This document shows positions 1 to 64,000 of a DNA stretch of 64,000 nucleotides, piece after piece. A model generated the notes under the pieces. The model made no database searches. It was not told the DNA's origin and saw only the letters and a program-made list of their open reading frames with translations. The DNA is taken from positions 496,001-560,000 of the forward strand of contig CAMVNQ010000001.1 of the NCBI GenBank assembly GCA_947168885.1. The letters run 5' to 3'. The stretch comes from an uncultured Clostridia bacterium (GTDB lineage: Bacteria; Bacillota; Clostridia; Oscillospirales; Ruminococcaceae). Position 1 is the first letter of the stretch. Each line of letters starts with the position of its first letter. The translations under genes were made by a program, and so were the position numbers.

Positions 1-1
1 C

Positions 2-199
2 GGCAGCTGCGCCGTAATGCACCTGTCCACAGCTTCCGGCTCGATATTCAATATTTCGAGTTCCATGCGCATGAGCTTCCTCAAAAACGGTTCGTTCTAT
101 GACATTGACCGCGGTGCTGACCCCGATATCCCAATCACCAAGACCGAGCATTACTATGACAGAGAAGCGCTCGCGGAGTATATAAACGGTCTGTTCTGA
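2..199 (+). CDS. S41-family peptidase, C-terminal fragment (runs off left edge)
   Basis: Only the last 65 residues lie in the window. The frame is open to the left edge. The fragment has the look of the end of an S41 (C-terminal processing type) peptidase: a GSCAVMHLSTASGS stretch, then DRGADPDIPI, then the closing helix YYDREALAEYINGLF. S41 peptidases are encoded beside Nif11/NHLM peptide exporters in related Clostridia and could act on the peptide or its leader. The catalytic region is not in view, so activity cannot be judged. It ends 31 bases before a promoter-like repeat and is probably the last gene of an upstream unit. Family assignment is from tail similarity only. Confidence 0.5.
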   Translation, partial: GSCAVMHLSTASGSIFNISSSMRMSFLKNGSFYDIDRGADPDIPITKTEHYYDREALAEYINGLF

Positions 200-229
200 T
201 GCTGCATATCACCCATTACCGAATAAAAT

Positions 230-281
230 AAAATTTTTTGAAAAAAACATTATCCCTTTTCCGGTTTTCTGCAACTTAATA
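230..281. repeat. Promoter-like intergenic repeat, copy 1 of 3
   Basis: An AAAATTTTTT tract is followed by A-rich DNA, then ATTATCCCTTTTCC and TTTTCTGCAACTTAATA. Near-identical copies lie at 5497-5557 and 9483-9534, each just after a stop codon. The first two copies precede Nif11-like precursor genes with a similar untranslated leader (GACGCGGTTTAA, then TACGGGC and the ribosome site). Conservation against diverged surroundings points to a promoter or regulator site; which one is not known. Confidence 0.6.
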
Positions 282-363
282 AACAGAAAACAAAAACCAC
301 AGTGATGAGCCGCAGACGCGGTTTAAATAAATTAAAATGCTTACGGGCGGAAAGGACAAAACT

Positions 364-786
364 ATGAAAACATTAGAAGCATTTGTTGAGGAGCTCAGAA
401 ATTCCGAGGCACTCCAGAAGGAATTCTGTACCATTTCCTGCAATGAGGAGCTGGAGGGCTTTTTGAAGAAGAACGACTGCGAGGCAGCGATAGAGGATTT
501 TGTAGGATTCATGCAGTCGGCACTGGTCAAGACCGAGGAGGGCGAACTCTCCGACGAGGATGCCGAGGCGGTCGCAGGCGGTGATGTCAGAGGCTGGTTT
601 GGACAGTGGTTTGGTGTGGATTTTAAATCCGCAGATGATGCTATCGTCAAATTAAATACGAAAGTCACCAATTACTTCATTGATACGTTTTACCCCTCCA
701 ATCCGTTCGCCAAGCCGAGCTGTAATGGCGACAGAGGTACAAAGAGAGGTGCTTATTCGGATCCGACTTATTCCAAGCCCGTCTGA
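364..786 (+). CDS. Nif11-like leader peptide precursor 1
   Basis: 140 residues. The N-terminus (MKTLEAFVEELRNSEALQKEF) matches the Nif11-like leader type used by NHLM export systems, and the leader ends in ELSDEDAEAVAGG, a classical double-glycine cleavage site, at residue 73. The predicted core is the remaining 67 residues. It starts DVRGWFGQWFG, has one cysteine and ends in a polar Tyr/Lys/Ser-rich tail, so it has no lanthionine-like Cys pattern. The start is taken at 364 because AAGGA lies 8 bases upstream and the leader consensus begins there; the ATG at 337 adds residues unlike the family. It is followed by an export operon. The export partner is probably the C39-type transporter at 1121. 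Function of the mature product is unknown. Confidence 0.8.
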   Translation: MKTLEAFVEELRNSEALQKEFCTISCNEELEGFLKKNDCEAAIEDFVGFMQSALVKTEEGELSDEDAEAVAGGDVRGWFGQWFGVDFKSADDAIVKLNTKVTNYFIDTFYPSNPFAKPSCNGDRGTKRGAYSDPTYSKPV

Positions 787-823
787 TTACAGCACATTAT
801 CTAACTGCACATAATCAGAAAAC

Positions 824-864
824 GTACACACAAAGGCTCCGTTCGCGGGGTCTTTGTGCCGTAC
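824..864 (+). terminator. Hairpin between precursor and export genes (attenuator candidate)
   Basis: GTAC...CAAAG.CTCC-loop-GGGG.CTTTG...GTAC forms an interrupted stem of about 13 pairs with no strong T tract after it. Placed between an abundant-precursor gene and its exporter genes, it may reduce read-through or protect the precursor mRNA 3' end. Confidence 0.5.
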
Positions 865-882
865 ATTTAAGGAGAATCCATA

Positions 883-1110
883 ATGGAGAACAACAGCATT
901 TTCAGACAAAAAAGCCTTGACAAAGTATCATCACCGGAAAAGCTCGATGACTACATCAGAGTAACCACGCCGAGCGTGTGGATAGTGCTTATCGCTATCG
1001 TACTGCTGCTTGCGGGTGCGGTAGTCTGGGGAATTTTCGGAGAAATCGAGATACATAACGAGGACGGAACTACCGAGACAGTCGCACCGATAACATTTAT
1101 AATGAATTAA
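883..1110 (+). CDS. Truncated HlyD-like NHLM secretion protein (membrane stub)
   Basis: 75 residues. The first 55 match the N-terminus of NHLM-type HlyD-like secretion proteins: FRQKSLDKVSSPEKLDDYIRV, then one membrane segment (about residues 31-53) ending GIFGEIEI. Full-length relatives continue for hundreds of residues with coiled-coil and periplasmic-adaptor-like domains; here the protein stops 22 residues after the membrane segment. GGAG at 871 fits the start. It is 10 bases upstream of the peptidase-ABC gene and surely co-transcribed. It could be a decayed adaptor or a minimal accessory subunit of the exporter; its good ribosome site argues that it is still expressed. Confidence 0.65.
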   Translation: MENNSIFRQKSLDKVSSPEKLDDYIRVTTPSVWIVLIAIVLLLAGAVVWGIFGEIEIHNEDGTTETVAPITFIMN

Positions 1111-1120
1111 GGAGCCGGAG

Positions 1121-3298
1121 ATGTCAGAAAAAGCAATAAAGCAGCCGCTCACGAAAGGGGTCGCGAAAGTCCCGGTCGTTATGCAGATGGAAACGCTCGA
1201 ATGCGGCGCGGCTTCGCTCACGATGATACTCGCCTATTACGGACGCTGGGTACCGCTGGAGCAGATACGCGAGGACTGCGGAGTTTCGCGCGACGGCTCG
1301 AATGCGAAGAATATTCTGAAAGCCGCGAGAAGCTACGGACTGAACGCCAAAGCGTACCGTTATAATCCCGAAAGGCTCAGGGAAGTCGGAAAATTCCCGA
1401 TGATAGTTCATTGGGAGTTCAACCATTTTATTGTGCTGAACGGTTTCAAAGGCAATTACGTTTACATAAACGACCCCGCCCGCGGCTCGGTAAAGATGAC
1501 TTTTGAGCAGTTCGACGAGGGCTACACCGGCGTGTGTCTTATGTTCGATCCGTCCGAAGCCTTTGTGCCCGGCGGCAGACCGAAAAGCATTGCCGAGTTT
1601 GCGAAAGCACGTCTGAAAGGCGCATCCGCAGCTGTCGCTTTCGTTACCATAACCACACTCATAAGCTCGATAACGGGTATTATCCTGTCGGGCTTTTCGC
1701 GCGTTTTTATGGACAGACTGCTTACCGGTCTTGACGCGGCCTGGCTTCTTCCCTTCATAGTCGGGCTTGCGGGCGTTTCTGCCGTGCAGATCATCGCATC
1801 ATGGATACAGGCGGTGTATTCGCTGAAAATAAACGGCAAAATGGCGGTCGTCGGGAATATGTCGTATATGTGGAAGGTGCTCCGCCTGCCTATGAAGTTC
1901 TTTTCACAGCGCATGGCGGGCGATATTCAGCAGAGACAGGCTTCAAACGCGAATATCGCGGGCAGCCTTGTGAATACCCTTGCTCCGCTGGTTTTGCAGA
2001 CGGCGATGATGATATTCTACCTTGTTGTCATGGTGAGGTATTCGCTGCTTCTTACGGCAATAGGCATAGCGTCGATAGCCGGACAGATGTTCGTGTCGCG
2101 GATAATTTCTAACAAGCGCGTCAATCTCACCCGTGTTATGATGCGCGACGCGGGAAAACTCGCAAGCGCTACGGTATCGGGCATCGAGATGATCGAGACG
2201 ATCAAGGCGAGCGGTGCAGAAAACGGATTTTTCGAGAAATGGTCGGGCTATCAGGCAAGCGTGAATACGCAGAACGTGCGCTTCGAGAAGATAAACAACT
2301 ACCTCGGCATGATACCCGCGATACTGACTCAGCTTGCGGACACAGCGGTGCTGATACTCGGCGTGTACCTGTGCATGACGGGACAGTTCACTGTCGGTAT
2401 GGTAATGGCATTTCAGGGCTTTCTCGGCTCATTCATGCAGCCTGCGCAGACACTCATTTCCGCGGGGCAGCAGTTTCAGGAGCTTCGCACCGAAATGGAG
2501 CGTGTCGAGGACGTTATGAAATACCCGACGGATGTCGAGATAGATGAGGATATAGACGAAGAAGCGGATTACGAAAAGCTCTCCGGCACGGTTGAGCTGA
2601 AAAACGTGACTTTCGGCTATTCACGGCTTTCACCGCCTCTTATCGAAAATTTCAGCATGAAAATGGAACCGGGCAGCAGAGTGGCATTCGTAGGCTCGTC
2701 GGGCTGCGGCAAATCAACGCTGGCAAAGCTGATCTCCGGTCTTTATCAGCCGTGGGAGGGCGAAATTCTCTTTGACGGCAAACATATAAACGAGATAAAC
2801 CGCAGCGTGTTCACCGGTTCGGTCGCAGTAGTCGATCAGGACATCACGCTGTTTGAAGATACAATAGAAAACAACATCAAGATGTGGGACAACACTATCG
2901 AAGACTACGAAATGATGATGGCGGCACGCGACGCGCAGATACACGATGATATCATGCAGCGCGAGGGCGGCTACCGCTACAAGCTGACAGAGGGCGGACG
3001 GGACTTCTCCGGCGGTCAGCGTCAGAGATTGGAAATTGCCCGTGTCCTCGCGCAGGACCCCACGATAATCGTCATGGACGAAGCGACTTCGGCTCTTGAT
3101 GCAAAAACGGAGTATGATGTGGTGAACGCGGTCAAGCAGCGTGATATCACCTGCATCGTTATTGCGCACAGGCTTTCGACGATACGCGACTGTGATGAGA
3201 TAATCGTGTTCGATCACGGCAAGGTCGTCGAGCGCGGAACGCATGAGGAACTTATGGCGCTGAACGGTGCATACACCAGATTGGTAACATCGGAGTAA
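1121..3298 (+). CDS. NHLM-type peptidase/permease/ATP-binding ABC exporter (C39 domain)
   Basis: 725 residues. Residues 18-150 form a C39 peptidase: catalytic Cys28 in LECGAAS, His in WEFNHFIVLNG and Asp in YINDPARG. A six-helix membrane domain follows (about 160-440), then an ATPase domain with Walker A GSSGCGKST, signature FSGGQRQR, Walker B IIVMDEATSALD and H-loop IAHRLST. Such proteins cut the leader after the double glycine and export the core across the membrane, so the Nif11-like precursors nearby are the natural substrates. All key residues are present. The upstream HlyD stub and the downstream second ABC protein complete the usual NHLM trio. GGAG at 1111 precedes the ATG. Confidence 0.93.
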   Translation: MSEKAIKQPLTKGVAKVPVVMQMETLECGAASLTMILAYYGRWVPLEQIREDCGVSRDGSNAKNILKAARSYGLNAKAYRYNPERLREVGKFPMIVHWEFNHFIVLNGFKGNYVYINDPARGSVKMTFEQFDEGYTGVCLMFDPSEAFVPGGRPKSIAEFAKARLKGASAAVAFVTITTLISSITGIILSGFSRVFMDRLLTGLDAAWLLPFIVGLAGVSAVQIIASWIQAVYSLKINGKMAVVGNMSYMWKVLRLPMKFFSQRMAGDIQQRQASNANIAGSLVNTLAPLVLQTAMMIFYLVVMVRYSLLLTAIGIASIAGQMFVSRIISNKRVNLTRVMMRDAGKLASATVSGIEMIETIKASGAENGFFEKWSGYQASVNTQNVRFEKINNYLGMIPAILTQLADTAVLILGVYLCMTGQFTVGMVMAFQGFLGSFMQPAQTLISAGQQFQELRTEMERVEDVMKYPTDVEIDEDIDEEADYEKLSGTVELKNVTFGYSRLSPPLIENFSMKMEPGSRVAFVGSSGCGKSTLAKLISGLYQPWEGEILFDGKHINEINRSVFTGSVAVVDQDITLFEDTIENNIKMWDNTIEDYEMMMAARDAQIHDDIMQREGGYRYKLTEGGRDFSGGQRQRLEIARVLAQDPTIIVMDEATSALDAKTEYDVVNAVKQRDITCIVIAHRLSTIRDCDEIIVFDHGKVVERGTHEELMALNGAYTRLVTSE

Positions 3299-3312
3299 GG
3301 GGGGGAGCATAA

Positions 3313-5496
3313 TTGGGATGGTTCGATGAACAAATAAAAGACAGAATGAGAGCCGACAACGAGGTGTTCGAGGATTCGTTTATCCGCGCCGCCGGAGTTA
3401 TCATGGGACGAAAGCTGTCCGCCGCAATGAACGATCAGAGACAGGCGGCGACGGACGCTATCGGAGAGATACTGAAATGCTACCATATCAAGCCCCGCGA
3501 GGTTCCGGACAGCATAACGGATATGAACGATACGCTTGAATTCCTGCTCCGCCCGCACGGGATAATGCGCAGGAATGTCGAGCTTGAAAAGGGTTGGTAC
3601 AAGGACGCTTCCGGACCTATGATCGGTACGCTCAAAGAGGACGGAAGCATTGTTGCGCTTATACCGACGGGAATGACGCATTACAGCTATTTCGATGTGA
3701 AGTCAGGCAAGCGCGTGATGCTTAACAATAAAACGGAAAAGCTGATAGACAAGGAAGCTATCGCTTTCTACAAGCCGTTTCCGTCGAAAAAGATCGGCAT
3801 TGCGGGGCTTCTCCGTTACATTGTCGAGAACATAAGACCTTCCGATATCGCAATGATCGTTATCGCAACTGTCGCGGTCACTCTGATAGGTTTTCTGACA
3901 CCGAAGCTCAACGAAATGCTGTTCTCGGACATTATAAGCTCCGGAACTGTCGGCGGTCTCCTTGCTATCGCGGTATTCATAGTCTGCGTATCGTTGAGTA
4001 CGCTGCTGCTCGGAACGGTGAAAACAATGCTGATGTCGCGGCTCACAACAAGACTGAGCGTATCTGTCGAGGCGGCAACGATGATGAGGATGCTTGCGCT
4101 CCCCGCGAGCTTCTTTAAAAACTACGGTTCCGGTGAGCTTGCGAATCGTTCGCAGTACATAAACGCGCTTGTGAAGTCGCTTCTGGATATGATACTTTCA
4201 ACAGGCCTGACCTCGCTGTTCTCGCTGGCGTACATCTCACAGATCTTCGCGTATGCTCCGGCACTGGTAGCTCCCGCACTTGCGGTGATAATCTCGACGG
4301 TGTTGATCTCGGCGATCTCTGCGATATTGCAGATACGCATTTCGCAGCGGCAAATGGAGCTTGCATCAAAGGAAAGCGGCATGAGCTACGCGCTGATTTC
4401 CGGAATACAGAAAATAAAGCTGTCCGGCGCCGAAAAGAGAGCGTTTGCGCGCTGGAGCAACACATACAGCAAGAGCGCGGCGCTGCTCTATGACCCGCCT
4501 ATGTTCATCAAGGTAAACTCGGTGTTTACTACGGCAATAGGGCTTATCGGAACGCTCATAATCTACTATGCCGCGATAAAGAGCGGAGTCTCGGTTTCGG
4601 AATACTACGCGTTCAACGTGGCTTACGGAATGGTATCCGGCGCTTTCACGGCGCTCGCGGGGATCGCTCTCACGGCAGCACAAATAAAGCCGATACTCGA
4701 AATGGCAAAGCCGATACTTGAAGCCGAGCCGGAGGTCGCGGAGGAAAAACAGGTCGTTGAACGCCTTATGGGCGGTATCGAACTGAACAATGTGACTTTC
4801 GCCTACAACCCGGATATGCCGAATGTGCTTGACGGGTTGTCGCTGAAAATATCTCCCGGTCAGTATGTGGCGATATGCGGAAAGACCGGCTGCGGCAAGT
4901 CAACGCTTATGCGCATAATGCTCGGTTTCGAGAAGCCGCAGAGGGGCGGCGTGTTCTACGACGGCAAAGACCTCGAACGCATAGATCTTAAATCCCTGCG
5001 CCGCAAGATCGGAACGGTGATGCAGGCGGGAAAGCTGTTCACCGGCGATATTTATTCAAACATTGTTATCACGAACCCGCGCCTTACTCTCGACGACGCA
5101 TGGGAAGCCGCAGAAATGGCGGGATTTGCTGACGACATACGCTCAATGCCTATGGGAATGTTCACGCTCATCTCCGAGGGTCAGGGTGGTATCTCCGGCG
5201 GACAGAGACAGCGCTTGCTTATAGCACGGGCGATAGCTCCGAAACCGAGGATACTGATGTTCGACGAGGCGACTTCCGCGCTCGACAACATCACGCAGAA
5301 AACAGTCTCGGAATCCCTCGCAAAGCTCAAATGCACAAGAATAGTTATTGCTCACAGGCTTTCGACTATAAAGCAGTGTGACAGGATAATCGTGCTCGAC
5401 AAGGGTAAGATCATCGAGGACGGAAGCTATGATGAGCTTATTGCAAAGAAAGGCTTCTTCGCGGAGCTTGTCGAGCGGCAGAGGGTAGATACATAA
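3313..5496 (+). CDS. NHLM-type ABC transporter, permease/ATP-binding protein without C39 domain
   Basis: 727 residues, with a TTG start preceded by a GGGGGGAG ribosome site 14 bases after the previous stop. The N-terminal 170 residues are a soluble region characteristic of the second NHLM transporter subunit, followed by membrane helices (about 175-455) and an ATPase domain with Walker A GKTGCGKST, signature ISGGQRQR, Walker B ILMFDEATSALD and IAHRLST. It lacks a peptidase domain, so it probably pairs with the C39 exporter as a heterodimer or works on another step. The role of this subunit in the family is not established. The stop codon abuts the second copy of the promoter-like repeat, so it is the last gene of this operon. 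Confidence 0.9.
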   Translation: MGWFDEQIKDRMRADNEVFEDSFIRAAGVIMGRKLSAAMNDQRQAATDAIGEILKCYHIKPREVPDSITDMNDTLEFLLRPHGIMRRNVELEKGWYKDASGPMIGTLKEDGSIVALIPTGMTHYSYFDVKSGKRVMLNNKTEKLIDKEAIAFYKPFPSKKIGIAGLLRYIVENIRPSDIAMIVIATVAVTLIGFLTPKLNEMLFSDIISSGTVGGLLAIAVFIVCVSLSTLLLGTVKTMLMSRLTTRLSVSVEAATMMRMLALPASFFKNYGSGELANRSQYINALVKSLLDMILSTGLTSLFSLAYISQIFAYAPALVAPALAVIISTVLISAISAILQIRISQRQMELASKESGMSYALISGIQKIKLSGAEKRAFARWSNTYSKSAALLYDPPMFIKVNSVFTTAIGLIGTLIIYYAAIKSGVSVSEYYAFNVAYGMVSGAFTALAGIALTAAQIKPILEMAKPILEAEPEVAEEKQVVERLMGGIELNNVTFAYNPDMPNVLDGLSLKISPGQYVAICGKTGCGKSTLMRIMLGFEKPQRGGVFYDGKDLERIDLKSLRRKIGTVMQAGKLFTGDIYSNIVITNPRLTLDDAWEAAEMAGFADDIRSMPMGMFTLISEGQGGISGGQRQRLLIARAIAPKPRILMFDEATSALDNITQKTVSESLAKLKCTRIVIAHRLSTIKQCDRIIVLDKGKIIEDGSYDELIAKKGFFAELVERQRVDT

Positions 5497-5557
5497 AATT
5501 TTTTCAGAAAATTTGAAAAAAGTATTATCCATTTTGCTCATTTCTGCAACTTAATAT
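5497..5557. repeat. Promoter-like intergenic repeat, copy 2 of 3
   Basis: Same order of blocks as copy 1 (AAAATTTTTT, ATTATCC, TTTCTGCAACTTAATA). Here a MITE-like insertion at 5559-5845 separates the repeat from the untranslated leader of the next Nif11-like gene. Confidence 0.6.
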
Positions 5558-5558
5558 A

Positions 5559-5845
5559 TAGGGAACCTCTAAAAACCCAATTTGAGAGAAAAAGAGCTAT
5601 CCACTTTATGCCTCTTTGTATGCGCGCGTCCTGCGCGCTTTTGGCGGCAATACCACGGCTTCCTGCCGTGACCGTCTACTGCGTCAAACCTCCTAACCGG
5701 GCGTGGTCTCCCCGGCAGCGGGGAGGTGTCGAGCTTGCGAGACAGAGGGGCTGACCGACAGACCAGCCCGGCTTCGTCGGCTTTCCTTGTATCCGACGCA
5801 GCTATCTCATTTTCTCTTTTCAAAGCGGTTTTTAGAGGTACCCTA
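5559..5845. mobile_element. MITE-like element with 19-bp terminal inverted repeats
   Basis: The ends read TAGGGAACCTCTAAAAACC (5559-5577) and its inverse with one mismatch (5827-5845), flanked by TA/TATA on both sides, which suggests TA target duplication. The 283-bp interior has several short GC-rich hairpins (for example CTCCCC/GGGGAG) and no credible reading frame. Removing it restores a leader resembling that of the first Nif11-like gene, so it is an insertion. The parent transposase is not in the window. Confidence 0.75.
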
Positions 5846-5925
5846 TAGAAAGCAAAAACGGTCATAAATCGCGGACGCGGTTTAAGATTAATTTATAGCC
5901 TACGGGCAAGAAAGGAGTTTTCACT

Positions 5926-6180
5926 ATGAAAACGATCGAAGCATTCATCAAGGAGATCGAGGGTTCGGCAGAGCTTCAGGCAGCGCTGAAAGAGATCAAG
6001 GACAAGGACGCTCTCGCGGCTTTCCTCAAGAAGAACGATGTTGACGGAACGGTTGAGGATTTCGGTAAGGCTATAAAGGCAAAGATCGAAGCAGAGGGCG
6101 AGCTTTCCGACGACGATGCGGAAGCAGTCGCGGGCGGTGGAATATTCAAGAATTTCTTTAAATTTTTGCTTGGTCTTTGA
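5926..6180 (+). CDS. Nif11-like leader peptide precursor 2, 13-residue core
   Basis: 84 residues. The leader (MKTIEAFIKEIEGSAELQAAL... ELSDDDAEAVAGG) ends at residue 71. The remaining 13 residues, GIFKNFFKFLLGL, are the predicted core: two lysines, no acidic residue, and aromatic or aliphatic residues elsewhere. On a helical wheel this is amphipathic, resembling short cationic membrane-active peptides. No Cys, Ser or Thr is available for lanthionine chemistry, so it may act unmodified. AAAGGAG lies 7 bases upstream of the ATG. It is followed by a strong hairpin, then a third precursor. Membrane activity is inference from composition. Confidence 0.85.
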   Translation: MKTIEAFIKEIEGSAELQAALKEIKDKDALAAFLKKNDVDGTVEDFGKAIKAKIEAEGELSDDDAEAVAGGGIFKNFFKFLLGL

Positions 6181-6205
6181 TCGGTCCGGCTTGATAAAAA
6201 ACGAA

Positions 6206-6227
6206 GCCGCCGCTTATCTGCGGCGGC
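6206..6227 (+). terminator. GC-rich hairpin after precursor 2
   Basis: GCCGCCGC, 6-base loop, GCGGCGGC. The downstream tract is pyrimidine-rich rather than pure T, so it may be a partial terminator allowing read-through to precursor 3 and the signalling genes. Confidence 0.6.
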
Positions 6228-6337
6228 ACTCTCACTCTTAAAAAATGTTTACTGCTTACAGAGTGCAGCTTGCTCAAATGTGGCTGTGCACTGTAAACCG
6301 TAAACTAAAACCCAAAAAATGAAGGGAAATAAACACT

Positions 6338-6766
6338 ATGACACTTGAAGAACTCTACAACAAAGTAATGTCCGACCGCGACAATATGGCGGAATTTGTG
6401 AAAGCCTCCGGAACAGGTTCGCTTGAGGATCTGGCTAAGCAGTATGGCTGCTCCGCCACAGACAGCGAGATACGCGATTATTTTATCGCAAAGTGCGGCG
6501 GCGAAGGCGAGCTTGACGATGACGCGGTCGAGGCGGTATCCGGCGGCGCGTTCGATTTCTTCGCATGGATAGGCAATTTATTCAACAGCCTCTTCGGCGG
6601 TGCGGGAAGCTCGAACACTTCCGCAAGCACTACGACAAAAAATTCCGTTATCGGCGGCGGTATAGTGAATGCCAATAATGACCTGCCCAGAAGCTCGATA
6701 GTCGGCAAGGGTATCGCTCCTGCCTCAAATAATATCTCGAAGAGCAGTATTTACAAGAAATTATAA
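6338..6766 (+). CDS. Nif11-like leader peptide precursor 3 with repetitive core
   Basis: 142 residues. The leader differs from the other two (MTLEELYNKVMSDRDNMAEF) but ends in ELDDDAVEAVSGG, giving a double-glycine site at residue 70. The 72-residue core begins with an aromatic amphipathic segment (AFDFFAWIGNLFNSLFGG), then a Ser/Thr linker, then about two and a half imperfect repeats of the form K-x-S-[IV]-[IV]-G-x-G-I (KNSVIGGGI, RSSIVGKGI, KSSIY). AAGGGAAA precedes the start. It is 18 bases from the STAS gene, which ties the precursor to the partner-switching operon. A hydrophobic head and repeated tail suggest a two-part product; function unknown. Confidence 0.75.
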   Translation: MTLEELYNKVMSDRDNMAEFVKASGTGSLEDLAKQYGCSATDSEIRDYFIAKCGGEGELDDDAVEAVSGGAFDFFAWIGNLFNSLFGGAGSSNTSASTTTKNSVIGGGIVNANNDLPRSSIVGKGIAPASNNISKSSIYKKL

Positions 6767-6784
6767 GGAAAGGAAAGAAAAACT

Positions 6785-7087
6785 ATGACAGTAAATGCAA
6801 TCAAAGACGGAACAAAACTCACTATAACAGCGGAGGGAAAGCTCGGTACCACCTCCGCACCGGAGCTTGAAAAAGCGGTAAAGGACAACATAGGCGGAGT
6901 GACCGAGCTTATTTTCGATTTCGGAAAGCTTGAATACATGGCATCTGCCGGACTGCGCGTTCTGCTGTCCTCCGCAAAGGTGATGAAGAAACAGGGTAGC
7001 ATGAAGATCATAAACGTCACGCCGCCCGTTATGGATGTTTTCACATTCACGGGAATGGCTGATGTGCTCGACATCGAAAAGGCGTAA
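6785..7087 (+). CDS. STAS-domain anti-sigma factor antagonist
   Basis: 100 residues covering one complete STAS domain: beta-strand LTITAEGKLGTTSAPELEKAV, then ELIFDFGKLEYMASAGLRVLLSSAKVMK with the conserved phosphorylatable serine in MASAGLR, then GSMKIINVTPPVMDVF and the C-terminal helix. In partner switching, the unphosphorylated form binds the anti-sigma kinase and releases its target; the kinase phosphorylates this serine and a PP2C phosphatase removes it. Both partners are encoded directly downstream, making a self-contained module. Confidence 0.9.
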   Translation: MTVNAIKDGTKLTITAEGKLGTTSAPELEKAVKDNIGGVTELIFDFGKLEYMASAGLRVLLSSAKVMKKQGSMKIINVTPPVMDVFTFTGMADVLDIEKA

Positions 7088-7098
7088 CGGGAGAAATT

Positions 7099-9033
7099 AT
7101 GGAAAAGAAGACAAAAAAGCTGTCGCGGATCATAACGATAAGGCTGTTTATAGCGGTGTTTATTGCGTTCGTCGTGTCGAGCGCAGTCACATACACCGTG
7201 CTTTATATAAGCTGCGCAGAGAAAGCAAATGCGCTGTTACAGTACGGGAGCGTATCTCTGAGTATTGATATTAAAGCAGATACCAATACCGAGCTCTTCA
7301 ATGTCTTCGGCGGCTTTATGGCAATGACGTATGCACAGGAGGGTGAGGAAGCAGCCGCAGCACTCCTTGAAGGCTCGAACTACTCCTATGTAGCAAAGAT
7401 GGACGGAACGATATATCTTTCGGGAAATGCGGATTTCATCGGAAAGAATGTGAAGGATATCGAATACATATCGAGTATGATAGATTCTGCTCTCATATAT
7501 ATGGAGCAGAACAGCAGCCCCATCAGCTATGAGATGACCCCGACCACGGTAAAGACGCTTGACGGTAAGCTTGATGTGTATTATCTTCTGATCGTGAGCA
7601 GAGATATCCCCGACAGCGTTATCCTGTCGGCACATCTCCCCGAGGACTGCGCCGAAGCCGCTCTTTACGCAAGTGAGCTGGTCTCCATGAACAGAAATGT
7701 CGGGCTTACCGGCTTCAATATTGTGATAAACTCCGACTATGATATATTAACGGCAACAACATTTCTGCCCAACACATACCACACAAAGTTCCCTTACCCT
7801 GAAATACTTGACAGATACAATGAAGGTACTGATGAAAAGCTCAAGACCTTTGACCTGCCGATATACTTTGACGGCAAAATTATAAATGTTCCGGCAAAGA
7901 TGCTGTTCGACAGAGCGGTTCTGTGGGATACGGATTATTTCTACTGCGTAAATCAGACATTCGGTACATATATCCTCAGCCTTTATCCCGCCGAGGAAGC
8001 GCTTGAACAGGCGAACGACACCATATTTCTCATCGTTCTGATAGAGGTAGTTGTATTCACGGTGCTGTTCATTGTACTTCGTCTGCTGATAAAGCGCAGA
8101 GTTATAAGGAAGCTCAATTCTGTCAACGCTTCTCTTTCCGCGATAACAGCCGGCAACCTTGATGAAAAGGTCGAGGTGCGCGACTCGCGTGAATTTGATG
8201 CACTTTCGACCGACATCAACGCTACCGTTGATAAGCTGAAAGATTATATCGCCGAAGCCGCAGCCCGAATAGACGCCGATCTTGCTGTTGCAAAGGCTAT
8301 ACAAAGCTCCGCGCTTCCGAACGTGTTCCCGCCGTTCCCCGAAAGAAAGGAATTTGAGCTGTTTGCAAGCATGAACGCGGCGAAGGAAGTCGGCGGAGAT
8401 TTCTACGACTTCTATATGCTGAATGACCATACGCTCGGATTCCTGATAGCCGATGTTTCCGGTAAGAGCATACCCGGCGCGATGTTCATGATGACATCAA
8501 AAACGGTAATCAAGAGCCTTGCGGAGAGCGGACTGCCGCCCGCCGAAGTGTTCAGTATCGCAAACGAAAAGCTCTGCGAGGGTAACGAAGCGGAGATGTT
8601 CGTGACCGCGTGGCTCGGTTATCTCGACCTGAAAACAGGTCTTGTGCGCATAGCGAACGCCGGACACAATCCGCCCGTACTGATACACGGCGGCAAAGCC
8701 GAATATGTGATATTGAAACCCGGTCTTATGCTTGCGGGAATGGACGGTATCCGTTACAAGGAGCAGACCTTGCAGCTCGAAAAGGGTGATATTCTATACC
8801 TATATACCGACGGTGTTACCGAGGCTATGGACAATGACGAGGAGCAGTACGGCGAAGACAGGCTGCAAAAGCTGCTGTCCTTCGGTAAAAATTATCCCGC
8901 ACCCTCGGCTGCAAACGGCATTGCCGAAACTGTCTGCGATATGGTGACAGCCGATGTCACGAAGTTTACGGACGGCGCCGAGCAGTCGGACGATATCACG
9001 ATGCTTTGTGTGAGATTTTTAGGAGGCGAGTAA
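7099..9033 (+). CDS. Membrane SpoIIE-type PP2C phosphatase with extracytoplasmic sensor and HAMP
   Basis: 644 residues. Membrane helix 1 lies near 12-35, an extracytoplasmic sensor region spans about 36-300, helix 2 spans about 305-330, then comes a HAMP-like linker (LSAITAGNLDEKVEV), a short signalling helix and a SpoIIE/PP2C domain with VGGDFYDF (about 431), IADVSGKSIPGAMFM, ANAGHNPP and the metal-binding TDGVTEAMD...QSDDITMLCVR. The expected role is to dephosphorylate the upstream STAS protein when an external signal is sensed. The downstream kinase gene starts one base after its stop, so translation is coupled. The sensor ligand cannot be read from sequence; a peptide-export neighbourhood suggests sensing of peptide or envelope state (inference). 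Confidence 0.9.
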   Translation: MEKKTKKLSRIITIRLFIAVFIAFVVSSAVTYTVLYISCAEKANALLQYGSVSLSIDIKADTNTELFNVFGGFMAMTYAQEGEEAAAALLEGSNYSYVAKMDGTIYLSGNADFIGKNVKDIEYISSMIDSALIYMEQNSSPISYEMTPTTVKTLDGKLDVYYLLIVSRDIPDSVILSAHLPEDCAEAALYASELVSMNRNVGLTGFNIVINSDYDILTATTFLPNTYHTKFPYPEILDRYNEGTDEKLKTFDLPIYFDGKIINVPAKMLFDRAVLWDTDYFYCVNQTFGTYILSLYPAEEALEQANDTIFLIVLIEVVVFTVLFIVLRLLIKRRVIRKLNSVNASLSAITAGNLDEKVEVRDSREFDALSTDINATVDKLKDYIAEAAARIDADLAVAKAIQSSALPNVFPPFPERKEFELFASMNAAKEVGGDFYDFYMLNDHTLGFLIADVSGKSIPGAMFMMTSKTVIKSLAESGLPPAEVFSIANEKLCEGNEAEMFVTAWLGYLDLKTGLVRIANAGHNPPVLIHGGKAEYVILKPGLMLAGMDGIRYKEQTLQLEKGDILYLYTDGVTEAMDNDEEQYGEDRLQKLLSFGKNYPAPSAANGIAETVCDMVTADVTKFTDGAEQSDDITMLCVRFLGGE

Positions 9034-9034
9034 A

Positions 9035-9442
9035 ATGAAGGAATTAACGATAGAAGCTACACCGGAAAATGTCGATACCGTCATAGAATTTGTTGACGCC
9101 CAGCTTGAAGAATATGGCTGCGGAATGAAAGAACAAATGGCGATAGATGTGGCTATCGACGAGCTTTTCGCCAATATCGCGCACTACGCCTACAAACCCG
9201 ATGTAGGCTATGCGACGGTGCGGGTCGATGTTCTGAAAGACCCGCTTTCCGTTGAGGTGACATTTATCGACAACGGCAGACAGTATGACCCGCTTGCAAA
9301 GGAAGACCCCGATACGACGCTCTCCCTCGAAGACCGCGAGATCGGCGGTATGGGTATCCTTATTGTCAAAAAGAGCATGGACGCGGTGAGCTATGAGTAC
9401 AAGGACGGGAAGAATATTCTGACGATAAAAAAGAATATCTGA
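9035..9442 (+). CDS. Anti-sigma factor serine kinase (RsbW/SpoIIAB-like ATPase)
   Basis: 135 residues of GHKL ATPase fold: N box MAIDVAIDELFANIAHYAY, G1-like VTFIDNGRQYDPL and G2-like IGGMGILIVKKSMDAVSYEY. It would phosphorylate the STAS protein and hold a sigma factor or another target. No sigma factor gene is in the window, so the target is elsewhere or is not a sigma factor. AGGAGG overlaps the end of the phosphatase gene. A short spacer then leads to the third copy of the promoter-like repeat. Confidence 0.9.
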   Translation: MKELTIEATPENVDTVIEFVDAQLEEYGCGMKEQMAIDVAIDELFANIAHYAYKPDVGYATVRVDVLKDPLSVEVTFIDNGRQYDPLAKEDPDTTLSLEDREIGGMGILIVKKSMDAVSYEYKDGKNILTIKKNI

Positions 9443-9482
9443 TAACAAGATCGGGCGGTCTGCTGATTATGTCGAAAAAAAC

Positions 9483-9534
9483 AAAATTTTTTCAAAAATC
9501 ATTATCCCTTTTCCGGTTTTCTGCAACTTAATAT
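9483..9534. repeat. Promoter-like intergenic repeat, copy 3 of 3
   Basis: AAAATTTTTT, ATTATCCCTTTTCCGG and TTTTCTGCAACTTAATA, almost identical to copy 1. Instead of a precursor gene leader, the repeat is joined directly to a fragment of a phosphatase gene at about 9535, so its former gene has been lost. Confidence 0.6.
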
Positions 9535-9748
9535 TGGATTTCTTATTGCCGATGTTTCCGGTAAGAGCATACCCGGTGCTATGTTCATGATGACAGCAAA
9601 ATCCACAATAAAAAGCCTTGCCGAAAACGGTATGCCGCCCGCCGAGGTGTTCACGAGGGCAAACGAAAAACTCTGCGAGGGCAATGAAGCGGAGATGTTC
9701 GTGACCGCGTGGCTGAGGTATCTTGGCAGCGAAAGCCAGCAGCAATAA
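9535..9748 (+). pseudogene. Fragment of a second SpoIIE-type phosphatase
   Basis: Translation from 9536 gives GFLIADVSGKSIPGAMFMM... LCEGNEAEMFVTAWL, which matches the middle of the intact phosphatase encoded around 8437-8625 with several substitutions, then ends early at 9748. It has no start codon or ribosome site and lacks both ends of the domain. The substitutions show a diverged paralogue rather than a fresh duplication. It implies that a second precursor/phosphatase cassette once stood here and collapsed. Confidence 0.8.
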
Positions 9749-9775
9749 AATAACTTTGAAAGGAAAGAAAAAGTA

Positions 9776-10678
9776 ATGAACGTAAAGAAAAGTCAGAAAC
9801 AAGTAATGGCAGTACCTTTCGCGTGTTTTATCGGTGTATGCGCGGTCTGCGTTGTCGGCATAATCATCGGCTCATTCTGTGACTTTTCCATAAACGAGGC
9901 ACTCGCGAACAAGACAGATATCGGCACCTTCTTTGCCACATACGGTCTGTATTTCGCGTACTGCCTGTTTCCGGCAGCGGGAATGTGCCTGTTCAAGGGA
10001 CTTTCCAGAAAGGGCGGCAATTATAGAATGCTTGCCTGGGTAATGCTCATTGTCGGGTATTATATGGCGGTATACTACAGCAACAACTATTTCGGAAAGA
10101 ACGTCAGAGAGCTCTTCGGATACACCGCCGGAGAGTCTTCACCGTTCATCTCCGTGCTGTGCTGGGGCTTCTGGGTAGTCTTGTACGCCTGGGTACCGAT
10201 AGTATGTTTCTTTCTGTTCGACGATACGGATCCGGACAAGCTGATAGCGGTCGGTGCAGCGATACTTGCAGCGGGAATACTCGCGGACAATGTCCAGAAC
10301 TGGCTCAAGCAGGTCGGTTCAAGACCGCGTTACAAATATCTTATAACCCTCGATGAACCTGAAAGCGAATACCGCAATTGGTGGCAGATGATACCAAACC
10401 TTGCGGGCAGTAACGACAACTATAAGAGCTGGCCCAGCGGTCACATGATGATAGCGGCGATGATATTCTCGCTTCCGATGCTGTCCGACGTATGCAAAAA
10501 ACGGAGTATGACGAAAAATCTCGTATGCTTCGCGCTCGCCTGTGTATATATTATTATTTGCGGGTATAACCGTATTCACATGACAAATCATTTTCTGTCG
10601 GACGTATGCTTCGGAACGCTGATAACATATCTCATTTTTACGGTTATATGTTCGGCGTTTATGAAGGCAGTAAAATAA
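9776..10678 (+). CDS. PAP2-family membrane phosphatase
   Basis: 300 residues, about six membrane helices. The three PAP2 signature motifs are present: KQVGSRPRY (KxxxxxxRP type), WPSGHMM (PSGH) and YNRIHMTNHFLSD (SRxxxxxHxxxD type, with Asn in place of the usual Ser). Family members dephosphorylate lipid phosphates such as undecaprenyl pyrophosphate, phosphatidate or sphingolipid phosphates at the outer membrane face. Undecaprenyl-phosphate recycling linked to envelope stress would suit a peptide-producing locus, but this is inference. GAAAGGAAAG precedes the ATG. Confidence 0.85.
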   Translation: MNVKKSQKQVMAVPFACFIGVCAVCVVGIIIGSFCDFSINEALANKTDIGTFFATYGLYFAYCLFPAAGMCLFKGLSRKGGNYRMLAWVMLIVGYYMAVYYSNNYFGKNVRELFGYTAGESSPFISVLCWGFWVVLYAWVPIVCFFLFDDTDPDKLIAVGAAILAAGILADNVQNWLKQVGSRPRYKYLITLDEPESEYRNWWQMIPNLAGSNDNYKSWPSGHMMIAAMIFSLPMLSDVCKKRSMTKNLVCFALACVYIIICGYNRIHMTNHFLSDVCFGTLITYLIFTVICSAFMKAVK

Positions 10679-10703
10679 GAAAGCTGAAAAGGAGACAACA
10701 ACT

Positions 10704-11765
10704 ATGAAGAACAACAAAACAGCATTGATGATCGCGGGGATAATGTCGCTTACGGCATTGTCCTCTTGTGGTACGTCAGCACCTGCTCCTGCTTCCGCAC
10801 CGGAAACGGCTGCGGCTGCACAGACCACGGAGCAGACAACGACAACTGCCGCGGAAACAACAACCACAACGACTGCCGCCGAGACAGAAGCTCCCGCCGT
10901 TAAGTCAGACCGTGTGGATATTCCCGAAAGCGAGTGGGACGAGTATCAGGAAAAAATATTTGCTGCAAATCAGAGACCGGCGGTATTCAAAAACCATCAG
11001 TTTATGACAATGGAATCCGACTTTGGTACAGACCCCGGCGAATACAAGGCTTATTACAACTGGTTCACCGAGAATGTTACATACTATCGCGCGCCGGCTT
11101 ATGAGGAGTTTTCTTCACCCGATGTGAGATATGAGATTGTCGGTATCGGTTCTGACTGGAATCCTGTCGCTACATATTATCTGGATATGATCGAGGGCGG
11201 TTATCAGTTCTGGCCCGTTCCGGACGATCTGAATGTTTGGTGTGATCCCGAAAACGAGACGATCACAGAGATGTACTTTCAGGACGGTAAGCTCTGTATG
11301 ACTTCGGTATATACTGAAGCAGGAACAGAGAATTATTATAGTATCCTGTTTCCGCATGTAGAATACACTGGCGGTACATTAAAGTACACAGCTGTCTTTG
11401 ACGCCGAGAGCCTTGAATTTTCAGAGTCCTCGTCATATATTGAGAAGGACGGAAAGACCGAATGGCTGTTTACCGACACATACAAATACGATGAGCCTGT
11501 ACCCTCGTGTATCAATGCAATAGAGGGATTCTTTGAGAGAGGCAATGTCAGTGCGGCAGTAACTGTCACAGCGACAGTGAATCCCGGCACCGAAAAAGAG
11601 CTGACAAAGAGCGTTACAATTCCCGCAAATTCGGCGGTAGATTTCTATACGCCCGATATCGCAAACCCCGCATACTACTCAGACTATGAATGTACACATC
11701 CTGTCACCGAGCAGTGGGATATGATGTCTGATCTGACTGTGTATATAAAGGAAGACGAGGAATAA
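10704..11765 (+). CDS. Secreted lipoprotein with Thr-rich linker
   Basis: 353 residues. A signal sequence ends in lipobox LSSC (about residue 22), followed by an Ala/Thr/Pro-rich low-complexity linker (about 25-70, with long runs of Thr) and a roughly 280-residue folded domain rich in aromatic and acidic residues (for example YYNWFTENVTYYRAP, PHVEYTGGTLKYTAVFDAESLEF). I do not recognise the domain. The linker would let it reach through the cell wall. GGAGA precedes the start, and the gene lies between the PAP2 and HD-GYP genes in one direction with short gaps, so these three are probably one operon. Confidence 0.7.
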   Translation: MKNNKTALMIAGIMSLTALSSCGTSAPAPASAPETAAAAQTTEQTTTTAAETTTTTTAAETEAPAVKSDRVDIPESEWDEYQEKIFAANQRPAVFKNHQFMTMESDFGTDPGEYKAYYNWFTENVTYYRAPAYEEFSSPDVRYEIVGIGSDWNPVATYYLDMIEGGYQFWPVPDDLNVWCDPENETITEMYFQDGKLCMTSVYTEAGTENYYSILFPHVEYTGGTLKYTAVFDAESLEFSESSSYIEKDGKTEWLFTDTYKYDEPVPSCINAIEGFFERGNVSAAVTVTATVNPGTEKELTKSVTIPANSAVDFYTPDIANPAYYSDYECTHPVTEQWDMMSDLTVYIKEDEE

Positions 11766-11778
11766 AAGGACTTTTGTT

Positions 11779-13137
11779 ATGGATATAATAACGCTAGTAT
11801 TAGGAAATGTGGCAAACATATTTGATGTCTGTTTCATGTTATGGTGTATCGTTCTGCTTTACCTTTCATTGAAAAAGTGCTTTCTGAAAAATAGAAAAGG
11901 TAAGGTAAGGCTGTTTTTGATATCAGCATTCACAAATCCCCTAGTGATGTACTTTGTGAGTCTTTATGCGATGATCATCCCATTATCAGCGGTCATATTA
12001 ATTTTCAATCTCGAAGATTATGTAAAAACGAACCCAGGAACTATAAACACAATTCAGTTTATTACAGGAAGTTTTTTATATATGTTCCTGACCTTAATGT
12101 TTTCGCGATTAGTTGGAAAGTGGCTGAAAGCGCCCAACAGATCACTGGTTACTTTCGTGTACCTGATGTTCGGAGTAGTTTTCTCTGTAATGATAAAGGA
12201 ATACAGTAACGAAACACTTGAAACATCGTTGTCGGCTTTCGTTTTAAGTATCGCCAGCACAACTGTTTTATTCATTGCTTCATGGCTTTTATATCATTTT
12301 GTTATTAAAGCACTTTCCCGACTGACTGATAAAAAGCGTGAGGTAAACACGAAAATATTCCTGATCCCGCCTGTTATATTTAATCTGACATACGTTTCAC
12401 TTGCGTTTACAAACCTTAACCTGAGTTTTGAGTCAACAACTATAGTTTACATATTTTCCACAATAATAATCTTTCTGTTTATATGGGCGTTCTATGTCAT
12501 TATCAGGAATATCAACGCGACAAATGAAGCGATAGAAGCGAAAGACGAGGTAAAGACGCTTTCCGTAGAGGTCATGGAAGCATTGGCACATACGATAGAC
12601 GCGAAGGACAAGTACACAAACGGTCATTCCGTCCGCGTGGCGAAATATTCACGCATGATTGCCGAGAAAATGGGACTGTCGGCGGAAATGTGTGAGAATA
12701 TCTACTATATGGGGCTTCTCCACGACATAGGAAAGATAGGCGTACCAAATGAGATAATCAATAAGCCCGCAAAGCTGACAGACGAGGAATATGATGTCAT
12801 CAAGACACACCCCGGCATCGGATACGGCATACTGTCAGAGATAAAAAGCAGACCTGATCTTGCAACAGGCGCTCTCTGGCACCATGAACGATATGACGGC
12901 AAGGGCTATCCCGAGCATAAGGCCGGCGAGGATATACCGTTGGAAGCTCGCATAATCGCTGTTGCGGACACCTACGACGCGATGACATCAAACCGCAGCT
13001 ACCGTCAATATCTCCCGCAGGATGTGGTGCGTTCGGAGATCGAGAATAACATCGGTACACAGTTTGAACCCGAAGCCGCAAGATGCATGATAATGATAAT
13101 TGATGAGGATAAAGAATATGCGCTGCATGAAACGTGA
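11779..13137 (+). CDS. Membrane HD-GYP domain protein
   Basis: 452 residues. About seven membrane helices occupy residues 1-245, then a short coiled linker (ATNEAIEAKDEVKTLSVEVMEAL) and an HD-GYP domain with GHSVRVAKYSRMI, LLHDIGKIGVP, HPGIGYGIL, HHERYDGKGYP and VADTYDAMTSNRSYR. HD-GYP domains hydrolyse cyclic di-nucleotides, usually cyclic di-GMP; the HD and GYP motifs are intact. The N-terminal membrane part could be a sensor. No diguanylate cyclase is in the window. The C-terminal 15 residues run to the end of the operon. Confidence 0.88.
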   Translation: MDIITLVLGNVANIFDVCFMLWCIVLLYLSLKKCFLKNRKGKVRLFLISAFTNPLVMYFVSLYAMIIPLSAVILIFNLEDYVKTNPGTINTIQFITGSFLYMFLTLMFSRLVGKWLKAPNRSLVTFVYLMFGVVFSVMIKEYSNETLETSLSAFVLSIASTTVLFIASWLLYHFVIKALSRLTDKKREVNTKIFLIPPVIFNLTYVSLAFTNLNLSFESTTIVYIFSTIIIFLFIWAFYVIIRNINATNEAIEAKDEVKTLSVEVMEALAHTIDAKDKYTNGHSVRVAKYSRMIAEKMGLSAEMCENIYYMGLLHDIGKIGVPNEIINKPAKLTDEEYDVIKTHPGIGYGILSEIKSRPDLATGALWHHERYDGKGYPEHKAGEDIPLEARIIAVADTYDAMTSNRSYRQYLPQDVVRSEIENNIGTQFEPEAARCMIMIIDEDKEYALHET

Positions 13138-13145
13138 GGGAGCAG

Positions 13146-13265
13146 TAATATTGTTATCTTCGCGTCATACCACATACGAAAACAGAGCCTGCACCTCTAC
13201 CGAATAGTAGAACTGTGTTGAACGACGGGGCATAATACACCCTACATATAAAGATAACAATAATA
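13146..13265. repeat. Inverted repeat flanking an empty intergenic stretch
   Basis: TAATATTGTTATCTT at 13146-13160 is nearly inverted as AAGATAACAATAATA at 13251-13265, with 90 bases between. No gene or clear terminator lies in 13138-13394 otherwise. It may mark the edge of an old insertion or a large stem. Confidence 0.4.
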
Positions 13266-13394
13266 TGGCAAGTATATTATATATCATATTGTACGCTAAA
13301 GATTAAGGGTTTTGTTCAAAATTGCCAATATTGCGGGCGCTTCTATTAATTGTCCCATAAACGGCACAGATGAAAAATAATTTTCAAAAACCCC

Positions 13395-13423
13395 TCGACA
13401 AGTTTCATGTCATGGTGTATAAT
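13395..13423 (+). promoter_or_regulatory. Sigma-A type promoter for the zinc-ribbon gene
   Basis: TCGACA, 17-base spacer, TATAAT, about 75 bases upstream of the ATG at 13502. Confidence 0.6.
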
Positions 13424-13501
13424 AGCTTACAAGCACGAACAGGCAACACAAACAGATGATCAATTGCCTCGTGCAGTCCCACAGTCGCGGAGGTCAAGTC
13501 G

Positions 13502-13708
13502 ATGAGACCGTTATCTGTCAAATGTCAGAGATGTAACTTTCGGCTTTTTGATGTCAGACCGGATTCTGATCCTCGCGGGATAATATCTATCAAATGCAAA
13601 AGCTGCGCAAAAGTATCGGATATCGACATAGCCGAATATGTGAAGAATCCGCCGCCGGAAATTGATAGAACGAAGCCTGTGAAGTGGAACGACCAGGTCT
13701 TATCCTAA
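13502..13708 (+). CDS. Com-like small zinc-ribbon protein
   Basis: 68 residues with two CxxC knuckles 23 residues apart (KCQRCNFRLFDVRP and IKCKSCAKVSDIDIAEY), the pattern of Com-like zinc proteins, small nucleic-acid-binding regulators known from phage Mu-type loci and common on Firmicute mobile elements. The ribosome site is CGGAGG. It has its own promoter. Its position just before integrative-element debris suggests it belongs to that element. The target nucleic acid is unknown. Confidence 0.65.
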   Translation: MRPLSVKCQRCNFRLFDVRPDSDPRGIISIKCKSCAKVSDIDIAEYVKNPPPEIDRTKPVKWNDQVLS

Positions 13709-13779
13709 AATTTAATAACTCATCAGCGGTACGAGCAACGGGTTCGTGACAGGCATTATGACCTGCCCAACGAGTCACC

Positions 13780-13910
13780 AAATAGCCGAACACTGAACGC
13801 CAAGAAAACGCACAGGACACGATGTCCTGAAGAAGTTTTCCAAAGGCGCACACGACGTGCGCTTACAAAGAAAACTTCGTGAGTCTTGGTAGTTCTTTGT
13901 TCGGCTATTT
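13780..13910. other. Large multibranched palindromic element
   Basis: A perfect 12-bp outer stem (AAATAGCCGAAC, 13780-13791, with GTTCGGCTATTT, 13899-13910) encloses a second stem (CCAAGA/TCTTGG), a small hairpin AGGACA-CGA-TGTCCT (13814-13828) and a nested hairpin (GAAGTTTTC/GAAAACTTC at 13832-13878 with GCGCAC/GTGCGC inside). T-rich DNA follows, so a transcript would also terminate here. It is a candidate structured RNA or a non-autonomous palindromic element. No protein-coding frame fits. The rest of 13709-14026 shows nothing else. Confidence 0.55.
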
Positions 13911-14026
13911 TTATTTTCTCAGGAGTTTTACCGCGAATGCGAAACTGTCGTACTAAATCCCAAGTCAAGTAAGCTAAAGCGCTTCGGATAAACAATACGC
14001 AAACTCAGGAAACAGAACAGGCTGTC

Positions 14027-14614
14027 ATGCCCGGTAACAGCATTGCCAAAGAAGTTGCCGATACCACAGGCGAGCCTTCGCAGCCGGTTTGGCTCATCAA
14101 CGACAAGAAAATTAATGAGCCGAAGTTCTGCGCTGCGTTTTTGGAAAATCACGCGCTCCGCTGCATCAACGGCCGCTTCATCGGCTATGACGGAGTTGTC
14201 GATGACAGCATCATCGACACGGAGATATACAGCATTATAAGACCGTTCATAGACAGCAATATTTCGCGAAAAATTAAGCAGCTACTCGGTGCGCTGAAAC
14301 TCGAATCGCATTCCGCTGAGTTCGTTCCGGACAGCAGTATCATTCATTTGCAGAACGGAACATATTATCTCGCGGACGGGTTTACCGAGGACAAGACGTT
14401 TTGTTTCAACCGCCTGAATGTCGCGTACAACTCAACCGCACCGGATCCGTCCGTATTTCGGAAATTCCTCGACGATCTGTTCTATGAAGAAGATATCCCG
14501 GCTGTACAGGAATGGCTCGGATACTGCCTGACTTCCAGCACGAAGGCGCAGAAAATGCTTACTGTCATCGGCAACGGCGGCGAAGGGAAGTCGCGTAATG
14601 TTAATTACAGGTAA
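14027..14614 (+). pseudogene. Phage/plasmid primase-helicase (P4/D5-type), truncated at Walker A
   Basis: 195 codons. The translation matches the D5-N region and the start of the helicase domain of P4-type primases (FCAAFLENHALRCINGRFIGYDG, later FLDDLFYEEDIPAVQEWLGYCLTSSTKAQKMLTVIGNGGEGKS). The frame ends five residues after the Walker A lysine/serine, so Walker B, sensor and arginine-finger regions are missing. The N-terminal primase domain is also absent. It is therefore a remnant of an integrative element replication gene, deleted up to a point close to the following integrase. ATP hydrolysis is not possible. Confidence 0.8.
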
Positions 14615-14680
14615 CGGCAGGAAGCCGTTAAGCAGACCGCCAGAAGAGCCGCACGGATGCGGCTATAAGAGGCGGATGCT
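14612..14680 (+). other. Tandem hairpins carrying a Shine-Dalgarno-like AAGAGG
   Basis: Hairpin 1 is TAACGGC-AGGAA-GCCGTTA (14612-14630). Hairpin 2 has an outer stem AGCA..CCGCC/GGCGG..TGCT, an internal loop with TATAAGA on the 3' side, and an inner stem GCCGCA-CGGA-TGCGGC (14631-14680). The same architecture occurs at 24072-24133. AAGAGG in the outer stem is followed at once by an ATG (14676) opening a 21-codon frame that ends inside the integrase gene. Confidence 0.55.
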
Positions 14681-14715
14681 AAATGCCTTGCGAATTATCA
14701 GGAGGAATAATTGCA

Positions 14716-15906
14716 ATGGCAAATATATCAAAACGCGGTAATAGCTATCGCATCAAAGTTTTCTGCGGATATGATGTAAACGGAAAGCAGAAATTACAGA
14801 CCAAAACATGGACTCCGCCAGTGGGGCTTACTGAGCGTCAGATCAAGAAAGAACTTGACAAACAGGTGTTGCTTTTTGAGGAAGAGTGCAAGAAAGGTCA
14901 GGTCACTGCGGCTGTAAAGTTTCAGACATTTGCCGAACAGTGGTTCAACGAGTATGCGATACTCAATCTGCGTAAAACATCATTCGCAAGACAGAAGCAG
15001 CTGACGACCCGTGTTTATCCGGCAATAGGTCATCTTCGTATCGACAAGATCACGAGCCGCGACATTCAGAAGTTCGTAACTGATCTTGCGCTGAAGGGAA
15101 AGAGCCTTGTAAACGGCAAGCCGCTCTCGCGTAAGACAGTTGTTCATCACCTCAGCTTCATCTCCGATGTTTTCAGTTACGCTGTTCGCCTGGGAATGTT
15201 AAGTGACAATCCCTGCCGGCGCGTGGTAGTCCCGAAAGGGGAAGTAAAGGAAAAACAGATCTATACTCAGGAGGAGCTTGCGGTACTTCTGGATAAAATG
15301 CAGGGCGAGCCGTTGAAGTACAAGGTCTTTTTCTATCTTATCGCTTACAGCGGATTTCGCAGGAGCGAGATGTTGGGACTCGAATGGAAGGACATTGACT
15401 TCGAGCACAACATCATAAGCATTAAGCGGACATCTAACTACACAGCGGAGCGCGGTATATACACAGATACGACCAAGACCAAGCGCTCACAGCGGACACT
15501 GAAGATTGCACAGCCGATAATGGATATGCTCAGGGATTTCAAAGCTGAACAGGACGCTTACAAGGAGAATCTCGGTGATAAATGGGTAGAAACGGACAGG
15601 CTCTTCGTGAAATGGAACGGCGAGCCTATGAATAACCAGACGCCTTACGGTTGGTTAAAGGAGTTCTGCGAGAAGAATGAGCTTCCGTTCTATGGCTTGC
15701 ATTCATTCCGTCATTTTGCGGCTTCAGCTTTGATCTCAGCAGGGCTTGATGTAGTGACAGTTTCCGGCGCATTAGGCCATGCAAATTCCGAGACGACGAG
15801 CAATGTGTATTGCCACATGCTTCAGGAAGCGCGTGCAAAGGTCTCTGAAGCTGTATCGAACGCACTGGATTTCAACAGAAACAAAGATACGAAAAACAGT
15901 GCTTGA
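14716..15906 (+). CDS. Tyrosine-type integrase (intact)
   Basis: 396 residues. The N-terminal arm-binding domain (MANISKRGNSYRIKVFCGYD) is followed by a SAM-like core-binding domain (FQTFAEQWFNEYA...) and the catalytic domain: Arg in YSGFRRSEMLGLEWKDID, HSFRHFAASALISAG (HxxR box), LGHANSETTSNVYCHM with the nucleophilic Tyr. All catalytic residues are visible. The start at 14716 is chosen for AGGAGG at 14700; the ATG at 14683 is less likely. It lies 105 bases upstream of the att core at 16011. Closely related to the split integrase at 28774/44656, as shown by matching segments throughout. It is the integrase of the older, mostly deleted element, but could act on neighbouring att sites. Confidence 0.92.
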   Translation: MANISKRGNSYRIKVFCGYDVNGKQKLQTKTWTPPVGLTERQIKKELDKQVLLFEEECKKGQVTAAVKFQTFAEQWFNEYAILNLRKTSFARQKQLTTRVYPAIGHLRIDKITSRDIQKFVTDLALKGKSLVNGKPLSRKTVVHHLSFISDVFSYAVRLGMLSDNPCRRVVVPKGEVKEKQIYTQEELAVLLDKMQGEPLKYKVFFYLIAYSGFRRSEMLGLEWKDIDFEHNIISIKRTSNYTAERGIYTDTTKTKRSQRTLKIAQPIMDMLRDFKAEQDAYKENLGDKWVETDRLFVKWNGEPMNNQTPYGWLKEFCEKNELPFYGLHSFRHFAASALISAGLDVVTVSGALGHANSETTSNVYCHMLQEARAKVSEAVSNALDFNRNKDTKNSA

Positions 15907-15968
15907 CAGGCTTTCCCGCAAATAAAGAACAGACAAAGAACAAAACGGCTTTAGGCGAAAAACAAAAT

Positions 15969-16002
15969 GCTCACAAATGGCTTTATTAAACCATTTGTGA
16001 GC
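15969..16002 (+). terminator. Perfect 12-bp hairpin after the integrase
   Basis: GCTCACAAATGG, 10-base loop, CCATTTGTGAGC. There is no T tract, so it is either a weak terminator or part of the attachment region. Confidence 0.5.
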
Positions 16003-16010
16003 GCCTTGAT

Positions 16011-16023
16011 TGGAGACCCGTAC
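16011..16023. other. Attachment-site core (left end of element B)
   Basis: TGGAGACCCGTAC. A copy with one difference (TGGTGACCCGTAC) is at 45018-45030. The reverse complement of this area (TTCAATTCCCGTACGGGTCTCCA spans it) has the form of a tRNA T-arm and 3' end, a common target for tyrosine integrases. Confidence 0.55.
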
Positions 16024-16161
16024 GGGAATTGAAAGGCAATCCAGCCGTTTTTCTATCTGATTTTTTGTCGAGTTAAATGCGGCAATCTCGCTTATAATGC
16101 GGCTTTGTGCGACTTGCTCCTGTTGGGACAACGGAACAATGCACTCTCCAAATATGCCCAC

Positions 16162-16194
16162 GTAAGACCCATATAAGACCCATATAAGACCCAT
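16162..16194. repeat. Three tandem integrase arm-type repeats (left)
   Basis: GTAAGACCCAT followed by two ATAAGACCCAT units in perfect 11-bp tandem, 139 bases from the core. The same unit occurs twice at 44930-44951, 67 bases from the right core. This matches the arm-site/core layout of lambda-like integrases. The stretch 16024-16405 holds no convincing gene. Confidence 0.65.
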
Positions 16195-16405
16195 AGCTGC
16201 ACGTATTCCATATAAAAATCAATGCACCTGATCGAAATCAGGCGCATTATTTTTTATAATCGAGTCGCTGTTCCCGCGTAAGGATGATTTTGATCGTATT
16301 CAACAGCCTTTGTCAATACTTTTCAGATAATTCTTCTTTATCTGTTGAATTTTCTCTCAATCTGCGGTATTATACAGAAATCGATCTTTATTAATGTCTG
16401 CTCAT

Positions 16406-16648
16406 CAGCCAATAAATTGCTTCGTAGCGCAGCTTGAAGCAATTTATTGGCTGCAAAAGTGCAAGGAAAATTTATATATTTTAGGATTTTCCATGCACTT
16501 TTGTTCGTCCGAAGGACGAAATGAGCTTGACATCAAGGAATGTGTCCGTTGTTTAAATGCACCGCAGGCGCATTTAAACAACATCTGAAAATCTGTTTTG
16601 CAGATTTTCAGCCAATAACTGCCAAAAGGCAGTTATTGAGGACACATT
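16406..16648. other. Cluster of consecutive perfect hairpins, including a cloverleaf
   Basis: Six main stems follow each other: an 18-bp perfect stem (16406-16453, arm AGCCAATAAATTGCTTC), a 17-bp stem with one mismatch (16454-16503), 7 bp (16504-16520), then an outer 9-bp stem AATGTGTCC/GGACACATT (16539-16648) enclosing three hairpins of 13, 11 and 11 bp (16548-16582, 16585-16611, 16613-16638). A 5-bp hairpin lies between. CAGCCAATAA occurs in two of the stems. No coding frame explains it. It could be a structured RNA, a recombination or replication site, or stacked palindromic repeats. Confidence 0.7.
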
Positions 16649-16657
16649 TATTACATC

Positions 16658-16933
16658 TCATTCCCGCCTGCGTTTAAGCACATCGCTTTTCAGGAAAAGC
16701 GTGTTCTTATCCGAGGATTTTATGGGGGTGAGTTTTTTCTTTTTTACGAGTTCATTGATATACTGTCGTGAGCAGTTCAGCAACTCGGCGGCTTCCGCAG
16801 CGTTTATCACTCGGAAATGCACGAAACGGGTAAAGTCACCTGATGACAGCGGTACATCCTTCCCGTTGTCATAAAGATCGGAATAGGAGATCGTAACATC
16901 GTCGTTCCATGCGATGCCGTAACCGCCGGTCAT
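16658..16933 (-). CDS. Small helix-turn-helix (excisionase/MerR-type) protein
   Basis: 91 residues. The C-terminal half is a winged-helix DNA-binding domain of the excisionase/HTH_17 type (INAAEAAELLNCSRQYINELVKKKKLTPIK... FLKSDVLKRRRE). The N-terminal 40 residues (GGYGIAWNDDVTISYSDLYDNG) are of unknown type and may be the remnant of a DUF2442-like domain. It lies just inside the left end of element B, reading towards the hairpin cluster. It may be a second excisionase or a truncated antitoxin. Confidence 0.55.
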   Translation of the reverse strand: MTGGYGIAWNDDVTISYSDLYDNGKDVPLSSGDFTRFVHFRVINAAEAAELLNCSRQYINELVKKKKLTPIKSSDKNTLFLKSDVLKRRRE

Positions 16934-17101
16934 AAGGTAAGCACTGTCTGACTGGTCGGGGGCAGATCTCAGAAGTGCGGCGAGTCGTTCATTCTTCTTA
17001 ATGGAATTACGAGCTTACGCTGGAATTTGTTTCGGAGTATATGATGCGCGAGGTGGCATAGAAAAGCCGGGCATTGAGGAAAATGAATAACAATTGAAAT
17101 C

Positions 17102-17131
17102 CCCTCCGGACGGCTGCTGCTGTCCGGAGGG
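17102..17131. terminator. Strong hairpin upstream of the convergent genes
   Basis: CCCTCCGGAC, 10-base loop, GTCCGGAGGG, then TCATTTTG. It lies downstream of the minus-strand gene ending at 17200. 16934-17101 holds nothing else clear. Confidence 0.6.
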
Positions 17132-17199
17132 TCATTTTGTGTATCATTGCTGTTTGTTTATCGTATGTCCGGTTTTATTGTTCTGTTATTCCGGTTCAA

Positions 17200-19230
17200 T
17201 TACTTACGCTTGGACGGACCGCCGATACCGCCTTTTCCTACCTTCGGAGTATTGAAGGTGGACTCATCGATTATTTCCTTCTTCGGTCCCTTTATATCAA
17301 GGCCGCCGTTGTTGTTGGTCTTTTCCTTGATATTGTCATCAGCGGTAGCTGTGTGAGAACCGATCGTAAGGAAATTGTGGGGAACGTTTTTTACATCGCG
17401 GATGAATATGTTGCCAACATAAGATCTTTCCTTCTCGTATGTTCTGATCACGATCTCCTGTACCTTGCATTCGGGGTCATTGATGTCCACTACCTTTATT
17501 GTCTCGGTGCAGTCATAGTAATCGTTTGAAGCTCCAAATATCACATTGCTTGGTCTGAGTTTCGTAGTGGTGGTTATTGTGGGATCAACAATGATGTAGC
17601 AGGGTTCATTGCCTTTTGTGCCCGAGCTTATATTAAAATCGGAAGCTGTCTTCACGGTGGTTATCTCCTGATTGTTTTCTTCAAGGAACTGTGCTATTGA
17701 CTTCTGACCGCCTGTTGTTGTGTGGATATAGTCAACGAATTTGTTGATCTCGTCGCCCTTGAAGAACTGCTGCTCTTTGTACATTTTTTCAAGATCGCCG
17801 CCTTTGATGTACGAATAATTTCTCTTGTAGAAGTCGAGAACTATTTCGTCTTCCTGTGTACCATTGTTGATATAACGGTTGCCTTCCTGCTTCTTGTCGG
17901 AGAATGTCTTGTAACCTGCTACGCAGCCGTTGATCCTCTTGATCGTCTCGTTGAACTTGTCATTGTCGAAGCTCTTATCCTTGGAGCTTACGAATCTTTC
18001 GTATGCAGCACGGACAACCGGATCCGTGCAGAGCTCTTCTATCTGCTCGGGCGTAAGGTTGCTGGCGTTAAGTGCGTTTGCTGCGTTCTGGCACTGGAGA
18101 AGAAGTGCGTTTGCGTACATATACTCTTCTGTGAGCGCGTTTGCGGAGATCATTGCCTCTTCGTGAGCCGCGCCGGCAAACATATAGTTTCTTGCACAAA
18201 GCTCGTAGAGAGTATTGTAAAGGTCAACGTCGAGCTTTGTTCCGTTGTTGGAAATGGTTGTGCCGATCATATCCGCTGCCTGTCTTACATTCTCGAGATA
18301 GCCCGAACCGTATCCGTTCTTGTTGTTGAGGTCTGCGAGAAGAATAAGCTTCTGCTCAGGTGTGTAGCTCGTGTTGTTCATTATGCTCTTTACCTTGGAG
18401 GAAAGATCGTTGAGGTTCGCGCTGAGTGTCTTGAACAGTCCGCCGAGAGTCTGCTTATCTGTCTGGCTTGTTATATCCTTTTCAAGGCCCTTTGTGTACT
18501 TGTTGATATCCTTGTGGAGGTCTTCAATTCTGTTCTTGAGATCTTCGTACTGCTGTCTGTTTTCTTCTGCGAGCTGTCTGAGAGCAGCTTCTGTTGCGTC
18601 TTCGCCTCCGATCATATCGCCGAGGATAGCCTTAAGGGGTTCGGAGATGAACTTTGCACCGGGGAACGAGTCGCCGAGCATATCGAGACCTGCTTCTGTG
18701 AAAGCGCCCATGAGCTTGCGGGTCAGAGCTTCGATCTCTTCGTCGGACGGACCTTCTGTTTCTTCTGTTTCTTCTCCGTTTACTTCTGAATCTAATTCAT
18801 AGGGCTTTATCTCGTTAACTGCGCCGGATTCAACGGGCTTCATCTCGTTGTCGGGAGTAACTTCCTTAGCTTCGGGAGCCTTCTCGGTAGCCTTTGTGAG
18901 CTCGCAGTAAAGCTCGTCGAGATCTTTCTCTTCGGGAAGTTCAATTGCGGGAGCCTCTTCTATGGTGACCTCTTCCTCTTTCTCCAGCTTTCCTGAAGGA
19001 GCTTCGGGCTCGAACTCGTCATTTGCGGGAATCTCGTCTGCGGGAGCCTCATCCTCTGCGGGAGCCTCGTTCTCTGCGGGAGTCTCGTCTGCTGTCTCGG
19101 TGATCGCTGTTTCGGGAGCTGTGATCTGTGTATCATCTGCGCTTGCTGTTACTGCGAGAGCGGAGAAGGTTGTGATGATCGCGAGCATACCGGCGATGAT
19201 TCTGTTTCTAAGTGCCTTTGTGTTTTTCAT
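17200..19230 (-). CDS. Large secreted protein with acidic linker and coiled coil
   Basis: 676 residues from the ATG at 19230 (GGAGG upstream). A signal peptide (MKNTKALRNRIIAGMLAIITTFSALAVTASA) is followed by a Glu/Ala/Pro-rich low-complexity region (about 33-150), a helical region with coiled-coil character (ALRQLAEENRQQYEDLKNRIEDLHKDINKYTKGLEKD), a helical middle domain and a basic tail rich in Gly/Lys. No catalytic motif recognised. A second in-frame ATG at 19308, also with a GGAGG site, would add a Thr/Asn-rich 26-residue extension; the paralogue at 19454 starts at the equivalent place, so either start is possible. It is controlled by a heptamer-repeat promoter at 19370. Perhaps a secreted effector or surface protein; function unknown. 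Confidence 0.7.
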   Translation of the reverse strand: MKNTKALRNRIIAGMLAIITTFSALAVTASADDTQITAPETAITETADETPAENEAPAEDEAPADEIPANDEFEPEAPSGKLEKEEEVTIEEAPAIELPEEKDLDELYCELTKATEKAPEAKEVTPDNEMKPVESGAVNEIKPYELDSEVNGEETEETEGPSDEEIEALTRKLMGAFTEAGLDMLGDSFPGAKFISEPLKAILGDMIGGEDATEAALRQLAEENRQQYEDLKNRIEDLHKDINKYTKGLEKDITSQTDKQTLGGLFKTLSANLNDLSSKVKSIMNNTSYTPEQKLILLADLNNKNGYGSGYLENVRQAADMIGTTISNNGTKLDVDLYNTLYELCARNYMFAGAAHEEAMISANALTEEYMYANALLLQCQNAANALNASNLTPEQIEELCTDPVVRAAYERFVSSKDKSFDNDKFNETIKRINGCVAGYKTFSDKKQEGNRYINNGTQEDEIVLDFYKRNYSYIKGGDLEKMYKEQQFFKGDEINKFVDYIHTTTGGQKSIAQFLEENNQEITTVKTASDFNISSGTKGNEPCYIIVDPTITTTTKLRPSNVIFGASNDYYDCTETIKVVDINDPECKVQEIVIRTYEKERSYVGNIFIRDVKNVPHNFLTIGSHTATADDNIKEKTNNNGGLDIKGPKKEIIDESTFNTPKVGKGGIGGPSKRK

Positions 19231-19369
19231 TGTCTTGCCCTCCTTATTGAGCTTTATTGTGTTGGTTGTTGATGTTGTTGTGGTTATGTTTGTAATTGTG
19301 TTTTTCATTATGGTGTCCTCCTTAAAGACGTTTGATTTTGTTTCGGGTGTTTCCCTTTGCTTTGTCCGT

Positions 19370-19403
19370 ATTATATCATACCGACCTTTGCAAGTTCTTT
19401 GCA
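19370..19403 (-). promoter_or_regulatory. Heptamer-repeat (SARP-like) promoter 1
   Basis: On the minus strand: TGCAAAG-AACT-TGCAAAG, 10 bases, then extended -10 TGATATAAT. There is no good -35. Two heptamers 11 bp apart just upstream of the -10 is the layout known for SARP-type activators. It drives the gene ending at 17200. Confidence 0.7.
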
Positions 19404-19453
19404 TACTTTTCTGCCTCTCAAACTATCGGATTCTGGTCTCAGACCAGAAGCGT

Positions 19454-19912
19454 TCACCGCCAGCCTTCGGAGGAACGCCAACCCTTTCCTATGTAGTATC
19501 TATGGCATGTGTCCATCATATCGTTCTTTTCATACCAGTGGAGCTGAAACCAGCAGTCAACAAAGAATACGGGACCGCCGGTTCTGATCCACTCCTCGCT
19601 GTGCGGAGAATTTGTGTAATCTTTCACCATTTCGATCGTAACATCTGCTCCAAAACTTTTATAGACAGCCACCCAAAACGCCTCAAATTCGTCGTGAGTC
19701 CATTCCTCGCCGTACATCTTTACGGTCATATCGTTCTTATAAACTTTGTATTTGGCGGCACCGGCAGCAGGCTGCTCTGTGACTGCTGTTTTGGGAGCTG
19801 CGCCTGCCTGTGTGCTGTCCGCGCTTGCTGTTACCGCGAAAGCGGAGACTGCCGCTACGACTGCGATAATTCCTGCTGTTATCTTTCTTTTGAGTGCTGT
19901 TGTGTTTTTCAT
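19454..19912 (-). CDS. Small secreted protein, paralogous signal peptide
   Basis: 152 residues. The signal peptide (MKNTTALKRKITAGIIAVVAAVSAFAVTASA) is closely related to that of the 676-residue secreted protein, showing common ancestry of the export and control regions. The mature part (about 120 residues) contains KMYGEEWTHDEFEAFWVAVYKSFGADVTIEMVKDY and a Trp/Tyr/His-rich C-terminus with one pair of Cys. No known domain recognised. AAGGAGG lies 8 bases upstream of the ATG. Three tandem heptamer-repeat promoters lie upstream (19984, 20086, 20188), suggesting strong, stacked activation. Confidence 0.7.
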   Translation of the reverse strand: MKNTTALKRKITAGIIAVVAAVSAFAVTASADSTQAGAAPKTAVTEQPAAGAAKYKVYKNDMTVKMYGEEWTHDEFEAFWVAVYKSFGADVTIEMVKDYTNSPHSEEWIRTGGPVFFVDCWFQLHWYEKNDMMDTCHRYYIGKGWRSSEGWR

Positions 19913-19983
19913 TTTGTTGTCCTCCTTAAAGACATTTTTTCATACGTTTTGTGGTTTCGGGGTTTTCCCTTTGTTCTGTCCGT

Positions 19984-20017
19984 ATTATATCATACCGACC
20001 TTTGCAAGTTCTTTGCA
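19984..20017 (-). promoter_or_regulatory. Heptamer-repeat (SARP-like) promoter 2
   Basis: Same spacing as promoter 1 (heptamer, 4, heptamer, 10, TATAAT). It is the nearest of three promoters for the 152-residue secreted protein. Confidence 0.7.
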
Positions 20018-20085
20018 GACTTTTCAGATTTTCTGAAATTTTTTCGGGAGCCTTTGTTTTTTGGTTTTCCCTTTGTTCTGTCTGT

Positions 20086-20119
20086 ATTATATCACACCGA
20101 CCTTTGCAAGTTCTTTGCA
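20086..20119 (-). promoter_or_regulatory. Heptamer-repeat (SARP-like) promoter 3
   Basis: Identical heptamers and spacing; about 100 bases behind promoter 2 with no gene between. Confidence 0.7.
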
Positions 20120-20187
20120 GACTTTTTAAGTTTTTTAAATTTTTTTCGGGAGCCTTTGTTTTTTGGCTTTCCCTTTGCTCTGTCTGT

Positions 20188-20221
20188 ATTATATCATACT
20201 GACCTTTGCAAGTTCTTTGCA
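20188..20221 (-). promoter_or_regulatory. Heptamer-repeat (SARP-like) promoter 4
   Basis: Identical heptamers and spacing; about 100 bases behind promoter 3 and directly downstream of the first micro-gene terminator. Confidence 0.7.
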
Positions 20222-20261
20222 GATCTTGAAGTTTTTAAAATTTTTTAATTTTTTATTTTGT

Positions 20262-20289
20262 GCTCTCCCTCCGGTTTTGAAGGGAGAGC
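20262..20289 (-). terminator. Terminator after micro-gene copy A
   Basis: GCTCTCCCT, 10-base loop, AGGGAGAGC; on the minus strand it is followed by an A/T-rich tract. A copy is at 20501-20528. Confidence 0.7.
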
Positions 20290-20313
20290 TTTCAGACTCT
20301 ATAACCGTTTTTA

Positions 20314-20382
20314 TCAAAGTACTGTAGCTGCTACGATCGCTATACCTGTAAGACATACAGCTGCTATTCCGCAAAGTATCAT
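20314..20382 (-). CDS. 22-residue hydrophobic micropeptide, copy A
   Basis: The frame reads MILCGIAAVCLTGIAIVAAT then VL and stop. The ATG is preceded by GAGGAGG with 7 bases of spacing. The peptide is a single membrane-spanning length with two cysteines and no charged residue. Promoter 5 lies directly upstream and a terminator directly downstream, so this is a complete miniature transcription unit. It could be a signal, a membrane-active peptide, a small regulator of a membrane protein or a type I-like toxin; no homologue is recognised. Confidence 0.65.
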   Translation of the reverse strand: MILCGIAAVCLTGIAIVAATVL

Positions 20383-20426
20383 ATCTTTTCCTCCTCTCTG
20401 ATTGGTTTTCCTTTTGTTGTGACTTC

Positions 20427-20460
20427 ATTATATCACATTGACCTTTGCAACTTCTTTGCA
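20427..20460 (-). promoter_or_regulatory. Heptamer-repeat (SARP-like) promoter 5 (micro-gene A)
   Basis: TGCAAAG-AAGT-TGCAAAG, 10 bases, TATAAT on the minus strand, about 45 bases upstream of the micropeptide ATG. Confidence 0.7.
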
Positions 20461-20500
20461 GATCTTGAAGTTTTTAAAATTTTTTAATTTTTTATTTTGT

Positions 20501-20528
20501 GCTCTCCCTCCGGTTTTGAAGGGAGAGC
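20501..20528 (-). terminator. Terminator after micro-gene copy B
   Basis: Second copy of the hairpin at 20262-20289 within the tandem duplication. Confidence 0.7.
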
Positions 20529-20552
20529 TTTCAGACTCTATAACCGTTTTTA

Positions 20553-20621
20553 TCAAAGTACTGTAGCTGCTACGATCGCTATACCTGTAAGACATACAGC
20601 TGCTATTCCGCAAAGTATCAT
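20553..20621 (-). CDS. 22-residue hydrophobic micropeptide, copy B
   Basis: Same protein sequence, ribosome site and flanking signals as copy A, displaced by 239 bp. Two intact copies argue for selection on dose or a very recent duplication. Confidence 0.65.
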   Translation of the reverse strand: MILCGIAAVCLTGIAIVAATVL

Positions 20622-20665
20622 ATCTTTTCCTCCTCTCTGATTGGTTTTCCTTTTGTTGTGACTTC

Positions 20666-20699
20666 ATTATATCACATTGACCTTTGCAACTTCTTTGCA
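20666..20699 (-). promoter_or_regulatory. Heptamer-repeat (SARP-like) promoter 6 (micro-gene B)
   Basis: Copy of promoter 5 in the second duplicated unit. Confidence 0.7.
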
Positions 20700-20788
20700 G
20701 ATCTTGAAGTTTTTAAAATTTTTTTGAATTTCTTTCATTCTGCTTTATTGTTGCGGGTTTGTGGGGCCTTTCCCTTTGTTGTGACTTC

Positions 20789-20822
20789 ATTATATCACAT
20801 TGACCTTTGCAAGTTCTTTGCA
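20789..20822 (-). promoter_or_regulatory. Heptamer-repeat (SARP-like) promoter 7
   Basis: Same layout again, nearest to the regulator gene. Only about 90 bases without a gene separate it from promoter 6, so it may be an extra promoter for micro-gene B or a relic of a deleted unit. Confidence 0.65.
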
Positions 20823-20875
20823 GATTTTCAAGATTTTTTTAAATTTTTAAAAAATTTTTTCGGAAAATAAAAAAA

Positions 20876-20901
20876 CCGCTCTTTGCTGCTGCAAAGAACG
20901 G
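20876..20901 (-). terminator. Terminator of the two-component operon
   Basis: On the minus strand CCGTTCTTTGC-AGCA-GCAAAGAGCGG followed by TTTTTTTATTTT. Confidence 0.85.
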
Positions 20902-20925
20902 CTGTTATACTATTATATATGATCA

Positions 20926-21711
20926 TTAATATCCGTTATACAGGAAATCCGCCCACGAATACTGGCTCATATACTCGGTCTCATAGGCGTTGACCGCGCC
21001 CGCATCAAGCTCCTGGAAGCGGTAATAGTCGCAGTCAAGCACATCGACGTTGACCGCGAGGGCGTTGTAGCTGCGCACCACGGCACTCTCCGCGCCGACT
21101 GCCTTAAGGCTCTTTATCATCGCGTAGATGTATGTCTGGAGCAGGTTCTGGAGTTTTTCCTCATACGGCTCATCTTCAAATATCGCGGCAAACAATTCTT
21201 TTGTGGTACAGGAGCTGCCGTGACGGTGTACAAGATAGGCAAAAACTTCCTTCGACTTGCTGCGCTCGAAGCGGACGTGCTCTCCGTTCGGCGTGAATAC
21301 GTCGAAATTGCCGAAGCACTGCACACGCAGGAGTGCGTTCGACTTCGGGATTATCGGGAAGCGCAGATCGGACAGCTCGCGCTCGACATCTTCCTTCGTC
21401 ACGGGCTTCATTATGTAGCCGCTCGCTTTCATGTCCATAGCGTCGCCCTTGTATTCCGAAAAACCCGTGACAAAGATGATGTTCATTTTCGGGTTGGAAT
21501 TTTTCAGGCGCTTTGCGACCTCGACCCCGTTCATTCCTCTCATATGTATGTCGAGGAAGGCGATGTCGCAGCCGCCGTTCTTCTCCGCTTCTTCAAGCAG
21601 TTCGTCCTGATCGTCGAACGCGAGAACATCCGCGTCGGGCTTTGCCTGCTTTACGCACATTTCGAGCATTTTCAGAGCCAGCGGCTCGTCGTCAAGACAC
21701 AGTATCTTCAT
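20926..21711 (-). CDS. Response regulator with SARP/BTAD-like output domain
   Basis: 261 residues. The receiver domain covers 1-118 with acidic pocket LDDEP and phospho-acceptor Asp54 in AFLDIHMRGMNG. Residues 125-190 form a winged helix (LRVQCFGNFDVFTPNGEHVRFERSKSKEVFAYLVHRHGSSCTTKELFAAIF), and the C-terminal helices resemble a short bacterial transcriptional activation domain, the SARP layout. SARP proteins bind two direct heptamers spaced 11 bp apart just upstream of the -10; seven such sites lie next door, which makes them its likely targets (inference). Its start overlaps the kinase gene by 20 bases. The nearby downstream terminator closes the operon. Confidence 0.85.
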   Translation of the reverse strand: MKILCLDDEPLALKMLEMCVKQAKPDADVLAFDDQDELLEEAEKNGGCDIAFLDIHMRGMNGVEVAKRLKNSNPKMNIIFVTGFSEYKGDAMDMKASGYIMKPVTKEDVERELSDLRFPIIPKSNALLRVQCFGNFDVFTPNGEHVRFERSKSKEVFAYLVHRHGSSCTTKELFAAIFEDEPYEEKLQNLLQTYIYAMIKSLKAVGAESAVVRSYNALAVNVDVLDCDYYRFQELDAGAVNAYETEYMSQYSWADFLYNGY

Positions 21712-23359
21712 TCGGTTGTCCCTCCTTAGGCAGTGTTATTGTTGCTGTCGTACCCTCTCCGACCGTGCTTTCTATCTTTATTTCCGCTCCGCACATCTCT
21801 TTCAGACGAGTGCGGGTGTTTTCCATACCGACGTGCGAACGTCCGTCGTCCGCTTTCGGAGCCGTCGTGTCAAATCCCACGCCGTCGTCGGAAACGATCA
21901 CCTCAAAGGCTGTCTCTGTCTCGCGGGTGGATATCTTCACCGTGCCGCCCTTCTTCTTCATTCCCACACCGTGCTTTACGGCATTCTCGACGAGCGGCTG
22001 AACCGAAAGAAGCGGGAGTCTGAAATCCGTTGCGGTGATGTCATATTCGATGTTCAGCTTGTCCGCAAAACGGAGTTTCTCTATATAAAGGTACTTTTTC
22101 AGATGTTCAAGCTCCTGCTCGAACGGAACGGGCTTGTTCTGCTTGAGCGAGTCCATATTTCCACGCAGATACTTTGCAAATGTAACCGTCGCCTCCTGTG
22201 CGGTCTGCGGGTCGATCGTACACATCATCGCTATCGACGTGAGCGCATTGTACATAAAATGCGGCTGTATCTGCGAGGTCATTACCGCTACTTTCGCTTC
22301 GTAGAGTTCCTTCTCGGCTCGCTCACGCGCCACGGCAATACGGACATTTTCTCTGTTATAGTGCTCGATCTCCAGAGCAAGGTCGGATATGGTATCGGCA
22401 AGATAGCCGAACTCGTTATTTGACTTTATTTCATACATTTTTTTGACAATCCCGGGGGTGTTCTTGTCCGCGGCATATTCAAGCAGCGCCCTCTGTATCC
22501 TCGCCGCCGGTTTTATCGCCTTCCGGTAAAGGAACAGCATGAGCAGCGTCATCATCAGCACCATGCCTGTTACGATTATCACGATCGTGTTGATTATCAT
22601 ATTTACGACTGACTGCCGGAGATCGTCCCAGTCATAAGCTAAGCCGACAACGGAATATAAACTGTCGTTTATCATTACCGGAAAGTAGCATATATAGAGA
22701 TTTCCTTCAATCGGGAAGCTGCTTGTCCTTTCAAAGACCATTTCTTTGGACCCGCTTTCAAAAAGATCACGGAGGACGGTATGCTGTGAAAGGTCAATAT
22801 CAAAATACTTTCCTTTATCGCTTTCGGAGTTTTTAAGCTTGAAATCTATAAGGACACGAAGTCGTTCTTTGTTCGCCACACTAACATAAAAAAGATTTTC
22901 AAAGCTGCCGCTCATGGTTGTGGACTCAAATTTATCCTTTGCGCCCCAAAGCAGTTCCTGGATTATCATATTCCTGATACTTTCGGGGATTTCGTCAAAC
23001 TGACCGGTTCCGAACAGATCCTGATCCGCAAGATACGGCAATACGGCTTCCATCTCATCATCCGTGAGCATTCCTCTGTCATCGATCGGAAACATTTCCA
23101 TATCGTCAAAGATCTGTTTACGGTCAGAATCGTCTTTGTATATTGCGTTGTTCTTCAAAGGGATATAGATCTCGGAACCGTTCATCATATCCGCAATCTG
23201 CTTTTCCTGCGCTTTAAGATAGCTGTTGACCGAGCTTATATAGACCGTCTGCGCGACGGCGGCTGTCATCAGCAGGAAAACCGGTAATATGATCAATAAT
23301 GTCTGTATCAGAAGTTTTTCCCTGTGTTTTTTTATTTTCAATTTCTCACTTCCATTCAA
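21692..23359 (-). CDS. Membrane sensor histidine kinase (LytS/His_kinase type)
   Basis: 555 residues. Membrane helix 1 spans about 18-38, an extracytoplasmic sensor region about 39-250, helix 2 about 253-276, then a HAMP-like linker, a PF06580-type phospho-acceptor segment (SQIQPHFMYNALTSIAMM, His near 366) and a HATPase domain (N box PLVENAVKHG, G1 DDGVGFD, then VGMENTRTRLKEM and GEGTTATITLP). It is paired with the SARP-like regulator, an unusual combination because PF06580 kinases usually pair with LytTR or AraC-type regulators. The ligand is unknown. GAAGTGAG lies before the ATG; 23360-23606 upstream shows no gene. Confidence 0.9.
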   Translation of the reverse strand: MNGSEKLKIKKHREKLLIQTLLIILPVFLLMTAAVAQTVYISSVNSYLKAQEKQIADMMNGSEIYIPLKNNAIYKDDSDRKQIFDDMEMFPIDDRGMLTDDEMEAVLPYLADQDLFGTGQFDEIPESIRNMIIQELLWGAKDKFESTTMSGSFENLFYVSVANKERLRVLIDFKLKNSESDKGKYFDIDLSQHTVLRDLFESGSKEMVFERTSSFPIEGNLYICYFPVMINDSLYSVVGLAYDWDDLRQSVVNMIINTIVIIVTGMVLMMTLLMLFLYRKAIKPAARIQRALLEYAADKNTPGIVKKMYEIKSNNEFGYLADTISDLALEIEHYNRENVRIAVARERAEKELYEAKVAVMTSQIQPHFMYNALTSIAMMCTIDPQTAQEATVTFAKYLRGNMDSLKQNKPVPFEQELEHLKKYLYIEKLRFADKLNIEYDITATDFRLPLLSVQPLVENAVKHGVGMKKKGGTVKISTRETETAFEVIVSDDGVGFDTTAPKADDGRSHVGMENTRTRLKEMCGAEIKIESTVGEGTTATITLPKEGQPNEDTVS

Positions 23360-23606
23360 CGAAATATCGGTTATCTACTATTAAATAATGCACAACAAAT
23401 GGCTGTTTTAATACAATTATACCTCATTTCCTGCCAAATTTCAAGTATTTATTGTGTAATGTACCGAAAATAATGCAGATTTTGTGGTGCATAGTCAACC
23501 GCCTGCCAAAACAAGCGGACAGACGTGCGCAACAAAAAAGAAAACATGAAAATCAGCACTTTACAAGCCGGCAAATATCTGAAGTGGGAAATGTCCTATA
23601 ATGTCA

Positions 23607-23635
23607 TTGAATGTCACATGAAAGTGTGATATTAT
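23607..23635 (+). promoter_or_regulatory. Promoter upstream of the excisionase-primase operon
   Basis: TTGAAT, 17-base spacer, TATTAT. The spacer includes TCACATGAAAGTGTGA, a small inverted repeat that could be an operator. Confidence 0.6.
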
Positions 23636-23727
23636 GTTATTATGCAATAATTAAAGCTGTATTTCAGCGAAAGGGGTGATTATGTTGTAGATTAAAATAA
23701 TCCAGGTTTAAAACAGAATATCAATTC

Positions 23728-23773
23728 AGCTCAATTTACGGGAGTATTATCTCTCCGCGGATTGAGCTTTTTT
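23728..23773 (+). terminator. Attenuator-like terminator in the leader
   Basis: AGCTCAAT...ATTGAGCT with an inner GGAG/CTCC pairing, then TTTTTT. It sits between the promoter and the excisionase gene, so read-through would control the mobility operon. Confidence 0.65.
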
Positions 23774-23871
23774 GATGCAGAAAATCCATATCCCCGCGCC
23801 CTGCATTCTCCGGAATGACAGGGTATTTTTATTCCCGCGAAACATCAAAAACAGATTACAGGAGGAACAGT

Positions 23872-24126
23872 ATGACAAAGAAAAAGGTATTAACGATCAA
23901 GGAAGCTGCGCAGCTCATCGAGGGTATCAACGAGTACCGCATCAGAACTATGTGCAAGACCGGACAGCTCCGCGCGTTCAAGGCAGGGCGCAAGTTTCTG
24001 ATAGCTGAGAGTGATCTCTATGAAGCTGTTTTCGGAAAAGATTTCTCGGAAGAAGAAACCGGCGGTGCAGCTGCTGCACGATGCAGCAAGGACACCTCCG
24101 ATAGCGCGCACGATGCGCGCATATAA
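23872..24126 (+). CDS. Excisionase-type helix-turn-helix protein
   Basis: 84 residues. Residues 6-58 are a HTH_17/excisionase fold (VLTIKEAAQLIEGINEYRIRTMCKTGQLRAFKAGRKFLIAESDLYEAV). GGAGG lies 7 bases before the ATG at 23872. The C-terminal 25 residues are encoded within a DNA segment forming two strong hairpins, so the tail sequence may be dictated by RNA structure. As first gene of the replication/mobilisation operon, it likely directs excision with the tyrosine integrase or represses the operon. Confidence 0.8.
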   Translation: MTKKKVLTIKEAAQLIEGINEYRIRTMCKTGQLRAFKAGRKFLIAESDLYEAVFGKDFSEEETGGAAAARCSKDTSDSAHDARI

Positions 24127-24133
24127 GAGGTGT
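24072..24133 (+). other. Tandem hairpins sequestering the primase ribosome site
   Basis: Hairpin 1 is TGCTGCA-CGA-TGCAGCA (24072-24088). Hairpin 2 has outer stem ACACCT/AGGTGT and inner stem GCGCGCA-CGA-TGCGCGC, with ATATAAG as the 3' internal-loop strand (24092-24133). AAGAGGTG in the outer stem is the only ribosome site for the GTG start at 24138. It is the same design as 14612-14680. Confidence 0.65.
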
Positions 24134-24137
24134 TCGA

Positions 24138-24716
24138 GTGATAGACTTCACGGAGATCAGGAAGCTTGTCGATATCCGGCAGGCTGCCGCAATGTACGGA
24201 TTGGAAGTGAACAGAGCAGGAATGGCTTGCTGCATTTTTCATGCGGACAGGAACCCGTCAATGAAGATGTATGATGATCATTTCCATTGTTACGCCTGCG
24301 GAGCGCATGGAGATGTCACCGACCTTACGGCACAGTTGTTCAGTATTTCCAAGACCGAAGCCGCGGAAAAGCTGTGCGCAGATTTCAACATTTCATCAAC
24401 ACGCTCCCCACCGGCAACTCCCGCACGGAAACGAGAATTAACGAACCGGGAAAAAGCGCTGCTCATGCTCGATATTCTCACGGATTACATCTGTATGCTC
24501 CGTTACTTTCGCAAACATTATGCACCTTTCTCATTTGAGACGGAATTGTCTCCGCAGTTTGTGGAGAGCCTGCAAAATCTTGACTATGCTGAATATCTGT
24601 GGGACGCTTGGTTCGACAGCACCGATGACGAGCGCGCGGCATTCTTTACGGAGAATATCGGACAGTTCCGAAGGTTCTACGCGAGTCTTTCCAAGTACGG
24701 ATTTAACAAAAAGTGA
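24138..24716 (+). CDS. CHC2 zinc-finger primase-like protein
   Basis: 192 residues with GTG start. The CHC2 zinc finger typical of DnaG-type primases is clear: CCIFHADRNPSMKMYDDHFHCYACGAHGDVTDL. The C-terminal half (TNREKALLMLDILTDYICMLRYFRKHYAPF) is helical without a TOPRIM domain, so it is a stand-alone zinc-binding module as found on clostridial integrative elements, probably cooperating with the ATPase at 24949. Initiation depends on opening the upstream hairpin. Confidence 0.8.
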   Translation: MIDFTEIRKLVDIRQAAAMYGLEVNRAGMACCIFHADRNPSMKMYDDHFHCYACGAHGDVTDLTAQLFSISKTEAAEKLCADFNISSTRSPPATPARKRELTNREKALLMLDILTDYICMLRYFRKHYAPFSFETELSPQFVESLQNLDYAEYLWDAWFDSTDDERAAFFTENIGQFRRFYASLSKYGFNKK

Positions 24717-24948
24717 AACAGGCACATACCTGTATGAAAAAAGCGGGAACATCGGTAACAGCGGGAACAAATCGCGCTGCGATTGCATTTATTTGTTCCC
24801 GGTTTTTGAAACCTGTTCCCGCAATGATGAAAATGTTACCGCTTTTGTTTCCGCAAGCAAGTCGGACAAAGCGCAGATTAAAGGAGTTGTTCCCGCTGTT
24901 CCCGCTTTTTCCAGCGTAGAGCGGCAGAGGAACGGAAAGGAATGATAA
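24717..24948. repeat. GGGAACA/TGTTCCC repeat-rich spacer
   Basis: Two forward GCGGGAACA copies (24743, 24761) and four inverse TGTTCCC copies (24793, 24814, 24890, 24897) lie between the primase and ATPase genes. A frame crossing it from upstream has low-complexity content and no recognisable domain. Possible replication-initiation or regulatory repeats; otherwise nothing is seen here. Confidence 0.4.
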
Positions 24949-26787
24949 ATGAACGAAATTGAAGTTTACACACCGGAAGTCGAGGTCATCGACGATGACG
25001 GCATCAGCATCGAGGACGAGTACGGAAAAATCGAAGACGACGAGAACGTCGAGGAATATATCCGGCATATCCCGTTCGTAAAATGGGACAAGGACAAGCT
25101 CTGCTATCAGACCAAAACGAATTACCGTCCGGTTGCGGACTTTCTGCCTGTTCCGGTCGAGGATATCCTTTACGACAACGGCGCAGAGCAGACGCGCACA
25201 TACTTGATAAAGGCTTTGAAATGGAAAGGCGGAAATGTTGGGGTTCTTCCGCTCGCAAAAGTCAGGGCGAGCGATGCCGGAAATATGAACTGGATCGCGG
25301 ATAACTGGGGTTTCAAGGCGAATATCTTCTCACCGTCAGCATCAAACAAAGATGTTCTCCGCAGTGTGATGACACTTATCGGACAGCGTTTCGCAAAGCG
25401 CACAACGGTCTATTCTCACACCGGCTGGAGAAAGATCAGGGGTGAATGGTGCTATCTCCACGGCAACGGTGCAGTCGGTGCGGAAGATGTAAAAGTGCAG
25501 CTCGAAAACGGACTGTCAGGTTACGGATTACCGGATAAAAAGTACAATACCATAAGCCTGTCCAATGCAGTTTTGCAGCTGTTCCGAGTTGCCGATGAAA
25601 GTATTATGATTCCCCTGCTTGCAGTGACGTTTCTCTCTCCACTGAATGAATTTCTGAAACAGACCGGACATGAGCCGGCGTTCATTCTGTATCTGCTCGG
25701 ACGCACGCAGTCGAGAAAATCAACGGTCGCCGCGCTTGCGCTTTCGTTCTTCGGAAACTTCACTTCATCAACACTTCCGTCAAGCTTCCGCGACACGGTC
25801 AATGCACTTGAACGCAAGGGATTTATTCTGAAAGATACGCTCACGGTCATAGATGATTTTCACCCGTGTTCTTCGTTTAATGAACGCCGTGCAATGGAGC
25901 AGAAAATGCAGGCGCTCTCCCGTATGTACGGCAACCGTTCCGGTCGTGACAGAATGACCTGTGAGGTGGAACTCCGGGGCAGTATGCCGCCGAAAGGGAA
26001 CGTGATAATCACCGGAGAAGATATTCCGTCTATCGGGCAGTCCGGCACGGCGCGAAATTTCTATGTCGAGCTTCAGACAAACGCGGTACCGGTCTCGGAA
26101 TTTCTCACCAGCGCACAGCAGTACGCCGCCGACGGATATTATGCGGCATTCATGAAGCTGTACATCGAATGGCTTGCGGGAATGACAGACATACTTCCAT
26201 CAAAGCTGAGCGATATGTTCAACGAATATCGCAGAAAAGCGATCTCCGAAAAAATGTCCGGTCTCGGAAGAACCGGCGACACGCTTGCATGGCTTATGAT
26301 CGGTAGCTGCTTTTTCGCAGACTTTATGCTTGAAACGCATTCTTTCTCGGATCAGGAATGCGCAGGATTCAAGGCGATGTCATGGAAGATACTCACCGAG
26401 CTTGCACGGGTGCAGTTGGAGAAGAATGAGGAAGATGTTCCGACGAAAATATTTACGGACACCGTTCACGAATTATTCATCGGAAACAAGATCTACACGG
26501 AGAACACAGACCGCGCGGAGGGTATCTGTTCCGGCGAAAAAGTTGGATACTGCGACGACAGGTTTTACTATTTTCTACCGAATAAGATATACTCGGAAGT
26601 ATTGAAAGCCTGCACTGCACGGAATGAATTTTTCCCACTCTCGGTGCAGCGCTTGATGAAACAACTTTCCGCCGAAAGGATCTCTGTTTGCAGCGGCGGG
26701 AGGAATACTTTACAGAAAAGAATAGGCAATGTGAACGCAAAATTTCTGTGTATTCCAAGAGCACTTATTGATGAAGTCGCCGCTTGA
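24949..26787 (+). CDS. DUF927-like element ATPase/helicase
   Basis: 612 residues. An acidic N-terminal segment is followed by a DUF927-type domain. The ATP-binding loop is LLGRTQSRKSTVAAL (about 245) and Walker B is LTVIDDFHP; GNVIITGEDIPSIGQSGTARNF follows. Such proteins accompany CHC2 primase modules on integrative elements and are believed to act as replicative helicases or primase partners. ATG with GGAAAGGAATG upstream. The gene is full length with no disruption. Confidence 0.8.
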   Translation: MNEIEVYTPEVEVIDDDGISIEDEYGKIEDDENVEEYIRHIPFVKWDKDKLCYQTKTNYRPVADFLPVPVEDILYDNGAEQTRTYLIKALKWKGGNVGVLPLAKVRASDAGNMNWIADNWGFKANIFSPSASNKDVLRSVMTLIGQRFAKRTTVYSHTGWRKIRGEWCYLHGNGAVGAEDVKVQLENGLSGYGLPDKKYNTISLSNAVLQLFRVADESIMIPLLAVTFLSPLNEFLKQTGHEPAFILYLLGRTQSRKSTVAALALSFFGNFTSSTLPSSFRDTVNALERKGFILKDTLTVIDDFHPCSSFNERRAMEQKMQALSRMYGNRSGRDRMTCEVELRGSMPPKGNVIITGEDIPSIGQSGTARNFYVELQTNAVPVSEFLTSAQQYAADGYYAAFMKLYIEWLAGMTDILPSKLSDMFNEYRRKAISEKMSGLGRTGDTLAWLMIGSCFFADFMLETHSFSDQECAGFKAMSWKILTELARVQLEKNEEDVPTKIFTDTVHELFIGNKIYTENTDRAEGICSGEKVGYCDDRFYYFLPNKIYSEVLKACTARNEFFPLSVQRLMKQLSAERISVCSGGRNTLQKRIGNVNAKFLCIPRALIDEVAA

Positions 26788-26844
26788 AAACGGCTCCGTA
26801 ACTGAAAAAACTGATTTTCTGAAAAAATGGGTTCTGGAAGATAG

Positions 26845-26899
26845 CAAGCACTGAATTATGGTACCCAAATTCGTCTTGCCGGGAAATTCCCGGACCCTG
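26845..26899. other. Candidate oriT of element B
   Basis: An imperfect inverted repeat (CAAGC..GAATT / AATTC..CTTG, 26845-26878, with ATTATGG inside) is followed by the hairpin CCGGGAAATTCCCGG and ACCCTG. The segment before the third-module mobC (50189-50270) has the same order of parts. Location just upstream of mobC supports oriT function. Confidence 0.6.
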
Positions 26900-26939
26900 C
26901 TGTCGGGCTTCGCCCTCGGAAAAATGAAAGGATTTTTTT

Positions 26940-27281
26940 ATGGGAAAAGAAAAAAGATACAGAGAAAAGCAGTTGAAATTTCGCGTCACAGATCAGGAAC
27001 TTGCGACCATAAAAAAGCGCAAGGAGATGATGAATTTCAAGAGTATGGAGCAGTACCTGCGGAGAGTTGCCTGCGGCGCTCCGCTGTACACTATCACCAC
27101 AAAGTCGATTGACAATATCGCGTCGGACGTGTCCGGAATTTCCCGTAACATCAATCAGATAGTCAAGCGGATAAACGCGTCCGGCACAGCTTACACGGAG
27201 GACTTGCGGCAGATAAAAGCAGAGCAGAACCGGCTCACGGAAATGATAAAACAGGCGTTCGGTTCGCTGCTGAAAATATGA
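26940..27281 (+). CDS. mobC: Relaxosome accessory protein MobC
   Basis: 113 residues. Ribbon-helix-helix N-terminus (KQLKFRVTDQELATIKKRKEMMNFKSMEQYLRRVA) and the MobC tail (ASDVSGISRNINQIVKRINASGTAY...LRQIKAEQNRLTEMIKQAF). MobC proteins help open oriT DNA for the relaxase. GAAAGGA precedes the ATG; the relaxase gene begins 19 bases after the stop. Confidence 0.9.
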   Translation: MGKEKRYREKQLKFRVTDQELATIKKRKEMMNFKSMEQYLRRVACGAPLYTITTKSIDNIASDVSGISRNINQIVKRINASGTAYTEDLRQIKAEQNRLTEMIKQAFGSLLKI

Positions 27282-27300
27282 TGAAAGGACGGCGATAATA

Positions 27301-28659
27301 ATGGCAGTTACAAAAATCCACTCGATAAACGAAACGATGAACGCGGCGCTCGACTACATCATGAACCCGATGAAAACTGACGACGGATTCCTCGTTGACG
27401 GCTTTCACTGCACACCGGAAGTTGCGGCGGAGCAGTATGAGCTGACACGCAGAAAATATCATAAGTCGGGCGGCAAACTCGGCTTCCACATCATACAGTC
27501 GTTTGTTCCCGGCGAGGTGGATTACGACACTGCGCACCGCATCGGAATGGAGCTTGCAGACAAGTTGTTCGGCGGCAGATTTCAGTACGTCTGTGCGACG
27601 CACATCGACAAGGGACACGTTCACAATCACATTGTCAGCAACTCGGTAAGTTTCGTTGACGGGATGAAATTCTACGATCAGAAAAAGACGCTGTATCAGA
27701 TCAGGCAGGAGAGTGACCGGCTCTGTCGGGAGAACGGATTATCCGTGATAGAACACCCCGGTGAACTTGGAGTTTCGCAGTACGAATATGCGATGCGTCG
27801 GCAGGGTCAGAGCTGGAAACAACTGCTCCGCGAAAATATCGACCGTTTCATTATTCAGGCGCAGTCGTGGGAAGAATTTCTCGACCTTATGCGGCAGTCG
27901 AAGTATGAGATCAAAGAGGGAAAATATATTTCGTTCCGCGGCGAAGGACAGAATAAATTTACTCGTTCCAAGTCGCTCGGCGCTGATTACACTGAAGAAC
28001 AAATTCGCAACCGTATTTCCGGTGCTCGCCGTATCGACACCGACCGGAATAAAAACTTGTCGCTGCTCATTGATATTGAGACTGCGTTCAACGATATTCA
28101 GGATAACAAGGCGGGGCTTGAACATTGGGCTGTCACGCAGAATCTGAAAACACTTGCAAACACTTATAACTTTCTTATGGAGCACGGGCTGACTACGCGG
28201 GAGGCTCTCGACGAAAAGATTATTTCTGTAAAGCAGACCTATTCCGACAGCCTCAACAGGATAAAAGAGATCGAGGCGCGGCTGAAAGTCATCAAAGAGG
28301 ATATTGATAATATCGACAATTATCGTAAGACCAAACCTGTCGCGGACAAGCTGAAAACCGTCACATCCAAGGACAAGTACCGCCGTGAGAACGAATCCGA
28401 TCTTATCATACACGACGCAGCGAAGAAATATATCCGAAAACGGTTCCCGGACGGCAAGCTCCCGCTGATAAAAGATCTCCGAGCGGAGCAAACGGCGCTG
28501 ATAGAAGAAAAGCGCAGGCTCTACGAGATATACTCCGATGCGAAGATCGAGAAGTCTGAGCTTCAGACTGCTGAGAAAAATCTCGCGGCGATACTCGGAA
28601 CTCCGACTGCGGAGAAGGATAAGAGCCAGCAGCGGAAAAAGAACGGAGAATTAGAATAA
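27301..28659 (+). CDS. MobA-type relaxase (MobP family, element B)
   Basis: 452 residues. The relaxase domain starts MAVTKIHSINETMNAALDYIMNP (motif I Tyr) and includes the metal-binding three-His motif THIDKGHVHNHIV near residue 100. The C-terminal 200 residues are helical/coiled coil (LNRIKEIEARLKVIKEDIDNIDNYR). It would nick oriT and pilot the strand in conjugation driven by a helper. There is no type IV secretion gene in the window, so element B is mobilisable rather than conjugative. The relaxase at 50864 is a diverged homologue. Confidence 0.9.
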   Translation: MAVTKIHSINETMNAALDYIMNPMKTDDGFLVDGFHCTPEVAAEQYELTRRKYHKSGGKLGFHIIQSFVPGEVDYDTAHRIGMELADKLFGGRFQYVCATHIDKGHVHNHIVSNSVSFVDGMKFYDQKKTLYQIRQESDRLCRENGLSVIEHPGELGVSQYEYAMRRQGQSWKQLLRENIDRFIIQAQSWEEFLDLMRQSKYEIKEGKYISFRGEGQNKFTRSKSLGADYTEEQIRNRISGARRIDTDRNKNLSLLIDIETAFNDIQDNKAGLEHWAVTQNLKTLANTYNFLMEHGLTTREALDEKIISVKQTYSDSLNRIKEIEARLKVIKEDIDNIDNYRKTKPVADKLKTVTSKDKYRRENESDLIIHDAAKKYIRKRFPDGKLPLIKDLRAEQTALIEEKRRLYEIYSDAKIEKSELQTAEKNLAAILGTPTAEKDKSQQRKKNGELE

Positions 28660-28680
28660 CCCAACCCCAAACGCTGTGCG

Positions 28681-28728
28681 ATTCCACTTGACAAAAAACA
28701 TTTTTAATAGTACAATGTTAAGTGGAAT
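28681..28728 (+). promoter_or_regulatory. Integrase promoter framed by a 9-bp inverted repeat
   Basis: TTGACA (28688), 17-base spacer, TACAAT (28711). ATTCCACTT at 28681-28689 overlaps the -35, and its exact inverse AAGTGGAAT lies at 28720-28728 just past the -10. A dimeric repressor binding both arms would shut off the integrase. Confidence 0.75.
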
Positions 28729-28773
28729 ATGTGCAGCTGAATTCAAAGCCGAATGGCAGAAAGGAAATTCAGC

Positions 28774-29772
28774 ATGGCATCATATGAAAAAAGAGGCAAC
28801 TCTTACAGAATAAAATCGTCCTGCGGATATAACTCCGAGGGCAAACAGGTTTTTCAGAGGATTACCTGGACACCAGAGCCCGGTATGACTCCAAGGCAGA
28901 TCGAGAAGGAACTCAATCGCCAGTGTGTACTGTTCGACGAGGAATGCAAGAAAGGTTTTATTTCGTCACCGGTCAAATTCAAGGATATGGCGGAGCAGTG
29001 GTTTGAGGAATACGCAAATCTCAATCTTCGCAGCACCACTCTTACTCGTGAGCGCCAGCTCACCGCGAGAACTTATAAAGCGATTGGTCACATCAGGATC
29101 GACAAGCTGAACGCGAGAATAATCCAGCGATTCATCAATAGTCTTACCGAGGACGGTACCAATCAGCACACGGGCAAAGGACTGTCGAAGAAGTCGATGA
29201 CGCATTATCTCTCGTTCATCTCGAAAGTGCTTGATTACGCGATCAAAATGGATATGCTCGGAGCCAACCCCTGCCGGAAAGTCACAGTACCGAGAGGCAG
29301 CGTCAAGGAGCGTCAGGTGTACAACATCGAGGAAACCGAACGCTTCTTCCAGATCATGCAGGAAGCTCCGCTCAAGTATCGCGTGTTCTTCACCCTCGTG
29401 ACCTACACCGGTATGCGCCGCGGGGAAATGCTGGGGCTGGAATGGAAAGATATCAACTTCGACACGGGCGTTATCCACATTCAGCGCACCTCTAACTACA
29501 CAAAGGCGAGAGGCATCTACACCGACGAGACCAAGACCAAAGGCTCAAACCGTTATGTCAAAGTCCCGCGTGATATGCTCGATATGCTTGACGGATTCCG
29601 CAAAGCTCAGCAGATCGAGAGCGAGAATGTAGGTGACAAGTGGGTAGATACCGACCGGCTGTTCGTTAAGTGGGACGGTCGTCCGATGAATCCGCAAACT
29701 CCATACGGCTGGTTACAGGATTTTTGTGAGGAACACAATTTCCCGTTCCACGGGGTTCATCAATTCCGACAT
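28774..29772 (+). pseudogene. Tyrosine integrase, 5' part (interrupted by element C)
   Basis: 333 codons of a tyrosine integrase from MASYEKRGNSYRIKSSCGY to GVHQFRH, the HxxR box. Arm-binding, core-binding and the Arg box (YTGMRRGEMLGLEWKDIN) are intact. The remaining reading to 29895 (INNMKTSLLKIRLK...) belongs to the inserted element. The missing C-terminus, including the nucleophilic Tyr, is found 14.9 kb away at 44656-44895, and both joins fall at the same FRH codons. The gene is inactive in this state. Confidence 0.88.
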
Positions 29773-29775
29773 ATC

Positions 29776-29788
29776 AACAATATGAAAA
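29776..29788. repeat. Left inverted terminal repeat of element C
   Basis: AACAATATGAAAA, exact inverse of 44645-44657. TCTCCCCACAA lies 35 bases further in, and that motif recurs around the recombinase promoter (42875, 42970 inverse) and at 44832. Confidence 0.8.
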
Positions 29789-29833
29789 CATCTTTATTAA
29801 AAATCCGATTAAAATCACATATCTCCCCACAAG

Positions 29834-29867
29834 AAAACCGCTGTACCAAAGCAAGTACAGCGGTTTT
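29834..29867. terminator. Strong terminator at left end of element C
   Basis: AAAACCGCTGTAC, 8-base loop, GTACAGCGGTTTT. The A and T tracts make it bidirectional; it could insulate the element from host transcription. Confidence 0.85.
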
Positions 29868-29908
29868 GCTATGCGACATATTTGCGACGTATTAAAGCCT
29901 ACCTAATG

Positions 29909-30220
29909 TTAATCGCTCACAAGATGATACTTAGTTAGAAAATCGGGATCTGTTTTCATGATAGAGATCATGCGACGAGCGGGGCCGATGGGACGATTCG
30001 TGCCTGCTTCCCATGCCTCTACCGTTTTTGCAGATACTCCGAGTGCGGCGGCAAATATCTGCTGGGTAAGTCCTGCGGAACATCTGATGCTTTTTATCTC
30101 ATTAGCAGATAAATCCGGCAACGGTTCAACTGAAAGCTTTGTAGTCCTTGCAGTACCCTTTCCTTCTTCATAGTCGAGAGCTTCCTGCAATCCGGTCATA
30201 ATACTGTCAAAAACATTCAT
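29909..30220 (-). CDS. XRE-family antitoxin (HigA-like)
   Basis: 103 residues. The C-terminal helix-turn-helix is LSANEIKSIRCSAGLTQQIFAAALGVSAKTVEAWEAGTNRPIGPARRMISIM. The N-terminal 45 residues probably contact the toxin. The start at 30220 is chosen for AAGGGGG upstream and the overlap by which the toxin stop lies just before. With the upstream RelE-like gene it forms a toxin-antitoxin pair in the toxin-first order typical of higBA. Confidence 0.82.
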   Translation of the reverse strand: MNVFDSIMTGLQEALDYEEGKGTARTTKLSVEPLPDLSANEIKSIRCSAGLTQQIFAAALGVSAKTVEAWEAGTNRPIGPARRMISIMKTDPDFLTKYHLVSD

Positions 30221-30224
30221 AACA

Positions 30225-30575
30225 TTATCCCCCTTTCTTATCAGACAAAGACTTTTCGAGCCTCTCAACCAACTGTTTAATGGCATTGCGTTCTTCTTTT
30301 GTAAGATTATCCTTCTCGTTTTTAGGATATGCAGTCAAGAGATAAATCTTTTCGTAAAAAGCAAAGTCAATATAGATAACTCTTGTACTGCCGCTTTTCC
30401 CTTGATGCTCAAATGCGAACCGCATCTTTCTGACTCCACCGGTTCCTTGCATCACACTGCCAATTCTCGGATCGGCAAGCAGTTCCGCTTGAAGTCTCTT
30501 CAGGTCATTGTCGGTCAGATCAAGCTGTTTCCACTTTTTATCGAACTCTGGGAGCATTATAAATTCTCTTGTCAC
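30225..30575 (-). CDS. RelE/HigB-like toxin
   Basis: 116 residues. Features of the RelE fold are an N-terminal helix pair (FDKKWKQLDLTDNDLKRLQAELLADP), GSVMQGTGGVRKMRFAFEHQGKSGSTRVIYIDFAFYEKIYLLTAYPKNEKDNLTKEERNAIKQLVE. Members cleave mRNA at the ribosome. The gene ends 4 bases before the antitoxin ATG, so the two are translated together. A role in keeping element C in the population is likely. Confidence 0.85.
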   Translation of the reverse strand: MTREFIMLPEFDKKWKQLDLTDNDLKRLQAELLADPRIGSVMQGTGGVRKMRFAFEHQGKSGSTRVIYIDFAFYEKIYLLTAYPKNEKDNLTKEERNAIKQLVERLEKSLSDKKGG

Positions 30576-30618
30576 AACACAACTCCTTTTGCCACTCCTA
30601 TATAATAGGGTTTACTAT

Positions 30619-30647
30619 ATTATAGCATGATATCACCCGCTTTGCAA
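30619..30647 (-). promoter_or_regulatory. Promoter of the toxin-antitoxin operon
   Basis: On the minus strand TTGCAA, 17-base spacer, TATAAT. Confidence 0.7.
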
Positions 30648-30744
30648 TAGTGCATTGTGTACAAATGGCGTGCGGACAATTTGTACAGATTGCATCACAT
30701 GCGCTTTGTACTATATATAATATCTCAGAAATTTCATAAACCTA

Positions 30745-30773
30745 TTGCATTTTTCTTCATTTTATGGTATTAT
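30745..30773 (+). promoter_or_regulatory. Promoter of the candidate small RNA
   Basis: TTGCAT, 17-base spacer, TATTAT; predicted start at or next to 30780, where the folded RNA begins. Confidence 0.6.
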
Positions 30774-30779
30774 ATTAAT

Positions 30780-30956
30780 GCGACATAAAATTCATATTTT
30801 TATCTGTAACGCCGTACATTATACTTCGGTAAATGTACAGGCTCAACGGCGTATTGGATAAAAATATGTTGGTGAATTTTGTGTCGCAGCAAAAAATTGA
30901 GCTTTGTATCGTTTACAGGGTACGCAGCTCACTTGTAGTTGCGTACTTTTGCTTTT
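30780..30956 (+). ncRNA. Candidate structured small RNA
   Basis: GCGACATAAAATTCA (30780) pairs with TGAATTTTGTGTCGC (30873-30887). Inside, TATTTTTATC pairs with GATAAAAATA and ACGCCGT with ACGGCGT, and a GTACATT/AATGTAC hairpin caps it: one continuous rod of 108 bases. A terminator GTACGCA-loop-TGCGTAC-TTTTGCTTTT follows at 30920-30956. It has its own promoter and no reading frame. It does not resemble an RNA family I know. The rest of 30957-31136 shows no start codon. Confidence 0.6.
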
Positions 30957-31136
30957 AGCGGATTTAGCTTTGCTGAGGTTTGTAAGACGGCACAAAAAAG
31001 GAGCAGCTTTAAAATACCCGGTTTATCATTTTCTTGAAAAAGAGTTCTCAGAATAACAAATGCCAAGCGGATAATTGCAAAATATACTGGTATTCCTACA
31101 ACAAGATCCGAACGTCAACGAAAAATTGGTAGGATT

Positions 31137-31256
31137 ATGACTGGTGGTTGTTGTTTGATATACGTTATAGGTGGTATCTTTATTTATTTTGGAATAATTA
31201 ATTTGGTTTTAGTAAAACAATCGCATATAAGGTATGATAAAGATGAAATGGCGTAA
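31137..31256 (+). CDS. Small membrane peptide upstream of the Hxs cluster
   Basis: 39 residues from ATG 31137 (GGTAGG upstream): MTGGCCLIYVIGGIFIYFG and a hydrophobic helix with a charged tail. The frame is open further upstream to 31038 and would read NAKRIIAKYTGIPTTRSERQRKIGR before it, a segment seen in short clostridial proteins (TGIPTT...RQRKIG), but no ordinary start codon is present there. Either a truncated or N-terminally decayed gene, or one using a rare start. It overlaps the next gene by 23 bases, suggesting coupling. Confidence 0.45.
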   Translation: MTGGCCLIYVIGGIFIYFGIINLVLVKQSHIRYDKDEMA

Positions 31257-32670
31257 ATACTTGGCTCCTATAATAGCCTGCATAATGGTTTTCACATCTT
31301 TATATATTGATACAAATCCATTTGTAATATCTGTTTATGCTGCTTCGGAAAAGCTTTCAGCACCAACCGGATTTAAAGCTGATGTAACCGCTGACACGAT
31401 AGTTTTGCGTTGGAACAAGGTAAGTGGAGCCGATGCATACCGTGTATATAAATATAATCCATCAAATAACAAATATGAACCATATAAGGATGTTGTAAAC
31501 AATCGCTGCCGAGTACACGGTCTTTCAGTCAATACAAAATACAAGTTTAAAGTTGCGGCGCTTGTTAAGAATGAAGATAAGTTTTTAGTTCAGAAGAAGG
31601 CGAAGGTTAGCGTTAAAACAGCCAAACAGACTGTAAACAAAGATGAAATCACAGCCGAATCAGTAGCTGATCAAATTGAACTCGAAAATGCTGACGGAAG
31701 CCTTCGTATCCATTTCATTGATGTGGGACAAGGCGACAGCACATTTATTGAACTTCCTAATGGTCAGACGATGCTTATTGATGCCGGAGAGATAGATCAA
31801 GGTGATAAAGTGGTAGCCTATATTTATGAACATGGCTATGATACAATAAACTATGTCGTCGCGACTCATGCTCATAGTGACCACATCGGCGGATTACCGG
31901 ATGTTTTGGATAACTTCAATGTTGATGCAGTTATTATGACTTCTGACAAAAGTGACACACAGATCTTTACACATTTATTTACCGCAATATATCTCAACGG
32001 TGCGGATCTTCGATATGTTCTTGCCGGAGATGTTCTGATAAAAGAGGATCAGCTGCTTGTGGAAGTAGTTGCTCCTAAAGATCTTTTCGATAATGATCAC
32101 AATAATAATTCTGTAGTCATAAAACTTACTTATGGTAATAATAAGTTTCTTTTTGCGGGAGATGCAGAAAAAGCAGAAGAAGCTGCGATCAGGACAAATA
32201 TAAAATGTGATCTGCTTAAAGTAGGTCATCACGGCGGCAAGACATCTTCAAGTTATAACTTTTTGAAAAAGGTTAATCCGAAATTTGCGATTATAAGTTG
32301 CGGGCTTGATAATAAATACGGTCATCCCACAAATGCTGTATTGAATCGCCTTAAGAAGAGAAAAATAAAGCTGTTTCGTACAGATTTGCAGGGAACAATC
32401 ATTGTCGAGTCTGACGGAAATACAATATCAATTGATAAAACCCCATTTGATTATACCCAGAATACAACAACGCCAAGTGCCGTATCGGACAACAATGACC
32501 CATCTCAGGAAATAACCTATGTTCTAAATGTTAAAACTCAAAGGATACATTATCCTTGGTGTCCGTCGGTCGAGGAGACCAAAAGCAAGAACAAGAAATA
32601 TACAACTGATTATAATGCTGCGATAGAAGAAGGATTTAAACCATGCGGTCGATGCAACCCAAAGGGCTGA
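31234..32670 (+). CDS. Secreted metallo-beta-lactamase-fold protein with Fn3 and Cys-rich tail
   Basis: 478 residues. Signal peptide 1-38, a fibronectin type III domain about 40-130 (APTGFKADVTADTIVLRWNKVSGADAYRVYKYN), then a ComEC-type metallo-beta-lactamase domain about 150-410: IHFIDVGQGDSTFIELP, THAHSDHIGGLP (metal site near 210), FAGDAEKAEEA and LKVGHHGGKTSS. The tail (IHYPWCPSVEE...GFKPCGRCNPKG) resembles the small metal-binding domain found at the ends of many extracellular nucleases and competence proteins. The likely activity is extracellular phosphodiesterase or nuclease; substrate unknown. First large gene of the Hxs-type cluster. Confidence 0.8.
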   Translation: MIKMKWRKYLAPIIACIMVFTSLYIDTNPFVISVYAASEKLSAPTGFKADVTADTIVLRWNKVSGADAYRVYKYNPSNNKYEPYKDVVNNRCRVHGLSVNTKYKFKVAALVKNEDKFLVQKKAKVSVKTAKQTVNKDEITAESVADQIELENADGSLRIHFIDVGQGDSTFIELPNGQTMLIDAGEIDQGDKVVAYIYEHGYDTINYVVATHAHSDHIGGLPDVLDNFNVDAVIMTSDKSDTQIFTHLFTAIYLNGADLRYVLAGDVLIKEDQLLVEVVAPKDLFDNDHNNNSVVIKLTYGNNKFLFAGDAEKAEEAAIRTNIKCDLLKVGHHGGKTSSSYNFLKKVNPKFAIISCGLDNKYGHPTNAVLNRLKKRKIKLFRTDLQGTIIVESDGNTISIDKTPFDYTQNTTTPSAVSDNNDPSQEITYVLNVKTQRIHYPWCPSVEETKSKNKKYTTDYNAAIEEGFKPCGRCNPKG

Positions 32671-32709
32671 TGCTTGGCATTGATTATCACAGCACATTCG
32701 GGAGGATGT

Positions 32710-33090
32710 ATGAAAAACTATATTGGGAAATATGATACAAATATATATTCAAAAGAAGTGGTTATGAAAGCAGCATATGCGTTTATAAAAGACTACTATA
32801 TACATCTTTCAAGCGATGATGACAGCATAATAGTTTCGTTTACTGCGAAAGATGATCGGGAGCTTTCGGATAATATAGGCGCTGAATTCGAAAACGAACT
32901 GCTTTCTCAATCTGTGAGGTATCATGTTTATAAGCAGACACATGTTATAAGAGAAATACTTATGGCACGAGCTATGGCTTCAACTATGGTATATGAAAAT
33001 GATCCGATAGAGTTGTTTGACAACGATTCCGACGATGATCTTGATAATATTTTGGAGGACTGGTTCAAACATGAAGGAATTTCAAACTGA
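32710..33090 (+). CDS. hxsD: HxsD-type protein of the His-Xaa-Ser system
   Basis: 126 residues. The pattern IYSKEVVMKAAYAFIKDYYIHLSSDDDSIIVSFTAKDD... EFENELLSQSVRYHVYKQTHVIREILMARAMASTMV fits HxsD, the small partner in His-Xaa-Ser systems (YSxEAVxKAAY..., EFxNELLxQxxR..., IRxxIxAxAxxxT). HxsD may serve as a peptide-recognition or chaperone subunit for the radical-SAM enzymes; its function is not established. The start at 32710 is chosen for GGAGG; 40 bases after the preceding stop. The C-terminal 25 residues are acidic. Overlaps the next gene by 20 bases. Confidence 0.75.
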   Translation: MKNYIGKYDTNIYSKEVVMKAAYAFIKDYYIHLSSDDDSIIVSFTAKDDRELSDNIGAEFENELLSQSVRYHVYKQTHVIREILMARAMASTMVYENDPIELFDNDSDDDLDNILEDWFKHEGISN

Positions 33091-33283
33091 GATATATGAT
33101 AAAAGTTTTTATGGACGGGATATAATTGATGCGGCTATAATCGCATATAAACCGTTTGCTACCATCAAACTGAATGATGACGGTTCATGTTGGAAATGTA
33201 CCTTCGATGTAAAGGAATATCCCGAACAAATGATAATTAATGAGTTTGGAAATTATCTTATAGAATTGTCACAGGCAAAATAG
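33071..33283 (+). CDS. Second, shorter HxsD-like protein
   Basis: 70 residues: IYDKSFYGRDIIDAAIIAYKPFATIKLNDDGSCWKCTFDVKEYPEQMIINEFGNYLIEL. It has the same order as HxsD (start of strand, helix with AxxAY, strands with KxxxxDG, EFxNxLI) but lacks the C-terminal IRxxIxxA helix. It is a likely paralogue or half-domain that could pair with HxsD or with the A24 protein. ATG overlaps the end of hxsD. It is not a family member I can name with confidence. Confidence 0.5.
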   Translation: MKEFQTEIYDKSFYGRDIIDAAIIAYKPFATIKLNDDGSCWKCTFDVKEYPEQMIINEFGNYLIELSQAK

Positions 33284-33287
33284 ATCT

Positions 33288-34358
33288 ATGATATATTTAG
33301 AAGCGCTGATGCTTACGATTGCTTTTTCAGTCCTGATCGTGTCATCAGTTAACGATATAAAAAAAGGCATAATACCGAATAAAATACTTCTTGCAGGGTT
33401 GCTCTCAGGAATTGCTTTTGATGTAGTCTATTACTTTTTCTTTTACCAAGAAGGCTTCGCGAATTTCATAATTAATCTTGCGGTTGTAACTTTTCTTTCT
33501 CTACTATTCTATTTCTTGAATATATGGGCGGCGGGCGACAGTAAAATGCTTATAACTGTTTTTGCTGTTATACCTTCGAGGTTATATTCGCCTATGGCTC
33601 TTAATGTATTGCCATGCTTTGTCCTGATAATGTGTGTATTTATTTCTGCATTTGTTTATGTTATTTCGGATACAGTAATAAAGTCAATACAAGAAAAACG
33701 AAAATTACAGATAAAACGGAAAAAACGAATTACCGGTAAACAGATATTATATATAATCGTTTCCTATTTTTTCATTTTGCTTACAATGCTGTTGGTCAAT
33801 ATGCTAGTTAGCATAATACTATCGATTTGGGACGGCGGACAAGCATACATTACATTGATGATAGATTTTGTAATAGCCCTGATATTGATAGAAGTGAGAA
33901 AACATATATCCTTCAAAGCGACACTGGTAATGATCGGAGTAATGACTATAGTGCTACTAATAGCTTTATTTACTGGCATATACACGATCTCGACCGTATC
34001 ATTTGATTTTAAACCGCTGATTGTTGTTATCATAACAATCATTTTAAGGCTTGCGTCAGAAAAATACAATTATTCCGAGATACCTGTCAGCAAACTTAAA
34101 CCTAACATGATACTATCCGGAGTATCTGTAATGCAGATGAATATGTCGGGCAACATAGAGAATTTGCCTACTGCAATAACCGAAGACAGAAACGCAAGAT
34201 TGTCACAGGAACAAATTGATGCAGTAATAAAGTGGTCGGAAACCGACACTGGCACATCTTCGATCATGATAGTAAAGAAAATCCCGTTTGCGATTTTTAT
34301 TCTGATAGGAACAGTATTGTTTCTTGGAACGGAGGCAGCTTTTATATGGTTCGCTTAA
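33288..34358 (+). CDS. A24 prepilin-peptidase-like membrane protease with C-terminal extension
   Basis: 356 residues. The N-terminal 120 residues match A24 aspartic peptidases: VNDIKKGIIPN with Asp23 and AAGDSKMLI with Asp84, the two catalytic positions, between membrane helices. More helices follow, then a soluble domain (LKPNMILSGVSVMQMN... TEDRNARLSQEQIDAVIKW) and a final membrane helix. A24 enzymes cut prepilin-type leaders on the cytoplasmic side. No pilin genes are present, so its substrate here is probably a cluster product such as the His-repeat protein, whose N-terminal region has a membrane helix (inference). It overlaps hxsC by 13 bases, tying it to the radical-SAM genes. Confidence 0.78.
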   Translation: MIYLEALMLTIAFSVLIVSSVNDIKKGIIPNKILLAGLLSGIAFDVVYYFFFYQEGFANFIINLAVVTFLSLLFYFLNIWAAGDSKMLITVFAVIPSRLYSPMALNVLPCFVLIMCVFISAFVYVISDTVIKSIQEKRKLQIKRKKRITGKQILYIIVSYFFILLTMLLVNMLVSIILSIWDGGQAYITLMIDFVIALILIEVRKHISFKATLVMIGVMTIVLLIALFTGIYTISTVSFDFKPLIVVIITIILRLASEKYNYSEIPVSKLKPNMILSGVSVMQMNMSGNIENLPTAITEDRNARLSQEQIDAVIKWSETDTGTSSIMIVKKIPFAIFILIGTVLFLGTEAAFIWFA

Positions 34359-35446
34359 TAAACAACTATAATCTCGGACATAGATTAGCTATAGTTGAAA
34401 GAAACAGCACATCAGAATTTAGTGACAGTTTTGAACATATTTTTATCACTTCCGACAGTATATCATTCTCTTCCGATGGCAGTAAAATGTCTATAGATGA
34501 AAAAACTTACGAATATCTGAATGGACTGGATACCGGCGACATCGTAAGTATTAATCAAAAAGGTCTTTGCTATATTTTACACAGCGGATATAAGGATGAC
34601 ACCGTATTCTTTATGGGCGGCAACTGCAATTCCAATTGTGTTATGTGTCCTGCCGGAGACGCCGAGAGAAAAAATGACTTCTCGGATCAATGGAAGGAAA
34701 CGTTGAAGCTTATAGAAATGCTACCGGAACGGATAAATTATTATGTCGTTACCGGCGGTGAACCGACCTTGAATAAAGATGCTTTCCTAAAAGTTATTGG
34801 TGATATATCAAATAAATTATATGATTCGCCCGGTATCGTTCTTACAAACGGACGTTCGTTTTCTTCAAAAGAATTAGCCGATAGTTTCAAAAGGGTTGCT
34901 CCAAACGACATTATGGTTGCTATCCCCATACATGGCAGTACAGAAACACTTCATGATGCTGTTACAAGGGCGGAGGGCAGTTTCAGACAATCCCTGAAAG
35001 GTATAAGAAACCTGATAGAGCGTAACATTCCGGTAGAAATACGCATAGTTGTCACAAAGATGAATTGCGATGATCTGCTGAATATAGCAAAACTCATTGT
35101 AAAGTATTTTCCCTCTGCCTATCGTGTGCATTTCATCAGTCTTGAAGTCAGAGGTAATTGCATCAAAAACAAAGACCTTGTCTATATTGACCCTGAACAA
35201 TCCTTTCAGAAAAGCAGATTGGCAATCGATCACTTGCTGCAAAACGGGATAAATGTTGGGCTATATAATTATCCGTTATGTAATGTTGACAGAAAATACT
35301 GGTTTCTGTACAAAAAGAGCATTGCGGGAGAAAAGGCAATTTATGATGAAAAATGTGCCGATTGCACTATGAAAGACAGCTGCGGTGGTTTATTTGTAAG
35401 TACATTAAAAACTGTACACCCTGCTGTATATCCGATAAATAATTGA
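34346..35446 (+). CDS. hxsC: Radical-SAM maturase HxsC
   Basis: 366 residues. The [4Fe-4S] motif is CX3CX2C in FMGGNCNSNCVMCPAGD (about residue 90), the CNxxCxMC form of HxsC. The N-terminal 85 residues include GDIVSINQKGLCYIL, matching the HxsC lead-in. A TGGEPTL motif follows (YYVVTGGEPTLNKDAF), then a barrel and a C-terminal Cys cluster CADCTMKDSCGG that may hold an auxiliary cluster. In Hxs systems HxsB and HxsC are paired and are thought to modify a His-x-Ser repeat protein. The start at 34346 is chosen for GGAGG and family length; the upstream frame to 34232 is overlap with the A24 gene. Confidence 0.82.
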   Translation: MVRLINNYNLGHRLAIVERNSTSEFSDSFEHIFITSDSISFSSDGSKMSIDEKTYEYLNGLDTGDIVSINQKGLCYILHSGYKDDTVFFMGGNCNSNCVMCPAGDAERKNDFSDQWKETLKLIEMLPERINYYVVTGGEPTLNKDAFLKVIGDISNKLYDSPGIVLTNGRSFSSKELADSFKRVAPNDIMVAIPIHGSTETLHDAVTRAEGSFRQSLKGIRNLIERNIPVEIRIVVTKMNCDDLLNIAKLIVKYFPSAYRVHFISLEVRGNCIKNKDLVYIDPEQSFQKSRLAIDHLLQNGINVGLYNYPLCNVDRKYWFLYKKSIAGEKAIYDEKCADCTMKDSCGGLFVSTLKTVHPAVYPINN

Positions 35447-35456
35447 GAGGTTAATA

Positions 35457-36851
35457 ATGCTGAATCATTTTAATTTCCGCAAATTTAAAGATAAAGTATT
35501 GATAACAAATGATTTTGGCAGTTATGCATTTCTTGATAACAATACTTTTAAGAAATTTGTAACTAACAAGCTTGATAAAACCTCTGATTGCTATGAAGCT
35601 CTAAAACATGAAAACTTTATAATTGAAAAGCCGAATGAGCTTTTTGGCGATGAGATGAAGGAAAAGTTACGTGGTATAAAAAGCTATGCACTTAGCGGGA
35701 CAAGCCTACATATATTTGCGATAACGAATGCCTGTAATGTAAACTGCGTATATTGTCAGGCTAAGGATAAATCATCATCGCTTACAGGATTTATGAGTGT
35801 CGAAACTGCCAGAAAAGCTGTGGAAGTAGCGCTTCAAGCACCCGGAGACAGTTTGACATTTGAAATACAGGGCGGAGAACCACTACTGAATTTTAATGTT
35901 GTTAAAGAAATTATTGAACATACGAATGAAGTGAAAGGCAATAAAGAGATTCTCTTTACCCTTGTATCTAATTTAGTAGCCCTCGATGACGAGAAATTAA
36001 AATACCTTGTGGATCATAAAGTCTCGGTATGCACGTCTTTGGACGGTCCGAAACAAGTTCAGGAGAACAATCGAAGATGCAAAGTATCCGGCAGTACATT
36101 TGATTATGCAACTAAAGGTGTAAAGAAACTCCAAGAAAACGGGATATGCGGCGGAGCTATACAGACAACAACACGGTATTCTCTGCAATATCCGGAGGAG
36201 ATCGTCAATACATATTTCGAGATGGGTATGCACGGGATGTTCATCAGAGCACTGACCCCGCTGGGATTTGCAAAAGCCGATTGGGAAACGATAGGCTATT
36301 CACCGCAGGAGTTTCTTGAGTTTTACAGAAGGGCATTTGACAGGATACTTGAAATAAACAGAAACGGGCATTGTTTTCCAGAACTTCATGCATCGTACTT
36401 TCTTAGGAAGATGCTTCACGGTACAGCGGTCAACTACATGGAGTTACGTTCTCCGTGCGGAGCAGGGATGGGACAGCTCAGTTACTATTATAACGGCGAT
36501 GTCTATACCTGTGATGAAGGAAGAATGATTTCCGAAGCCGGTATTGACGCTTTTAAACTCGGTAATGTTTATGAAAACAGCTACGACGAGCTTATGGCAA
36601 ATCCGGTGTGCAAAACACTCGCTATTGCGTCTGTAGTAGAGAGCCTCCCCGGTTGCAGCGATTGTGTTTATAATCCTTACTGCGGAGTTTGCCCTGTTGT
36701 AAACTACGCTCACGAGAAGGATATTTTCCCTCGTTCGCCCAAAAATTTCAGATGCGAAGTTTATTCCGGCATGATGAATATTTACTTCGATAAGTTATTG
36801 AACGGCGACGAACAGACATTAAAGATATTCGAATCATGGATAAATGATTAA
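35457..36851 (+). CDS. hxsB: Radical-SAM/SPASM maturase HxsB
   Basis: 464 residues. An N-terminal 85-residue region precedes LHIFAITNACNVNCVYCQA (CX3CX2C), EIQGGEPLLN, CTSLDGPKQVQENNRR and a SPASM domain with seven or more cysteines (SPCGAGMGQLSYYYNGDVYTCDEG... PGCSDCVYNPYCGVCPVVNY ... FRC). The CNxxCxYCQ form, the SLDGP motif and tandem placement after hxsC support HxsB. SPASM proteins use two auxiliary iron-sulfur clusters to make carbon-carbon or carbon-heteroatom links in peptides. Ten bases after the hxsC stop; the next gene, the His-repeat protein, follows after 21 bases. Confidence 0.85.
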   Translation: MLNHFNFRKFKDKVLITNDFGSYAFLDNNTFKKFVTNKLDKTSDCYEALKHENFIIEKPNELFGDEMKEKLRGIKSYALSGTSLHIFAITNACNVNCVYCQAKDKSSSLTGFMSVETARKAVEVALQAPGDSLTFEIQGGEPLLNFNVVKEIIEHTNEVKGNKEILFTLVSNLVALDDEKLKYLVDHKVSVCTSLDGPKQVQENNRRCKVSGSTFDYATKGVKKLQENGICGGAIQTTTRYSLQYPEEIVNTYFEMGMHGMFIRALTPLGFAKADWETIGYSPQEFLEFYRRAFDRILEINRNGHCFPELHASYFLRKMLHGTAVNYMELRSPCGAGMGQLSYYYNGDVYTCDEGRMISEAGIDAFKLGNVYENSYDELMANPVCKTLAIASVVESLPGCSDCVYNPYCGVCPVVNYAHEKDIFPRSPKNFRCEVYSGMMNIYFDKLLNGDEQTLKIFESWIND

Positions 36852-36872
36852 GACATAACAGGAGGATAAAAA

Positions 36873-37361
36873 ATGAATGAATTAAAATTACCGCACATCA
36901 AAGAAAGCATTTCCAATTTCTTATATGACGAGGAAGGAAATATTTCAAGGAGCAAAATATTGGCTGTAGGCTCTATGATGATCGTAATGGGAGTTCTTTT
37001 AGGCACGGAGGCATCTGCCGCACACAGAAGTCACTCGTCACATCGTACACATAGTTCGCACAGAAGTGGTAGCCATTCTTCTCATTCAACTCACTCAACA
37101 CATTCTAATCACGGTTCACATACCACGCACTCTAATCACTCGACACATTCAACCCATAATACCCATTCTACACACTCGACACACAGCAATGCTACAACTG
37201 TAACTCATTCTAATTCCACAAATATTACAGCTCCGAAAACATTCCAATCGCCCTATAATATTGCCGGTAAAGAAAGCGCGCTCTTGGGTACTCACGCTGC
37301 TACCACATCATCCGGCGGAACAAAAACAGTAAACAATCTTGATGTTACAAAGATAAAGTGA
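36873..37361 (+). CDS. His-Xaa-Ser/Thr repeat precursor (HxsA-like)
   Basis: 162 residues. Residues 1-26 form a charged cytoplasmic segment, about 27-49 a membrane helix ending in Ala-Ser-Ala-Ala, then 18 consecutive His-x-[Ser/Thr/Asn] triplets with one two-residue slip (HRSHSSHRTHSS... HSTHSTHSN), then a Thr/Asn/Ser-rich tail (about 60 residues). Only Ser, Thr, Asn, Arg or Gly occur between the His. This matches the repeat protein of His-Xaa-Ser systems, the assumed substrate of HxsB and HxsC. The mature product probably lies outside the membrane. Many of the repeats use Thr and Asn, unlike the Ser-dominant family name. AGGAGG lies 6 bases upstream of the ATG. A metal-binding, sugar-linked or cross-linked surface polymer is possible; no function is known. 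Confidence 0.8.
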   Translation: MNELKLPHIKESISNFLYDEEGNISRSKILAVGSMMIVMGVLLGTEASAAHRSHSSHRTHSSHRSGSHSSHSTHSTHSNHGSHTTHSNHSTHSTHNTHSTHSTHSNATTVTHSNSTNITAPKTFQSPYNIAGKESALLGTHAATTSSGGTKTVNNLDVTKIK

Positions 37362-37380
37362 AGAGGAGAGGTGATATATA

Positions 37381-38145
37381 ATGAAAAAGAAGGTACTTTC
37401 ATCAATAGGTATAATAGCTTCCATTTGCATGATTTTTGGGCTTTCCTTATTATTCGTGCAAAGTATTCCGACATCTGCCGATAATTATGATGTCGTTGAT
37501 TTTGAACTTGATGATTTTTTATCTGCAAGCGAAATAGATATTTCCGACACTTATGAAACAGTCGATCTTGAATCGGATATAACCGATTATTCTGCAAGCG
37601 GTAAAACGATTGAGTATATTAATAACTATGGTGATTTCAAATTTAATGCAAACGATAAGGGAAAAGTTGCAAAATATACAAGCGATTCGTTAAAAGAAGG
37701 GTATCTGATAAAAGGTTCCGCAACTTTTGAAAAATACGATATAAAATTCAGTGGGTCATTCTATGTCAATACATCAAATCGTGTTATGCTTTATAAAGGT
37801 GATATGACGTTGCCTAACAGCGACAAGTATAGCGGTACATTTGACATTGAAAACAAAGGAAACAGTTACAAGAAAGGCACATACACGTGGAAAAACGGCG
37901 AGTCATATAAAGGAAAATTCTCAACATACAGCACCAAAAATTCTTCTGGTACTAAAGTGTTGAAGTCGTGCCTTGACAGTGGCAGCGATAAAAGCTATTA
38001 TTACTTCGAAAGTGAGAAAGAATATCTGTACATCTCATTTGCAAAAGGAGTTCCTACCGGAACCGGTACATATTATAAATCCGGCAAAAAATATACTGTG
38101 AAATATGATGCCAACGGAAAATGTATATCCACAAAAGAAGCATAA
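37381..38145 (+). CDS. Secreted MORN-like repeat protein
   Basis: 254 residues. A signal peptide (MKKKVLSSIGIIASICMIFGLSLLFVQ) is followed by an acidic linker (about 40-75) and beta-hairpin repeats of the MORN type (KYSGTFDIENKGNSYKKGTYTWKNGESYKGKF, then GVPTGTGTYYKSGKKYTV). MORN-like repeats bind surfaces, lipids or other proteins. It follows the His-repeat gene by 19 bases with an AGAGGAGAGG site and is translated just before a lipoprotein, so it probably acts outside the cell with the modified peptide. Exact role unknown. Confidence 0.65.
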   Translation: MKKKVLSSIGIIASICMIFGLSLLFVQSIPTSADNYDVVDFELDDFLSASEIDISDTYETVDLESDITDYSASGKTIEYINNYGDFKFNANDKGKVAKYTSDSLKEGYLIKGSATFEKYDIKFSGSFYVNTSNRVMLYKGDMTLPNSDKYSGTFDIENKGNSYKKGTYTWKNGESYKGKFSTYSTKNSSGTKVLKSCLDSGSDKSYYYFESEKEYLYISFAKGVPTGTGTYYKSGKKYTVKYDANGKCISTKEA

Positions 38146-38879
38146 TCTATAGGATCATATTATGCTTTTGGACAATATGTGTTATAAGTATCGGTTCATG
38201 TAAATGGACTTCTGACACTAAAGAAATATCATCTCTATATGATAATGTTCTGTCGTGTGTTCTCAACGGAGATACGGAATTAGCGCTTAAAGAACCGGCA
38301 ACAATAGATGAGATTACGAATATATACACACATATTTATGAGTATGAACCTGCGGTAAACGGGCTGTCCAAGTCAATTTCTTACAAAAAGCTGAATGATG
38401 ACAGTGATTTGATTGTCTTGATCGGGTTTGTTTATACTTTGTCCAAAGATGAAATAATAGAACGCGATACAGCAACTAAAGGAATAATTGATGAAATATC
38501 TACCACCATTCCTTTCGATACTGATATAAACTCAAAGCTGCAAATGATAGTTGAAGCAATTACAGACGGACTGATTTATGATGATGAATCTCCCGAATGC
38601 AATACATCTTATGCTACACTGTGTAAAAAATCAGCTAATTGTCAAGGTATTTCCAAAGCCTTTGTTATGGTTTGCCAACAGATGAATATAGATGCCGGAT
38701 ATTGCATTGGCAAACTGAATGGGATCAAGCATATTTGGAATTATGTGAAAGTTGATAATTACAGTATTCAGATCGATTTGACAAGTAATGATAATAAAGA
38801 TTATATTCTAAACGAGCCATATTCTGATGGTACAAGATCATTAGACGGATTCATTGAGATGGATTGTTTCGATTTTTAA
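38121..38879 (+). CDS. Transglutaminase-like cysteine protease lipoprotein
   Basis: 252 residues. A signal sequence with lipobox ISIGSC (about residue 27) anchors it to the membrane. The C-terminal domain has the transglutaminase-core triad: Cys173 in SANCQGISKAFVMVCQQMNIDAGYC, His in KHIWNYVKVDNYSIQIDLT and the following Asp. Members act as peptidases or cross-linking enzymes. It overlaps the MORN gene by 25 bases, so it is coupled. Being the last gene of the Hxs-type operon, it might trim or cross-link the secreted His-repeat product (inference). The 3' end overlaps that of the opposite-strand gene by 29 bases. Confidence 0.7.
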   Translation: MYIHKRSIIYRIILCFWTICVISIGSCKWTSDTKEISSLYDNVLSCVLNGDTELALKEPATIDEITNIYTHIYEYEPAVNGLSKSISYKKLNDDSDLIVLIGFVYTLSKDEIIERDTATKGIIDEISTTIPFDTDINSKLQMIVEAITDGLIYDDESPECNTSYATLCKKSANCQGISKAFVMVCQQMNIDAGYCIGKLNGIKHIWNYVKVDNYSIQIDLTSNDNKDYILNEPYSDGTRSLDGFIEMDCFDF

Positions 38880-40335
38880 AGCTCCCCTCCAACCATTCCT
38901 CAAACTCGTCAAGCGTGATCTCCCCGTTCTGACACATATCGCGTTTTTCACAAGCCTGATAATTCCAGAGCCGGAATTTATCGGGCTTTATTGTTCCGGC
39001 GGTCTTACGGGCATAGTATCGCTTATAGTACTTTCTGAAAACGCCGACAGCCTTATCGTCACGGAGCTTTTCTTCATATTTCTTCTGCGCCGCGATCTGC
39101 TGACAAGTATGGGTTTCACCCTCGCGGATGCGGTCACAGTATTCGGCGTTATAATTCCCCTTAACAATGAAATAGCGTCCGCAATGCTTGCATCTGTGCA
39201 GCTTGATGTCATATTCAAGCATTTTCGTGAATTCCAGCTCCAACATATCGTGGATCGTGCTGCAACTATACGACGCAGACATAAAAAGAGGAACGCTGTG
39301 ATGCACTCCAATCTTTCCGGCTTCAAGGTCATACTCTTTTTCGAGAGGACTTTTTTCTTTTGTCGGAACATGGCTTTTCAATCTTTTCAGAATAACGTCC
39401 ATAGGCAGGCGGCTACACTCAAGCGCGGTCATATCCATTCGTGATGTTATCCGGAAAGTCTCCTGACGATAGAATGTTCTGGGGACTCCGAATTTTTGCG
39501 CATATATTGCAAAACGTTCGTGCGCCCGAAGCCCCGATAATTCATCGGGATAGAACGCATCATCAAAAACGAATTTTATACGATTACGCATTTCCCGTTT
39601 CAGCTCGTTGAGATAGAAAATGTAATATTTCAAACTGGTCTCGGATATTTCTTCGAGCTCCGGCGGGAAAATCGACGAATAAAGTGACCGATGCATATAC
39701 GGATCAAGCGCAACAATCGAACGCCGCATGTATTCACATTCAAGATCGCGTAATTCATCTTTGTTGCGTGCCTTCGGCGTGGTAATATCTTTACTGATGT
39801 TGTTATATTCCAATGTTTCCAAAGCGGAATCCAATAGATCTTCCGGATCGCAGGCAAAGAATGAAAAGCAATAATCAAGTAATCCCTCGCCTATTGGAAA
39901 TGTAATTAGAAGCCCGGCAAAGGGATTGAACAAAGTCATGTCATCTTCGCTGTATTGTGCGTTAAGATGAAAAACATCGTGATAAACATAATCGCCGTTA
40001 TACTTTTTTGTTATATCTTCATGACTGACTATCGGGAAAAACCGGTAGCCATTTTCATTTTCCGGCGTTGCTATACGCTGCCCGTCATCATCAAATAACT
40101 GAGGATAGAATATCGAGTCGAGAAGTCTCTGCTCGGGAGTATCGAAGTTTTTCAGGCGCTTGTACTCGTTACCCTCTTCAACAAATTCATAATTATCATC
40201 AACATCTATGGTCATGGTTCGCGCCGCAGGATCAATATGCACCTGATTATTGTATCCGTTGAAGGATATGGTTTTCTTATTTCTGCGAATGAAGTCATAC
40301 TTTTCGTCCGGCTGCAATTCGTAAGTTTCGCTCAT
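38851..40335 (-). CDS. DUF6076-like protein with zinc-ribbon motif
   Basis: 494 residues from the ATG at 40335; the frame upstream to 40443 has no family match. The C-terminal third carries a CxxC...C..C zinc-binding motif (LHRCKHCGRYFIVKGNYNAEYCDRI...HTCQQIAAQKKYEEKLRDD) and a helical tail, the arrangement seen in DUF6076 proteins of clostridial mobile elements. The N-terminal part is alpha/beta with no motif recognised. It opposes the Hxs genes and has its own promoter. A role in element regulation or defence is possible but unproven. Confidence 0.6.
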   Translation of the reverse strand: MSETYELQPDEKYDFIRRNKKTISFNGYNNQVHIDPAARTMTIDVDDNYEFVEEGNEYKRLKNFDTPEQRLLDSIFYPQLFDDDGQRIATPENENGYRFFPIVSHEDITKKYNGDYVYHDVFHLNAQYSEDDMTLFNPFAGLLITFPIGEGLLDYCFSFFACDPEDLLDSALETLEYNNISKDITTPKARNKDELRDLECEYMRRSIVALDPYMHRSLYSSIFPPELEEISETSLKYYIFYLNELKREMRNRIKFVFDDAFYPDELSGLRAHERFAIYAQKFGVPRTFYRQETFRITSRMDMTALECSRLPMDVILKRLKSHVPTKEKSPLEKEYDLEAGKIGVHHSVPLFMSASYSCSTIHDMLELEFTKMLEYDIKLHRCKHCGRYFIVKGNYNAEYCDRIREGETHTCQQIAAQKKYEEKLRDDKAVGVFRKYYKRYYARKTAGTIKPDKFRLWNYQACEKRDMCQNGEITLDEFEEWLEGSFKNRNNPSQ

Positions 40336-40414
40336 TAAACCTCTGAACCCCTTTTTGAAAATTAGACAATATGGATTTTGCCAAAATCCCGTAATCAATA
40401 TCGTTCTAATAAAT

Positions 40415-40443
40415 ATGATAGCAAACTCTTGATTTTTTGTCAA
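40415..40443 (-). promoter_or_regulatory. Promoter of the DUF6076-like gene
   Basis: On the minus strand TTGACA, 17-base spacer, TATCAT. Confidence 0.7.
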
Positions 40444-40475
40444 TACCGTGCGATAATATATTTGAGCTCACGAAC

Positions 40476-40495
40476 AAAATGTTCCGGAACATTTT
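40476..40495. promoter_or_regulatory. Perfect 20-bp palindrome between divergent genes
   Basis: AAAATGTTCCGGAACATTTT. It lies 28 bases upstream of the relaxase start and 32 bases from the divergent promoter: an operator candidate for a dimeric repressor. Confidence 0.6.
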
Positions 40496-40523
40496 CAGAA
40501 AAATCAAAAGGGAGGAATGAAAA

Positions 40524-41672
40524 ATTGCTATCTATCATTTCAGTGTCAAGATCGTATCCCGAAGCGCAGGCGCGAGCTGTGTCGCAAGAGCCGCGTACAT
40601 CGCCGGGGAGAAGATCAGAAACGAACGCGACGGAGTCATCCATGACTACCGCCGTAAACACGAGGTCGTTCACAAAGAAATTCTGCTGCCCGCGGGAGCG
40701 CCCGAACAATTCCGCAAACGTTCTGTTCTCTGGAACGCCGCAGAGCAGAAGGAAACCCGCAAAAACAGTCAGACTGCCCGGAGTATTGACGCAGCACTTC
40801 CGAGGGAAATCTCACGAACGGAGCAGATCGACCTCGTGCGGCAATTCTGTATGCAGAATTTCACGTCATGCGGGATGTGCGTCGATTTTGCGATTCACGA
40901 CAAGAATGATGGAAATCCCCATGTGCATATTTTACTGCCGACCCGTCGCGTAGATAAGAACGGGTTTACGGTAAAAGACCGTTCGTGGAACGACAGGGCT
41001 ATGTTGGAGCAATGGCGAAAATCTTGGGCAGAGTGGTGTAACCACAAGCTGTACTTTGTTTCCGATGAGCATATTGATCATCGCAGCTACGAGGCTCAGG
41101 GAATTGACAAAATCCCGACTGTACACCTCGGAGCCGGTGCTTGTGCTATCGAGAAAAAAGGAAAAAAGACAGATCGCGGACTGCTGAACCTGCAGATCGA
41201 GATTGAAAACGCGAACACCTCTATCGCTGCCATGAAACAGGAAATGGACGAAAATAAGTATTTCATCCAGCAAAACTTGGACTATCTTTTTCAGGAAGAG
41301 CTGGGCTGCTCTATGTCTGAGGCTTATGAATTGCGGGAAAAGGATGATTATATTTCATTTCTGAAAAGTGAAATGGAACGTAGAAATCATAATGCAATAA
41401 AGGCAAAGGAAGATGAGGAGTATTCAAAGTTGTTCTTTGCGAGGTGGGATCACGAAATGCTCGATCGGATAATGTACGAAATGAAAACCGCTTCGGATTA
41501 TGTTCACGAACACGGACAATATCCGTCCGGTTGGAACAACATTATGGAAACCTATCGTCTTTTGAGGCAACAGGAAGAACAGCAGAAACAGCAATCCGCC
41601 CCAAAGCCCACGCCGCCTCAAAATGATACGCCCGAAAAATCTACGTTCAAGCCTAAGTCGAGAAGTATCTGA
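40524..41672 (+). CDS. MobQ-type relaxase (MobA/MobL), ATT start
   Basis: 382 residues. In the open frame, family homology begins AIYHFSVKIVSRSAGASCVARAAYIAGEKI immediately after an ATT codon at 40524, where relatives have ATG. A TGA lies six bases upstream in this frame and no ATG, GTG or TTG is available before residue 105, so ATT must be used or the gene is silenced. GGAGG lies 8 bases upstream of the ATT. The relaxase motifs FAIHDKNDGNPHVHILLPTRRVDKNGF (three-His) and a HIDHRSYEAQG end of domain are intact. A C-terminal coiled coil follows. oriT is just downstream at 41792. Confidence 0.85.
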   Translation: MAIYHFSVKIVSRSAGASCVARAAYIAGEKIRNERDGVIHDYRRKHEVVHKEILLPAGAPEQFRKRSVLWNAAEQKETRKNSQTARSIDAALPREISRTEQIDLVRQFCMQNFTSCGMCVDFAIHDKNDGNPHVHILLPTRRVDKNGFTVKDRSWNDRAMLEQWRKSWAEWCNHKLYFVSDEHIDHRSYEAQGIDKIPTVHLGAGACAIEKKGKKTDRGLLNLQIEIENANTSIAAMKQEMDENKYFIQQNLDYLFQEELGCSMSEAYELREKDDYISFLKSEMERRNHNAIKAKEDEEYSKLFFARWDHEMLDRIMYEMKTASDYVHEHGQYPSGWNNIMETYRLLRQQEEQQKQQSAPKPTPPQNDTPEKSTFKPKSRSI

Positions 41673-41791
41673 CGCAACAATTTTTTCGCCGCACAAGCGG
41701 CGCATACGCGCGGCGTAAGCCGCTTTTCCCCGCGGCACCGCAGGTGCCGCATTAGCCCAAAAGTCAAGGAGATGTGCTCCTTGCGCGCTTA

Positions 41792-41821
41792 ACAAACGGA
41801 ACGTTTGTATAAGTGCGCCCT
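41792..41821. other. oriT of element C (IncQ/MobQ-type nick region)
   Basis: Inverted repeat ACAAACG-GAA-CGTTTGT, one base, then TAAGTGCGCCCT, the nick-region consensus of RSF1010/MobQ-type oriT sites. The rest of 41673-42036 holds GC-rich short palindromes (for example GCCGC/GCGGC) and no gene. Confidence 0.85.
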
Positions 41822-42036
41822 CCGGGGGCGGTTAGCTACTTGGTTTTTCAGATTACTTTCACTCGATATGAAAAGTAGCTTGTTTCACCAAATGGGTTAG
41901 TTGCATACCGCCCCCGCCGCCGACCACTGTGTTCTCCGGTATTTTAGCCGGCGTACCGGAACCGCAGTTACGGCAGCTTCGGGGTTCGCACTTTGCAGAT
42001 AAAGAAAACAGACAAAAATGAGGGAGGAACCACACA

Positions 42037-42489
42037 ATGACAAAAGAACAGAAGACCGAAGCTCTGCGCACGAGTATTGCCAAAGCGCAGAAAAGACAGC
42101 GCGAGCTGATGTCCGAGGTCGATAAGACCGAGGCGAAGCTCGCAAAGCTCGAAAAGGAGCTCAGCGCCGAGCTCGACAGGCAGAAAACGCAGAACTGTCG
42201 TAAGATGGGAGAACTTATCTACGAAAAATTCGGGGATGACATTACTCCGTCCGAGTTTGAGGATATGATCGCGTTCATTTTTCTCAACAATGAGATCCGG
42301 GAGTATGTCGAAACCGAAAAGAAAAAGCGTAAGGCAGTCGAGATCGCTATCGTGAAAGGTACAGAAATCAGCGATACCGCACCTGAGCCTCTGCCGCGCC
42401 AAAATGAAAAATCGAAATCCTTAAATAGTATCATAGATGATATTATTAACGATTCCGACGATGACACAGATGCAGACGATGAAGAATAA
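42037..42489 (+). CDS. Coiled-coil mobilisation accessory protein
   Basis: 150 residues. N-terminal 55 residues form a coiled coil rich in Lys/Glu (IAKAQKRQRELMSEVDKTEAKLAKLEKEL), a middle domain follows (MGELIYEKFGDDITPSEFEDMIAFIF), and the C-terminus is very acidic. Such proteins follow MobQ relaxases on clostridial elements and resemble the small MobC-like partners of that family. GAGGGAGG precedes the ATG. Function inferred from position. Confidence 0.6.
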   Translation: MTKEQKTEALRTSIAKAQKRQRELMSEVDKTEAKLAKLEKELSAELDRQKTQNCRKMGELIYEKFGDDITPSEFEDMIAFIFLNNEIREYVETEKKKRKAVEIAIVKGTEISDTAPEPLPRQNEKSKSLNSIIDDIINDSDDDTDADDEE

Positions 42490-42572
42490 AAAACAGAAAA
42501 ATCGCTGCATTAAACAGAAAAGATAAGTTTGGGAGAAACATGGAAGTTGCATTTTTGCACGAAAGGAGCTTA

Positions 42573-42869
42573 ATGAGAAGAAATGAATTACTCAATACTG
42601 CCGCCGTAGCGCCGGAAGAAAATTCCAGTGCTGCGCCGAGCACCGTACCTGCGGAGAACGAAAATACAGATAATAAAACTGACACTCCGAAAATTGAAAT
42701 TCCGGAAGAGTGCGCAGAAGCATTTATCGCCGCTGTTGAGATCGGATACTACAAGGAGTTTTATAAACAGGGATTGATAACTGCCGATGAACTTGACATT
42801 CTTTTGCAGTTACAGAAAAAGAAGGCTGATGAAAAGAAAGAGAAAAAATCAGATTTAAGCGCAGCATGA
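42573..42869 (+). CDS. Small acidic protein with SHOCT-like C-terminus
   Basis: 98 residues from ATG 42573 (AAAGGAG upstream). A low-complexity N-terminal half rich in Glu, Asn, Thr and Pro; the C-terminal segment AAVEIGYYKEFYKQGLITADELDILLQLQKKKADEK has the short helical pattern of SHOCT domains (L..L...GLIT..E). Accessory protein of element C; no function known. Confidence 0.5.
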   Translation: MRRNELLNTAAVAPEENSSAAPSTVPAENENTDNKTDTPKIEIPEECAEAFIAAVEIGYYKEFYKQGLITADELDILLQLQKKKADEKKEKKSDLSAA

Positions 42870-42874
42870 TTTGT

Positions 42875-42982
42875 TCTCCCCACAAATCCAAAAGAAATAA
42901 AAATCCACATTATTATTGCGCTTTATCCTATATAAAGCTTGACATTCGCGTGGTAAAGTGGTAAAATAGATTTGTGGGGAGA
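42875..42982 (+). promoter_or_regulatory. Serine recombinase promoter framed by a 13-bp inverted repeat
   Basis: TCTCCCCACAAAT (42875-42887) and its exact inverse (42970-42982) flank TTGACA (42939), 17 bases, TAAAAT (42962). A small hairpin GGAGAT-ATTTTT-ATCTCC (42978-42995) follows. TCTCCCCACAA also occurs near the left end (29823) and past the right end (44832), which suggests a shared protein-binding site, possibly for the recombinase itself. Confidence 0.7.
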
Positions 42983-43019
42983 TATTTTTATCTCCTGAAA
43001 AATGGAGGGAAGGAGGAAC

Positions 43020-44639
43020 ATGAACAACACAAAAGTAGCGGCATACTGTCGCGTCAGCACGGATTTGTCTGACCAACTGCACTCTCTCGCCGCACAGATA
43101 AAATATTTCACGGAATATATTTCCGAACACGATGGCTGGGATTTAGTCGAGGTCTATTATGACGAGGGTATTACCGGTACATCGGTAAAGAAAAGAGATG
43201 CTTTCAACAGAATGATCTCGGATTGCGAGAACGGAAAAATCGAACTTATCATCACCAAAGAAGTATCCCGTTTCGCAAGGAACACCGTTGACACACTTTG
43301 CTTCACCCGTAAGCTCACTGCACTAGGTATCAGAGTCATATTTATGAATGACGGTATCGACACCAGCGATAAGGACGGCGAGCTTCGCCTGACGATCATG
43401 GCGAGCATAGCTCAGGAGGAATCCCGTAAAATTTCAGAGCGTGTCAAGTGGGGTATCCGCAGAAAAATGGAAAATGGCTGGGTCTATGGATTTTCTGAAA
43501 TGTTTGGATACAGAATCCATAAAGGCGAAATTGAGATCGAGCCTGATGAAGCGGAGGTCGTAAAGCGTATATTCCATAGTTATGTGTATGAGGGAAAAGG
43601 CTGTCACACGATAGCTAACGAACTTAACGCAGCAGGTTTATTATCAGTGCGCGGTAAGATGTGGCGTGAGGACGGAGTTTGCAGAATACTCAAAAATGAC
43701 AAATATGTTGGTGATCTGACACAGTGGAAACACTACTCAACAGACTTTCTTACTAAAAAGGTCATTCAGAATAATGGTGACAATCCTGAAGCTCCCCTTA
43801 TAACAATTAAAAATCATCATGAGGGAATCATATCCCGTGAGATTTGGGAATTGGCGCAGAAGCAGATCGAAGAAAGAGGAAAGCTCGCAAGGGAAGGAAG
43901 AAAATATTCTCGTCACTATTGGTTCAGCAGCAAGGTGTGCTGTGGTAAATGTGGATATACTTATAATATAAGCGGAAAGTCCACTGAAACCAATCGAGGA
44001 ATCCAGTGTGTTAATCGTAGAAAATACGGTACAAATCACAGGGTTGACGCAAACGGAGCGGAAGTTGGCTGCGATAATAAACAGGTAAATGAGCGTGTAC
44101 TTGAATCATGCATGAAATATCTTATTGAGCACATTCAAGTCATGCGTAATGATATTACAGAGCATTTACTTGAAAATATTTCCGAAATGCAGTCCACAAA
44201 GCCCGCCTTTGATCCCGCTCCTTTAAAAGCTGAGATCGACGCTCTGAATAAGAAAAAGAGAAAAGCTATCGACCTTATGCTGGATGAGCTCATCACAAAA
44301 GAAGAACTTAAACAGCAGACAGCATACTACGATGAGGAAATTTCTAAACTATCTGAAGCTATTGCTTCCGGTCAGAATGTTGCTGATGTTCACAAGAAAC
44401 AGCTTGACGCTATCCGGAACTATATTGAACTTGTGAACAAGACAGCCGGCATGGATACTGACAATACCAAAGTGTATGGCGAACTTCTTAAAAAGATCGT
44501 AGTGCAGGAAAACCATGTAGTAGATTTCTATCTTACCTGTGTACCGTTCGGATTCAGAATCAATTACCATGTTAAGAAGTTTAACAAAGAACACCGTTTC
44601 AATGTGTTTATAGACACTTGCGAGGTCATCGCTTCATAA
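43020..44639 (+). CDS. Large serine recombinase (Tn4451/TnpX-like)
   Basis: 539 residues. The resolvase-type catalytic domain has the nucleophilic Ser in VAAYCRVSTD, LIITKEVSRFARN and SIAQEESRKISERV. A recombinase domain follows (FGYRIHKGEIEIEPDEAEVVKRIF), then a zinc ribbon (CCGKCGYTYNISGK ... IQCVNRRKYGT) and a C-terminal coiled coil. Full length and intact. GGAGG is 5 bases before ATG 43020. It sits at the right end of element C, next to the terminal repeat, as in Tn4451-like elements, and would catalyse excision and insertion with a dinucleotide core, probably GA of CGAC. Confidence 0.92.
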   Translation: MNNTKVAAYCRVSTDLSDQLHSLAAQIKYFTEYISEHDGWDLVEVYYDEGITGTSVKKRDAFNRMISDCENGKIELIITKEVSRFARNTVDTLCFTRKLTALGIRVIFMNDGIDTSDKDGELRLTIMASIAQEESRKISERVKWGIRRKMENGWVYGFSEMFGYRIHKGEIEIEPDEAEVVKRIFHSYVYEGKGCHTIANELNAAGLLSVRGKMWREDGVCRILKNDKYVGDLTQWKHYSTDFLTKKVIQNNGDNPEAPLITIKNHHEGIISREIWELAQKQIEERGKLAREGRKYSRHYWFSSKVCCGKCGYTYNISGKSTETNRGIQCVNRRKYGTNHRVDANGAEVGCDNKQVNERVLESCMKYLIEHIQVMRNDITEHLLENISEMQSTKPAFDPAPLKAEIDALNKKKRKAIDLMLDELITKEELKQQTAYYDEEISKLSEAIASGQNVADVHKKQLDAIRNYIELVNKTAGMDTDNTKVYGELLKKIVVQENHVVDFYLTCVPFGFRINYHVKKFNKEHRFNVFIDTCEVIAS

Positions 44640-44644
44640 ACACT

Positions 44645-44657
44645 TTTTCATATTGTT
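44645..44657. repeat. Right inverted terminal repeat of element C
   Basis: TTTTCATATTGTT, exact inverse of 29776-29788. Confidence 0.8.
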
Positions 44658-44895
44658 TCGACACTTGTATGCGAGCTTCCTCATCGGGGCAGGCATTGAT
44701 GTAGCAACGGTTTCCGGCAGTTTAGGGCATAATAATCAGGTTACGACGCTTTCGATTTACAGCCATATGTTCAAGGAGTTTCAGGCGAAGGCGTGCGATG
44801 CGGTTGTCAATGCACTCAGTTTTAATAAGAATCTCCCCACAAACAACAGCACTGACCAGTCCGCTGAAAACCCGCCCACCAAGCAGTCCGCATAA
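44656..44895 (+). pseudogene. Tyrosine integrase, 3' part (displaced by element C)
   Basis: 80 codons: FRHLYASFLIGAGIDVATVSGSLGHNNQVTTLSIYSHMFKEF... It contains the C-terminal catalytic segment with LGHxN and the nucleophilic Tyr (IYSHM) that is missing from 28774-29772. The first three codons, Phe-Arg-His, coincide with the last three of the 5' part, as expected for insertion by a serine recombinase. There is no start of its own. Confidence 0.88.
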
Positions 44896-44929
44896 TACCT
44901 CAGATAACCACAGGATACTTGACGAAAAA

Positions 44930-44951
44930 ATAAGACCCATATAAGACCCAT
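44930..44951. repeat. Two tandem integrase arm-type repeats (right)
   Basis: ATAAGACCCAT twice in perfect 11-bp tandem, matching the three units at 16162-16194. Confidence 0.65.
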
Positions 44952-45017
44952 TGGCAAAAACGGGGTAAAATGAAAATTCGCGAAGCCGCTCTACAAGCGA
45001 CTCCGCGAGATAGGTAA

Positions 45018-45030
45018 TGGTGACCCGTAC
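45018..45030. other. Attachment-site core (right end of element B)
   Basis: TGGTGACCCGTAC, one difference from 16011-16023. Confidence 0.55.
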
Positions 45031-45096
45031 TTCAACATAGACGAAACCTTTTTCGTCGGAAATGTATTCGGCTATATAATATATCTATAGGAATTC

Positions 45097-45128
45097 ATAA
45101 GGCCAAGTCATAAATGACTTGACCTTAT
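45097..45128. terminator. Bidirectional hairpin
   Basis: ATAAGG..AAGTCAT-AA-ATGACTT..CCTTAT, with A/T-rich flanks. Apart from this hairpin and the next terminator, 45031-45630 holds no gene I can support; a fragment reading TRFNGGAFYYHTSNLR near 45200 may be leftover coding DNA. Confidence 0.7.
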
Positions 45129-45315
45129 ATTATTATCTAACATAATTATAATAGATGAGAACGAATTTGTCAAGTACTATATCAAAGCATTCATTTTGCC
45201 GTTAATCGGTGCTGTGACTCGATTCAACGGCGGAGCGTTCTACTATCACACCTCAAACTTGCGACGCAAATGCTGTAAGATTATTATATATTATCTCAAA
45301 TATGAATGCATACGG

Positions 45316-45338
45316 CTGCCGGAGAAGAACTCCGGCAG
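45316..45338 (+). terminator. Intrinsic terminator
   Basis: CTGCCGGAG-AAGAA-CTCCGGCAG-TTTTCTTT. Confidence 0.85.
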
Positions 45339-45630
45339 TTTTCTTTATGAAAAACAGCATAATATCAGAATAGAAACGAAGCAAGCAATTTGGTGATCTG
45401 ATATTTTCGCAAGGCTTTGTTAACGATTTTTTACATAAGTAGTAAAAAATAATTATGTGAAAATGATTATTTACAATGATTCCGGCAATTAAAATCGAAT
45501 GAATTTTATAATCAACTGTGATATAATACAAGTACACCCGGGTTGTTAATATGATACTCAAGATAAAGTCTGTTAAAATGATGGCTGTATTATAATCGCC
45601 AAATAATCTATCGAAAGGAGAAAAGTCACA

Positions 45631-45753
45631 ATGAATGACAAAGAAAAAAACGAAATAATGATACCTGATTATGTTATTTTGGCTCTGGCAAGATTACTGT
45701 TGCCAGAAATACAAAATTATTATGCCTGCCAAAATGACTACGATGTGATGTAG
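45631..45753 (+). CDS. Small conserved mobile-element protein (40 residues)
   Basis: The frame MNDKEKNEIMIPDYVILALARLLLPEIQNYYACQNDYDVM is preceded by AAAGGAG with good spacing. The segment ALARxLLPxIQxYY is common in short proteins of clostridial conjugative elements, where it is normally followed by an acidic tail (ESEEG...). Here the tail is replaced by a short divergent end, so the gene may be truncated. Function unknown. Confidence 0.5.
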   Translation: MNDKEKNEIMIPDYVILALARLLLPEIQNYYACQNDYDVM

Positions 45754-45836
45754 TGTGTTTTCCGAAAAGATACATGGGACGCACCGATCTGCTGTTATAG
45801 GCATCATCAAGCCACTCCTTATCCTTGTATTTTTCC

Positions 45837-45863
45837 AGTGAGTAAGTGTAATGCTTACTCACT
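45837..45863. terminator. Bidirectional terminator
   Basis: AGTGAGTAAG, 7-base loop, CTTACTCACT, then AATTTTTT. 45864-46029 shows no gene. Confidence 0.75.
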
Positions 45864-46029
45864 AATTTTTTAAAATTATAAAATATTCGGACAAATAATC
45901 CAATAATATTTTTGTTTAGTCTAAGAAATGATCAGTTCGTTTTTCTAGTTTGAAACTATTCTTTGAATTATATTATTTTGATACCATAGATGACAAAGCC
46001 GATTTCCGACTAAGAAAGTCGGCTTTCAT

Positions 46030-46344
46030 TTATGTTCCCAGATGATCGTTGTGGAGAATATATCTTCGATTTTTGTTTTCTCCGACTGCAGACAGTACTC
46101 CGGCTTTAACCATTGCTGTAAAGAGCTTTCTCACGGAGGAATCCTTAAGATTAAGCAGCGAGCATCCTTCTTTATTTGTAATGCTACCGTTATTTCTTAC
46201 ATAGGAAAGGACTACATCCTCGCGAGAATCTGCACTTATCGGTTTTTTATCAGTATTTCCCAATGATTTATCAGTATTTTTCGAATAATCTGAATTATTG
46301 GCATCAATAGCTCCTAAATCTACATCTATCCGGAATATATCATG
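46030..46344 (-). pseudogene. C-terminal fragment of an AlbA_2-type DNA-binding ATPase/regulator
   Basis: The frame, open from about 46344 without a start codon, reads DIFRIDVDLGAIDANNSDYSKN... DVVLSYVRNNGSITNKEGCSLLNLKDSSVRKLFTAMVKAGVLSAVGENKNRRYIL. The last 65 residues are the C-terminal winged helix that ends AlbA_2-type transcriptional regulators (GSITNKExxxLLxLxxxxVRKLL...LVPxGExKxRxY). The bulk of the protein is gone. A GTG-less short frame from 46263 could still make a stand-alone wing. Confidence 0.6.
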
Positions 46345-46535
46345 CTAAAGAAAAGTATACCCGCGTGACAGCGTGACAGGCATAGCAGATCACGGAGCAG
46401 GCAGCAATAAAGTCCGCAAACTCCGTGAATCAAAACTATTATTTTTGTGCTTGGTGTTACCTCGCCTTTGTTATTTTGACAGTGCGACGAACCTTCTATC
46501 AAATGCTCCACATTCCAAAAAAATATAAAAACATA

Positions 46536-46564
46536 TTGACAAATATAAATATGTGTGTTATAAT
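46536..46564 (+). promoter_or_regulatory. Consensus sigma-A promoter for the arsR-like operon
   Basis: TTGACA, 17-base spacer, TATAAT, a full consensus match. The spacer and following AT-rich DNA (ATATAAATATGT, CGATATATC) look like the AT-rich dyads bound by ArsR proteins; similar motifs recur at 46957 and 47553. Confidence 0.85.
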
Positions 46565-46604
46565 CTCATATAGAAACATTTCGATATATCAAGGAGGTGC
46601 TGAT

Positions 46605-46919
46605 GTGGAGTTTTCAAACAAGCAGATAACGGTCATATTCAAAGCGTTATGCGATGAAAACAGAGTGCAGATATTCAGGCTTTTGCAAAACGGCGAGCGA
46701 TGTGCCTGTCACTTGCTTGAAGAAATGGCACTTACTCAGCCGACGCTTTCGCACCACATGAAAATACTCTGCGACAGCGGTCTTGTGATCGGCAGAAAAC
46801 AAGGCAAATGGATGCACTACTCCATTTCAGCGGAAGGTGCTGAAGTTGCTATGGACTGTCTGAAAGCGATCACGGCAGTAACCGAAAGCGAAAGTGCGAG
46901 CAAATGCTGTAATAAGTGA
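46605..46919 (+). CDS. ArsR-family metalloregulator
   Basis: 104 residues with GTG start, AAGGAGG 7 bases upstream. Winged helix: FKALCDENRVQIFRLLQNGERCACHLLEEMALTQPTLSHHMKILCDSGLVIGRKQGKWMHYSI. The C-A-C pair in helix 3 (ERCACHLLE) is the As/Cd-type thiolate site (ELCVCDL in ArsR), and a C-terminal CC is present. It would repress the downstream redox/permease genes until thiol-reactive metal or metalloid binds. Followed by a hairpin at 46921. Confidence 0.88.
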   Translation: MEFSNKQITVIFKALCDENRVQIFRLLQNGERCACHLLEEMALTQPTLSHHMKILCDSGLVIGRKQGKWMHYSISAEGAEVAMDCLKAITAVTESESASKCCNK

Positions 46920-46920
46920 C

Positions 46921-46942
46921 AAGCCGTATTCCGATACGGCTT
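46921..46942 (+). terminator. Hairpin with AAGCCGTAT arms (first of two)
   Basis: AAGCCGTAT-TCCG-ATACGGCTT. The same 9-bp arms recur at 47447/47527 with a 71-base insert between them. Confidence 0.7.
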
Positions 46943-46996
46943 AAACTATTACAAACAAATAGACATATCTAAATGTATTTATAGGAGGGACAGACA

Positions 46997-47437
46997 ATGG
47001 ATAATGTATCAAAGGCAGTAGAACTTTTCGAACATCGGTTTATGTGTTCGCAGGCTGTATTTGCAGCATTTGCTGAACAGTTCGGCATCACTGAAAAGCA
47101 GGCATTACAGATCGGCGCTTGCTTCGGTGGGGGAATGAGCAAGGCGGAGGTTTGCGGTGCTTGTACCGGTGCGCTCATGGTACTTGGAATGAAGTACGGG
47201 CAATTTGATGTGAACGATCTTGAAAGTCGTTCAGCGGAAAGTGCTAAGGCTTCAGAGTTTCTTGAGGAGTTCAAAAAGCGCAAAGGTTCGTATATCTGCC
47301 GTGAAATACTCGGATGTGATATATCTACCGATGAAGGCAAAAGCTACGCAAGGTCAAATGGTCTGTACGGAAAGTATTGTACCGAAATGGTAAGGACTGC
47401 AGCAGAGATCGTAGCCGGAATGCTCGGAGAGGATTAA
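46997..47437 (+). CDS. C-GCAxxG-C-C family redox protein
   Basis: 146 residues. The family cysteines are visible: FMCSQAVFAAF, IGACFGGGMSKAEVCGACTGALMVLGM, and ICREILGCDIST and the late YGKYCTEMV. Members are putative iron-sulfur or thiol redox proteins, often linked to metal or selenium metabolism. GGAGG precedes the ATG. It is in the arsR-like operon between regulator and permease; a redox role in metalloid handling is inference. Confidence 0.8.
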   Translation: MDNVSKAVELFEHRFMCSQAVFAAFAEQFGITEKQALQIGACFGGGMSKAEVCGACTGALMVLGMKYGQFDVNDLESRSAESAKASEFLEEFKKRKGSYICREILGCDISTDEGKSYARSNGLYGKYCTEMVRTAAEIVAGMLGED

Positions 47438-47446
47438 TAAAAAATG

Positions 47447-47535
47447 AAGCCGTATTTTGAAGGTTTCTTTTATCGCCGCTTCCTTGCGGCGGTCTGGAAA
47501 CCTCCTTTACTACGTTCTGTAGTTAGATACGGCTT
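47447..47535 (+). other. Branched structure with AAGCCGTAT arms (second of two)
   Basis: AAGCCGTAT (47447-47455) pairs with ATACGGCTT (47527-47535). Inside are GGTTTC/GAAACC enclosing CCGC-TTCCTT-GCGG, and ACTAC-GTTCT-GTAGT. It lies between the redox protein and permease genes. Confidence 0.55.
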
Positions 47536-47587
47536 TAATAAAGGCTGAAATATAGATATATTTCAATATGTAAATAGGAGCATTGTT

Positions 47588-48589
47588 ATGGAGATATGGG
47601 ATTTTATTCAAGACGAAATACTCGGTATAAAGTGGCTGAACAGACTTATCGGGTCATTTCTGAACGCCTGCGGTCTTGATACCGAGGACAAGATCGGCGG
47701 AAGTATTCAGTTTTTCATCTATGATATAATAAAGATAATGTTGCTGCTCGGAGTTCTGATATTTATTATATCGTACATTCAGAGCTTTTTTCCGCCGGAA
47801 CGGACAAAGAAGATACTCGGACGGTTTCATGGGATCGGAGCAAATTGCATAGCCGCGCTTCTCGGAACTGTGACACCGTTCTGCTCATGCTCGTCAATAC
47901 CGTTGTTTATCGGATTTACAAGCGCAGGGTTACCGCTTGGAGTAACATTCTCGTTTCTTATTTCATCGCCAATGGTGGATTTAGGCTCACTTGTGCTGCT
48001 TATGAGCATATTCGGGTGGAAGGTCGCTGCTGTCTATGTGCTTGCAGGACTTATCATTGCAGTCATCGGCGGCACGGTCATTGAGAAACTGCACCTGGAA
48101 AACGAAGTCGAGGACTTTATCCGCAGCGGGAAAACTAAGGACATACCGCAAGCCGAGCTTACCGTAAAGGACAGACTTAAAGATTCATGGGAGCAGGTGT
48201 GTTCAACCGCAAAGAAAGTGTTTCCGTATGTTGTCGTTGGTGTCGGGATAGGTGCATTTATCCATAATTGGATACCCGAGGAATGGATCGTGTCTGTTCT
48301 CGGATCGGATAACCCGTTCGGTGTCATTATCGCCGCAATATGCGGTATTCCGATGTATGCGGACATATTCGGCTGTATTCCGATAGTAGAGGCGCTGCTT
48401 GCAAAGGGCGCACAGTTCGGAGTAGTGCTTGCGTTTATGATGGGTGTTATCACTCTGTCGCTGCCGTCAATGATAATGCTGAAAAAAGCGATAAAGGCGA
48501 AGCTGCTCGGAATATTTATTGCAATATGTACGATCGGAATTATCCTTGTCGGATATTTATTCAATATAATTCAATCATTTATACTTTAA
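47588..48589 (+). CDS. Eight-helix permease (YraQ/DUF318, ArsP-like family)
   Basis: 333 residues, about eight membrane helices. The conserved cysteine motif TVTPFCSCSSIPLFIGFTSAGLP in the first repeat and GIPMYADIFGCIPIVEALLAKG in the second identify the permease family that includes ArsP organoarsenical exporters. Together with the ArsR-like regulator and thiol proteins it points to export of a thiol-reactive metalloid species. Start 47588 with TAGGAG upstream. The small thioredoxin-like gene follows after 16 bases. Confidence 0.85.
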   Translation: MEIWDFIQDEILGIKWLNRLIGSFLNACGLDTEDKIGGSIQFFIYDIIKIMLLLGVLIFIISYIQSFFPPERTKKILGRFHGIGANCIAALLGTVTPFCSCSSIPLFIGFTSAGLPLGVTFSFLISSPMVDLGSLVLLMSIFGWKVAAVYVLAGLIIAVIGGTVIEKLHLENEVEDFIRSGKTKDIPQAELTVKDRLKDSWEQVCSTAKKVFPYVVVGVGIGAFIHNWIPEEWIVSVLGSDNPFGVIIAAICGIPMYADIFGCIPIVEALLAKGAQFGVVLAFMMGVITLSLPSMIMLKKAIKAKLLGIFIAICTIGIILVGYLFNIIQSFIL

Positions 48590-48605
48590 AAGGAGGACAA
48601 ATACT

Positions 48606-48843
48606 ATGTCTAAAACAAACATCAAGGTTCTCGGCTCCGGCTGTAAGTCGTGTCATCAGCTTTATGACAATGCAAAGCAGGCTGCGGCATTATCTGACGC
48701 GGATGTGGAGTACATCACCGATCTGCAGAAGATCATGGAGTACGGTGTTATGTCAATGCCCGCGCTTTATTGTGAACGAGAAGGTCGTATCTATGGGAAA
48801 GGTGCTGAAACCGGCGGATATTGCGTCCCTTATTGAAGAGTAA
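48606..48843 (+). pseudogene. Thioredoxin-like small redox protein, apparent 1-base frameshift
   Basis: The first frame reads MSKTNIKVLGSGCKSCHQLYDNAKQAA... DLQKIMEYGVMSMPAL, with a CKSC active-site-like pair. At about 48765 the frame shifts: the family continuation IVNEKVVSMGKVLKPADIASLIEE is encoded in the +1 frame to 48843. A CGCTTTATTG run in place of CGCTTATTG (one extra T) would explain it. Either a real mutation, which would leave a short altered protein, or a sequence error. Such proteins accompany the ArsP-like permeases. Confidence 0.75.
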
Positions 48844-48893
48844 TGATTAAAGAAAAGGAGACTACAGTATATTTGTTGATTGGAGGAATGCTT

Positions 48894-49061
48894 ATGATTA
48901 AAGCAGTTGCGGAAAAGAAAACACCTGAGACTCCCGCGCTCGTCAAGCGTATCGGAAAGACAACCTATATCGTCAATGTCCACTTCTCCAACACGGCACG
49001 GGAGACAGTCGCGGATAAGCTGAAAAGGATCATCGCTTCGGACGATGAACTCCGCAAGTAA
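48894..49061 (+). CDS. tnpW: Transposon-encoded TnpW family protein
   Basis: 55 residues: MIKAVAEKKTPETPALVKRIGKTTYIVNVHFSNTARETVADKLKRIIASDDE. The ending YxVxVHFSxTxxETxxDKxxRxI is diagnostic of TnpW proteins from Tn4451-type elements. GGAGG lies 7 bases before ATG 48894. It marks the surroundings as a Tn4451-like mobilisable element. Confidence 0.8.
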   Translation: MIKAVAEKKTPETPALVKRIGKTTYIVNVHFSNTARETVADKLKRIIASDDELRK

Positions 49062-49065
49062 TAGT

Positions 49066-49103
49066 AATGCGGGTAACTTGTTTTAAAACAGGTTGCCCGC
49101 ATT
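49066..49103 (+). terminator. Terminator after tnpW
   Basis: AATGCGGG.AAC.TGTTTT / AAAACA.GTT.CCCGCATT stem. Confidence 0.8.
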
Positions 49104-49195
49104 ATTATGTTTGTGTATGGAGGAAATGAATGAATTATTCTACAGAATTGCGAATATCATCACTTATCATTCTGGAAACACCTTGATCTTGATAC

Positions 49196-49645
49196 TTATA
49201 CATCGATCATTTCCATGGATTTTTTACCAGTAAAACGTTCTCCCAGACGATTTGCCGATTTTTCTGTATAGAAGGAAAAATAAGATTGGTCAGATTTTTT
49301 CACGGCTCCCCATATTACACTCGGTATCCCTATAATCAGGAAGTAGAGTGGACCTAAGAATGCCGATTGAATGGTATGACCGTATTCATGTACCAAAAGT
49401 CTGTCTTGTATTTCTTCATCACTGAAATGATACTTGTCAGAATTATAAAAACGAGCTTTGGGAGGTATAAATATGAAAGCACCCAGAGAGATACCATATG
49501 GTTTTTCCCAGCAAGTCGCTATTGCTCCGTTAAAAAAACTGTGTCTGTCCTTTATACTACAGCAGAACACGATGAATCCGACAAATGTTTGTATGATACC
49601 CCATGAACATTGTAAAAGAAAATACGGTATAAATCTTAGTTTCAT
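49196..49645 (-). CDS. Membrane protein with HEYGH motif
   Basis: 149 residues (or 155 from ATG 49663). Two membrane segments (FIPYFLLQCSWGIIQTFVGFIVF near the start and a second near 105-125, LGPLYFLIIGIPSVIWGAV) surround a soluble part with LLVHEYGHTIQSAFLGP, in which HExxH-like HEYGH could bind zinc. I cannot name a family; zinc-dependent membrane proteases are one possibility. Unrelated to its neighbours and opposite in direction. Confidence 0.55.
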   Translation of the reverse strand: MKLRFIPYFLLQCSWGIIQTFVGFIVFCCSIKDRHSFFNGAIATCWEKPYGISLGAFIFIPPKARFYNSDKYHFSDEEIQDRLLVHEYGHTIQSAFLGPLYFLIIGIPSVIWGAVKKSDQSYFSFYTEKSANRLGERFTGKKSMEMIDV

Positions 49646-50188
49646 TACGATACCTCGTTTCATATATTATTTGTCAAAAGCAATCCACACATTCCGATTT
49701 ACACGAGTAAGCCGAGTGCTTACTCTTACCTAAATTATACCACATCGCCCCCGAAAATGCAATCCCATTTCCAAGAAATCCACCCTCCAAAATCACCGTC
49801 ATCATCAACAGAAATCCCATGCCCCAACTATGCAAGAGGGAGAATCGTCATGAACAAATTGTAAACTTTTCGGAAAATCATGCCCGAAACCTCAAATTTC
49901 ACGGTAGATAAGTGAAGGGTGTTTTTCGTGGACGGTCAGACAGGGCAGAAATTTGAATGTAACGATAAGCATATCGACATTCAAAATCGGCTCAGGGAGA
50001 GCCGAGGAAATAGTTTCACCAGACTGCCGCCCACCCAGCATCATAACTGCGCCGAAGCCCGGTAAAATACTCTCAGAGCCGTGCGGAACAGAGAGAAAGT
50101 CGCATAGCTCCAAACACGCAGGAGCGTGAAAAATAGCCGTAGAACGGCGAAATACAAGTGAGGGCGTGAAACGCCCGATCAATTTTCA

Positions 50189-50270
50189 CAAGCACGGTAT
50201 AAAGTATTACGATTATGGAAAATCGTAAACTTTATACGGCTTGTCAGGGGAAAATTCCCCTAAGACCCCT
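50189..50270. other. Candidate oriT of the third module
   Basis: A long imperfect inverted repeat (CAAGC..GGTATAAAGT.TTACGATT / AATCGTAA.ACTTTATAC.GCTTG, 50189-50243) is followed by hairpin AGGGGAAAATTCCCCT and AAGACCCCTG. Layout matches 26845-26899. Apart from it, the 49664-50312 gap contains short palindromes (GGCGTGAAACGCC near 50162, GAGTAAGC/GCTTACTC at 49704) and a GGTCGGC-GCCGACC hairpin (50275), with no gene. Confidence 0.6.
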
Positions 50271-50312
50271 GAGAGGTCGGCACAGCCGACCGAGATAAAG
50301 AAAGGAGACACA

Positions 50313-51065
50313 ATGTCAATATTCAAAAAGCCCGAAAAGGGTTTCCTCGCAAAGTTGTTCAAGCATAAGCAGGTCGAGGAGCTTGCGGAAGAACTTGCTC
50401 ACACTTATGCGGACGACATGCAGGCGGATATGCTGTCCGATAATCCTGAAACAGATACCGCTGAGGACACCGCTGCCGAGCCTGTTCCAATGTTGGAAGT
50501 CACGGAATCGGGCGAGGTAGATTTCACAGAACCGCCCGAAACCACCGAGGGAGAATCACCACCGCAGGACACCGAGCCGAGCGAGGTACGCAAGCACCTG
50601 ATAACATTTAGAGTGAACGACATGGAACTTGAAGCAATCAACCGCAGATATGCTGAAACATCGTTCAGAAGCAGGGGCGATTTTTGCAGATATTCAGCCC
50701 TTACAGTAATGAATGTTGAGGAAGATACCGAGGACATAAAGCAGATAGCGAGGTATATTTCATCTATCTCAGGTTCGTTCAATCAGATAGCCCACCGTGT
50801 CAATAAAGGCGGTAAGCTGTACGATGAAGATATTGCCGATATGAAAGCGAGGTTAGATATAGTTTGGCAGTTACTCGTATCCATACGATCCACACGGGAG
50901 CGTACAACGCAATTGCTTATATCTGCAACCCAGACAAAACCGCAGACGGCAAATATGTTGTTAGCAACTTGTGCGTATCTTCTCCATCTGGAGCATCAGA
51001 ACAATTCCGAAATATCCGAGAGACAGTCGGCACAGGACGGTGCAGAAATGCCGCCCAGCACATAA
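50313..51065 (+). CDS. mobC: MobC-like relaxosome protein with acidic N-terminal extension
   Basis: 250 residues. Residues 1-25 are basic (KKPEKGFLAKLFKHKQVEEL), 30-115 a long acidic low-complexity region, then the MobC core (HLITFRVNDMELEAINRRYAETSFRSRGDFCRYSALTV ... SISGSFNQIAHRVNKGGKLYDEDIADMKARLDIVWQLLVSIRSTRER). Relatives stop near this point; here the frame runs on for about 55 codons within the relaxase gene in another frame, giving a 202-base overlap. GAAAGGAG upstream. Confidence 0.8.
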   Translation: MSIFKKPEKGFLAKLFKHKQVEELAEELAHTYADDMQADMLSDNPETDTAEDTAAEPVPMLEVTESGEVDFTEPPETTEGESPPQDTEPSEVRKHLITFRVNDMELEAINRRYAETSFRSRGDFCRYSALTVMNVEEDTEDIKQIARYISSISGSFNQIAHRVNKGGKLYDEDIADMKARLDIVWQLLVSIRSTRERTTQLLISATQTKPQTANMLLATCAYLLHLEHQNNSEISERQSAQDGAEMPPST

Positions 51066-52276
51066 TACAATCATTCGCCCCCGGCGAGGTCTCTCCCGAA
51101 CGTGCTTTGCTTATCGGACAGGAGCTTGGCAAGGCTCTTTTCAACGATGAATACCAGTATGTTCTCGCCGTGCATTGCGACCATGAACATATCCATAATC
51201 ACATCATCGTGAACAACGTAAATTTCTACACGGGCAAGACCTTTGAAACCGAGCATAATCAGGGCAAAATTCCCGACAGAGCGTGGAGCAAACTTCGCAC
51301 CATTTCGGACGAGCTATGCAGAAAGCACGGACTGTCTATCATCGAGAATCCGCATCTTTCAAAGGGTAAGAGCCATTGGGAGTGGGAGCTTGACAAGCAG
51401 AATCTATCATGGAAAGAACAGCTTAAAAGAACCATTGACGAGGTTATCAAGGTCAGCGAGGACTTTGAGGATTTCCTTGCAAAGTGTGCAGATTTCGGTA
51501 TATTGGTGGACTACAATCCCGACCACAAGATCGACCTGAAATTTATGCTTGCGGAGCAAAAGAAACGCAATCCGAGGGCGAAATTCACAAGAGCGAAAAC
51601 GCTCGGTTACTTCTACGAGAGCCAGCAGATCAGAAGGCGCATCGAGAGTTACAAGTATCAAATGTCGCACCGACCGACAGCAAGAATTATCCGCACCACA
51701 GCAGAGAAATTCCAACAGTCTCAGGGCTTGACGAATCGGGCAGATAGGGAGAATATGAAGGCGGCAAGCAAGGCACTTAACGAGATGAACGCAAGCAACT
51801 CCACCCTTGAAGAATTGGAGAGTGCAGCTCACAGGGCGTTTGCTGAATTTATGGTGATGTCAACTCCGCAGATGGAATTGAGCGACCGTATCCACAAATT
51901 GGAGGAGCAAATTCCTGCAATCGAAAAGTATCATGAATTTGTGGCGTATCACAAGAAATATTCCTCTCTGGAGGGCAAGGCGAAAACCAAGTACAAGAGC
52001 GATTTTTGCTATGAACCTGACGAGTACCATAAGGCTTACAAGAAGCTGATAGAGCTATTTCCAGACGGTCATATACCGAAACTCAGCAAACTGAAAACGG
52101 AGCTTGAAAAAGCCCGAACAGATTACGAACAGCAGAGTGCGGAACGTAAAGCCCTGAAGAAAGAAGCAGACAGGCTTTCAAGTCTTGCACAGCAGAAGCG
52201 TGACAGTCAGAGGACGCTTGCCCGATATATGCAGAACGAACAAGCTGCCAAGAGAAAGAAAAGTCAGCTTGAATAA
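50864..52276 (+). CDS. MobA-type relaxase (MobP family, third module)
   Basis: 470 residues from a TTG start inside mobC. The family start MAVTRIHTIHTGAYNAIAYICNPDKT and the three-His motif AVHCDHEHIHNHIIVNNVNFYTGKTF are clear, with a helical C-terminal half (LEELESAAHRAFAEFM...). It is a diverged homologue of the relaxase at 27301. There is no separate ribosome site, so translation is probably coupled to mobC. The resolvase follows after 15 bases. Confidence 0.88.
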   Translation: MAVTRIHTIHTGAYNAIAYICNPDKTADGKYVVSNLCVSSPSGASEQFRNIRETVGTGRCRNAAQHIIQSFAPGEVSPERALLIGQELGKALFNDEYQYVLAVHCDHEHIHNHIIVNNVNFYTGKTFETEHNQGKIPDRAWSKLRTISDELCRKHGLSIIENPHLSKGKSHWEWELDKQNLSWKEQLKRTIDEVIKVSEDFEDFLAKCADFGILVDYNPDHKIDLKFMLAEQKKRNPRAKFTRAKTLGYFYESQQIRRRIESYKYQMSHRPTARIIRTTAEKFQQSQGLTNRADRENMKAASKALNEMNASNSTLEELESAAHRAFAEFMVMSTPQMELSDRIHKLEEQIPAIEKYHEFVAYHKKYSSLEGKAKTKYKSDFCYEPDEYHKAYKKLIELFPDGHIPKLSKLKTELEKARTDYEQQSAERKALKKEADRLSSLAQQKRDSQRTLARYMQNEQAAKRKKSQLE

Positions 52277-52291
52277 AGAGAGGAAGATTTT

Positions 52292-52885
52292 ATGAGTAGA
52301 ATAGGTTATATCCGTGTTTCCACGGAGCATCAGGAGACAGCGAGACAGCAGGAAATCATGTGCGACTATCAGGTTGACCGCATTTTCTCCGAGAAGATTT
52401 CGGGGGCGAACAAAGACCGCCCACAGCTCAGAGCAATGCTTGACTATGTGCGTGAGGGCGATACGCTCTATATCGAGAGTATCAGCCGTCTGGGGCGCTC
52501 CACCAAAGACTTGCTGAACATCATCGACACCCTCACCGAAGTAGGTGTTACTCTCATCAGCCATAAGGAGAATATCGACACCGGCACGCCTGCGGGCAAA
52601 TTCATGTTGACCGTGTTCGCAGCACTCTCACAGTTGGAGCGTGAGCAGCTCAAACAGCGACAGCGTGAGGGCATCGAGATTGCCAAAGCACAGGGAAAGT
52701 ACACAGGCAGAAAACCCACCCCGATTGACTGGACAAGGTTCAGTCAGCTTTATGGGGAATGGAAGTCAAAGAGCATCACAGGCAGGGACTTTATGCGGAG
52801 AATGGGCTTGTCGGCTAATACATTTTACCGCCGTGTTAGGGAGTATGAAGCGGAACACGGAATCGCAGAGCCTGTTTCTGCATGA
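52292..52885 (+). CDS. Small serine recombinase (resolvase/invertase)
   Basis: 197 residues. RIGYIRVSTEHQETARQ with catalytic Ser, then LYIESISRLGRSTKDLL and FAALSQLEREQLKQRQREGIEIAK, and a C-terminal helix-turn-helix (ITGRDFMRRMGLSANTFYRRVREYE). Full length. It is a typical resolvase for dimer resolution or DNA inversion; no obvious res or inverted site is next to it. GAGAGGAAG precedes the ATG. Confidence 0.92.
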   Translation: MSRIGYIRVSTEHQETARQQEIMCDYQVDRIFSEKISGANKDRPQLRAMLDYVREGDTLYIESISRLGRSTKDLLNIIDTLTEVGVTLISHKENIDTGTPAGKFMLTVFAALSQLEREQLKQRQREGIEIAKAQGKYTGRKPTPIDWTRFSQLYGEWKSKSITGRDFMRRMGLSANTFYRRVREYEAEHGIAEPVSA

Positions 52886-53016
52886 GCATATTGCACCGAG
52901 GATTTTTATAATATTGCTGCGCCCTGCACAATTATTACAATTACTCCGCAGGGCTGGACTCCTGTCTTGCCATGGGATATAATGTATCTACAATAAAACA
53001 CAGGAGGGATACCACT

Positions 53017-53229
53017 ATGTTAAAGATACCCGAATTGGCAATGCCGAGAACACGCAAGGTCACTACCGTCTGCAACGGCAGGCGTGAGGTCTGGACAGAC
53101 TCCGAACAGGCAAAGGCGTATTTTCTTGAACTCATGATGTCTACGGACAGCGAGGAGCGTGACCGAGCAGAGTGCGTTTTCATTCAGCTACTTCACGGAC
53201 TTGACGAGTGCAGCGATGAGGACGAATAA
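53017..53229 (+). CDS. Small conserved element protein
   Basis: 70 residues from ATG 53017 with AGGAGGG upstream: MLKIPELAMPRTRKVTTVCNG... REVWTDSEQAKAYFLELMMSTDSEERDRAECVFIQLLHGLDEC. Acidic, helical C-terminus. Similar small proteins accompany relaxase/resolvase modules on clostridial elements. No function known. Confidence 0.55.
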   Translation: MLKIPELAMPRTRKVTTVCNGRREVWTDSEQAKAYFLELMMSTDSEERDRAECVFIQLLHGLDECSDEDE

Positions 53230-53235
53230 TCAGCA

Positions 53236-53261
53236 GGGCGAGTTGTTACGGCAACTCGCCC
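53236..53261 (+). terminator. Terminator closing the third module
   Basis: GGGCGAGTTG-TTACGG-CAACTCGCCC then TTGCT. A second hairpin, AAGCCCTC/GAGGGCTT (53344-53382), lies just downstream for the opposite-strand genes. Confidence 0.8.
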
Positions 53262-53385
53262 TTGCTATGTCCTGTGACGAACGAAAATGCCCCTCAGAGC
53301 CGACTGAACTTGTGGAGCGGAAAAACTATCCACTGAAAAGGAAAAGCCCTCAAAAACGTTTGCAGGGCGTTTCCGAGGGCTTGCC

Positions 53386-53799
53386 TTATGTCTTCTGTAA
53401 AATATCAAACACCTGATTCTTCTCAAAATCGCAGATGATCGCTTTCGGCAGAAGCTCCCTGCACTTTGCTTCATCTGCCCATACATAAGCCTGATGCTCA
53501 AAGCTGACTGTGACAGACTCGGTCGCAGTTTCGCACAGATAAACGATCAGCAGATCAGGCAGCTCGCCTTTCAGAATACTGACATAAGCGATCTTTTTTA
53601 TCTCAATATCCGTGATGCCTGTTTCCTCTTTGACCTCTCTGAACACCGCATCTTCGGGCGTTTCACCTTCCTCGATATTGCCGCCTGCGTTCTCCCATGA
53701 GTTCGCACCTGTATCGTCATTTTCACATCTCTGCACTAAAAGGAATCTATTCAGCGCCCTGTTGTAAATGATACATTTCACGATGATCTTTGCTGTCAT
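53386..53799 (-). CDS. NUDIX hydrolase
   Basis: 137 residues. The Nudix box is complete: GGNIEEGETPEDAVFREVKEETGI with the catalytic REVKEE helix. Substrates of the family are nucleoside diphosphates linked to another group; the exact one cannot be read. Ten bases after the end of the fusion gene, so probably the last gene of an operon that includes a second NUDIX gene at 56637. Confidence 0.9.
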   Translation of the reverse strand: MTAKIIVKCIIYNRALNRFLLVQRCENDDTGANSWENAGGNIEEGETPEDAVFREVKEETGITDIEIKKIAYVSILKGELPDLLIVYLCETATESVTVSFEHQAYVWADEAKCRELLPKAIICDFEKNQVFDILQKT

Positions 53800-53808
53800 T
53801 TTGTCACC

Positions 53809-55926
53809 TCACAATTGATACCTATGCCGTACTGCAAATTCGGGCGCAAACTCCACCGCCGCCGTCCGTTTTGTCAGGTTGAACACCACCGAATAATTCT
53901 CATCGCCGGGGATATGGTTCTCGTGGAGAAGCCTGAACGCTGTGTCCTCATCGACTATGCCCTCATGTGCTTCAAGATAATCCTGATATGCAAGATACCT
54001 GTCCTTGCCGAAGCCATCCATTTCGGAATTGCCGTAAATGAGAAAATTCGAGCAGACCTGCCACGGCTTGTCGCTGCGAAGCACTTTCATCTCGCCGCCC
54101 ACATATTCGATAATGACGCTGTCACCGCTTGCATCGGCGATCTGAAAATGGGTGATATTATCCGCAGGAGACATGGTGTATTTTTCAAGAAATGCAAGGG
54201 CTTCGCTGACCGTCTTGCACCTGTCGATGATCGCACGATACAGGGAATGATTGGACAGCGGTATCTTTTTGCCGTCCGTTTCGATCTCTGTGCCGCTTGC
54301 TGTGAATATGACGAGTGCAAGACCGTGCGCGTTCATGCCGTCCTGTATCTCATAGGGCGTACCGAGTACCCTTGCACGGTTGATGGGCTTATCAACAGTC
54401 AGATCGTCAAACTTCTCCCACCCGGTATCAAAACCATAGCAGCAGTAGTACAGCAGATTGGAAAGCCCGATGGTTTTGCCGGTCACAGCATTTTCCGCAA
54501 GCGTCACACCGGGCAATTTCTTGGGATTGTCAAGGTTATGGCACAGCAGAAAGTCACCCTCTGCATTGCGAGCCGTAAAACCGGAGCAGTTGTGCTTGCA
54601 TTGGAATAGAAAATCGTCGCGCACACCCTCATACAGATGCTCGATCTGAAATTCCAGCATCGCCCATTCATCGACAGCGCCGCATTTCAGGAGTTCATCC
54701 AGCGCATAATCGCCGTAATAGGTGATCTCATAGGCGTTCTCACCGGGGTATTTCCGCAGAGAATCTATTGTCCTGTTCTTGTTTTCGTCCTTGAAACGGA
54801 AGTTATACTTTTCCTGCTCCTCCGATTCGATGATCGGGCAGCGGATATACGACTCTGTCACGTCAAGGAGCTTATTGAAAACATCATCGACCTCATCATT
54901 TTGGCACGGACTCATAAATATCAGATAGTACCGTGGTTGTTCCGGCTTGCAGAAAACAAAATTCTGACAGCGGAAGGATATGGTCGAGCCGCCGTGACAG
55001 ATCAGATCATATTCACCGCCCGGATACCGCTTCCAGCCACGCCAGCCGCAGCCGTAGGGATAAAACTGAAACATGGTATCCAGCGACTTTTCGCTTACGA
55101 TCTGCCCTGCAAAAAATGCCCTGTCAAATTTCAGCAGGTCAAGCACATTTGAGTGAATATCTCCGCAGCCCTTGGTGGTAAAGACCTCCGGAATATAAAT
55201 TCCAGTTTCGGGAACGCTCGTCACATCGCCAAGTGTGCCTGCCGAGGTGACAGTCATGCCCAGCGGTGTGAAGATCATGTCGTACATCAAATCCTTGTAG
55301 GTTCTCCCTGTGACCATTTCGAGTATCATCGCAAGCAGTATGTAGTTGGTGTTGCTGTATTCAAAATTCGTACCGGGGACAAAGTTCAGGTCGCAGTTGT
55401 ATATGTATTCCAGAAAATCTTCTTCGGGCATAGTTCCACCCCAGAATGTTTTTCTGATATCCTCATATTTACCACCAAAGAATTTTTCCGGCTCTTGACT
55501 AAAGTTCACAATACCCGAACTCATATGCAGGAGGTTGAAAATGCGCATATCCCCAGCCTTTTCATATTTCGGGAAATACTTGGTCACATTGTCCCATATG
55601 CTCAGCTTGCCTTCCTCGTCCAGCTTCATGGTAAGTGCCGCCGTAAAGGATTTGGTGATAGAGCCGATCTCATAGGTAGTCAGCAGAGACACGATCTCAC
55701 CGTCAATGTCCTTTGACCTTGAACCCGATGCCCAGATGATGCCGCTGTCCGTTGCTAAAAGGAGCGTACCTCTGATGTTTTCGGTCTTTACAAAATCAGT
55801 CAGCTTTCCAATCAGCTCTGCATATTCCGCTTTACCGCTGTGCCAGATGTGTTCGTCTGCATATGCAATATCCGCCACGCCGCTGTTTAGCTTTACAAGC
55901 TCGTTTAACACATTATCTTTATTCAT
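53809..55926 (-). CDS. Fusion of a serine beta-lactamase-like hydrolase and an Ntn-type acyltransferase/amidase
   Basis: 705 residues. Residues 30-350 match class C beta-lactamase/esterase-type serine hydrolases: YEIGSITKSFTAAL (SxxK nucleophile) and FEYSNTNYILLAM (YxN). Residues about 425-700 look like an N-terminal-nucleophile hydrolase related to peptidase C45/choloylglycine hydrolases: CKHNCSGFTARNAEGDFLLCHNLDN with a Cys nucleophile candidate that is internal, followed by the second conserved block NAHGLALVIFTA and ADASGDSVIIEY. A combined enzyme could open and then deacylate or transfer an acyl group on an amide substrate such as a beta-lactam, lipopeptide or bile acid. The fusion is unusual. 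Ntn enzymes normally need the Cys at the mature N-terminus, so cleavage between domains is expected. Confidence 0.75.
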   Translation of the reverse strand: MNKDNVLNELVKLNSGVADIAYADEHIWHSGKAEYAELIGKLTDFVKTENIRGTLLLATDSGIIWASGSRSKDIDGEIVSLLTTYEIGSITKSFTAALTMKLDEEGKLSIWDNVTKYFPKYEKAGDMRIFNLLHMSSGIVNFSQEPEKFFGGKYEDIRKTFWGGTMPEEDFLEYIYNCDLNFVPGTNFEYSNTNYILLAMILEMVTGRTYKDLMYDMIFTPLGMTVTSAGTLGDVTSVPETGIYIPEVFTTKGCGDIHSNVLDLLKFDRAFFAGQIVSEKSLDTMFQFYPYGCGWRGWKRYPGGEYDLICHGGSTISFRCQNFVFCKPEQPRYYLIFMSPCQNDEVDDVFNKLLDVTESYIRCPIIESEEQEKYNFRFKDENKNRTIDSLRKYPGENAYEITYYGDYALDELLKCGAVDEWAMLEFQIEHLYEGVRDDFLFQCKHNCSGFTARNAEGDFLLCHNLDNPKKLPGVTLAENAVTGKTIGLSNLLYYCCYGFDTGWEKFDDLTVDKPINRARVLGTPYEIQDGMNAHGLALVIFTASGTEIETDGKKIPLSNHSLYRAIIDRCKTVSEALAFLEKYTMSPADNITHFQIADASGDSVIIEYVGGEMKVLRSDKPWQVCSNFLIYGNSEMDGFGKDRYLAYQDYLEAHEGIVDEDTAFRLLHENHIPGDENYSVVFNLTKRTAAVEFAPEFAVRHRYQL

Positions 55927-55950
55927 TAGAAATCTCTCCTATCTCAAAAA

Positions 55951-56640
55951 TCATATCAATGACAGCACCAATGTAATAATTCCTGCTATCATAAACGGTA
56001 CTGAAATAAAATATCCGATCATTCTTGCACTCTTATCGGCGGTCGGCTCGACATAGCTTTCAAGGTCATTTTCGTCGATATACAGCGTTCTGCTTTCACC
56101 GATCTGAGGTACACCCACATTGGAATAGACCTCTTTTTCCATTCGGAGTGTTTCGCCGTTCAGCGTGATCTCATAGACAGGGCAATGCAATACAGCTCCG
56201 CCGGAGCCTAAGCGAGTTTTTCGTTCGACACAGATGCCCTCGACAGGTGTACTGTACTTTTCGGCGGCTCGTTTTTGTCCTACAAATGCTGCAAATGTAC
56301 CGCACAGCCCTCCTATCAGAAGTCCGGCTCCTGCAAGTGTTGGGATATGCGCTGTGATCGCTGTCTTTGTCTGTTCACTGCCGAAGTGATATATCAGCGG
56401 AAGAATCACTATAATTGCTCCCACGAGCATAGCCACAATATCGATCCACAAGCCCTTTTTCTTTGCTCGCAGCATTGCGATAAGACCTGCTGTGCCGATC
56501 ACAAGAAAAATCTGTCCGAGTATTACGGGGACAAGCCAGCTAAGCTCTGCCGAACGTGACACATAGACCATTCCAACAACAGAGGCGATAAACCACAGCA
56601 GGAAAACGAAAGATAGGATAAGGCTTAATGCTAATTTCAT
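55951..56640 (-). CDS. DUF3592-like membrane protein
   Basis: 229 residues, about five membrane helices with a soluble loop (CVERKTRLGSGGAVLHCPVYEITLNGETLRMEKEVYSNVGVPQIGESRTLYIDENDLESYVEP) that has the pattern of DUF3592 (PVxxYxxxGxxx...VGxxVxVxYxPxxP). Function unknown. Its start overlaps the stop of the upstream NUDIX gene by 4 bases. Confidence 0.65.
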   Translation of the reverse strand: MKLALSLILSFVFLLWFIASVVGMVYVSRSAELSWLVPVILGQIFLVIGTAGLIAMLRAKKKGLWIDIVAMLVGAIIVILPLIYHFGSEQTKTAITAHIPTLAGAGLLIGGLCGTFAAFVGQKRAAEKYSTPVEGICVERKTRLGSGGAVLHCPVYEITLNGETLRMEKEVYSNVGVPQIGESRTLYIDENDLESYVEPTADKSARMIGYFISVPFMIAGIITLVLSLI

Positions 56641-57167
56641 GACACACCGCCATTCTCAATATGCTCTTTTATCAGCAGCAGTGTCCTGTACTCCCTCTGA
56701 TTCCACGCAAGCTCGCCTACATTGTCAAGCATCGCCCGATTCTTGGCTATCGCTTCATCAAGGGTGTACAATGCCGTCCGCATACCATATTGCTGTTCCT
56801 GTTCGCTGAGCTGTGTTTCTCCAAGCTCATCGGACACCTCACAAAAATACAGTCTGCTGATCTGGTGGAATATACTGCTCTCGTGATAGCTCTTGAAGTC
56901 CCTTCGCTTTTCCTCGATATATCCAAACGGACGGATAGTGTCGGGGATAACGGAGTAACCTGTTTCCTCCCTGATCTCACGGATAAGGGTATCTGCATCG
57001 GATTCGCCCTCGTCCTGACCTCCGCCGGGGAGACTGACCTCGCCTTTGTTGTCATCGAGCAGCAACAGCTTGTCTCCAATAAAAACGATACCCCGTACAG
57101 CGACTCTTGCCCATACGTCCATATCTTCATCGTAGTCTTTCGCATCTAACAGCAGTAATCGCTCCAT
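56637..57167 (-). CDS. NUDIX hydrolase (larger)
   Basis: 176 residues from ATG 57167, GGAGG 5 bases upstream. Nudix box GGGQDEGESDADTLIREIREETGYSVIP is intact. A C-terminal extension (TQLSEQEQQYGMRTALYTLDEAIAKNRAMLDNVGELAWNQREYRTLLLIKEHI) matches nucleotide-sugar or NADH-type Nudix families. First gene of the 57167-53386 operon. Confidence 0.88.
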   Translation of the reverse strand: MERLLLLDAKDYDEDMDVWARVAVRGIVFIGDKLLLLDDNKGEVSLPGGGQDEGESDADTLIREIREETGYSVIPDTIRPFGYIEEKRRDFKSYHESSIFHQISRLYFCEVSDELGETQLSEQEQQYGMRTALYTLDEAIAKNRAMLDNVGELAWNQREYRTLLLIKEHIENGGVS

Positions 57168-57330
57168 AACTACCTCCAAAATGTCGTTTTGCTATACTTC
57201 ATCTATTATACTCTAACATACAAACCTTAATTATAACTTAAATTGGATAGGGACTTTATCACTTTTTTGTGGGGTATGCTACCAATAATTATACCAGAGT
57301 TTACCCTATAAAGTCAATCGTCTAAATAGA

Positions 57331-57363
57331 AAGAGCTTGATTCTACGTCGAAATCAAGCTCTT
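57331..57363. terminator. Bidirectional terminator between operons
   Basis: AAGAGCTTGAT, 11-base loop, ATCAAGCTCTT. The 57168-57400 gap holds nothing else but AT-rich DNA. Confidence 0.8.
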
Positions 57364-57400
57364 ATGATTATTACCTATATTTGCCGATATAAGGTTCGCT

Positions 57401-58834
57401 CTAGATATGTGTCCTAAAGTGAAGTGTAACAAGCTGAAGCTCAAGCTCTGGGTATAATTCTTGAAGATTCCATATTCTCATGAAATCCAATTCAAATCCC
57501 TTTGTATTAAATCTTATATAATTGAAAAGGACACTCATTGTATAAGCTATAACATTCGCCTTATATGAATGCTTTTCCTTGTACCAGTCAGTTTGTTTGA
57601 TTATTTCGTCAGTACCATTAAAAATAATGGCGAGCGCGACTACCCGTTTGAAATAATATGTATTAAATACCGTATCAGACTTTGCCCACTGTTTTTTTAT
57701 GTTTTCTGCAAAAACCTTTACTACTGCTTGCTTACCTCTGCTAACGACATCCGGCGCCCCATCATATATTTCCATATATTTAGCCAATTCTACCATTTTA
57801 ATAACCTGGTTTTCAGGGTATCTTGTCTCATACTGTTTCATTTGGCTTGACTTCGGTTTGAATTTCATTTTTCCTTGATTATACTGACCACGCGTGCGTT
57901 CGTAATACCAGTATTGCTGAAATTGATTTCCGTGTATAGCTGGTGCTGGCGTCTTCCTTGAATAATCTTCCATACGAATATGGAATGGATGATTTGAGAA
58001 GAAATCCGACGCATCTACCTTGTTTTGAGAATTTGAATATTCAGATATTTTGGGGATTATCCTCTCCGACATTGAATGGTCAAGAACGGATATTTTCATC
58101 GGAACAAACAGCCTACTTATATCTACATTCTCATCTTTACGTGCAGTAAGAAGAGTATTGGCAATAGAAGCAGTAGTCTGACCGCCGTTTACAATCTGTA
58201 GATCCTTGATTCTTGTAATTTTAAGCCCTTCTAAAGTTACAGCTGTATCTATCTCTGATGCAGTAGCGGCTATTCCGTTGTTGTACGCAAAAAACATCTC
58301 TGGATAATTCTTTATAGTATTCTGTATGCTTTTATTAACCTTTCCTCTGACACTTAAAAAAGAACGAACATTACCTTCAAGTAATCGAGACCCATATTCA
58401 AGGTATAAATCGTTTAATATTTGTCCTGGGACAACAGCAAGGTAAGAAGTATAGGTGATAAGATTCTCTGGTTTTTCATCATTGGAGCCTTCATCAATAT
58501 CATATTGAGGCGATACTTCTATATCCGCAATAATGTCTACACATTCCACTGCCTTAACACACGGAATTCCATCTGTGCCGAAATCTGGTATATTTATTTC
58601 TACACTTTCTTTCTGTGTTTTGGAACTTACTACATCAAAGATACGTGTAACATCCCAGACATTTAATTCTACTATTGTCCCAGAAACCTCTGTATCTTTT
58701 ATGTTCTTTTTTCGCTGCCTGTTATAAGCATCTGTAAGAAGGTAAAACCTATACTTGGTTATGTTTGCCTTTTCATAATATAAAGTTTGCGCGAATTCAT
58801 AAGCCTGAGTACTCTCTTCAAGCTCAAGATACAT
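57401..58834 (-). CDS. AIPR-family (abortive infection phage resistance) protein
   Basis: 477 residues. The central AIPR region is typical: NYPEMFFAYNNGIAATASEI, LQIVNGGQTTASIAN, SERIIPKISEYSNSQNKVDASDFFSNHPFH and YWYYERTRGQYNQGK. The family is linked to phage defence and is often found in operons with nucleases or in islands; here it stands alone. It begins MYLELEESTQAYEFAQTLYYEK with no strong ribosome site and family members often have a longer N-terminus, so it may be truncated or start upstream. Its mechanism is not established. Confidence 0.8.
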   Translation of the reverse strand: MYLELEESTQAYEFAQTLYYEKANITKYRFYLLTDAYNRQRKKNIKDTEVSGTIVELNVWDVTRIFDVVSSKTQKESVEINIPDFGTDGIPCVKAVECVDIIADIEVSPQYDIDEGSNDEKPENLITYTSYLAVVPGQILNDLYLEYGSRLLEGNVRSFLSVRGKVNKSIQNTIKNYPEMFFAYNNGIAATASEIDTAVTLEGLKITRIKDLQIVNGGQTTASIANTLLTARKDENVDISRLFVPMKISVLDHSMSERIIPKISEYSNSQNKVDASDFFSNHPFHIRMEDYSRKTPAPAIHGNQFQQYWYYERTRGQYNQGKMKFKPKSSQMKQYETRYPENQVIKMVELAKYMEIYDGAPDVVSRGKQAVVKVFAENIKKQWAKSDTVFNTYYFKRVVALAIIFNGTDEIIKQTDWYKEKHSYKANVIAYTMSVLFNYIRFNTKGFELDFMRIWNLQELYPELELQLVTLHFRTHI

Positions 58835-58847
58835 TTACCTGACTGCC

Positions 58848-58885
58848 GCATCTTTTGCAAAAAACCTAGTTTTCCGAAAAGATGC
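58848..58885. terminator. Hairpin between AIPR and HipT genes
   Basis: GCATCTTTT..AAC/GTT..AAAAGATGC stem. On the minus strand it would end transcription from the hip operon. Confidence 0.65.
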
Positions 58886-58960
58886 CGTGTGGGGTCCGCT
58901 GTCAGAGTCTCTCATCCGTCCGAATAATGCAAACCTGATATCGTCTTTGTTGTCAAGCGT

Positions 58961-59917
58961 TCAGATCGTACCACCCAGAACATCGCATCTGGCATCGATG
59001 AGTTCCGAGAACCGTTCTTTTAAATGCGGAAGCAGAAGTGAGCCTTCACACAATTCCTGATATTTTGACCTCAGCGATACTATTTTTGCGATCATTTTTT
59101 CAGCCGATACTTTCGGAATCTCACATTCATCTGCAAACACAAAGAAGTCTTTCTTGCGGATGTGCATTTTCTTCCCGCACAGTGTGAGAGCAAACTCTTC
59201 CTTATCTTCGGGCATAATAACATTAACAGGCAGCAGGTCATACGCTGGAGAGAGAACATAAACACCGCTTGCTTCGTTAGTCTCGATCAAAGAAAAGTTT
59301 TTCAGGTGCATATCCGAGTTGCCGACGACATAAGAGAAAACTATCCGCATAAACAATTCCGTCATATCCAGCTTAGACTGCGAGGAGTATTTTGTTATCA
59401 CCTTTGCACAGCGCTCATAAGAGCCCTTATATTTATCCTGAGTCAAGCGCAGATCAAGCTGGCAGAAATCTTCCATAGCAAACATGCGAACACCTGACTT
59501 ATCAAATGCTCTATCGACTCTTTTCGTGATATATGCAATTGCATCTCCGCTTCTAATAAGAGCGTGCGGCACAGTTGCTATCCCGGTAATATCCGCCATT
59601 GTCATTACCAGCTGTTCGGCTTCCGGCAGGCACTCAAATTCAGCGACCTGTGGCTTAAGTATATATCCTGTAGGATAATTAACTAATGTCAGCCGTGAAC
59701 CGTTTTTGTCCGAATGCAAATGGAGAGAAAGCTTTTTCTGAACGCCGGGTACGGTAATACCTTTGCTTGTATTTTCCTTTGCTATTTCTTCAAGTGTTTT
59801 TTCGTCTATCTCGATTTCCGGAATGGTTTTTGTGCCGAAAAAGCGCTTGACGCACGCCGGATGCCAACCGTTTATCTCATTGTTTTTCAGCGGTTTCCCG
59901 CAACAGCAGCAGTTCAT
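58961..59917 (-). CDS. hipT: HipT-like serine/threonine kinase toxin
   Basis: 318 residues. A cysteine cluster begins the protein (MNCCCCGKPL). The HipA-type kinase core follows: Gly-rich loop GITVPGVQKKLSL (residues 53-65), phosphate/ATP region GYILKPQ, catalytic VVGNSDMHLKNFSLI and metal-binding LSPAYDLLPVN. The short N-subdomain that HipA has is encoded separately upstream. HipT-type kinases phosphorylate a tRNA ligase. The usual SIS-type regulatory serines in the loop are replaced by Thr-Val-Pro. ATG 59917 is chosen over 60007 because GGAAAAAAG precedes it and the overlap with hipS is 4 bases. Confidence 0.88.
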   Translation of the reverse strand: MNCCCCGKPLKNNEINGWHPACVKRFFGTKTIPEIEIDEKTLEEIAKENTSKGITVPGVQKKLSLHLHSDKNGSRLTLVNYPTGYILKPQVAEFECLPEAEQLVMTMADITGIATVPHALIRSGDAIAYITKRVDRAFDKSGVRMFAMEDFCQLDLRLTQDKYKGSYERCAKVITKYSSQSKLDMTELFMRIVFSYVVGNSDMHLKNFSLIETNEASGVYVLSPAYDLLPVNVIMPEDKEEFALTLCGKKMHIRKKDFFVFADECEIPKVSAEKMIAKIVSLRSKYQELCEGSLLLPHLKERFSELIDARCDVLGGTI

Positions 59918-60243
59918 CTTTTTTCCTCCAAAACGCTGACATTCCCGATCCCGTCCTTGCACGCAACAAGAAGCAATCCAAAGCGATCTTTTGTATCTAT
60001 CTTCCAATTTCTGCTGACGACACCGAGAAGCCAGCCTTCCGGGATCAGTCCGTCAAAGAACGGAAACAATGTGTTAGAGGTGTACGGCTCGCTTGACAAA
60101 GGAAGAGTCAGAGATACTGCCGATGCGTTTTCAGATCTCAGATAATCGTCATCATACGAGAACATATATCCAGAATCCGTTTCCGAAAGTAAACCCGCAA
60201 AAGTGTTTCTCACATACACATAAGCTTTTCTGAAGGCTTCCAT
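59914..60243 (-). CDS. hipS: HipS-like antitoxin (HipA N-subdomain protein)
   Basis: 109 residues. It matches the HipA N-subdomain 1 (AYVYVRNTFAGLLSETDSGYMFSYDDDYLRSENASAVSLTLPLSSEPYTSNTLFPFFDGLIPEGWLLGVVSR). In HipBST systems this separate protein, not HipB, neutralises the kinase. It overlaps hipB by 1 base and hipT by 4 bases, giving strict coupling. Confidence 0.88.
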   Translation of the reverse strand: MEAFRKAYVYVRNTFAGLLSETDSGYMFSYDDDYLRSENASAVSLTLPLSSEPYTSNTLFPFFDGLIPEGWLLGVVSRNWKIDTKDRFGLLLVACKDGIGNVSVLEEKR

Positions 60244-60446
60244 TATCTACCGTCCTTTCTTCCCGGAACGGCAACAGCTCCGAACATCTCAAGAGCAGTA
60301 TTTACCTTATCCATGCGCACAGTCTCTTTGCCTTGTTCGAGATCACGAACAAAACGAAGCCCCAGTCCTGATCTCATAGCAAACTCTTCCTGTGTAAGAC
60401 CGGCTTCTTTTCTGCGTTTTTTTACGAATTCTGCAATAGGATTCAT
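60243..60446 (-). CDS. hipB: HipB-like XRE repressor
   Basis: 67 residues, helix-turn-helix FVKKRRKEAGLTQEEFAMRSGLGLRFVRDLEQGKETVRMDKVNTALEMFG. First gene of the operon; three palindromes TATACC-N6-GGTATA lie directly upstream and are its likely operators. Confidence 0.9.
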   Translation of the reverse strand: MNPIAEFVKKRRKEAGLTQEEFAMRSGLGLRFVRDLEQGKETVRMDKVNTALEMFGAVAVPGRKDGR

Positions 60447-60485
60447 AGTTCTGTCCTCCCAATCAATTCTCTTTGATATATATTA

Positions 60486-60585
60486 TATACCATATCGGGT
60501 ATAATGTCAAGTATTGTTTTTATGATTTATACCCGTTATGGTATATTATTGCCTTGCGTAAAGACAATATACCTTATCAGGTATA
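60486..60585 (-). promoter_or_regulatory. Three operator palindromes upstream of hipB
   Basis: TATACC-N6-GGTATA at 60486-60503, 60528-60545 and 60568-60585. The centres are 42 and 40 bases apart, about four helical turns, allowing cooperative binding on one face. Confidence 0.85.
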
Positions 60586-60628
60586 ACGCTGACAAAAACC
60601 ATATTGTCTAACAAAAGGATAGCATTTC

Positions 60629-60650
60629 AAAGAGCATATGAAGGCTCTTT
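60629..60650. terminator. Hairpin after the Spo0A-like gene
   Basis: AAAGAGC, 8-base loop, GCTCTTT with T tract. Confidence 0.7.
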
Positions 60651-60654
60651 TTGT

Positions 60655-60858
60655 TTACAACATTGCCTTTACCGATGATGTCAGCGCAGCTATAAATTGC
60701 TCGGGTGTAGGTGTTTTATCACCGAACTGCTCCCAGAACATGACCGCTTCAGGCTCTGTTGAGGACATACCGACCCTGATCATTTCTTCAAAGTCTTTGC
60801 GTACTTCTTTGACCGAGACCCCGTTTTGCTTTGCTACTTTCTTGATAATGTTGTTCAT
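60655..60858 (-). CDS. Small Spo0A C-terminal-like DNA-binding protein
   Basis: 67 residues from ATG 60858 (GAAGGAAAT upstream): NNIIKKVAKQNGVSVKEVRKDFEEMIRVGMSSTEPEAVMFWEQFGDKTPTPEQFIAALTSSV. The pattern resembles short Ruminococcus proteins annotated as Spo0A C-terminal-like helix-turn-helix. It is too short for a receiver domain. Possibly a regulator; target unknown. Confidence 0.5.
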   Translation of the reverse strand: MNNIIKKVAKQNGVSVKEVRKDFEEMIRVGMSSTEPEAVMFWEQFGDKTPTPEQFIAALTSSVKAML

Positions 60859-60964
60859 TTTTATTTCCTTCTTTCCATATATGAGAGGCATTATACCTCG
60901 TATAGCGGTATTATATCATAGATCTGATGTCGAAAAAACTCATAATCGGTCGGGAAATAAAAAA

Positions 60965-60986
60965 AGATCGGCATCTCTGCCGACCT
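60965..60986 (-). terminator. Terminator of the XRE gene
   Basis: AGGTCGGC-AGAGAT-GCCGATCT followed by TTTTTTTATTT on the minus strand. Confidence 0.9.
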
Positions 60987-61001
60987 GTCGATTATTGTCG
61001 A

Positions 61002-61331
61002 TTAATTTTTATTCTTTTGCTCCACAAGAAGATCAACAACATCAAGAATATCGCGCTGCTGCTCCTGCGATAACGCACCGATCTTATCGCCCAGCATCGT
61101 CTGTCTGATCCCAACTTGTGTATCGAGTACATCACATAAAAGCATATCAGCCGAAACATTTAGCGCATTTGCGATATTAATAAGTGTTTCGAGCGAAGGA
61201 GATCTTTCGCCGCGTTCAAGCACACCTATATGCTTTGATGATACATCGCAAAGCTCTGCAAGCTTATCCTGTGACATACCGGCAGCTGTACGATACTTTC
61301 GAATATAAATGCCAATTGATGAAAAATCCAT
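61002..61331 (-). CDS. XRE-family transcriptional regulator
   Basis: 109 residues. N-terminal helix-turn-helix: IGIYIRKYRTAAGMSQDKLAELCDVSSKHIGVLERGERSPSLETLINIANALNVSADMLLCDVL, then a helical tail. Typical phage- or element-type regulator. The iteron-like array 140 bases upstream (61473) may be its operator. Confidence 0.88.
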   Translation of the reverse strand: MDFSSIGIYIRKYRTAAGMSQDKLAELCDVSSKHIGVLERGERSPSLETLINIANALNVSADMLLCDVLDTQVGIRQTMLGDKIGALSQEQQRDILDVVDLLVEQKNKN

Positions 61332-61472
61332 AAAAACACCCGCTCTCAGACTACAATTACCTCTAATAGTATATCCTAATCAAAGCAAATGTAAAACAAG
61401 ATATCGGATGCAATATGCCTCACAATGAGGCATTTGATGATTAGTTGAAAAGCGATCGATACCTTCGATAAA

Positions 61473-61579
61473 TAGACCAAAAGTGGTCTATTTTTATCAG
61501 TATATAGACCACTATTGGTACATAAATGGTCTATTTTTTATCAGTATATAGACCACTATTGGTACATAAATGGTCTATT
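61473..61579. repeat. Iteron-like array of six TGGTCTAT/ATAGACCA half-sites
   Basis: Half-sites alternate in orientation at 61473, 61485, 61505, 61528, 61549 and 61572. The unit TGGTCTATTTTTTATC... repeats with a period of 43-44 bp. It lies between divergent genes; a repressor array or a replication origin. 61580-62271 holds further AT-rich DNA, a 9-bp inverted repeat GTTTGGCCC/GGGCCAAAC (61770/61813), a palindrome TTGCGGCGCGT-AAG-ACGCGCCGCAA (62194-62218) and no gene. Confidence 0.65.
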
Positions 61580-62271
61580 TTTTATATTTAGTTTTGTCAC
61601 GCATAGGAGAAAAGTATATAGCTCGAAAATCAATTATAGTTAGACTTTCAAACGTGACATTTGATTAAAAATGATGTAAAAATATACTTTGGCCAGGGTG
61701 TGACATAGAGGTGATGGGGTTGGCCAGAAATCGCAGAAAGAAGTGCTTGATAATCAAGGGTTCAAAAAAGTTTGGCCCGATGGTTTTCTCTGCAAAGTAC
61801 GAAAAAACATGCGGGCCAAACCAATCTTTAGTCCTGATAGCGTAGGCTTAGCGGCAGTTTGGGACGAGGCGGGTCAAAGTTGACGAAAAAAAGGGGAAAG
61901 GGCATAAGAGAAAAAATCACGCGCCCCGTTTTGATGGCTTGTCCAGAAAACATTAAATTTTATCACGCGCCCGTAAAAAACAAGGAAAAACGAACCACAG
62001 ATTTTTAGGAAATAGGGCTTGTCCAGAGCGTGTCATTTTTTTGAAAATCACACATATACATTTGTAAAATTGTAAAAATAAAAAAGAAATAATTAATTAC
62101 GATTGTATTAAAAAACATGAGACTGAAAAAAGCTGATATTTGTTAAAAGATACAATTACAAAAATAATCCAATTAAAATACACGATAAGAAAGTTGCGGC
62201 GCGTAAGACGCGCCGCAAAAAAGAAAAAAGGAAATGGGGTAACAAAGACAAACGAAATGATAATATGTCAC

Positions 62272-62330
62272 GGGAGCGTAAAGTGCGGATGACCAGCCAT
62301 GATCCGTCGAGTGCAAATCTCGGAGCTCCC
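62272..62330 (+). ncRNA. tRNA-like three-way junction
   Basis: GGGAGC pairs with GCTCCC as an acceptor-like stem. Inside are CGGAT/ATCCG with an 11-base loop, and TCGAG-TGCAAAT-CTCGG, which has the 5-bp stem and 7-base loop of a T-arm with the loop one base from consensus. There is no D-arm and no CCA, so it is not an ordinary tRNA. T5 follows. Confidence 0.4.
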
Positions 62331-62359
62331 AACTCCTTTTTGCTTATTTATTTCTTTTA

Positions 62360-62393
62360 CCCGCTTCTCTGATCAGGAAGGCGGGGCTTTTTG
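62360..62393 (+). terminator. Intrinsic terminator
   Basis: CCCGC.TCT-loop-AGG..GCGGGG then CTTTTTGCTTT. A second hairpin GCCGG-TGCGACT-CCGGC is at about 62413-62431. 62432-62688 holds only a possible 30-codon frame at 62524 without a good ribosome site. Confidence 0.75.
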
Positions 62394-62688
62394 CTTTGAT
62401 GAGATACTTAAAATGCCGGTGCGACTCCGGCACAAAGCGACAATTTTAATTTATAGTAAAGGGTGATTTGATATGTAATACCAAAAAACAAAAAAATACA
62501 AAAACAGAAAGTGGGCGATAAAAATGCATCAACACAAAAAATCCTGTAACAGGAAGAACAGAGATTTATTGATATGGATGTTGATACTATATGCTAATAC
62601 TCATACTGGCAAGTAATGCCAAAAACAAAAATTAAAAAAGAAAGAAGGTAAACGCCGCCGGGATATTACTTCCGGCGGTGAAAAAACT

Positions 62689-63735
62689 ATGGAAACAACA
62701 AATAACATTTTCACCCCAAGCATACTCCACGAGAGCACATCCAGTGCCACACAACTCTCATTGTCTTCAGAACTTTTCAGATCCCGCAAGCTCTTTTTAA
62801 TCGGCGATGTCAATGCAGAAAGCATGGGTACGCTGATGCAAGAATTAATGATCCTCGATGCGGAATCGAATGAACCGATAGAACTATATATCAATAGCGC
62901 CGGAGGAATGGTTACGAGCGGAATGGCGGTCTATCGGTATATGACTGAGCAGATGCAGTCTCCTATTCACACATACTGTATCGGTATTGCTGCCTCTATG
63001 GCTGCAATCCTATATCTTGCCGGATCGAAACGATTTGTGTATGAAGGTACAAAAATAGTAATCCATGACCCATTAAGTATTTCACCATCAAGCGAAAAAC
63101 CCGACGAATTAAAAGACAGACTTACATCCCTCGAAAAGACAAAAGATATGATATGTCAAATTATATCTGATATAACCGAACATCCGTTTGATGAAATAAG
63201 TAAAATAATCAAGACTGACAAAATTTATGATGCAAATGAGGCACTGGAGTTTGGGCTTGCAACCAACATTATAAAGAAAGAGACGACAAATTATCACAAC
63301 AATCCCTTTGTATCCAGACCTGATGGCAGCCATGATACAAATAGAGGCTTACCGCCGCCGATGGAACGATATCAAGAAGAGTCAGCGTGGAAACCGAATC
63401 CCGGTGACATTATCATACCGGCTGTTCCAAAGTCTCTTCTGCATTTAAAGCGGAAAGATAATACAACGGTTTTCCGATTTGGTTTTTCTTATCGTTTCAC
63501 CGATGACGGCCGACCCATATACGCGAATACTGATATTTTGCCATCGCAAACCCAATTTGATAATTTTAAGTACAATCTAAATCTCGGAGCTGCCGATAAA
63601 ACATACGATTGTGAATTGTCTGACGGCAGTGGTTCTGTAACCATGACCGCACTTGAGATCGGCAAACTTTTCAAGGTAATTCGCGATAAATATTTGGCTA
63701 AAAGAGCAAGACGGTCGATTTTGTCAATCCGTTAA
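62689..63735 (+). CDS. ClpP-like serine protease with C-terminal extension
   Basis: 348 residues. Residues 20-198 are a complete ClpP fold: RKLFLIGDVNAESMGTLMQELMILDAES, LYINSAGGMVTSGMAVY, GIAASMAAILYLAGSKRF with nucleophile Ser103, IVIHDP with His126 and the Asp region KIIKTDKIYDANEALEFGLA. The C-terminal 150 residues are extra: a proline-rich linker and a beta-rich domain (TVFRFGFSYRFTDDGRPIYANTD... YDCELSDGSGSVTMTALEIGKLFKVI). This is not the housekeeping ClpP. The neighbouring Nif11-like frame suggests a link with peptide processing or, alternatively, a phage-like maturation protease. Confidence 0.85.
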   Translation: METTNNIFTPSILHESTSSATQLSLSSELFRSRKLFLIGDVNAESMGTLMQELMILDAESNEPIELYINSAGGMVTSGMAVYRYMTEQMQSPIHTYCIGIAASMAAILYLAGSKRFVYEGTKIVIHDPLSISPSSEKPDELKDRLTSLEKTKDMICQIISDITEHPFDEISKIIKTDKIYDANEALEFGLATNIIKKETTNYHNNPFVSRPDGSHDTNRGLPPPMERYQEESAWKPNPGDIIIPAVPKSLLHLKRKDNTTVFRFGFSYRFTDDGRPIYANTDILPSQTQFDNFKYNLNLGAADKTYDCELSDGSGSVTMTALEIGKLFKVIRDKYLAKRARRSILSIR

Positions 63736-63750
63736 CCTATATAACTTGAT

Positions 63751-63782
63751 TCGGGCAGATGCGATAAATAGCATATGCCCGA
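63751..63782 (+). terminator. Terminator after the ClpP-like gene
   Basis: TCGGGCA..TGC-loop-GCA..TGCCCGA then TTT. Confidence 0.7.
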
Positions 63783-63827
63783 TTTAGATAACACTACATC
63801 TAACTATTAATATTATGAGGAAAAACT

Positions 63828-64000
63828 ATGAAAAAAATAGATATATTTTACAGCAAGCTCAAAAAAGACGACGCTCTTCGCGAGGAATTCATATCAGCAT
63901 TAGCCAACGGATCTCTGCTTGATTTTTTCATATCTTTGTGATATGATTTCCAAATTAGTGACCTCTCTGCACTTTTTGACATGTTGCAAGAACGCGATAA
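63828..64000 (+). pseudogene. Nif11-like precursor interrupted by an in-frame TGA (runs off right edge)
   Basis: ATG 63828 with GAGG 7 bases upstream. It reads MKKIDIFYSKLKKDDALREEF, then ISALANGSLLDFFISL, TGA at 63939-63941, and in the same frame continues YDFQISDLSALFDMLQERD to the window edge. Both halves fit a Nif11-like leader (xEFxxxLxxDxxLRxxFxxAL... DLxxLFxxL). Without the TGA it would be a normal leader. A nonsense mutation is the simplest explanation. Confidence 0.6.

Follow-up and report, generated by a model that had tools for sequence, protein, structure and literature searches.

The hxs cluster lies in a window of 64,000 nucleotides (the whole stretch of DNA analysed) from contig CAMVNQ010000001.1 of an uncultured bacterium of the Ruminococcaceae, and consists of nine tightly packed genes that all read in one direction, on the forward strand. 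The first encodes a secreted protein with Fn3, ComEC-like metallo-beta-lactamase (MBL) and Ada-type zinc domains, as assigned by Pfam, NCBIfam and motif (31234..32670). It is followed by hxsD (32710..33090; TIGR03976, 88.7 bits, cut-off 50), a gene for a short HxsD-like protein (33071..33283; NF038315, 60.1 bits, cut-off 41) and the gene for a membrane aspartyl protease of the A24 family, of the FlaK/prepilin-peptidase type (33288..34358; PF01478, 36.7 bits, cut-off 26.5). Next come hxsC, encoding a radical SAM enzyme (34346..35446; TIGR03977, 277.7 bits, cut-off 267.9), hxsB, encoding a radical SAM/SPASM enzyme (35457..36851; TIGR03978, 508.1 bits, cut-off 370), and the repeat protein gene hxsA3 (36873..37361; NF038309, 105.6 bits, cut-off 65). 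The cluster closes with the genes for a secreted, degenerate MORN-type protein, identified with a profile of MORN proteins from 13 other loci (37381..38145), and a transglutaminase-like lipoprotein (38121..38879; PF01841 Transglut_core, 29.6 bits, cut-off 23). The starts given for hxsD, the hxsD-like gene and hxsC are the likely ones, judged by eye from ribosome-binding sites; the open reading frames themselves begin at 32674 for hxsD and at 33017 for the hxsD-like gene.

In profile searches, eight of the nine proteins exceed NCBIfam or Pfam cut-offs. An earlier note on this DNA had placed the same nine genes in one co-directional cluster, which is borne out, and had named HxsD, HxsC, HxsB and a repeat protein of the Hxs substrate type, all four of which score above the curated cut-offs. 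Its figure of 18 triplets needs correction, as HxsA3 contains 15 His-x-Ser/Thr triplets, or 19 when Asn is counted. The window locus is an HxsA3-type His-Xaa-Ser system, and its hxs genes are real. The earlier note's placing of the cluster inside a mobilisable serine-recombinase element is a possibility. Relaxase, integrase and serine recombinase genes flank the cluster, and no ends of such an element were identified; a search of the whole window with Rfam at gathering scores gave no match. A defence system was also considered and rejected; PADLOC, applied to the nine proteins, returned MBL-family matches for the MBL protein, viperin radical-SAM matches for HxsB and HxsC, and none for the rest.

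Both radical SAM enzymes retain their cysteines, with the CxxxCxxC motif and four C-terminal Cys of HxsC, and the three plus seven Cys of HxsB, kept in 14 of 14 sequences. Ser, Thr or Asn stands at +2 of His in 192 of 200 cases, compared with 383 of 1140 for other residues. Judging from these sequences, the His-x-Ser/Thr/Asn triplets of HxsA3 are the likely site of modification by HxsB and HxsC. Passages of PMC11002830 describe characterised three-residue cyclophane enzymes as linking residues i and i+2, His included, and the triceptide radical SAM enzymes HaaB and YhhB as joining an aromatic residue i to i+2. Unlike these, HxsB belongs to a family of its own (61.7 bits on the YhhB model against 508.1 on its own), and on the side of HxsA3 it is only the +2 spacing of His that fits. 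The predicted model of HxsD is beta-alpha-beta-beta-alpha (pLDDT 81); it is generic, and speaks neither for nor against a winged-helix PqqD-like recognition domain.

Partners of HxsA3 across related loci

Fourteen further loci were collected through HxsB searches, never through A24 or the other extra genes, and together with the window make up 15 HxsA3-type systems. Among the loci gathered, L010 and L018 come from the same species and are counted once. Core genes in the HxsA3-type systems lie no more than 21 nt apart, the gene order is not the same in all, HxsB identity to the window is 43-51% across the 13 relatives aligned, and the HxsA3 cut-off is exceeded by all six further repeat proteins tested. 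Six of the systems are close in sequence (HxsB 59-88% identical), so the 15 do not amount to 15 independent cases. The comparison set is made up of 15 HxsB loci that lack an HxsA3 leader; HxsB and HxsC both exceed 100 bits in 11 of them. Kept in the set are L032 (a 3 kb contig on which HxsB is split in two), L039 (a frame with a stop) and L026 and L040 (HxsC below 100 bits); at L042 no repeat protein was found by the filter used. Ten of these 15 loci are Gram-negative plasmids, and lineage could therefore mimic a link between A24 and HxsA3.

The A24 gene lies between hxsD and hxsC in all 15 HxsA3-type systems, and a MORN-type protein is encoded beside hxsA3 in all 15, while neither was seen at any of the 15 comparison loci. 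The HxsD-like short protein is present in seven systems, a count that omits three candidates that were the hxsD gene itself. An MBL protein is present in two, with the 5′ span searched being less than 1.6 kb in L019, L022 and L033, and the transglutaminase is found in the window only. The earlier note's five extras thus recur unevenly: A24 and MORN throughout, the HxsD-like and MBL proteins in part, and the transglutaminase nowhere else. This distribution indicates that A24 and MORN are standing parts of HxsA3-type systems, whereas the transglutaminase, in which C174, H204 and D219 can be picked out by eye, looks like a local extra. Present in one system of 15, it is rejected as a general crosslinker, and the step proposed for it, linking or trimming the product, gained no support and is to be dropped from the general model.

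The MORN-type protein of the window scores 13.4 bits on PF02493, below the cut-off of 22.5, and is therefore not assigned MORN repeats by that model. It does match the profile of MORN proteins from 13 relatives (E 4.8e-8, 29.7 bits), and all ten of the 14 MORN-type relatives that were tested exceed the PF02493 cut-off. The MORN protein of L051 carries a PG_binding_1 domain. The MBL protein exceeds the cut-offs for Lactamase_B (72.6 against 22.7 bits), fn3 (35.4 against 25) and Ada_Zn_binding (26.9 against 23), and features an HxHxDH motif at residues 212-217. A homologue with 36% identity over 310 aa adjoins one other HxsA3 system, L051. The MBL protein is an optional neighbour, and the case for it as a core part is weak.

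HxsA/HxsA2 systems (TIGR03976-TIGR03979, NF038296) similarly pair a His-x-Ser repeat protein with HxsB, HxsC and, in most cases, HxsD, but their repeats are more distant from the N-terminal signal, and the loci examined have no A24, MORN or E-E-[GA]-[NS]-I motif. For two repeat proteins of this type, at L045 and L048, the annotation includes a peptidoglycan-binding domain. NCBI has named the HxsA3 (NF038309) and HxsD-like (NF038315) families, both of whose cut-offs the window proteins exceed, and what is added here to HxsA3 is its partnership with A24 and MORN. The literature searched yielded no paper tying HxsA3 to A24 or MORN, and we know of no function for either named family.

The HxsA3 leader and the A24 protease

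HxsA3 of the window begins with a leader (residues 1-22), followed by a single hydrophobic helix at about residues 29-45, beside the predicted A24 site. Directly N-terminal to this membrane helix stands the motif [DE]-E-[DE]-[GA]-[NS]-I, which in the sample is found only in A24-bearing systems. Position -1 of the motif is Gly in 14 of 15 leaders and Ala in the other, and Gly or Ala at -1 is the rule for prepilin peptidases. A pattern restricted to Gly would miss L051, which was found by the leader profile; with the wider Gly/Ala pattern, none of the ten repeat proteins of the comparison loci has the motif. Directly after the helix, and before the repeats, lies a signal-peptidase-I-like site, the -3/-1 pattern being detected by script in 13 of 14 leaders and by eye in the 14th (candidate A49/A50 in the window). 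This conserved site was absent from the earlier note's model.

The A24 protein resembles FlaK preflagellin and type IV prepilin peptidases in its two aligned Asp residues, the second in a G-D-x-K setting, and these predicted catalytic residues, D23 and D84, are the same in all 64 sequences aligned. It differs in sitting within an hxs operon and in having an additional C-terminal region, where invariant positions occur as far as residue 341. Its sequence profile finds FlaK (3s0x) at E 5.6e-4; Foldseek with the predicted model matched no PDB entry at or below E 0.001, FlaK coming first at E 1.2. The hxs A24 proteins of G002, G907 (Mitsuokella) and L051 fall below the Pfam A24 cut-off. A profile of 14 A24 proteins matched two of 316 genomes of the class (E 1e-10), both of them HxsB-positive. 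Among viral contigs, an HxsB alignment matched one, L051, while a single HxsB query and an A24 alignment matched none; plasmids searched with the A24 protein gave no match at E 1e-3.

From these features we infer that A24 would cut the HxsA3 leader between G22 and N23, after modification of the triplets by HxsB and HxsC. The earlier note's idea of leader cutting by A24 gains support from context, the cut itself being a prediction. Given the signal-peptidase-I-like site, the repeat could also be freed without any cut by A24. It could instead be that the E-E-G-N-I motif serves only for docking of HxsB, HxsC and HxsD, with signal peptidase I alone freeing the repeat and A24 acting elsewhere or clearing spent leader pieces from the membrane. 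Conservation of the signal-peptidase-I-like site is in keeping with this, as are the HxsA/HxsA2-type loci examined, which have no A24 nearby and whose product must therefore be released another way. However, the ten comparison repeat proteins lack the motif although HxsB, HxsC and HxsD match in each locus, which indicates that the motif tracks A24 rather than HxsB/C/D, and its position -1 is restricted to Gly or Ala across 15 leaders. We consider docking alone doubtful, if still a serious contender.

Type IV pilin substrates have a hydrophobic start right after the cut and Glu at +5. The A24 family, with FlaK as its best solved match, and the one hydrophobic helix adjoining the site would suit similar handling of HxsA3, with A24 taking off the leader, the helix remaining membrane-embedded and uncut by signal peptidase, and the modified subunits forming a fibre or a membrane-anchored brush. 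This is improbable, as four of ten HxsA3 genomes (G002, G672, G1221 and G1290) have no pilus ATPase over the cut-off, and the signal-peptidase-I-like pattern occurs in 14 of 14 leaders, one by eye. The residues after the predicted site are also unlike those of pilins, with Lys at +6 in 14 of 14 leaders, Arg at +4 in 13 (N-I-S-R-S-K in the window) and Glu at +5 in none, and on these three grounds a pilus subunit is disfavoured; the unlikeness to pilins counts against the predicted A24 cut as well. For that cut the genomes point both ways. Against it, another A24 gene is present in eight of the ten and N_methyl matches in five; in its favour, the hxs A24 is the sole A24 in the other two, which also lack an N_methyl match and any T2SSE ATPase over the cut-off. 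Lastly, that A24 and MORN are mere passenger genes, carried along with hxs on mobile DNA and with no part in maturation, is very hard to credit: mobilisation and recombinase genes do flank the window cluster, and a related serine recombinase lies near the L024 system, but both genes are kept in every one of the 15 systems, across different gene orders and at the HxsB identities noted above.

A proposed maturation pathway

The reading preferred here is that A24 and MORN are standing parts of a system in which HxsB and HxsC likely modify the triplets, before a predicted A24 cut removes the leader at the membrane; we hold it with about even confidence. The first ~22 residues of HxsA3 would serve as a recognition leader for HxsB, HxsC and HxsD, and HxsB and HxsC would work on the triplets one by one while the protein is still cytosolic, the most likely chemistry being a bond between His and the beta carbon two residues on, at i+2. 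The chain would then insert by way of its one helix, leaving the repeats on the outer face. A cytosolic cut by A24 at G22/N23 and an external one by signal peptidase I at A49/A50 would free the repeat, which the MORN protein may hold at the cell wall. More tentatively, HxsA3 systems may be factories for surface proteins, with a GxGD prepilin-class protease serving as leader peptidase dedicated to one radical-SAM-modified protein. HxsB and HxsC would staple up to 19 triplets to give a rigid rod, the single membrane helix would be flanked by the cuts of A24 and signal peptidase I, and MORN would fix the rod to the wall.

EpeX, also, is a radical-SAM-modified peptide. It is cut by the intramembrane protease EpeP, according to a leader-protease review whose main text does not use the words prepilin, A24, aspartic or aspartyl (PMC10885120). 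EpeP is an M50 metalloprotease, whereas the hxs protease is of the A24 aspartyl type.

To our knowledge, no product or function has been assigned to His-Xaa-Ser systems. A constant A24 partner and a precise predicted cut site offer a handle, in that the mature N terminus can be measured and would tell where the product is located and which part of it is modified. If the proposal is true, aspartyl GxGD membrane proteases would be a further way for bacteria to release proteins modified by radical SAM enzymes, and a possible new route to modified surface proteins is now open to testing.

The hxs cluster and its relatives

Nine co-directional genes occupy positions 31234-38879 of the window with almost no intergenic space. 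HxsD, a shorter HxsD-like protein, HxsC, HxsB, the repeat protein HxsA3 and a peptidase of the prepilin-peptidase family (A24) all exceed curated profile cut-offs, which bears out the earlier note's co-directional grouping of HxsD-, HxsC- and HxsB-type proteins with a His repeat protein; the HxsA-D profile search that it proposed places HxsD, HxsC, HxsB and HxsA3 above cut-off. A secreted protein with fibronectin-III and metallo-beta-lactamase domains is encoded first and a transglutaminase-like lipoprotein last (both above Pfam cut-offs), while the eighth gene encodes a degenerate MORN-type protein, below the Pfam cut-off and matched by a profile built from relatives. The cluster has a G+C content of ~34-41%; to its left the flank stands at 47-48%, the toxin-antitoxin pair immediately before it at 43.5%, and the right-hand side at 42-44%.

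HxsB above cut-off is single-copy in the window's own genome and rare elsewhere, occurring in 3/394 genomes of the order, 4/391 of the class and 2/398 of the phylum, overlapping samples that each include the window's genome. Counts in other groups, each including the genome at the centre of its sample, are 5/145 (one family), 3/189 (another order), and 1/38 and 1/87 (two families). Further HxsB loci were drawn from a genome collection, phage records and viral contigs. The HxsA3 leader is present in 15 systems, window included, with Mitsuokella multacida and uncultured Clostridia as named relatives; HxsB is 43-51% identical to the window's across the 13 aligned relatives. Two main gene orders occur; in the window MORN and hxsA3 have changed places. 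Core-gene gaps are ≤21 nt in all 15 systems. The earlier note's five additional genes recur unequally beside hxs: A24 (between hxsD and hxsC) and MORN (adjoining hxsA3) do so in 15/15 and the HxsD-like gene in 7/15, but the metallo-beta-lactamase is confined to two (the window and locus L051, 36% identical over 310 aa) and the transglutaminase-like gene to one. Neither A24 nor MORN was found in any of 15 HxsB loci without the HxsA3 leader. Ten of these loci are Gram-negative plasmids, which makes lineage a confounder, and a further four are incomplete or atypical.

Since HxsA3 and the HxsD-like protein are already named NCBI families, the HxsA3-A24-MORN cluster does not represent a new type of system. 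The original computational study is reportedly that of Haft and Basu. In a search of mostly open full texts, the relevant passages under Hxs names do not describe the unit, and no pairing of prepilin peptidase with radical SAM or RiPP, or of MORN with Hxs names, was found.

Surroundings of the cluster and of related loci

Directly 5' of the cluster lies a toxin-antitoxin pair (29909-30575) made up of a RelE-type toxin and a helix-turn-helix antitoxin; a HigB toxin is likewise annotated close to hxs genes in Adhaeribacter. Also 5' is a long imperfect palindrome (30779-30888), possibly a small repeat element or terminator-like structure, which had no match in an Rfam search. The RNA fold of 30770-30905 has -44 kcal/mol (z -6.0), equalled by 0/200 shuffles. 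Both flanking mobile units (28753-29895 and 40836-41672) look decayed: by eye, the tyrosine integrase seems to be missing its usual C-terminal end, and the match to MobA/MobL begins within the domain (profile positions 89-224). A DUF6076 protein on the opposite strand (38851-40443) overlaps the 3' end of the transglutaminase-like gene.

Two distant Firmicutes (L010, 12800-20987; L024, 9519-17000) have a common further gene set 3' of hxsA3. It includes a Ser/Thr kinase, a ClpB-type AAA protein, an unnamed protein of 255-259 aa, a DUF5050-type protein with relatives in loci L023 and L033, and other genes common to both; the set may form an export or surface module controlled by phosphorylation. 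At L026 (14917-15255), an NHLP-leader peptide with YHSND repeats, ~5 kb from an HxsB-like gene, may represent another type of His-repeat peptide.

The A24 protease and the HxsA3 leader

Asp23 and Asp84 of the window A24 protein are invariant in all 64 aligned sequences (the window and 63 homologues used out of 120 listed). Searched against solved chains to E 1, its sequence profile matches the preflagellin peptidase FlaK alone (E 5.6e-4), and the alignment pairs both aspartates. The structure model is good (pLDDT 87, pTM 0.84); by fold FlaK ranks first, with a weak match (E 1.2). A profile from 14 hxs A24 proteins matched 2/316 class genomes at E 1e-10, both with HxsB, and three hxs A24 proteins (G002, G907, L051) fall below the Pfam cut-off. 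In two of ten HxsA3 genomes (G002 and G672) the hxs A24 gene is the only one of its family, and neither an N_methyl match nor a T2SSE ATPase above cut-off occurs; the remaining eight carry additional A24 genes, and N_methyl matches are present in five of those eight.

In all 15 HxsA3 leaders, [DE]-E-[DE]-[GA]-[NS]-I precedes a single hydrophobic stretch, the [GA] position being Gly in 14 and Ala in L051; the motif is absent from all ten repeat proteins of HxsB loci without this leader. Because it tracks A24 and not HxsB/C/D, the motif is read as the putative A24 site. A signal peptidase I type -3/-1 pattern lies between the hydrophobic stretch and the repeats (13/14 by script, L033 by eye). 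Signal peptidase I may cut too; the two predicted cuts could come in either order, and one of them may be dispensable.

Predicted triplet modification and proposed fate of the product

The window HxsA3 has 15 His-x-Ser/Thr triplets, or 19 counting Asn, correcting an earlier count of 18. Across 14 HxsA3 proteins, Ser/Thr/Asn stands at +2 from 192/200 His, compared with 383/1140 other residues. CxxxCxxC is kept in 14/14 HxsB and 14/14 HxsC proteins, with seven and four further Cys, respectively; among solved structures, HxsB is closest in sequence to the radical SAM protein 5wgg and to anaerobic sulfatase-maturating enzymes. The probable HxsB/HxsC chemistry is a bond from His to a beta-carbon, favoured by the i to i+2 spacing, by the SPASM architecture and by the acceptance of Asn in third position, with which Ser-only oxidation would fit poorly. 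The triceptide enzymes HaaB and YhhB form such a link with Ala and Arg (PMC11002830). Thr, at 9/20 third places in the window HxsA3, would be an unusual partner.

The MORN protein of L051 has a peptidoglycan-binding domain, absent from the other nine MORN proteins tested, and the repeat proteins of two other systems are themselves annotated with such a domain. By analogy with this one relative and with those repeat proteins, the MORN protein would anchor the HxsA3 product to the wall.
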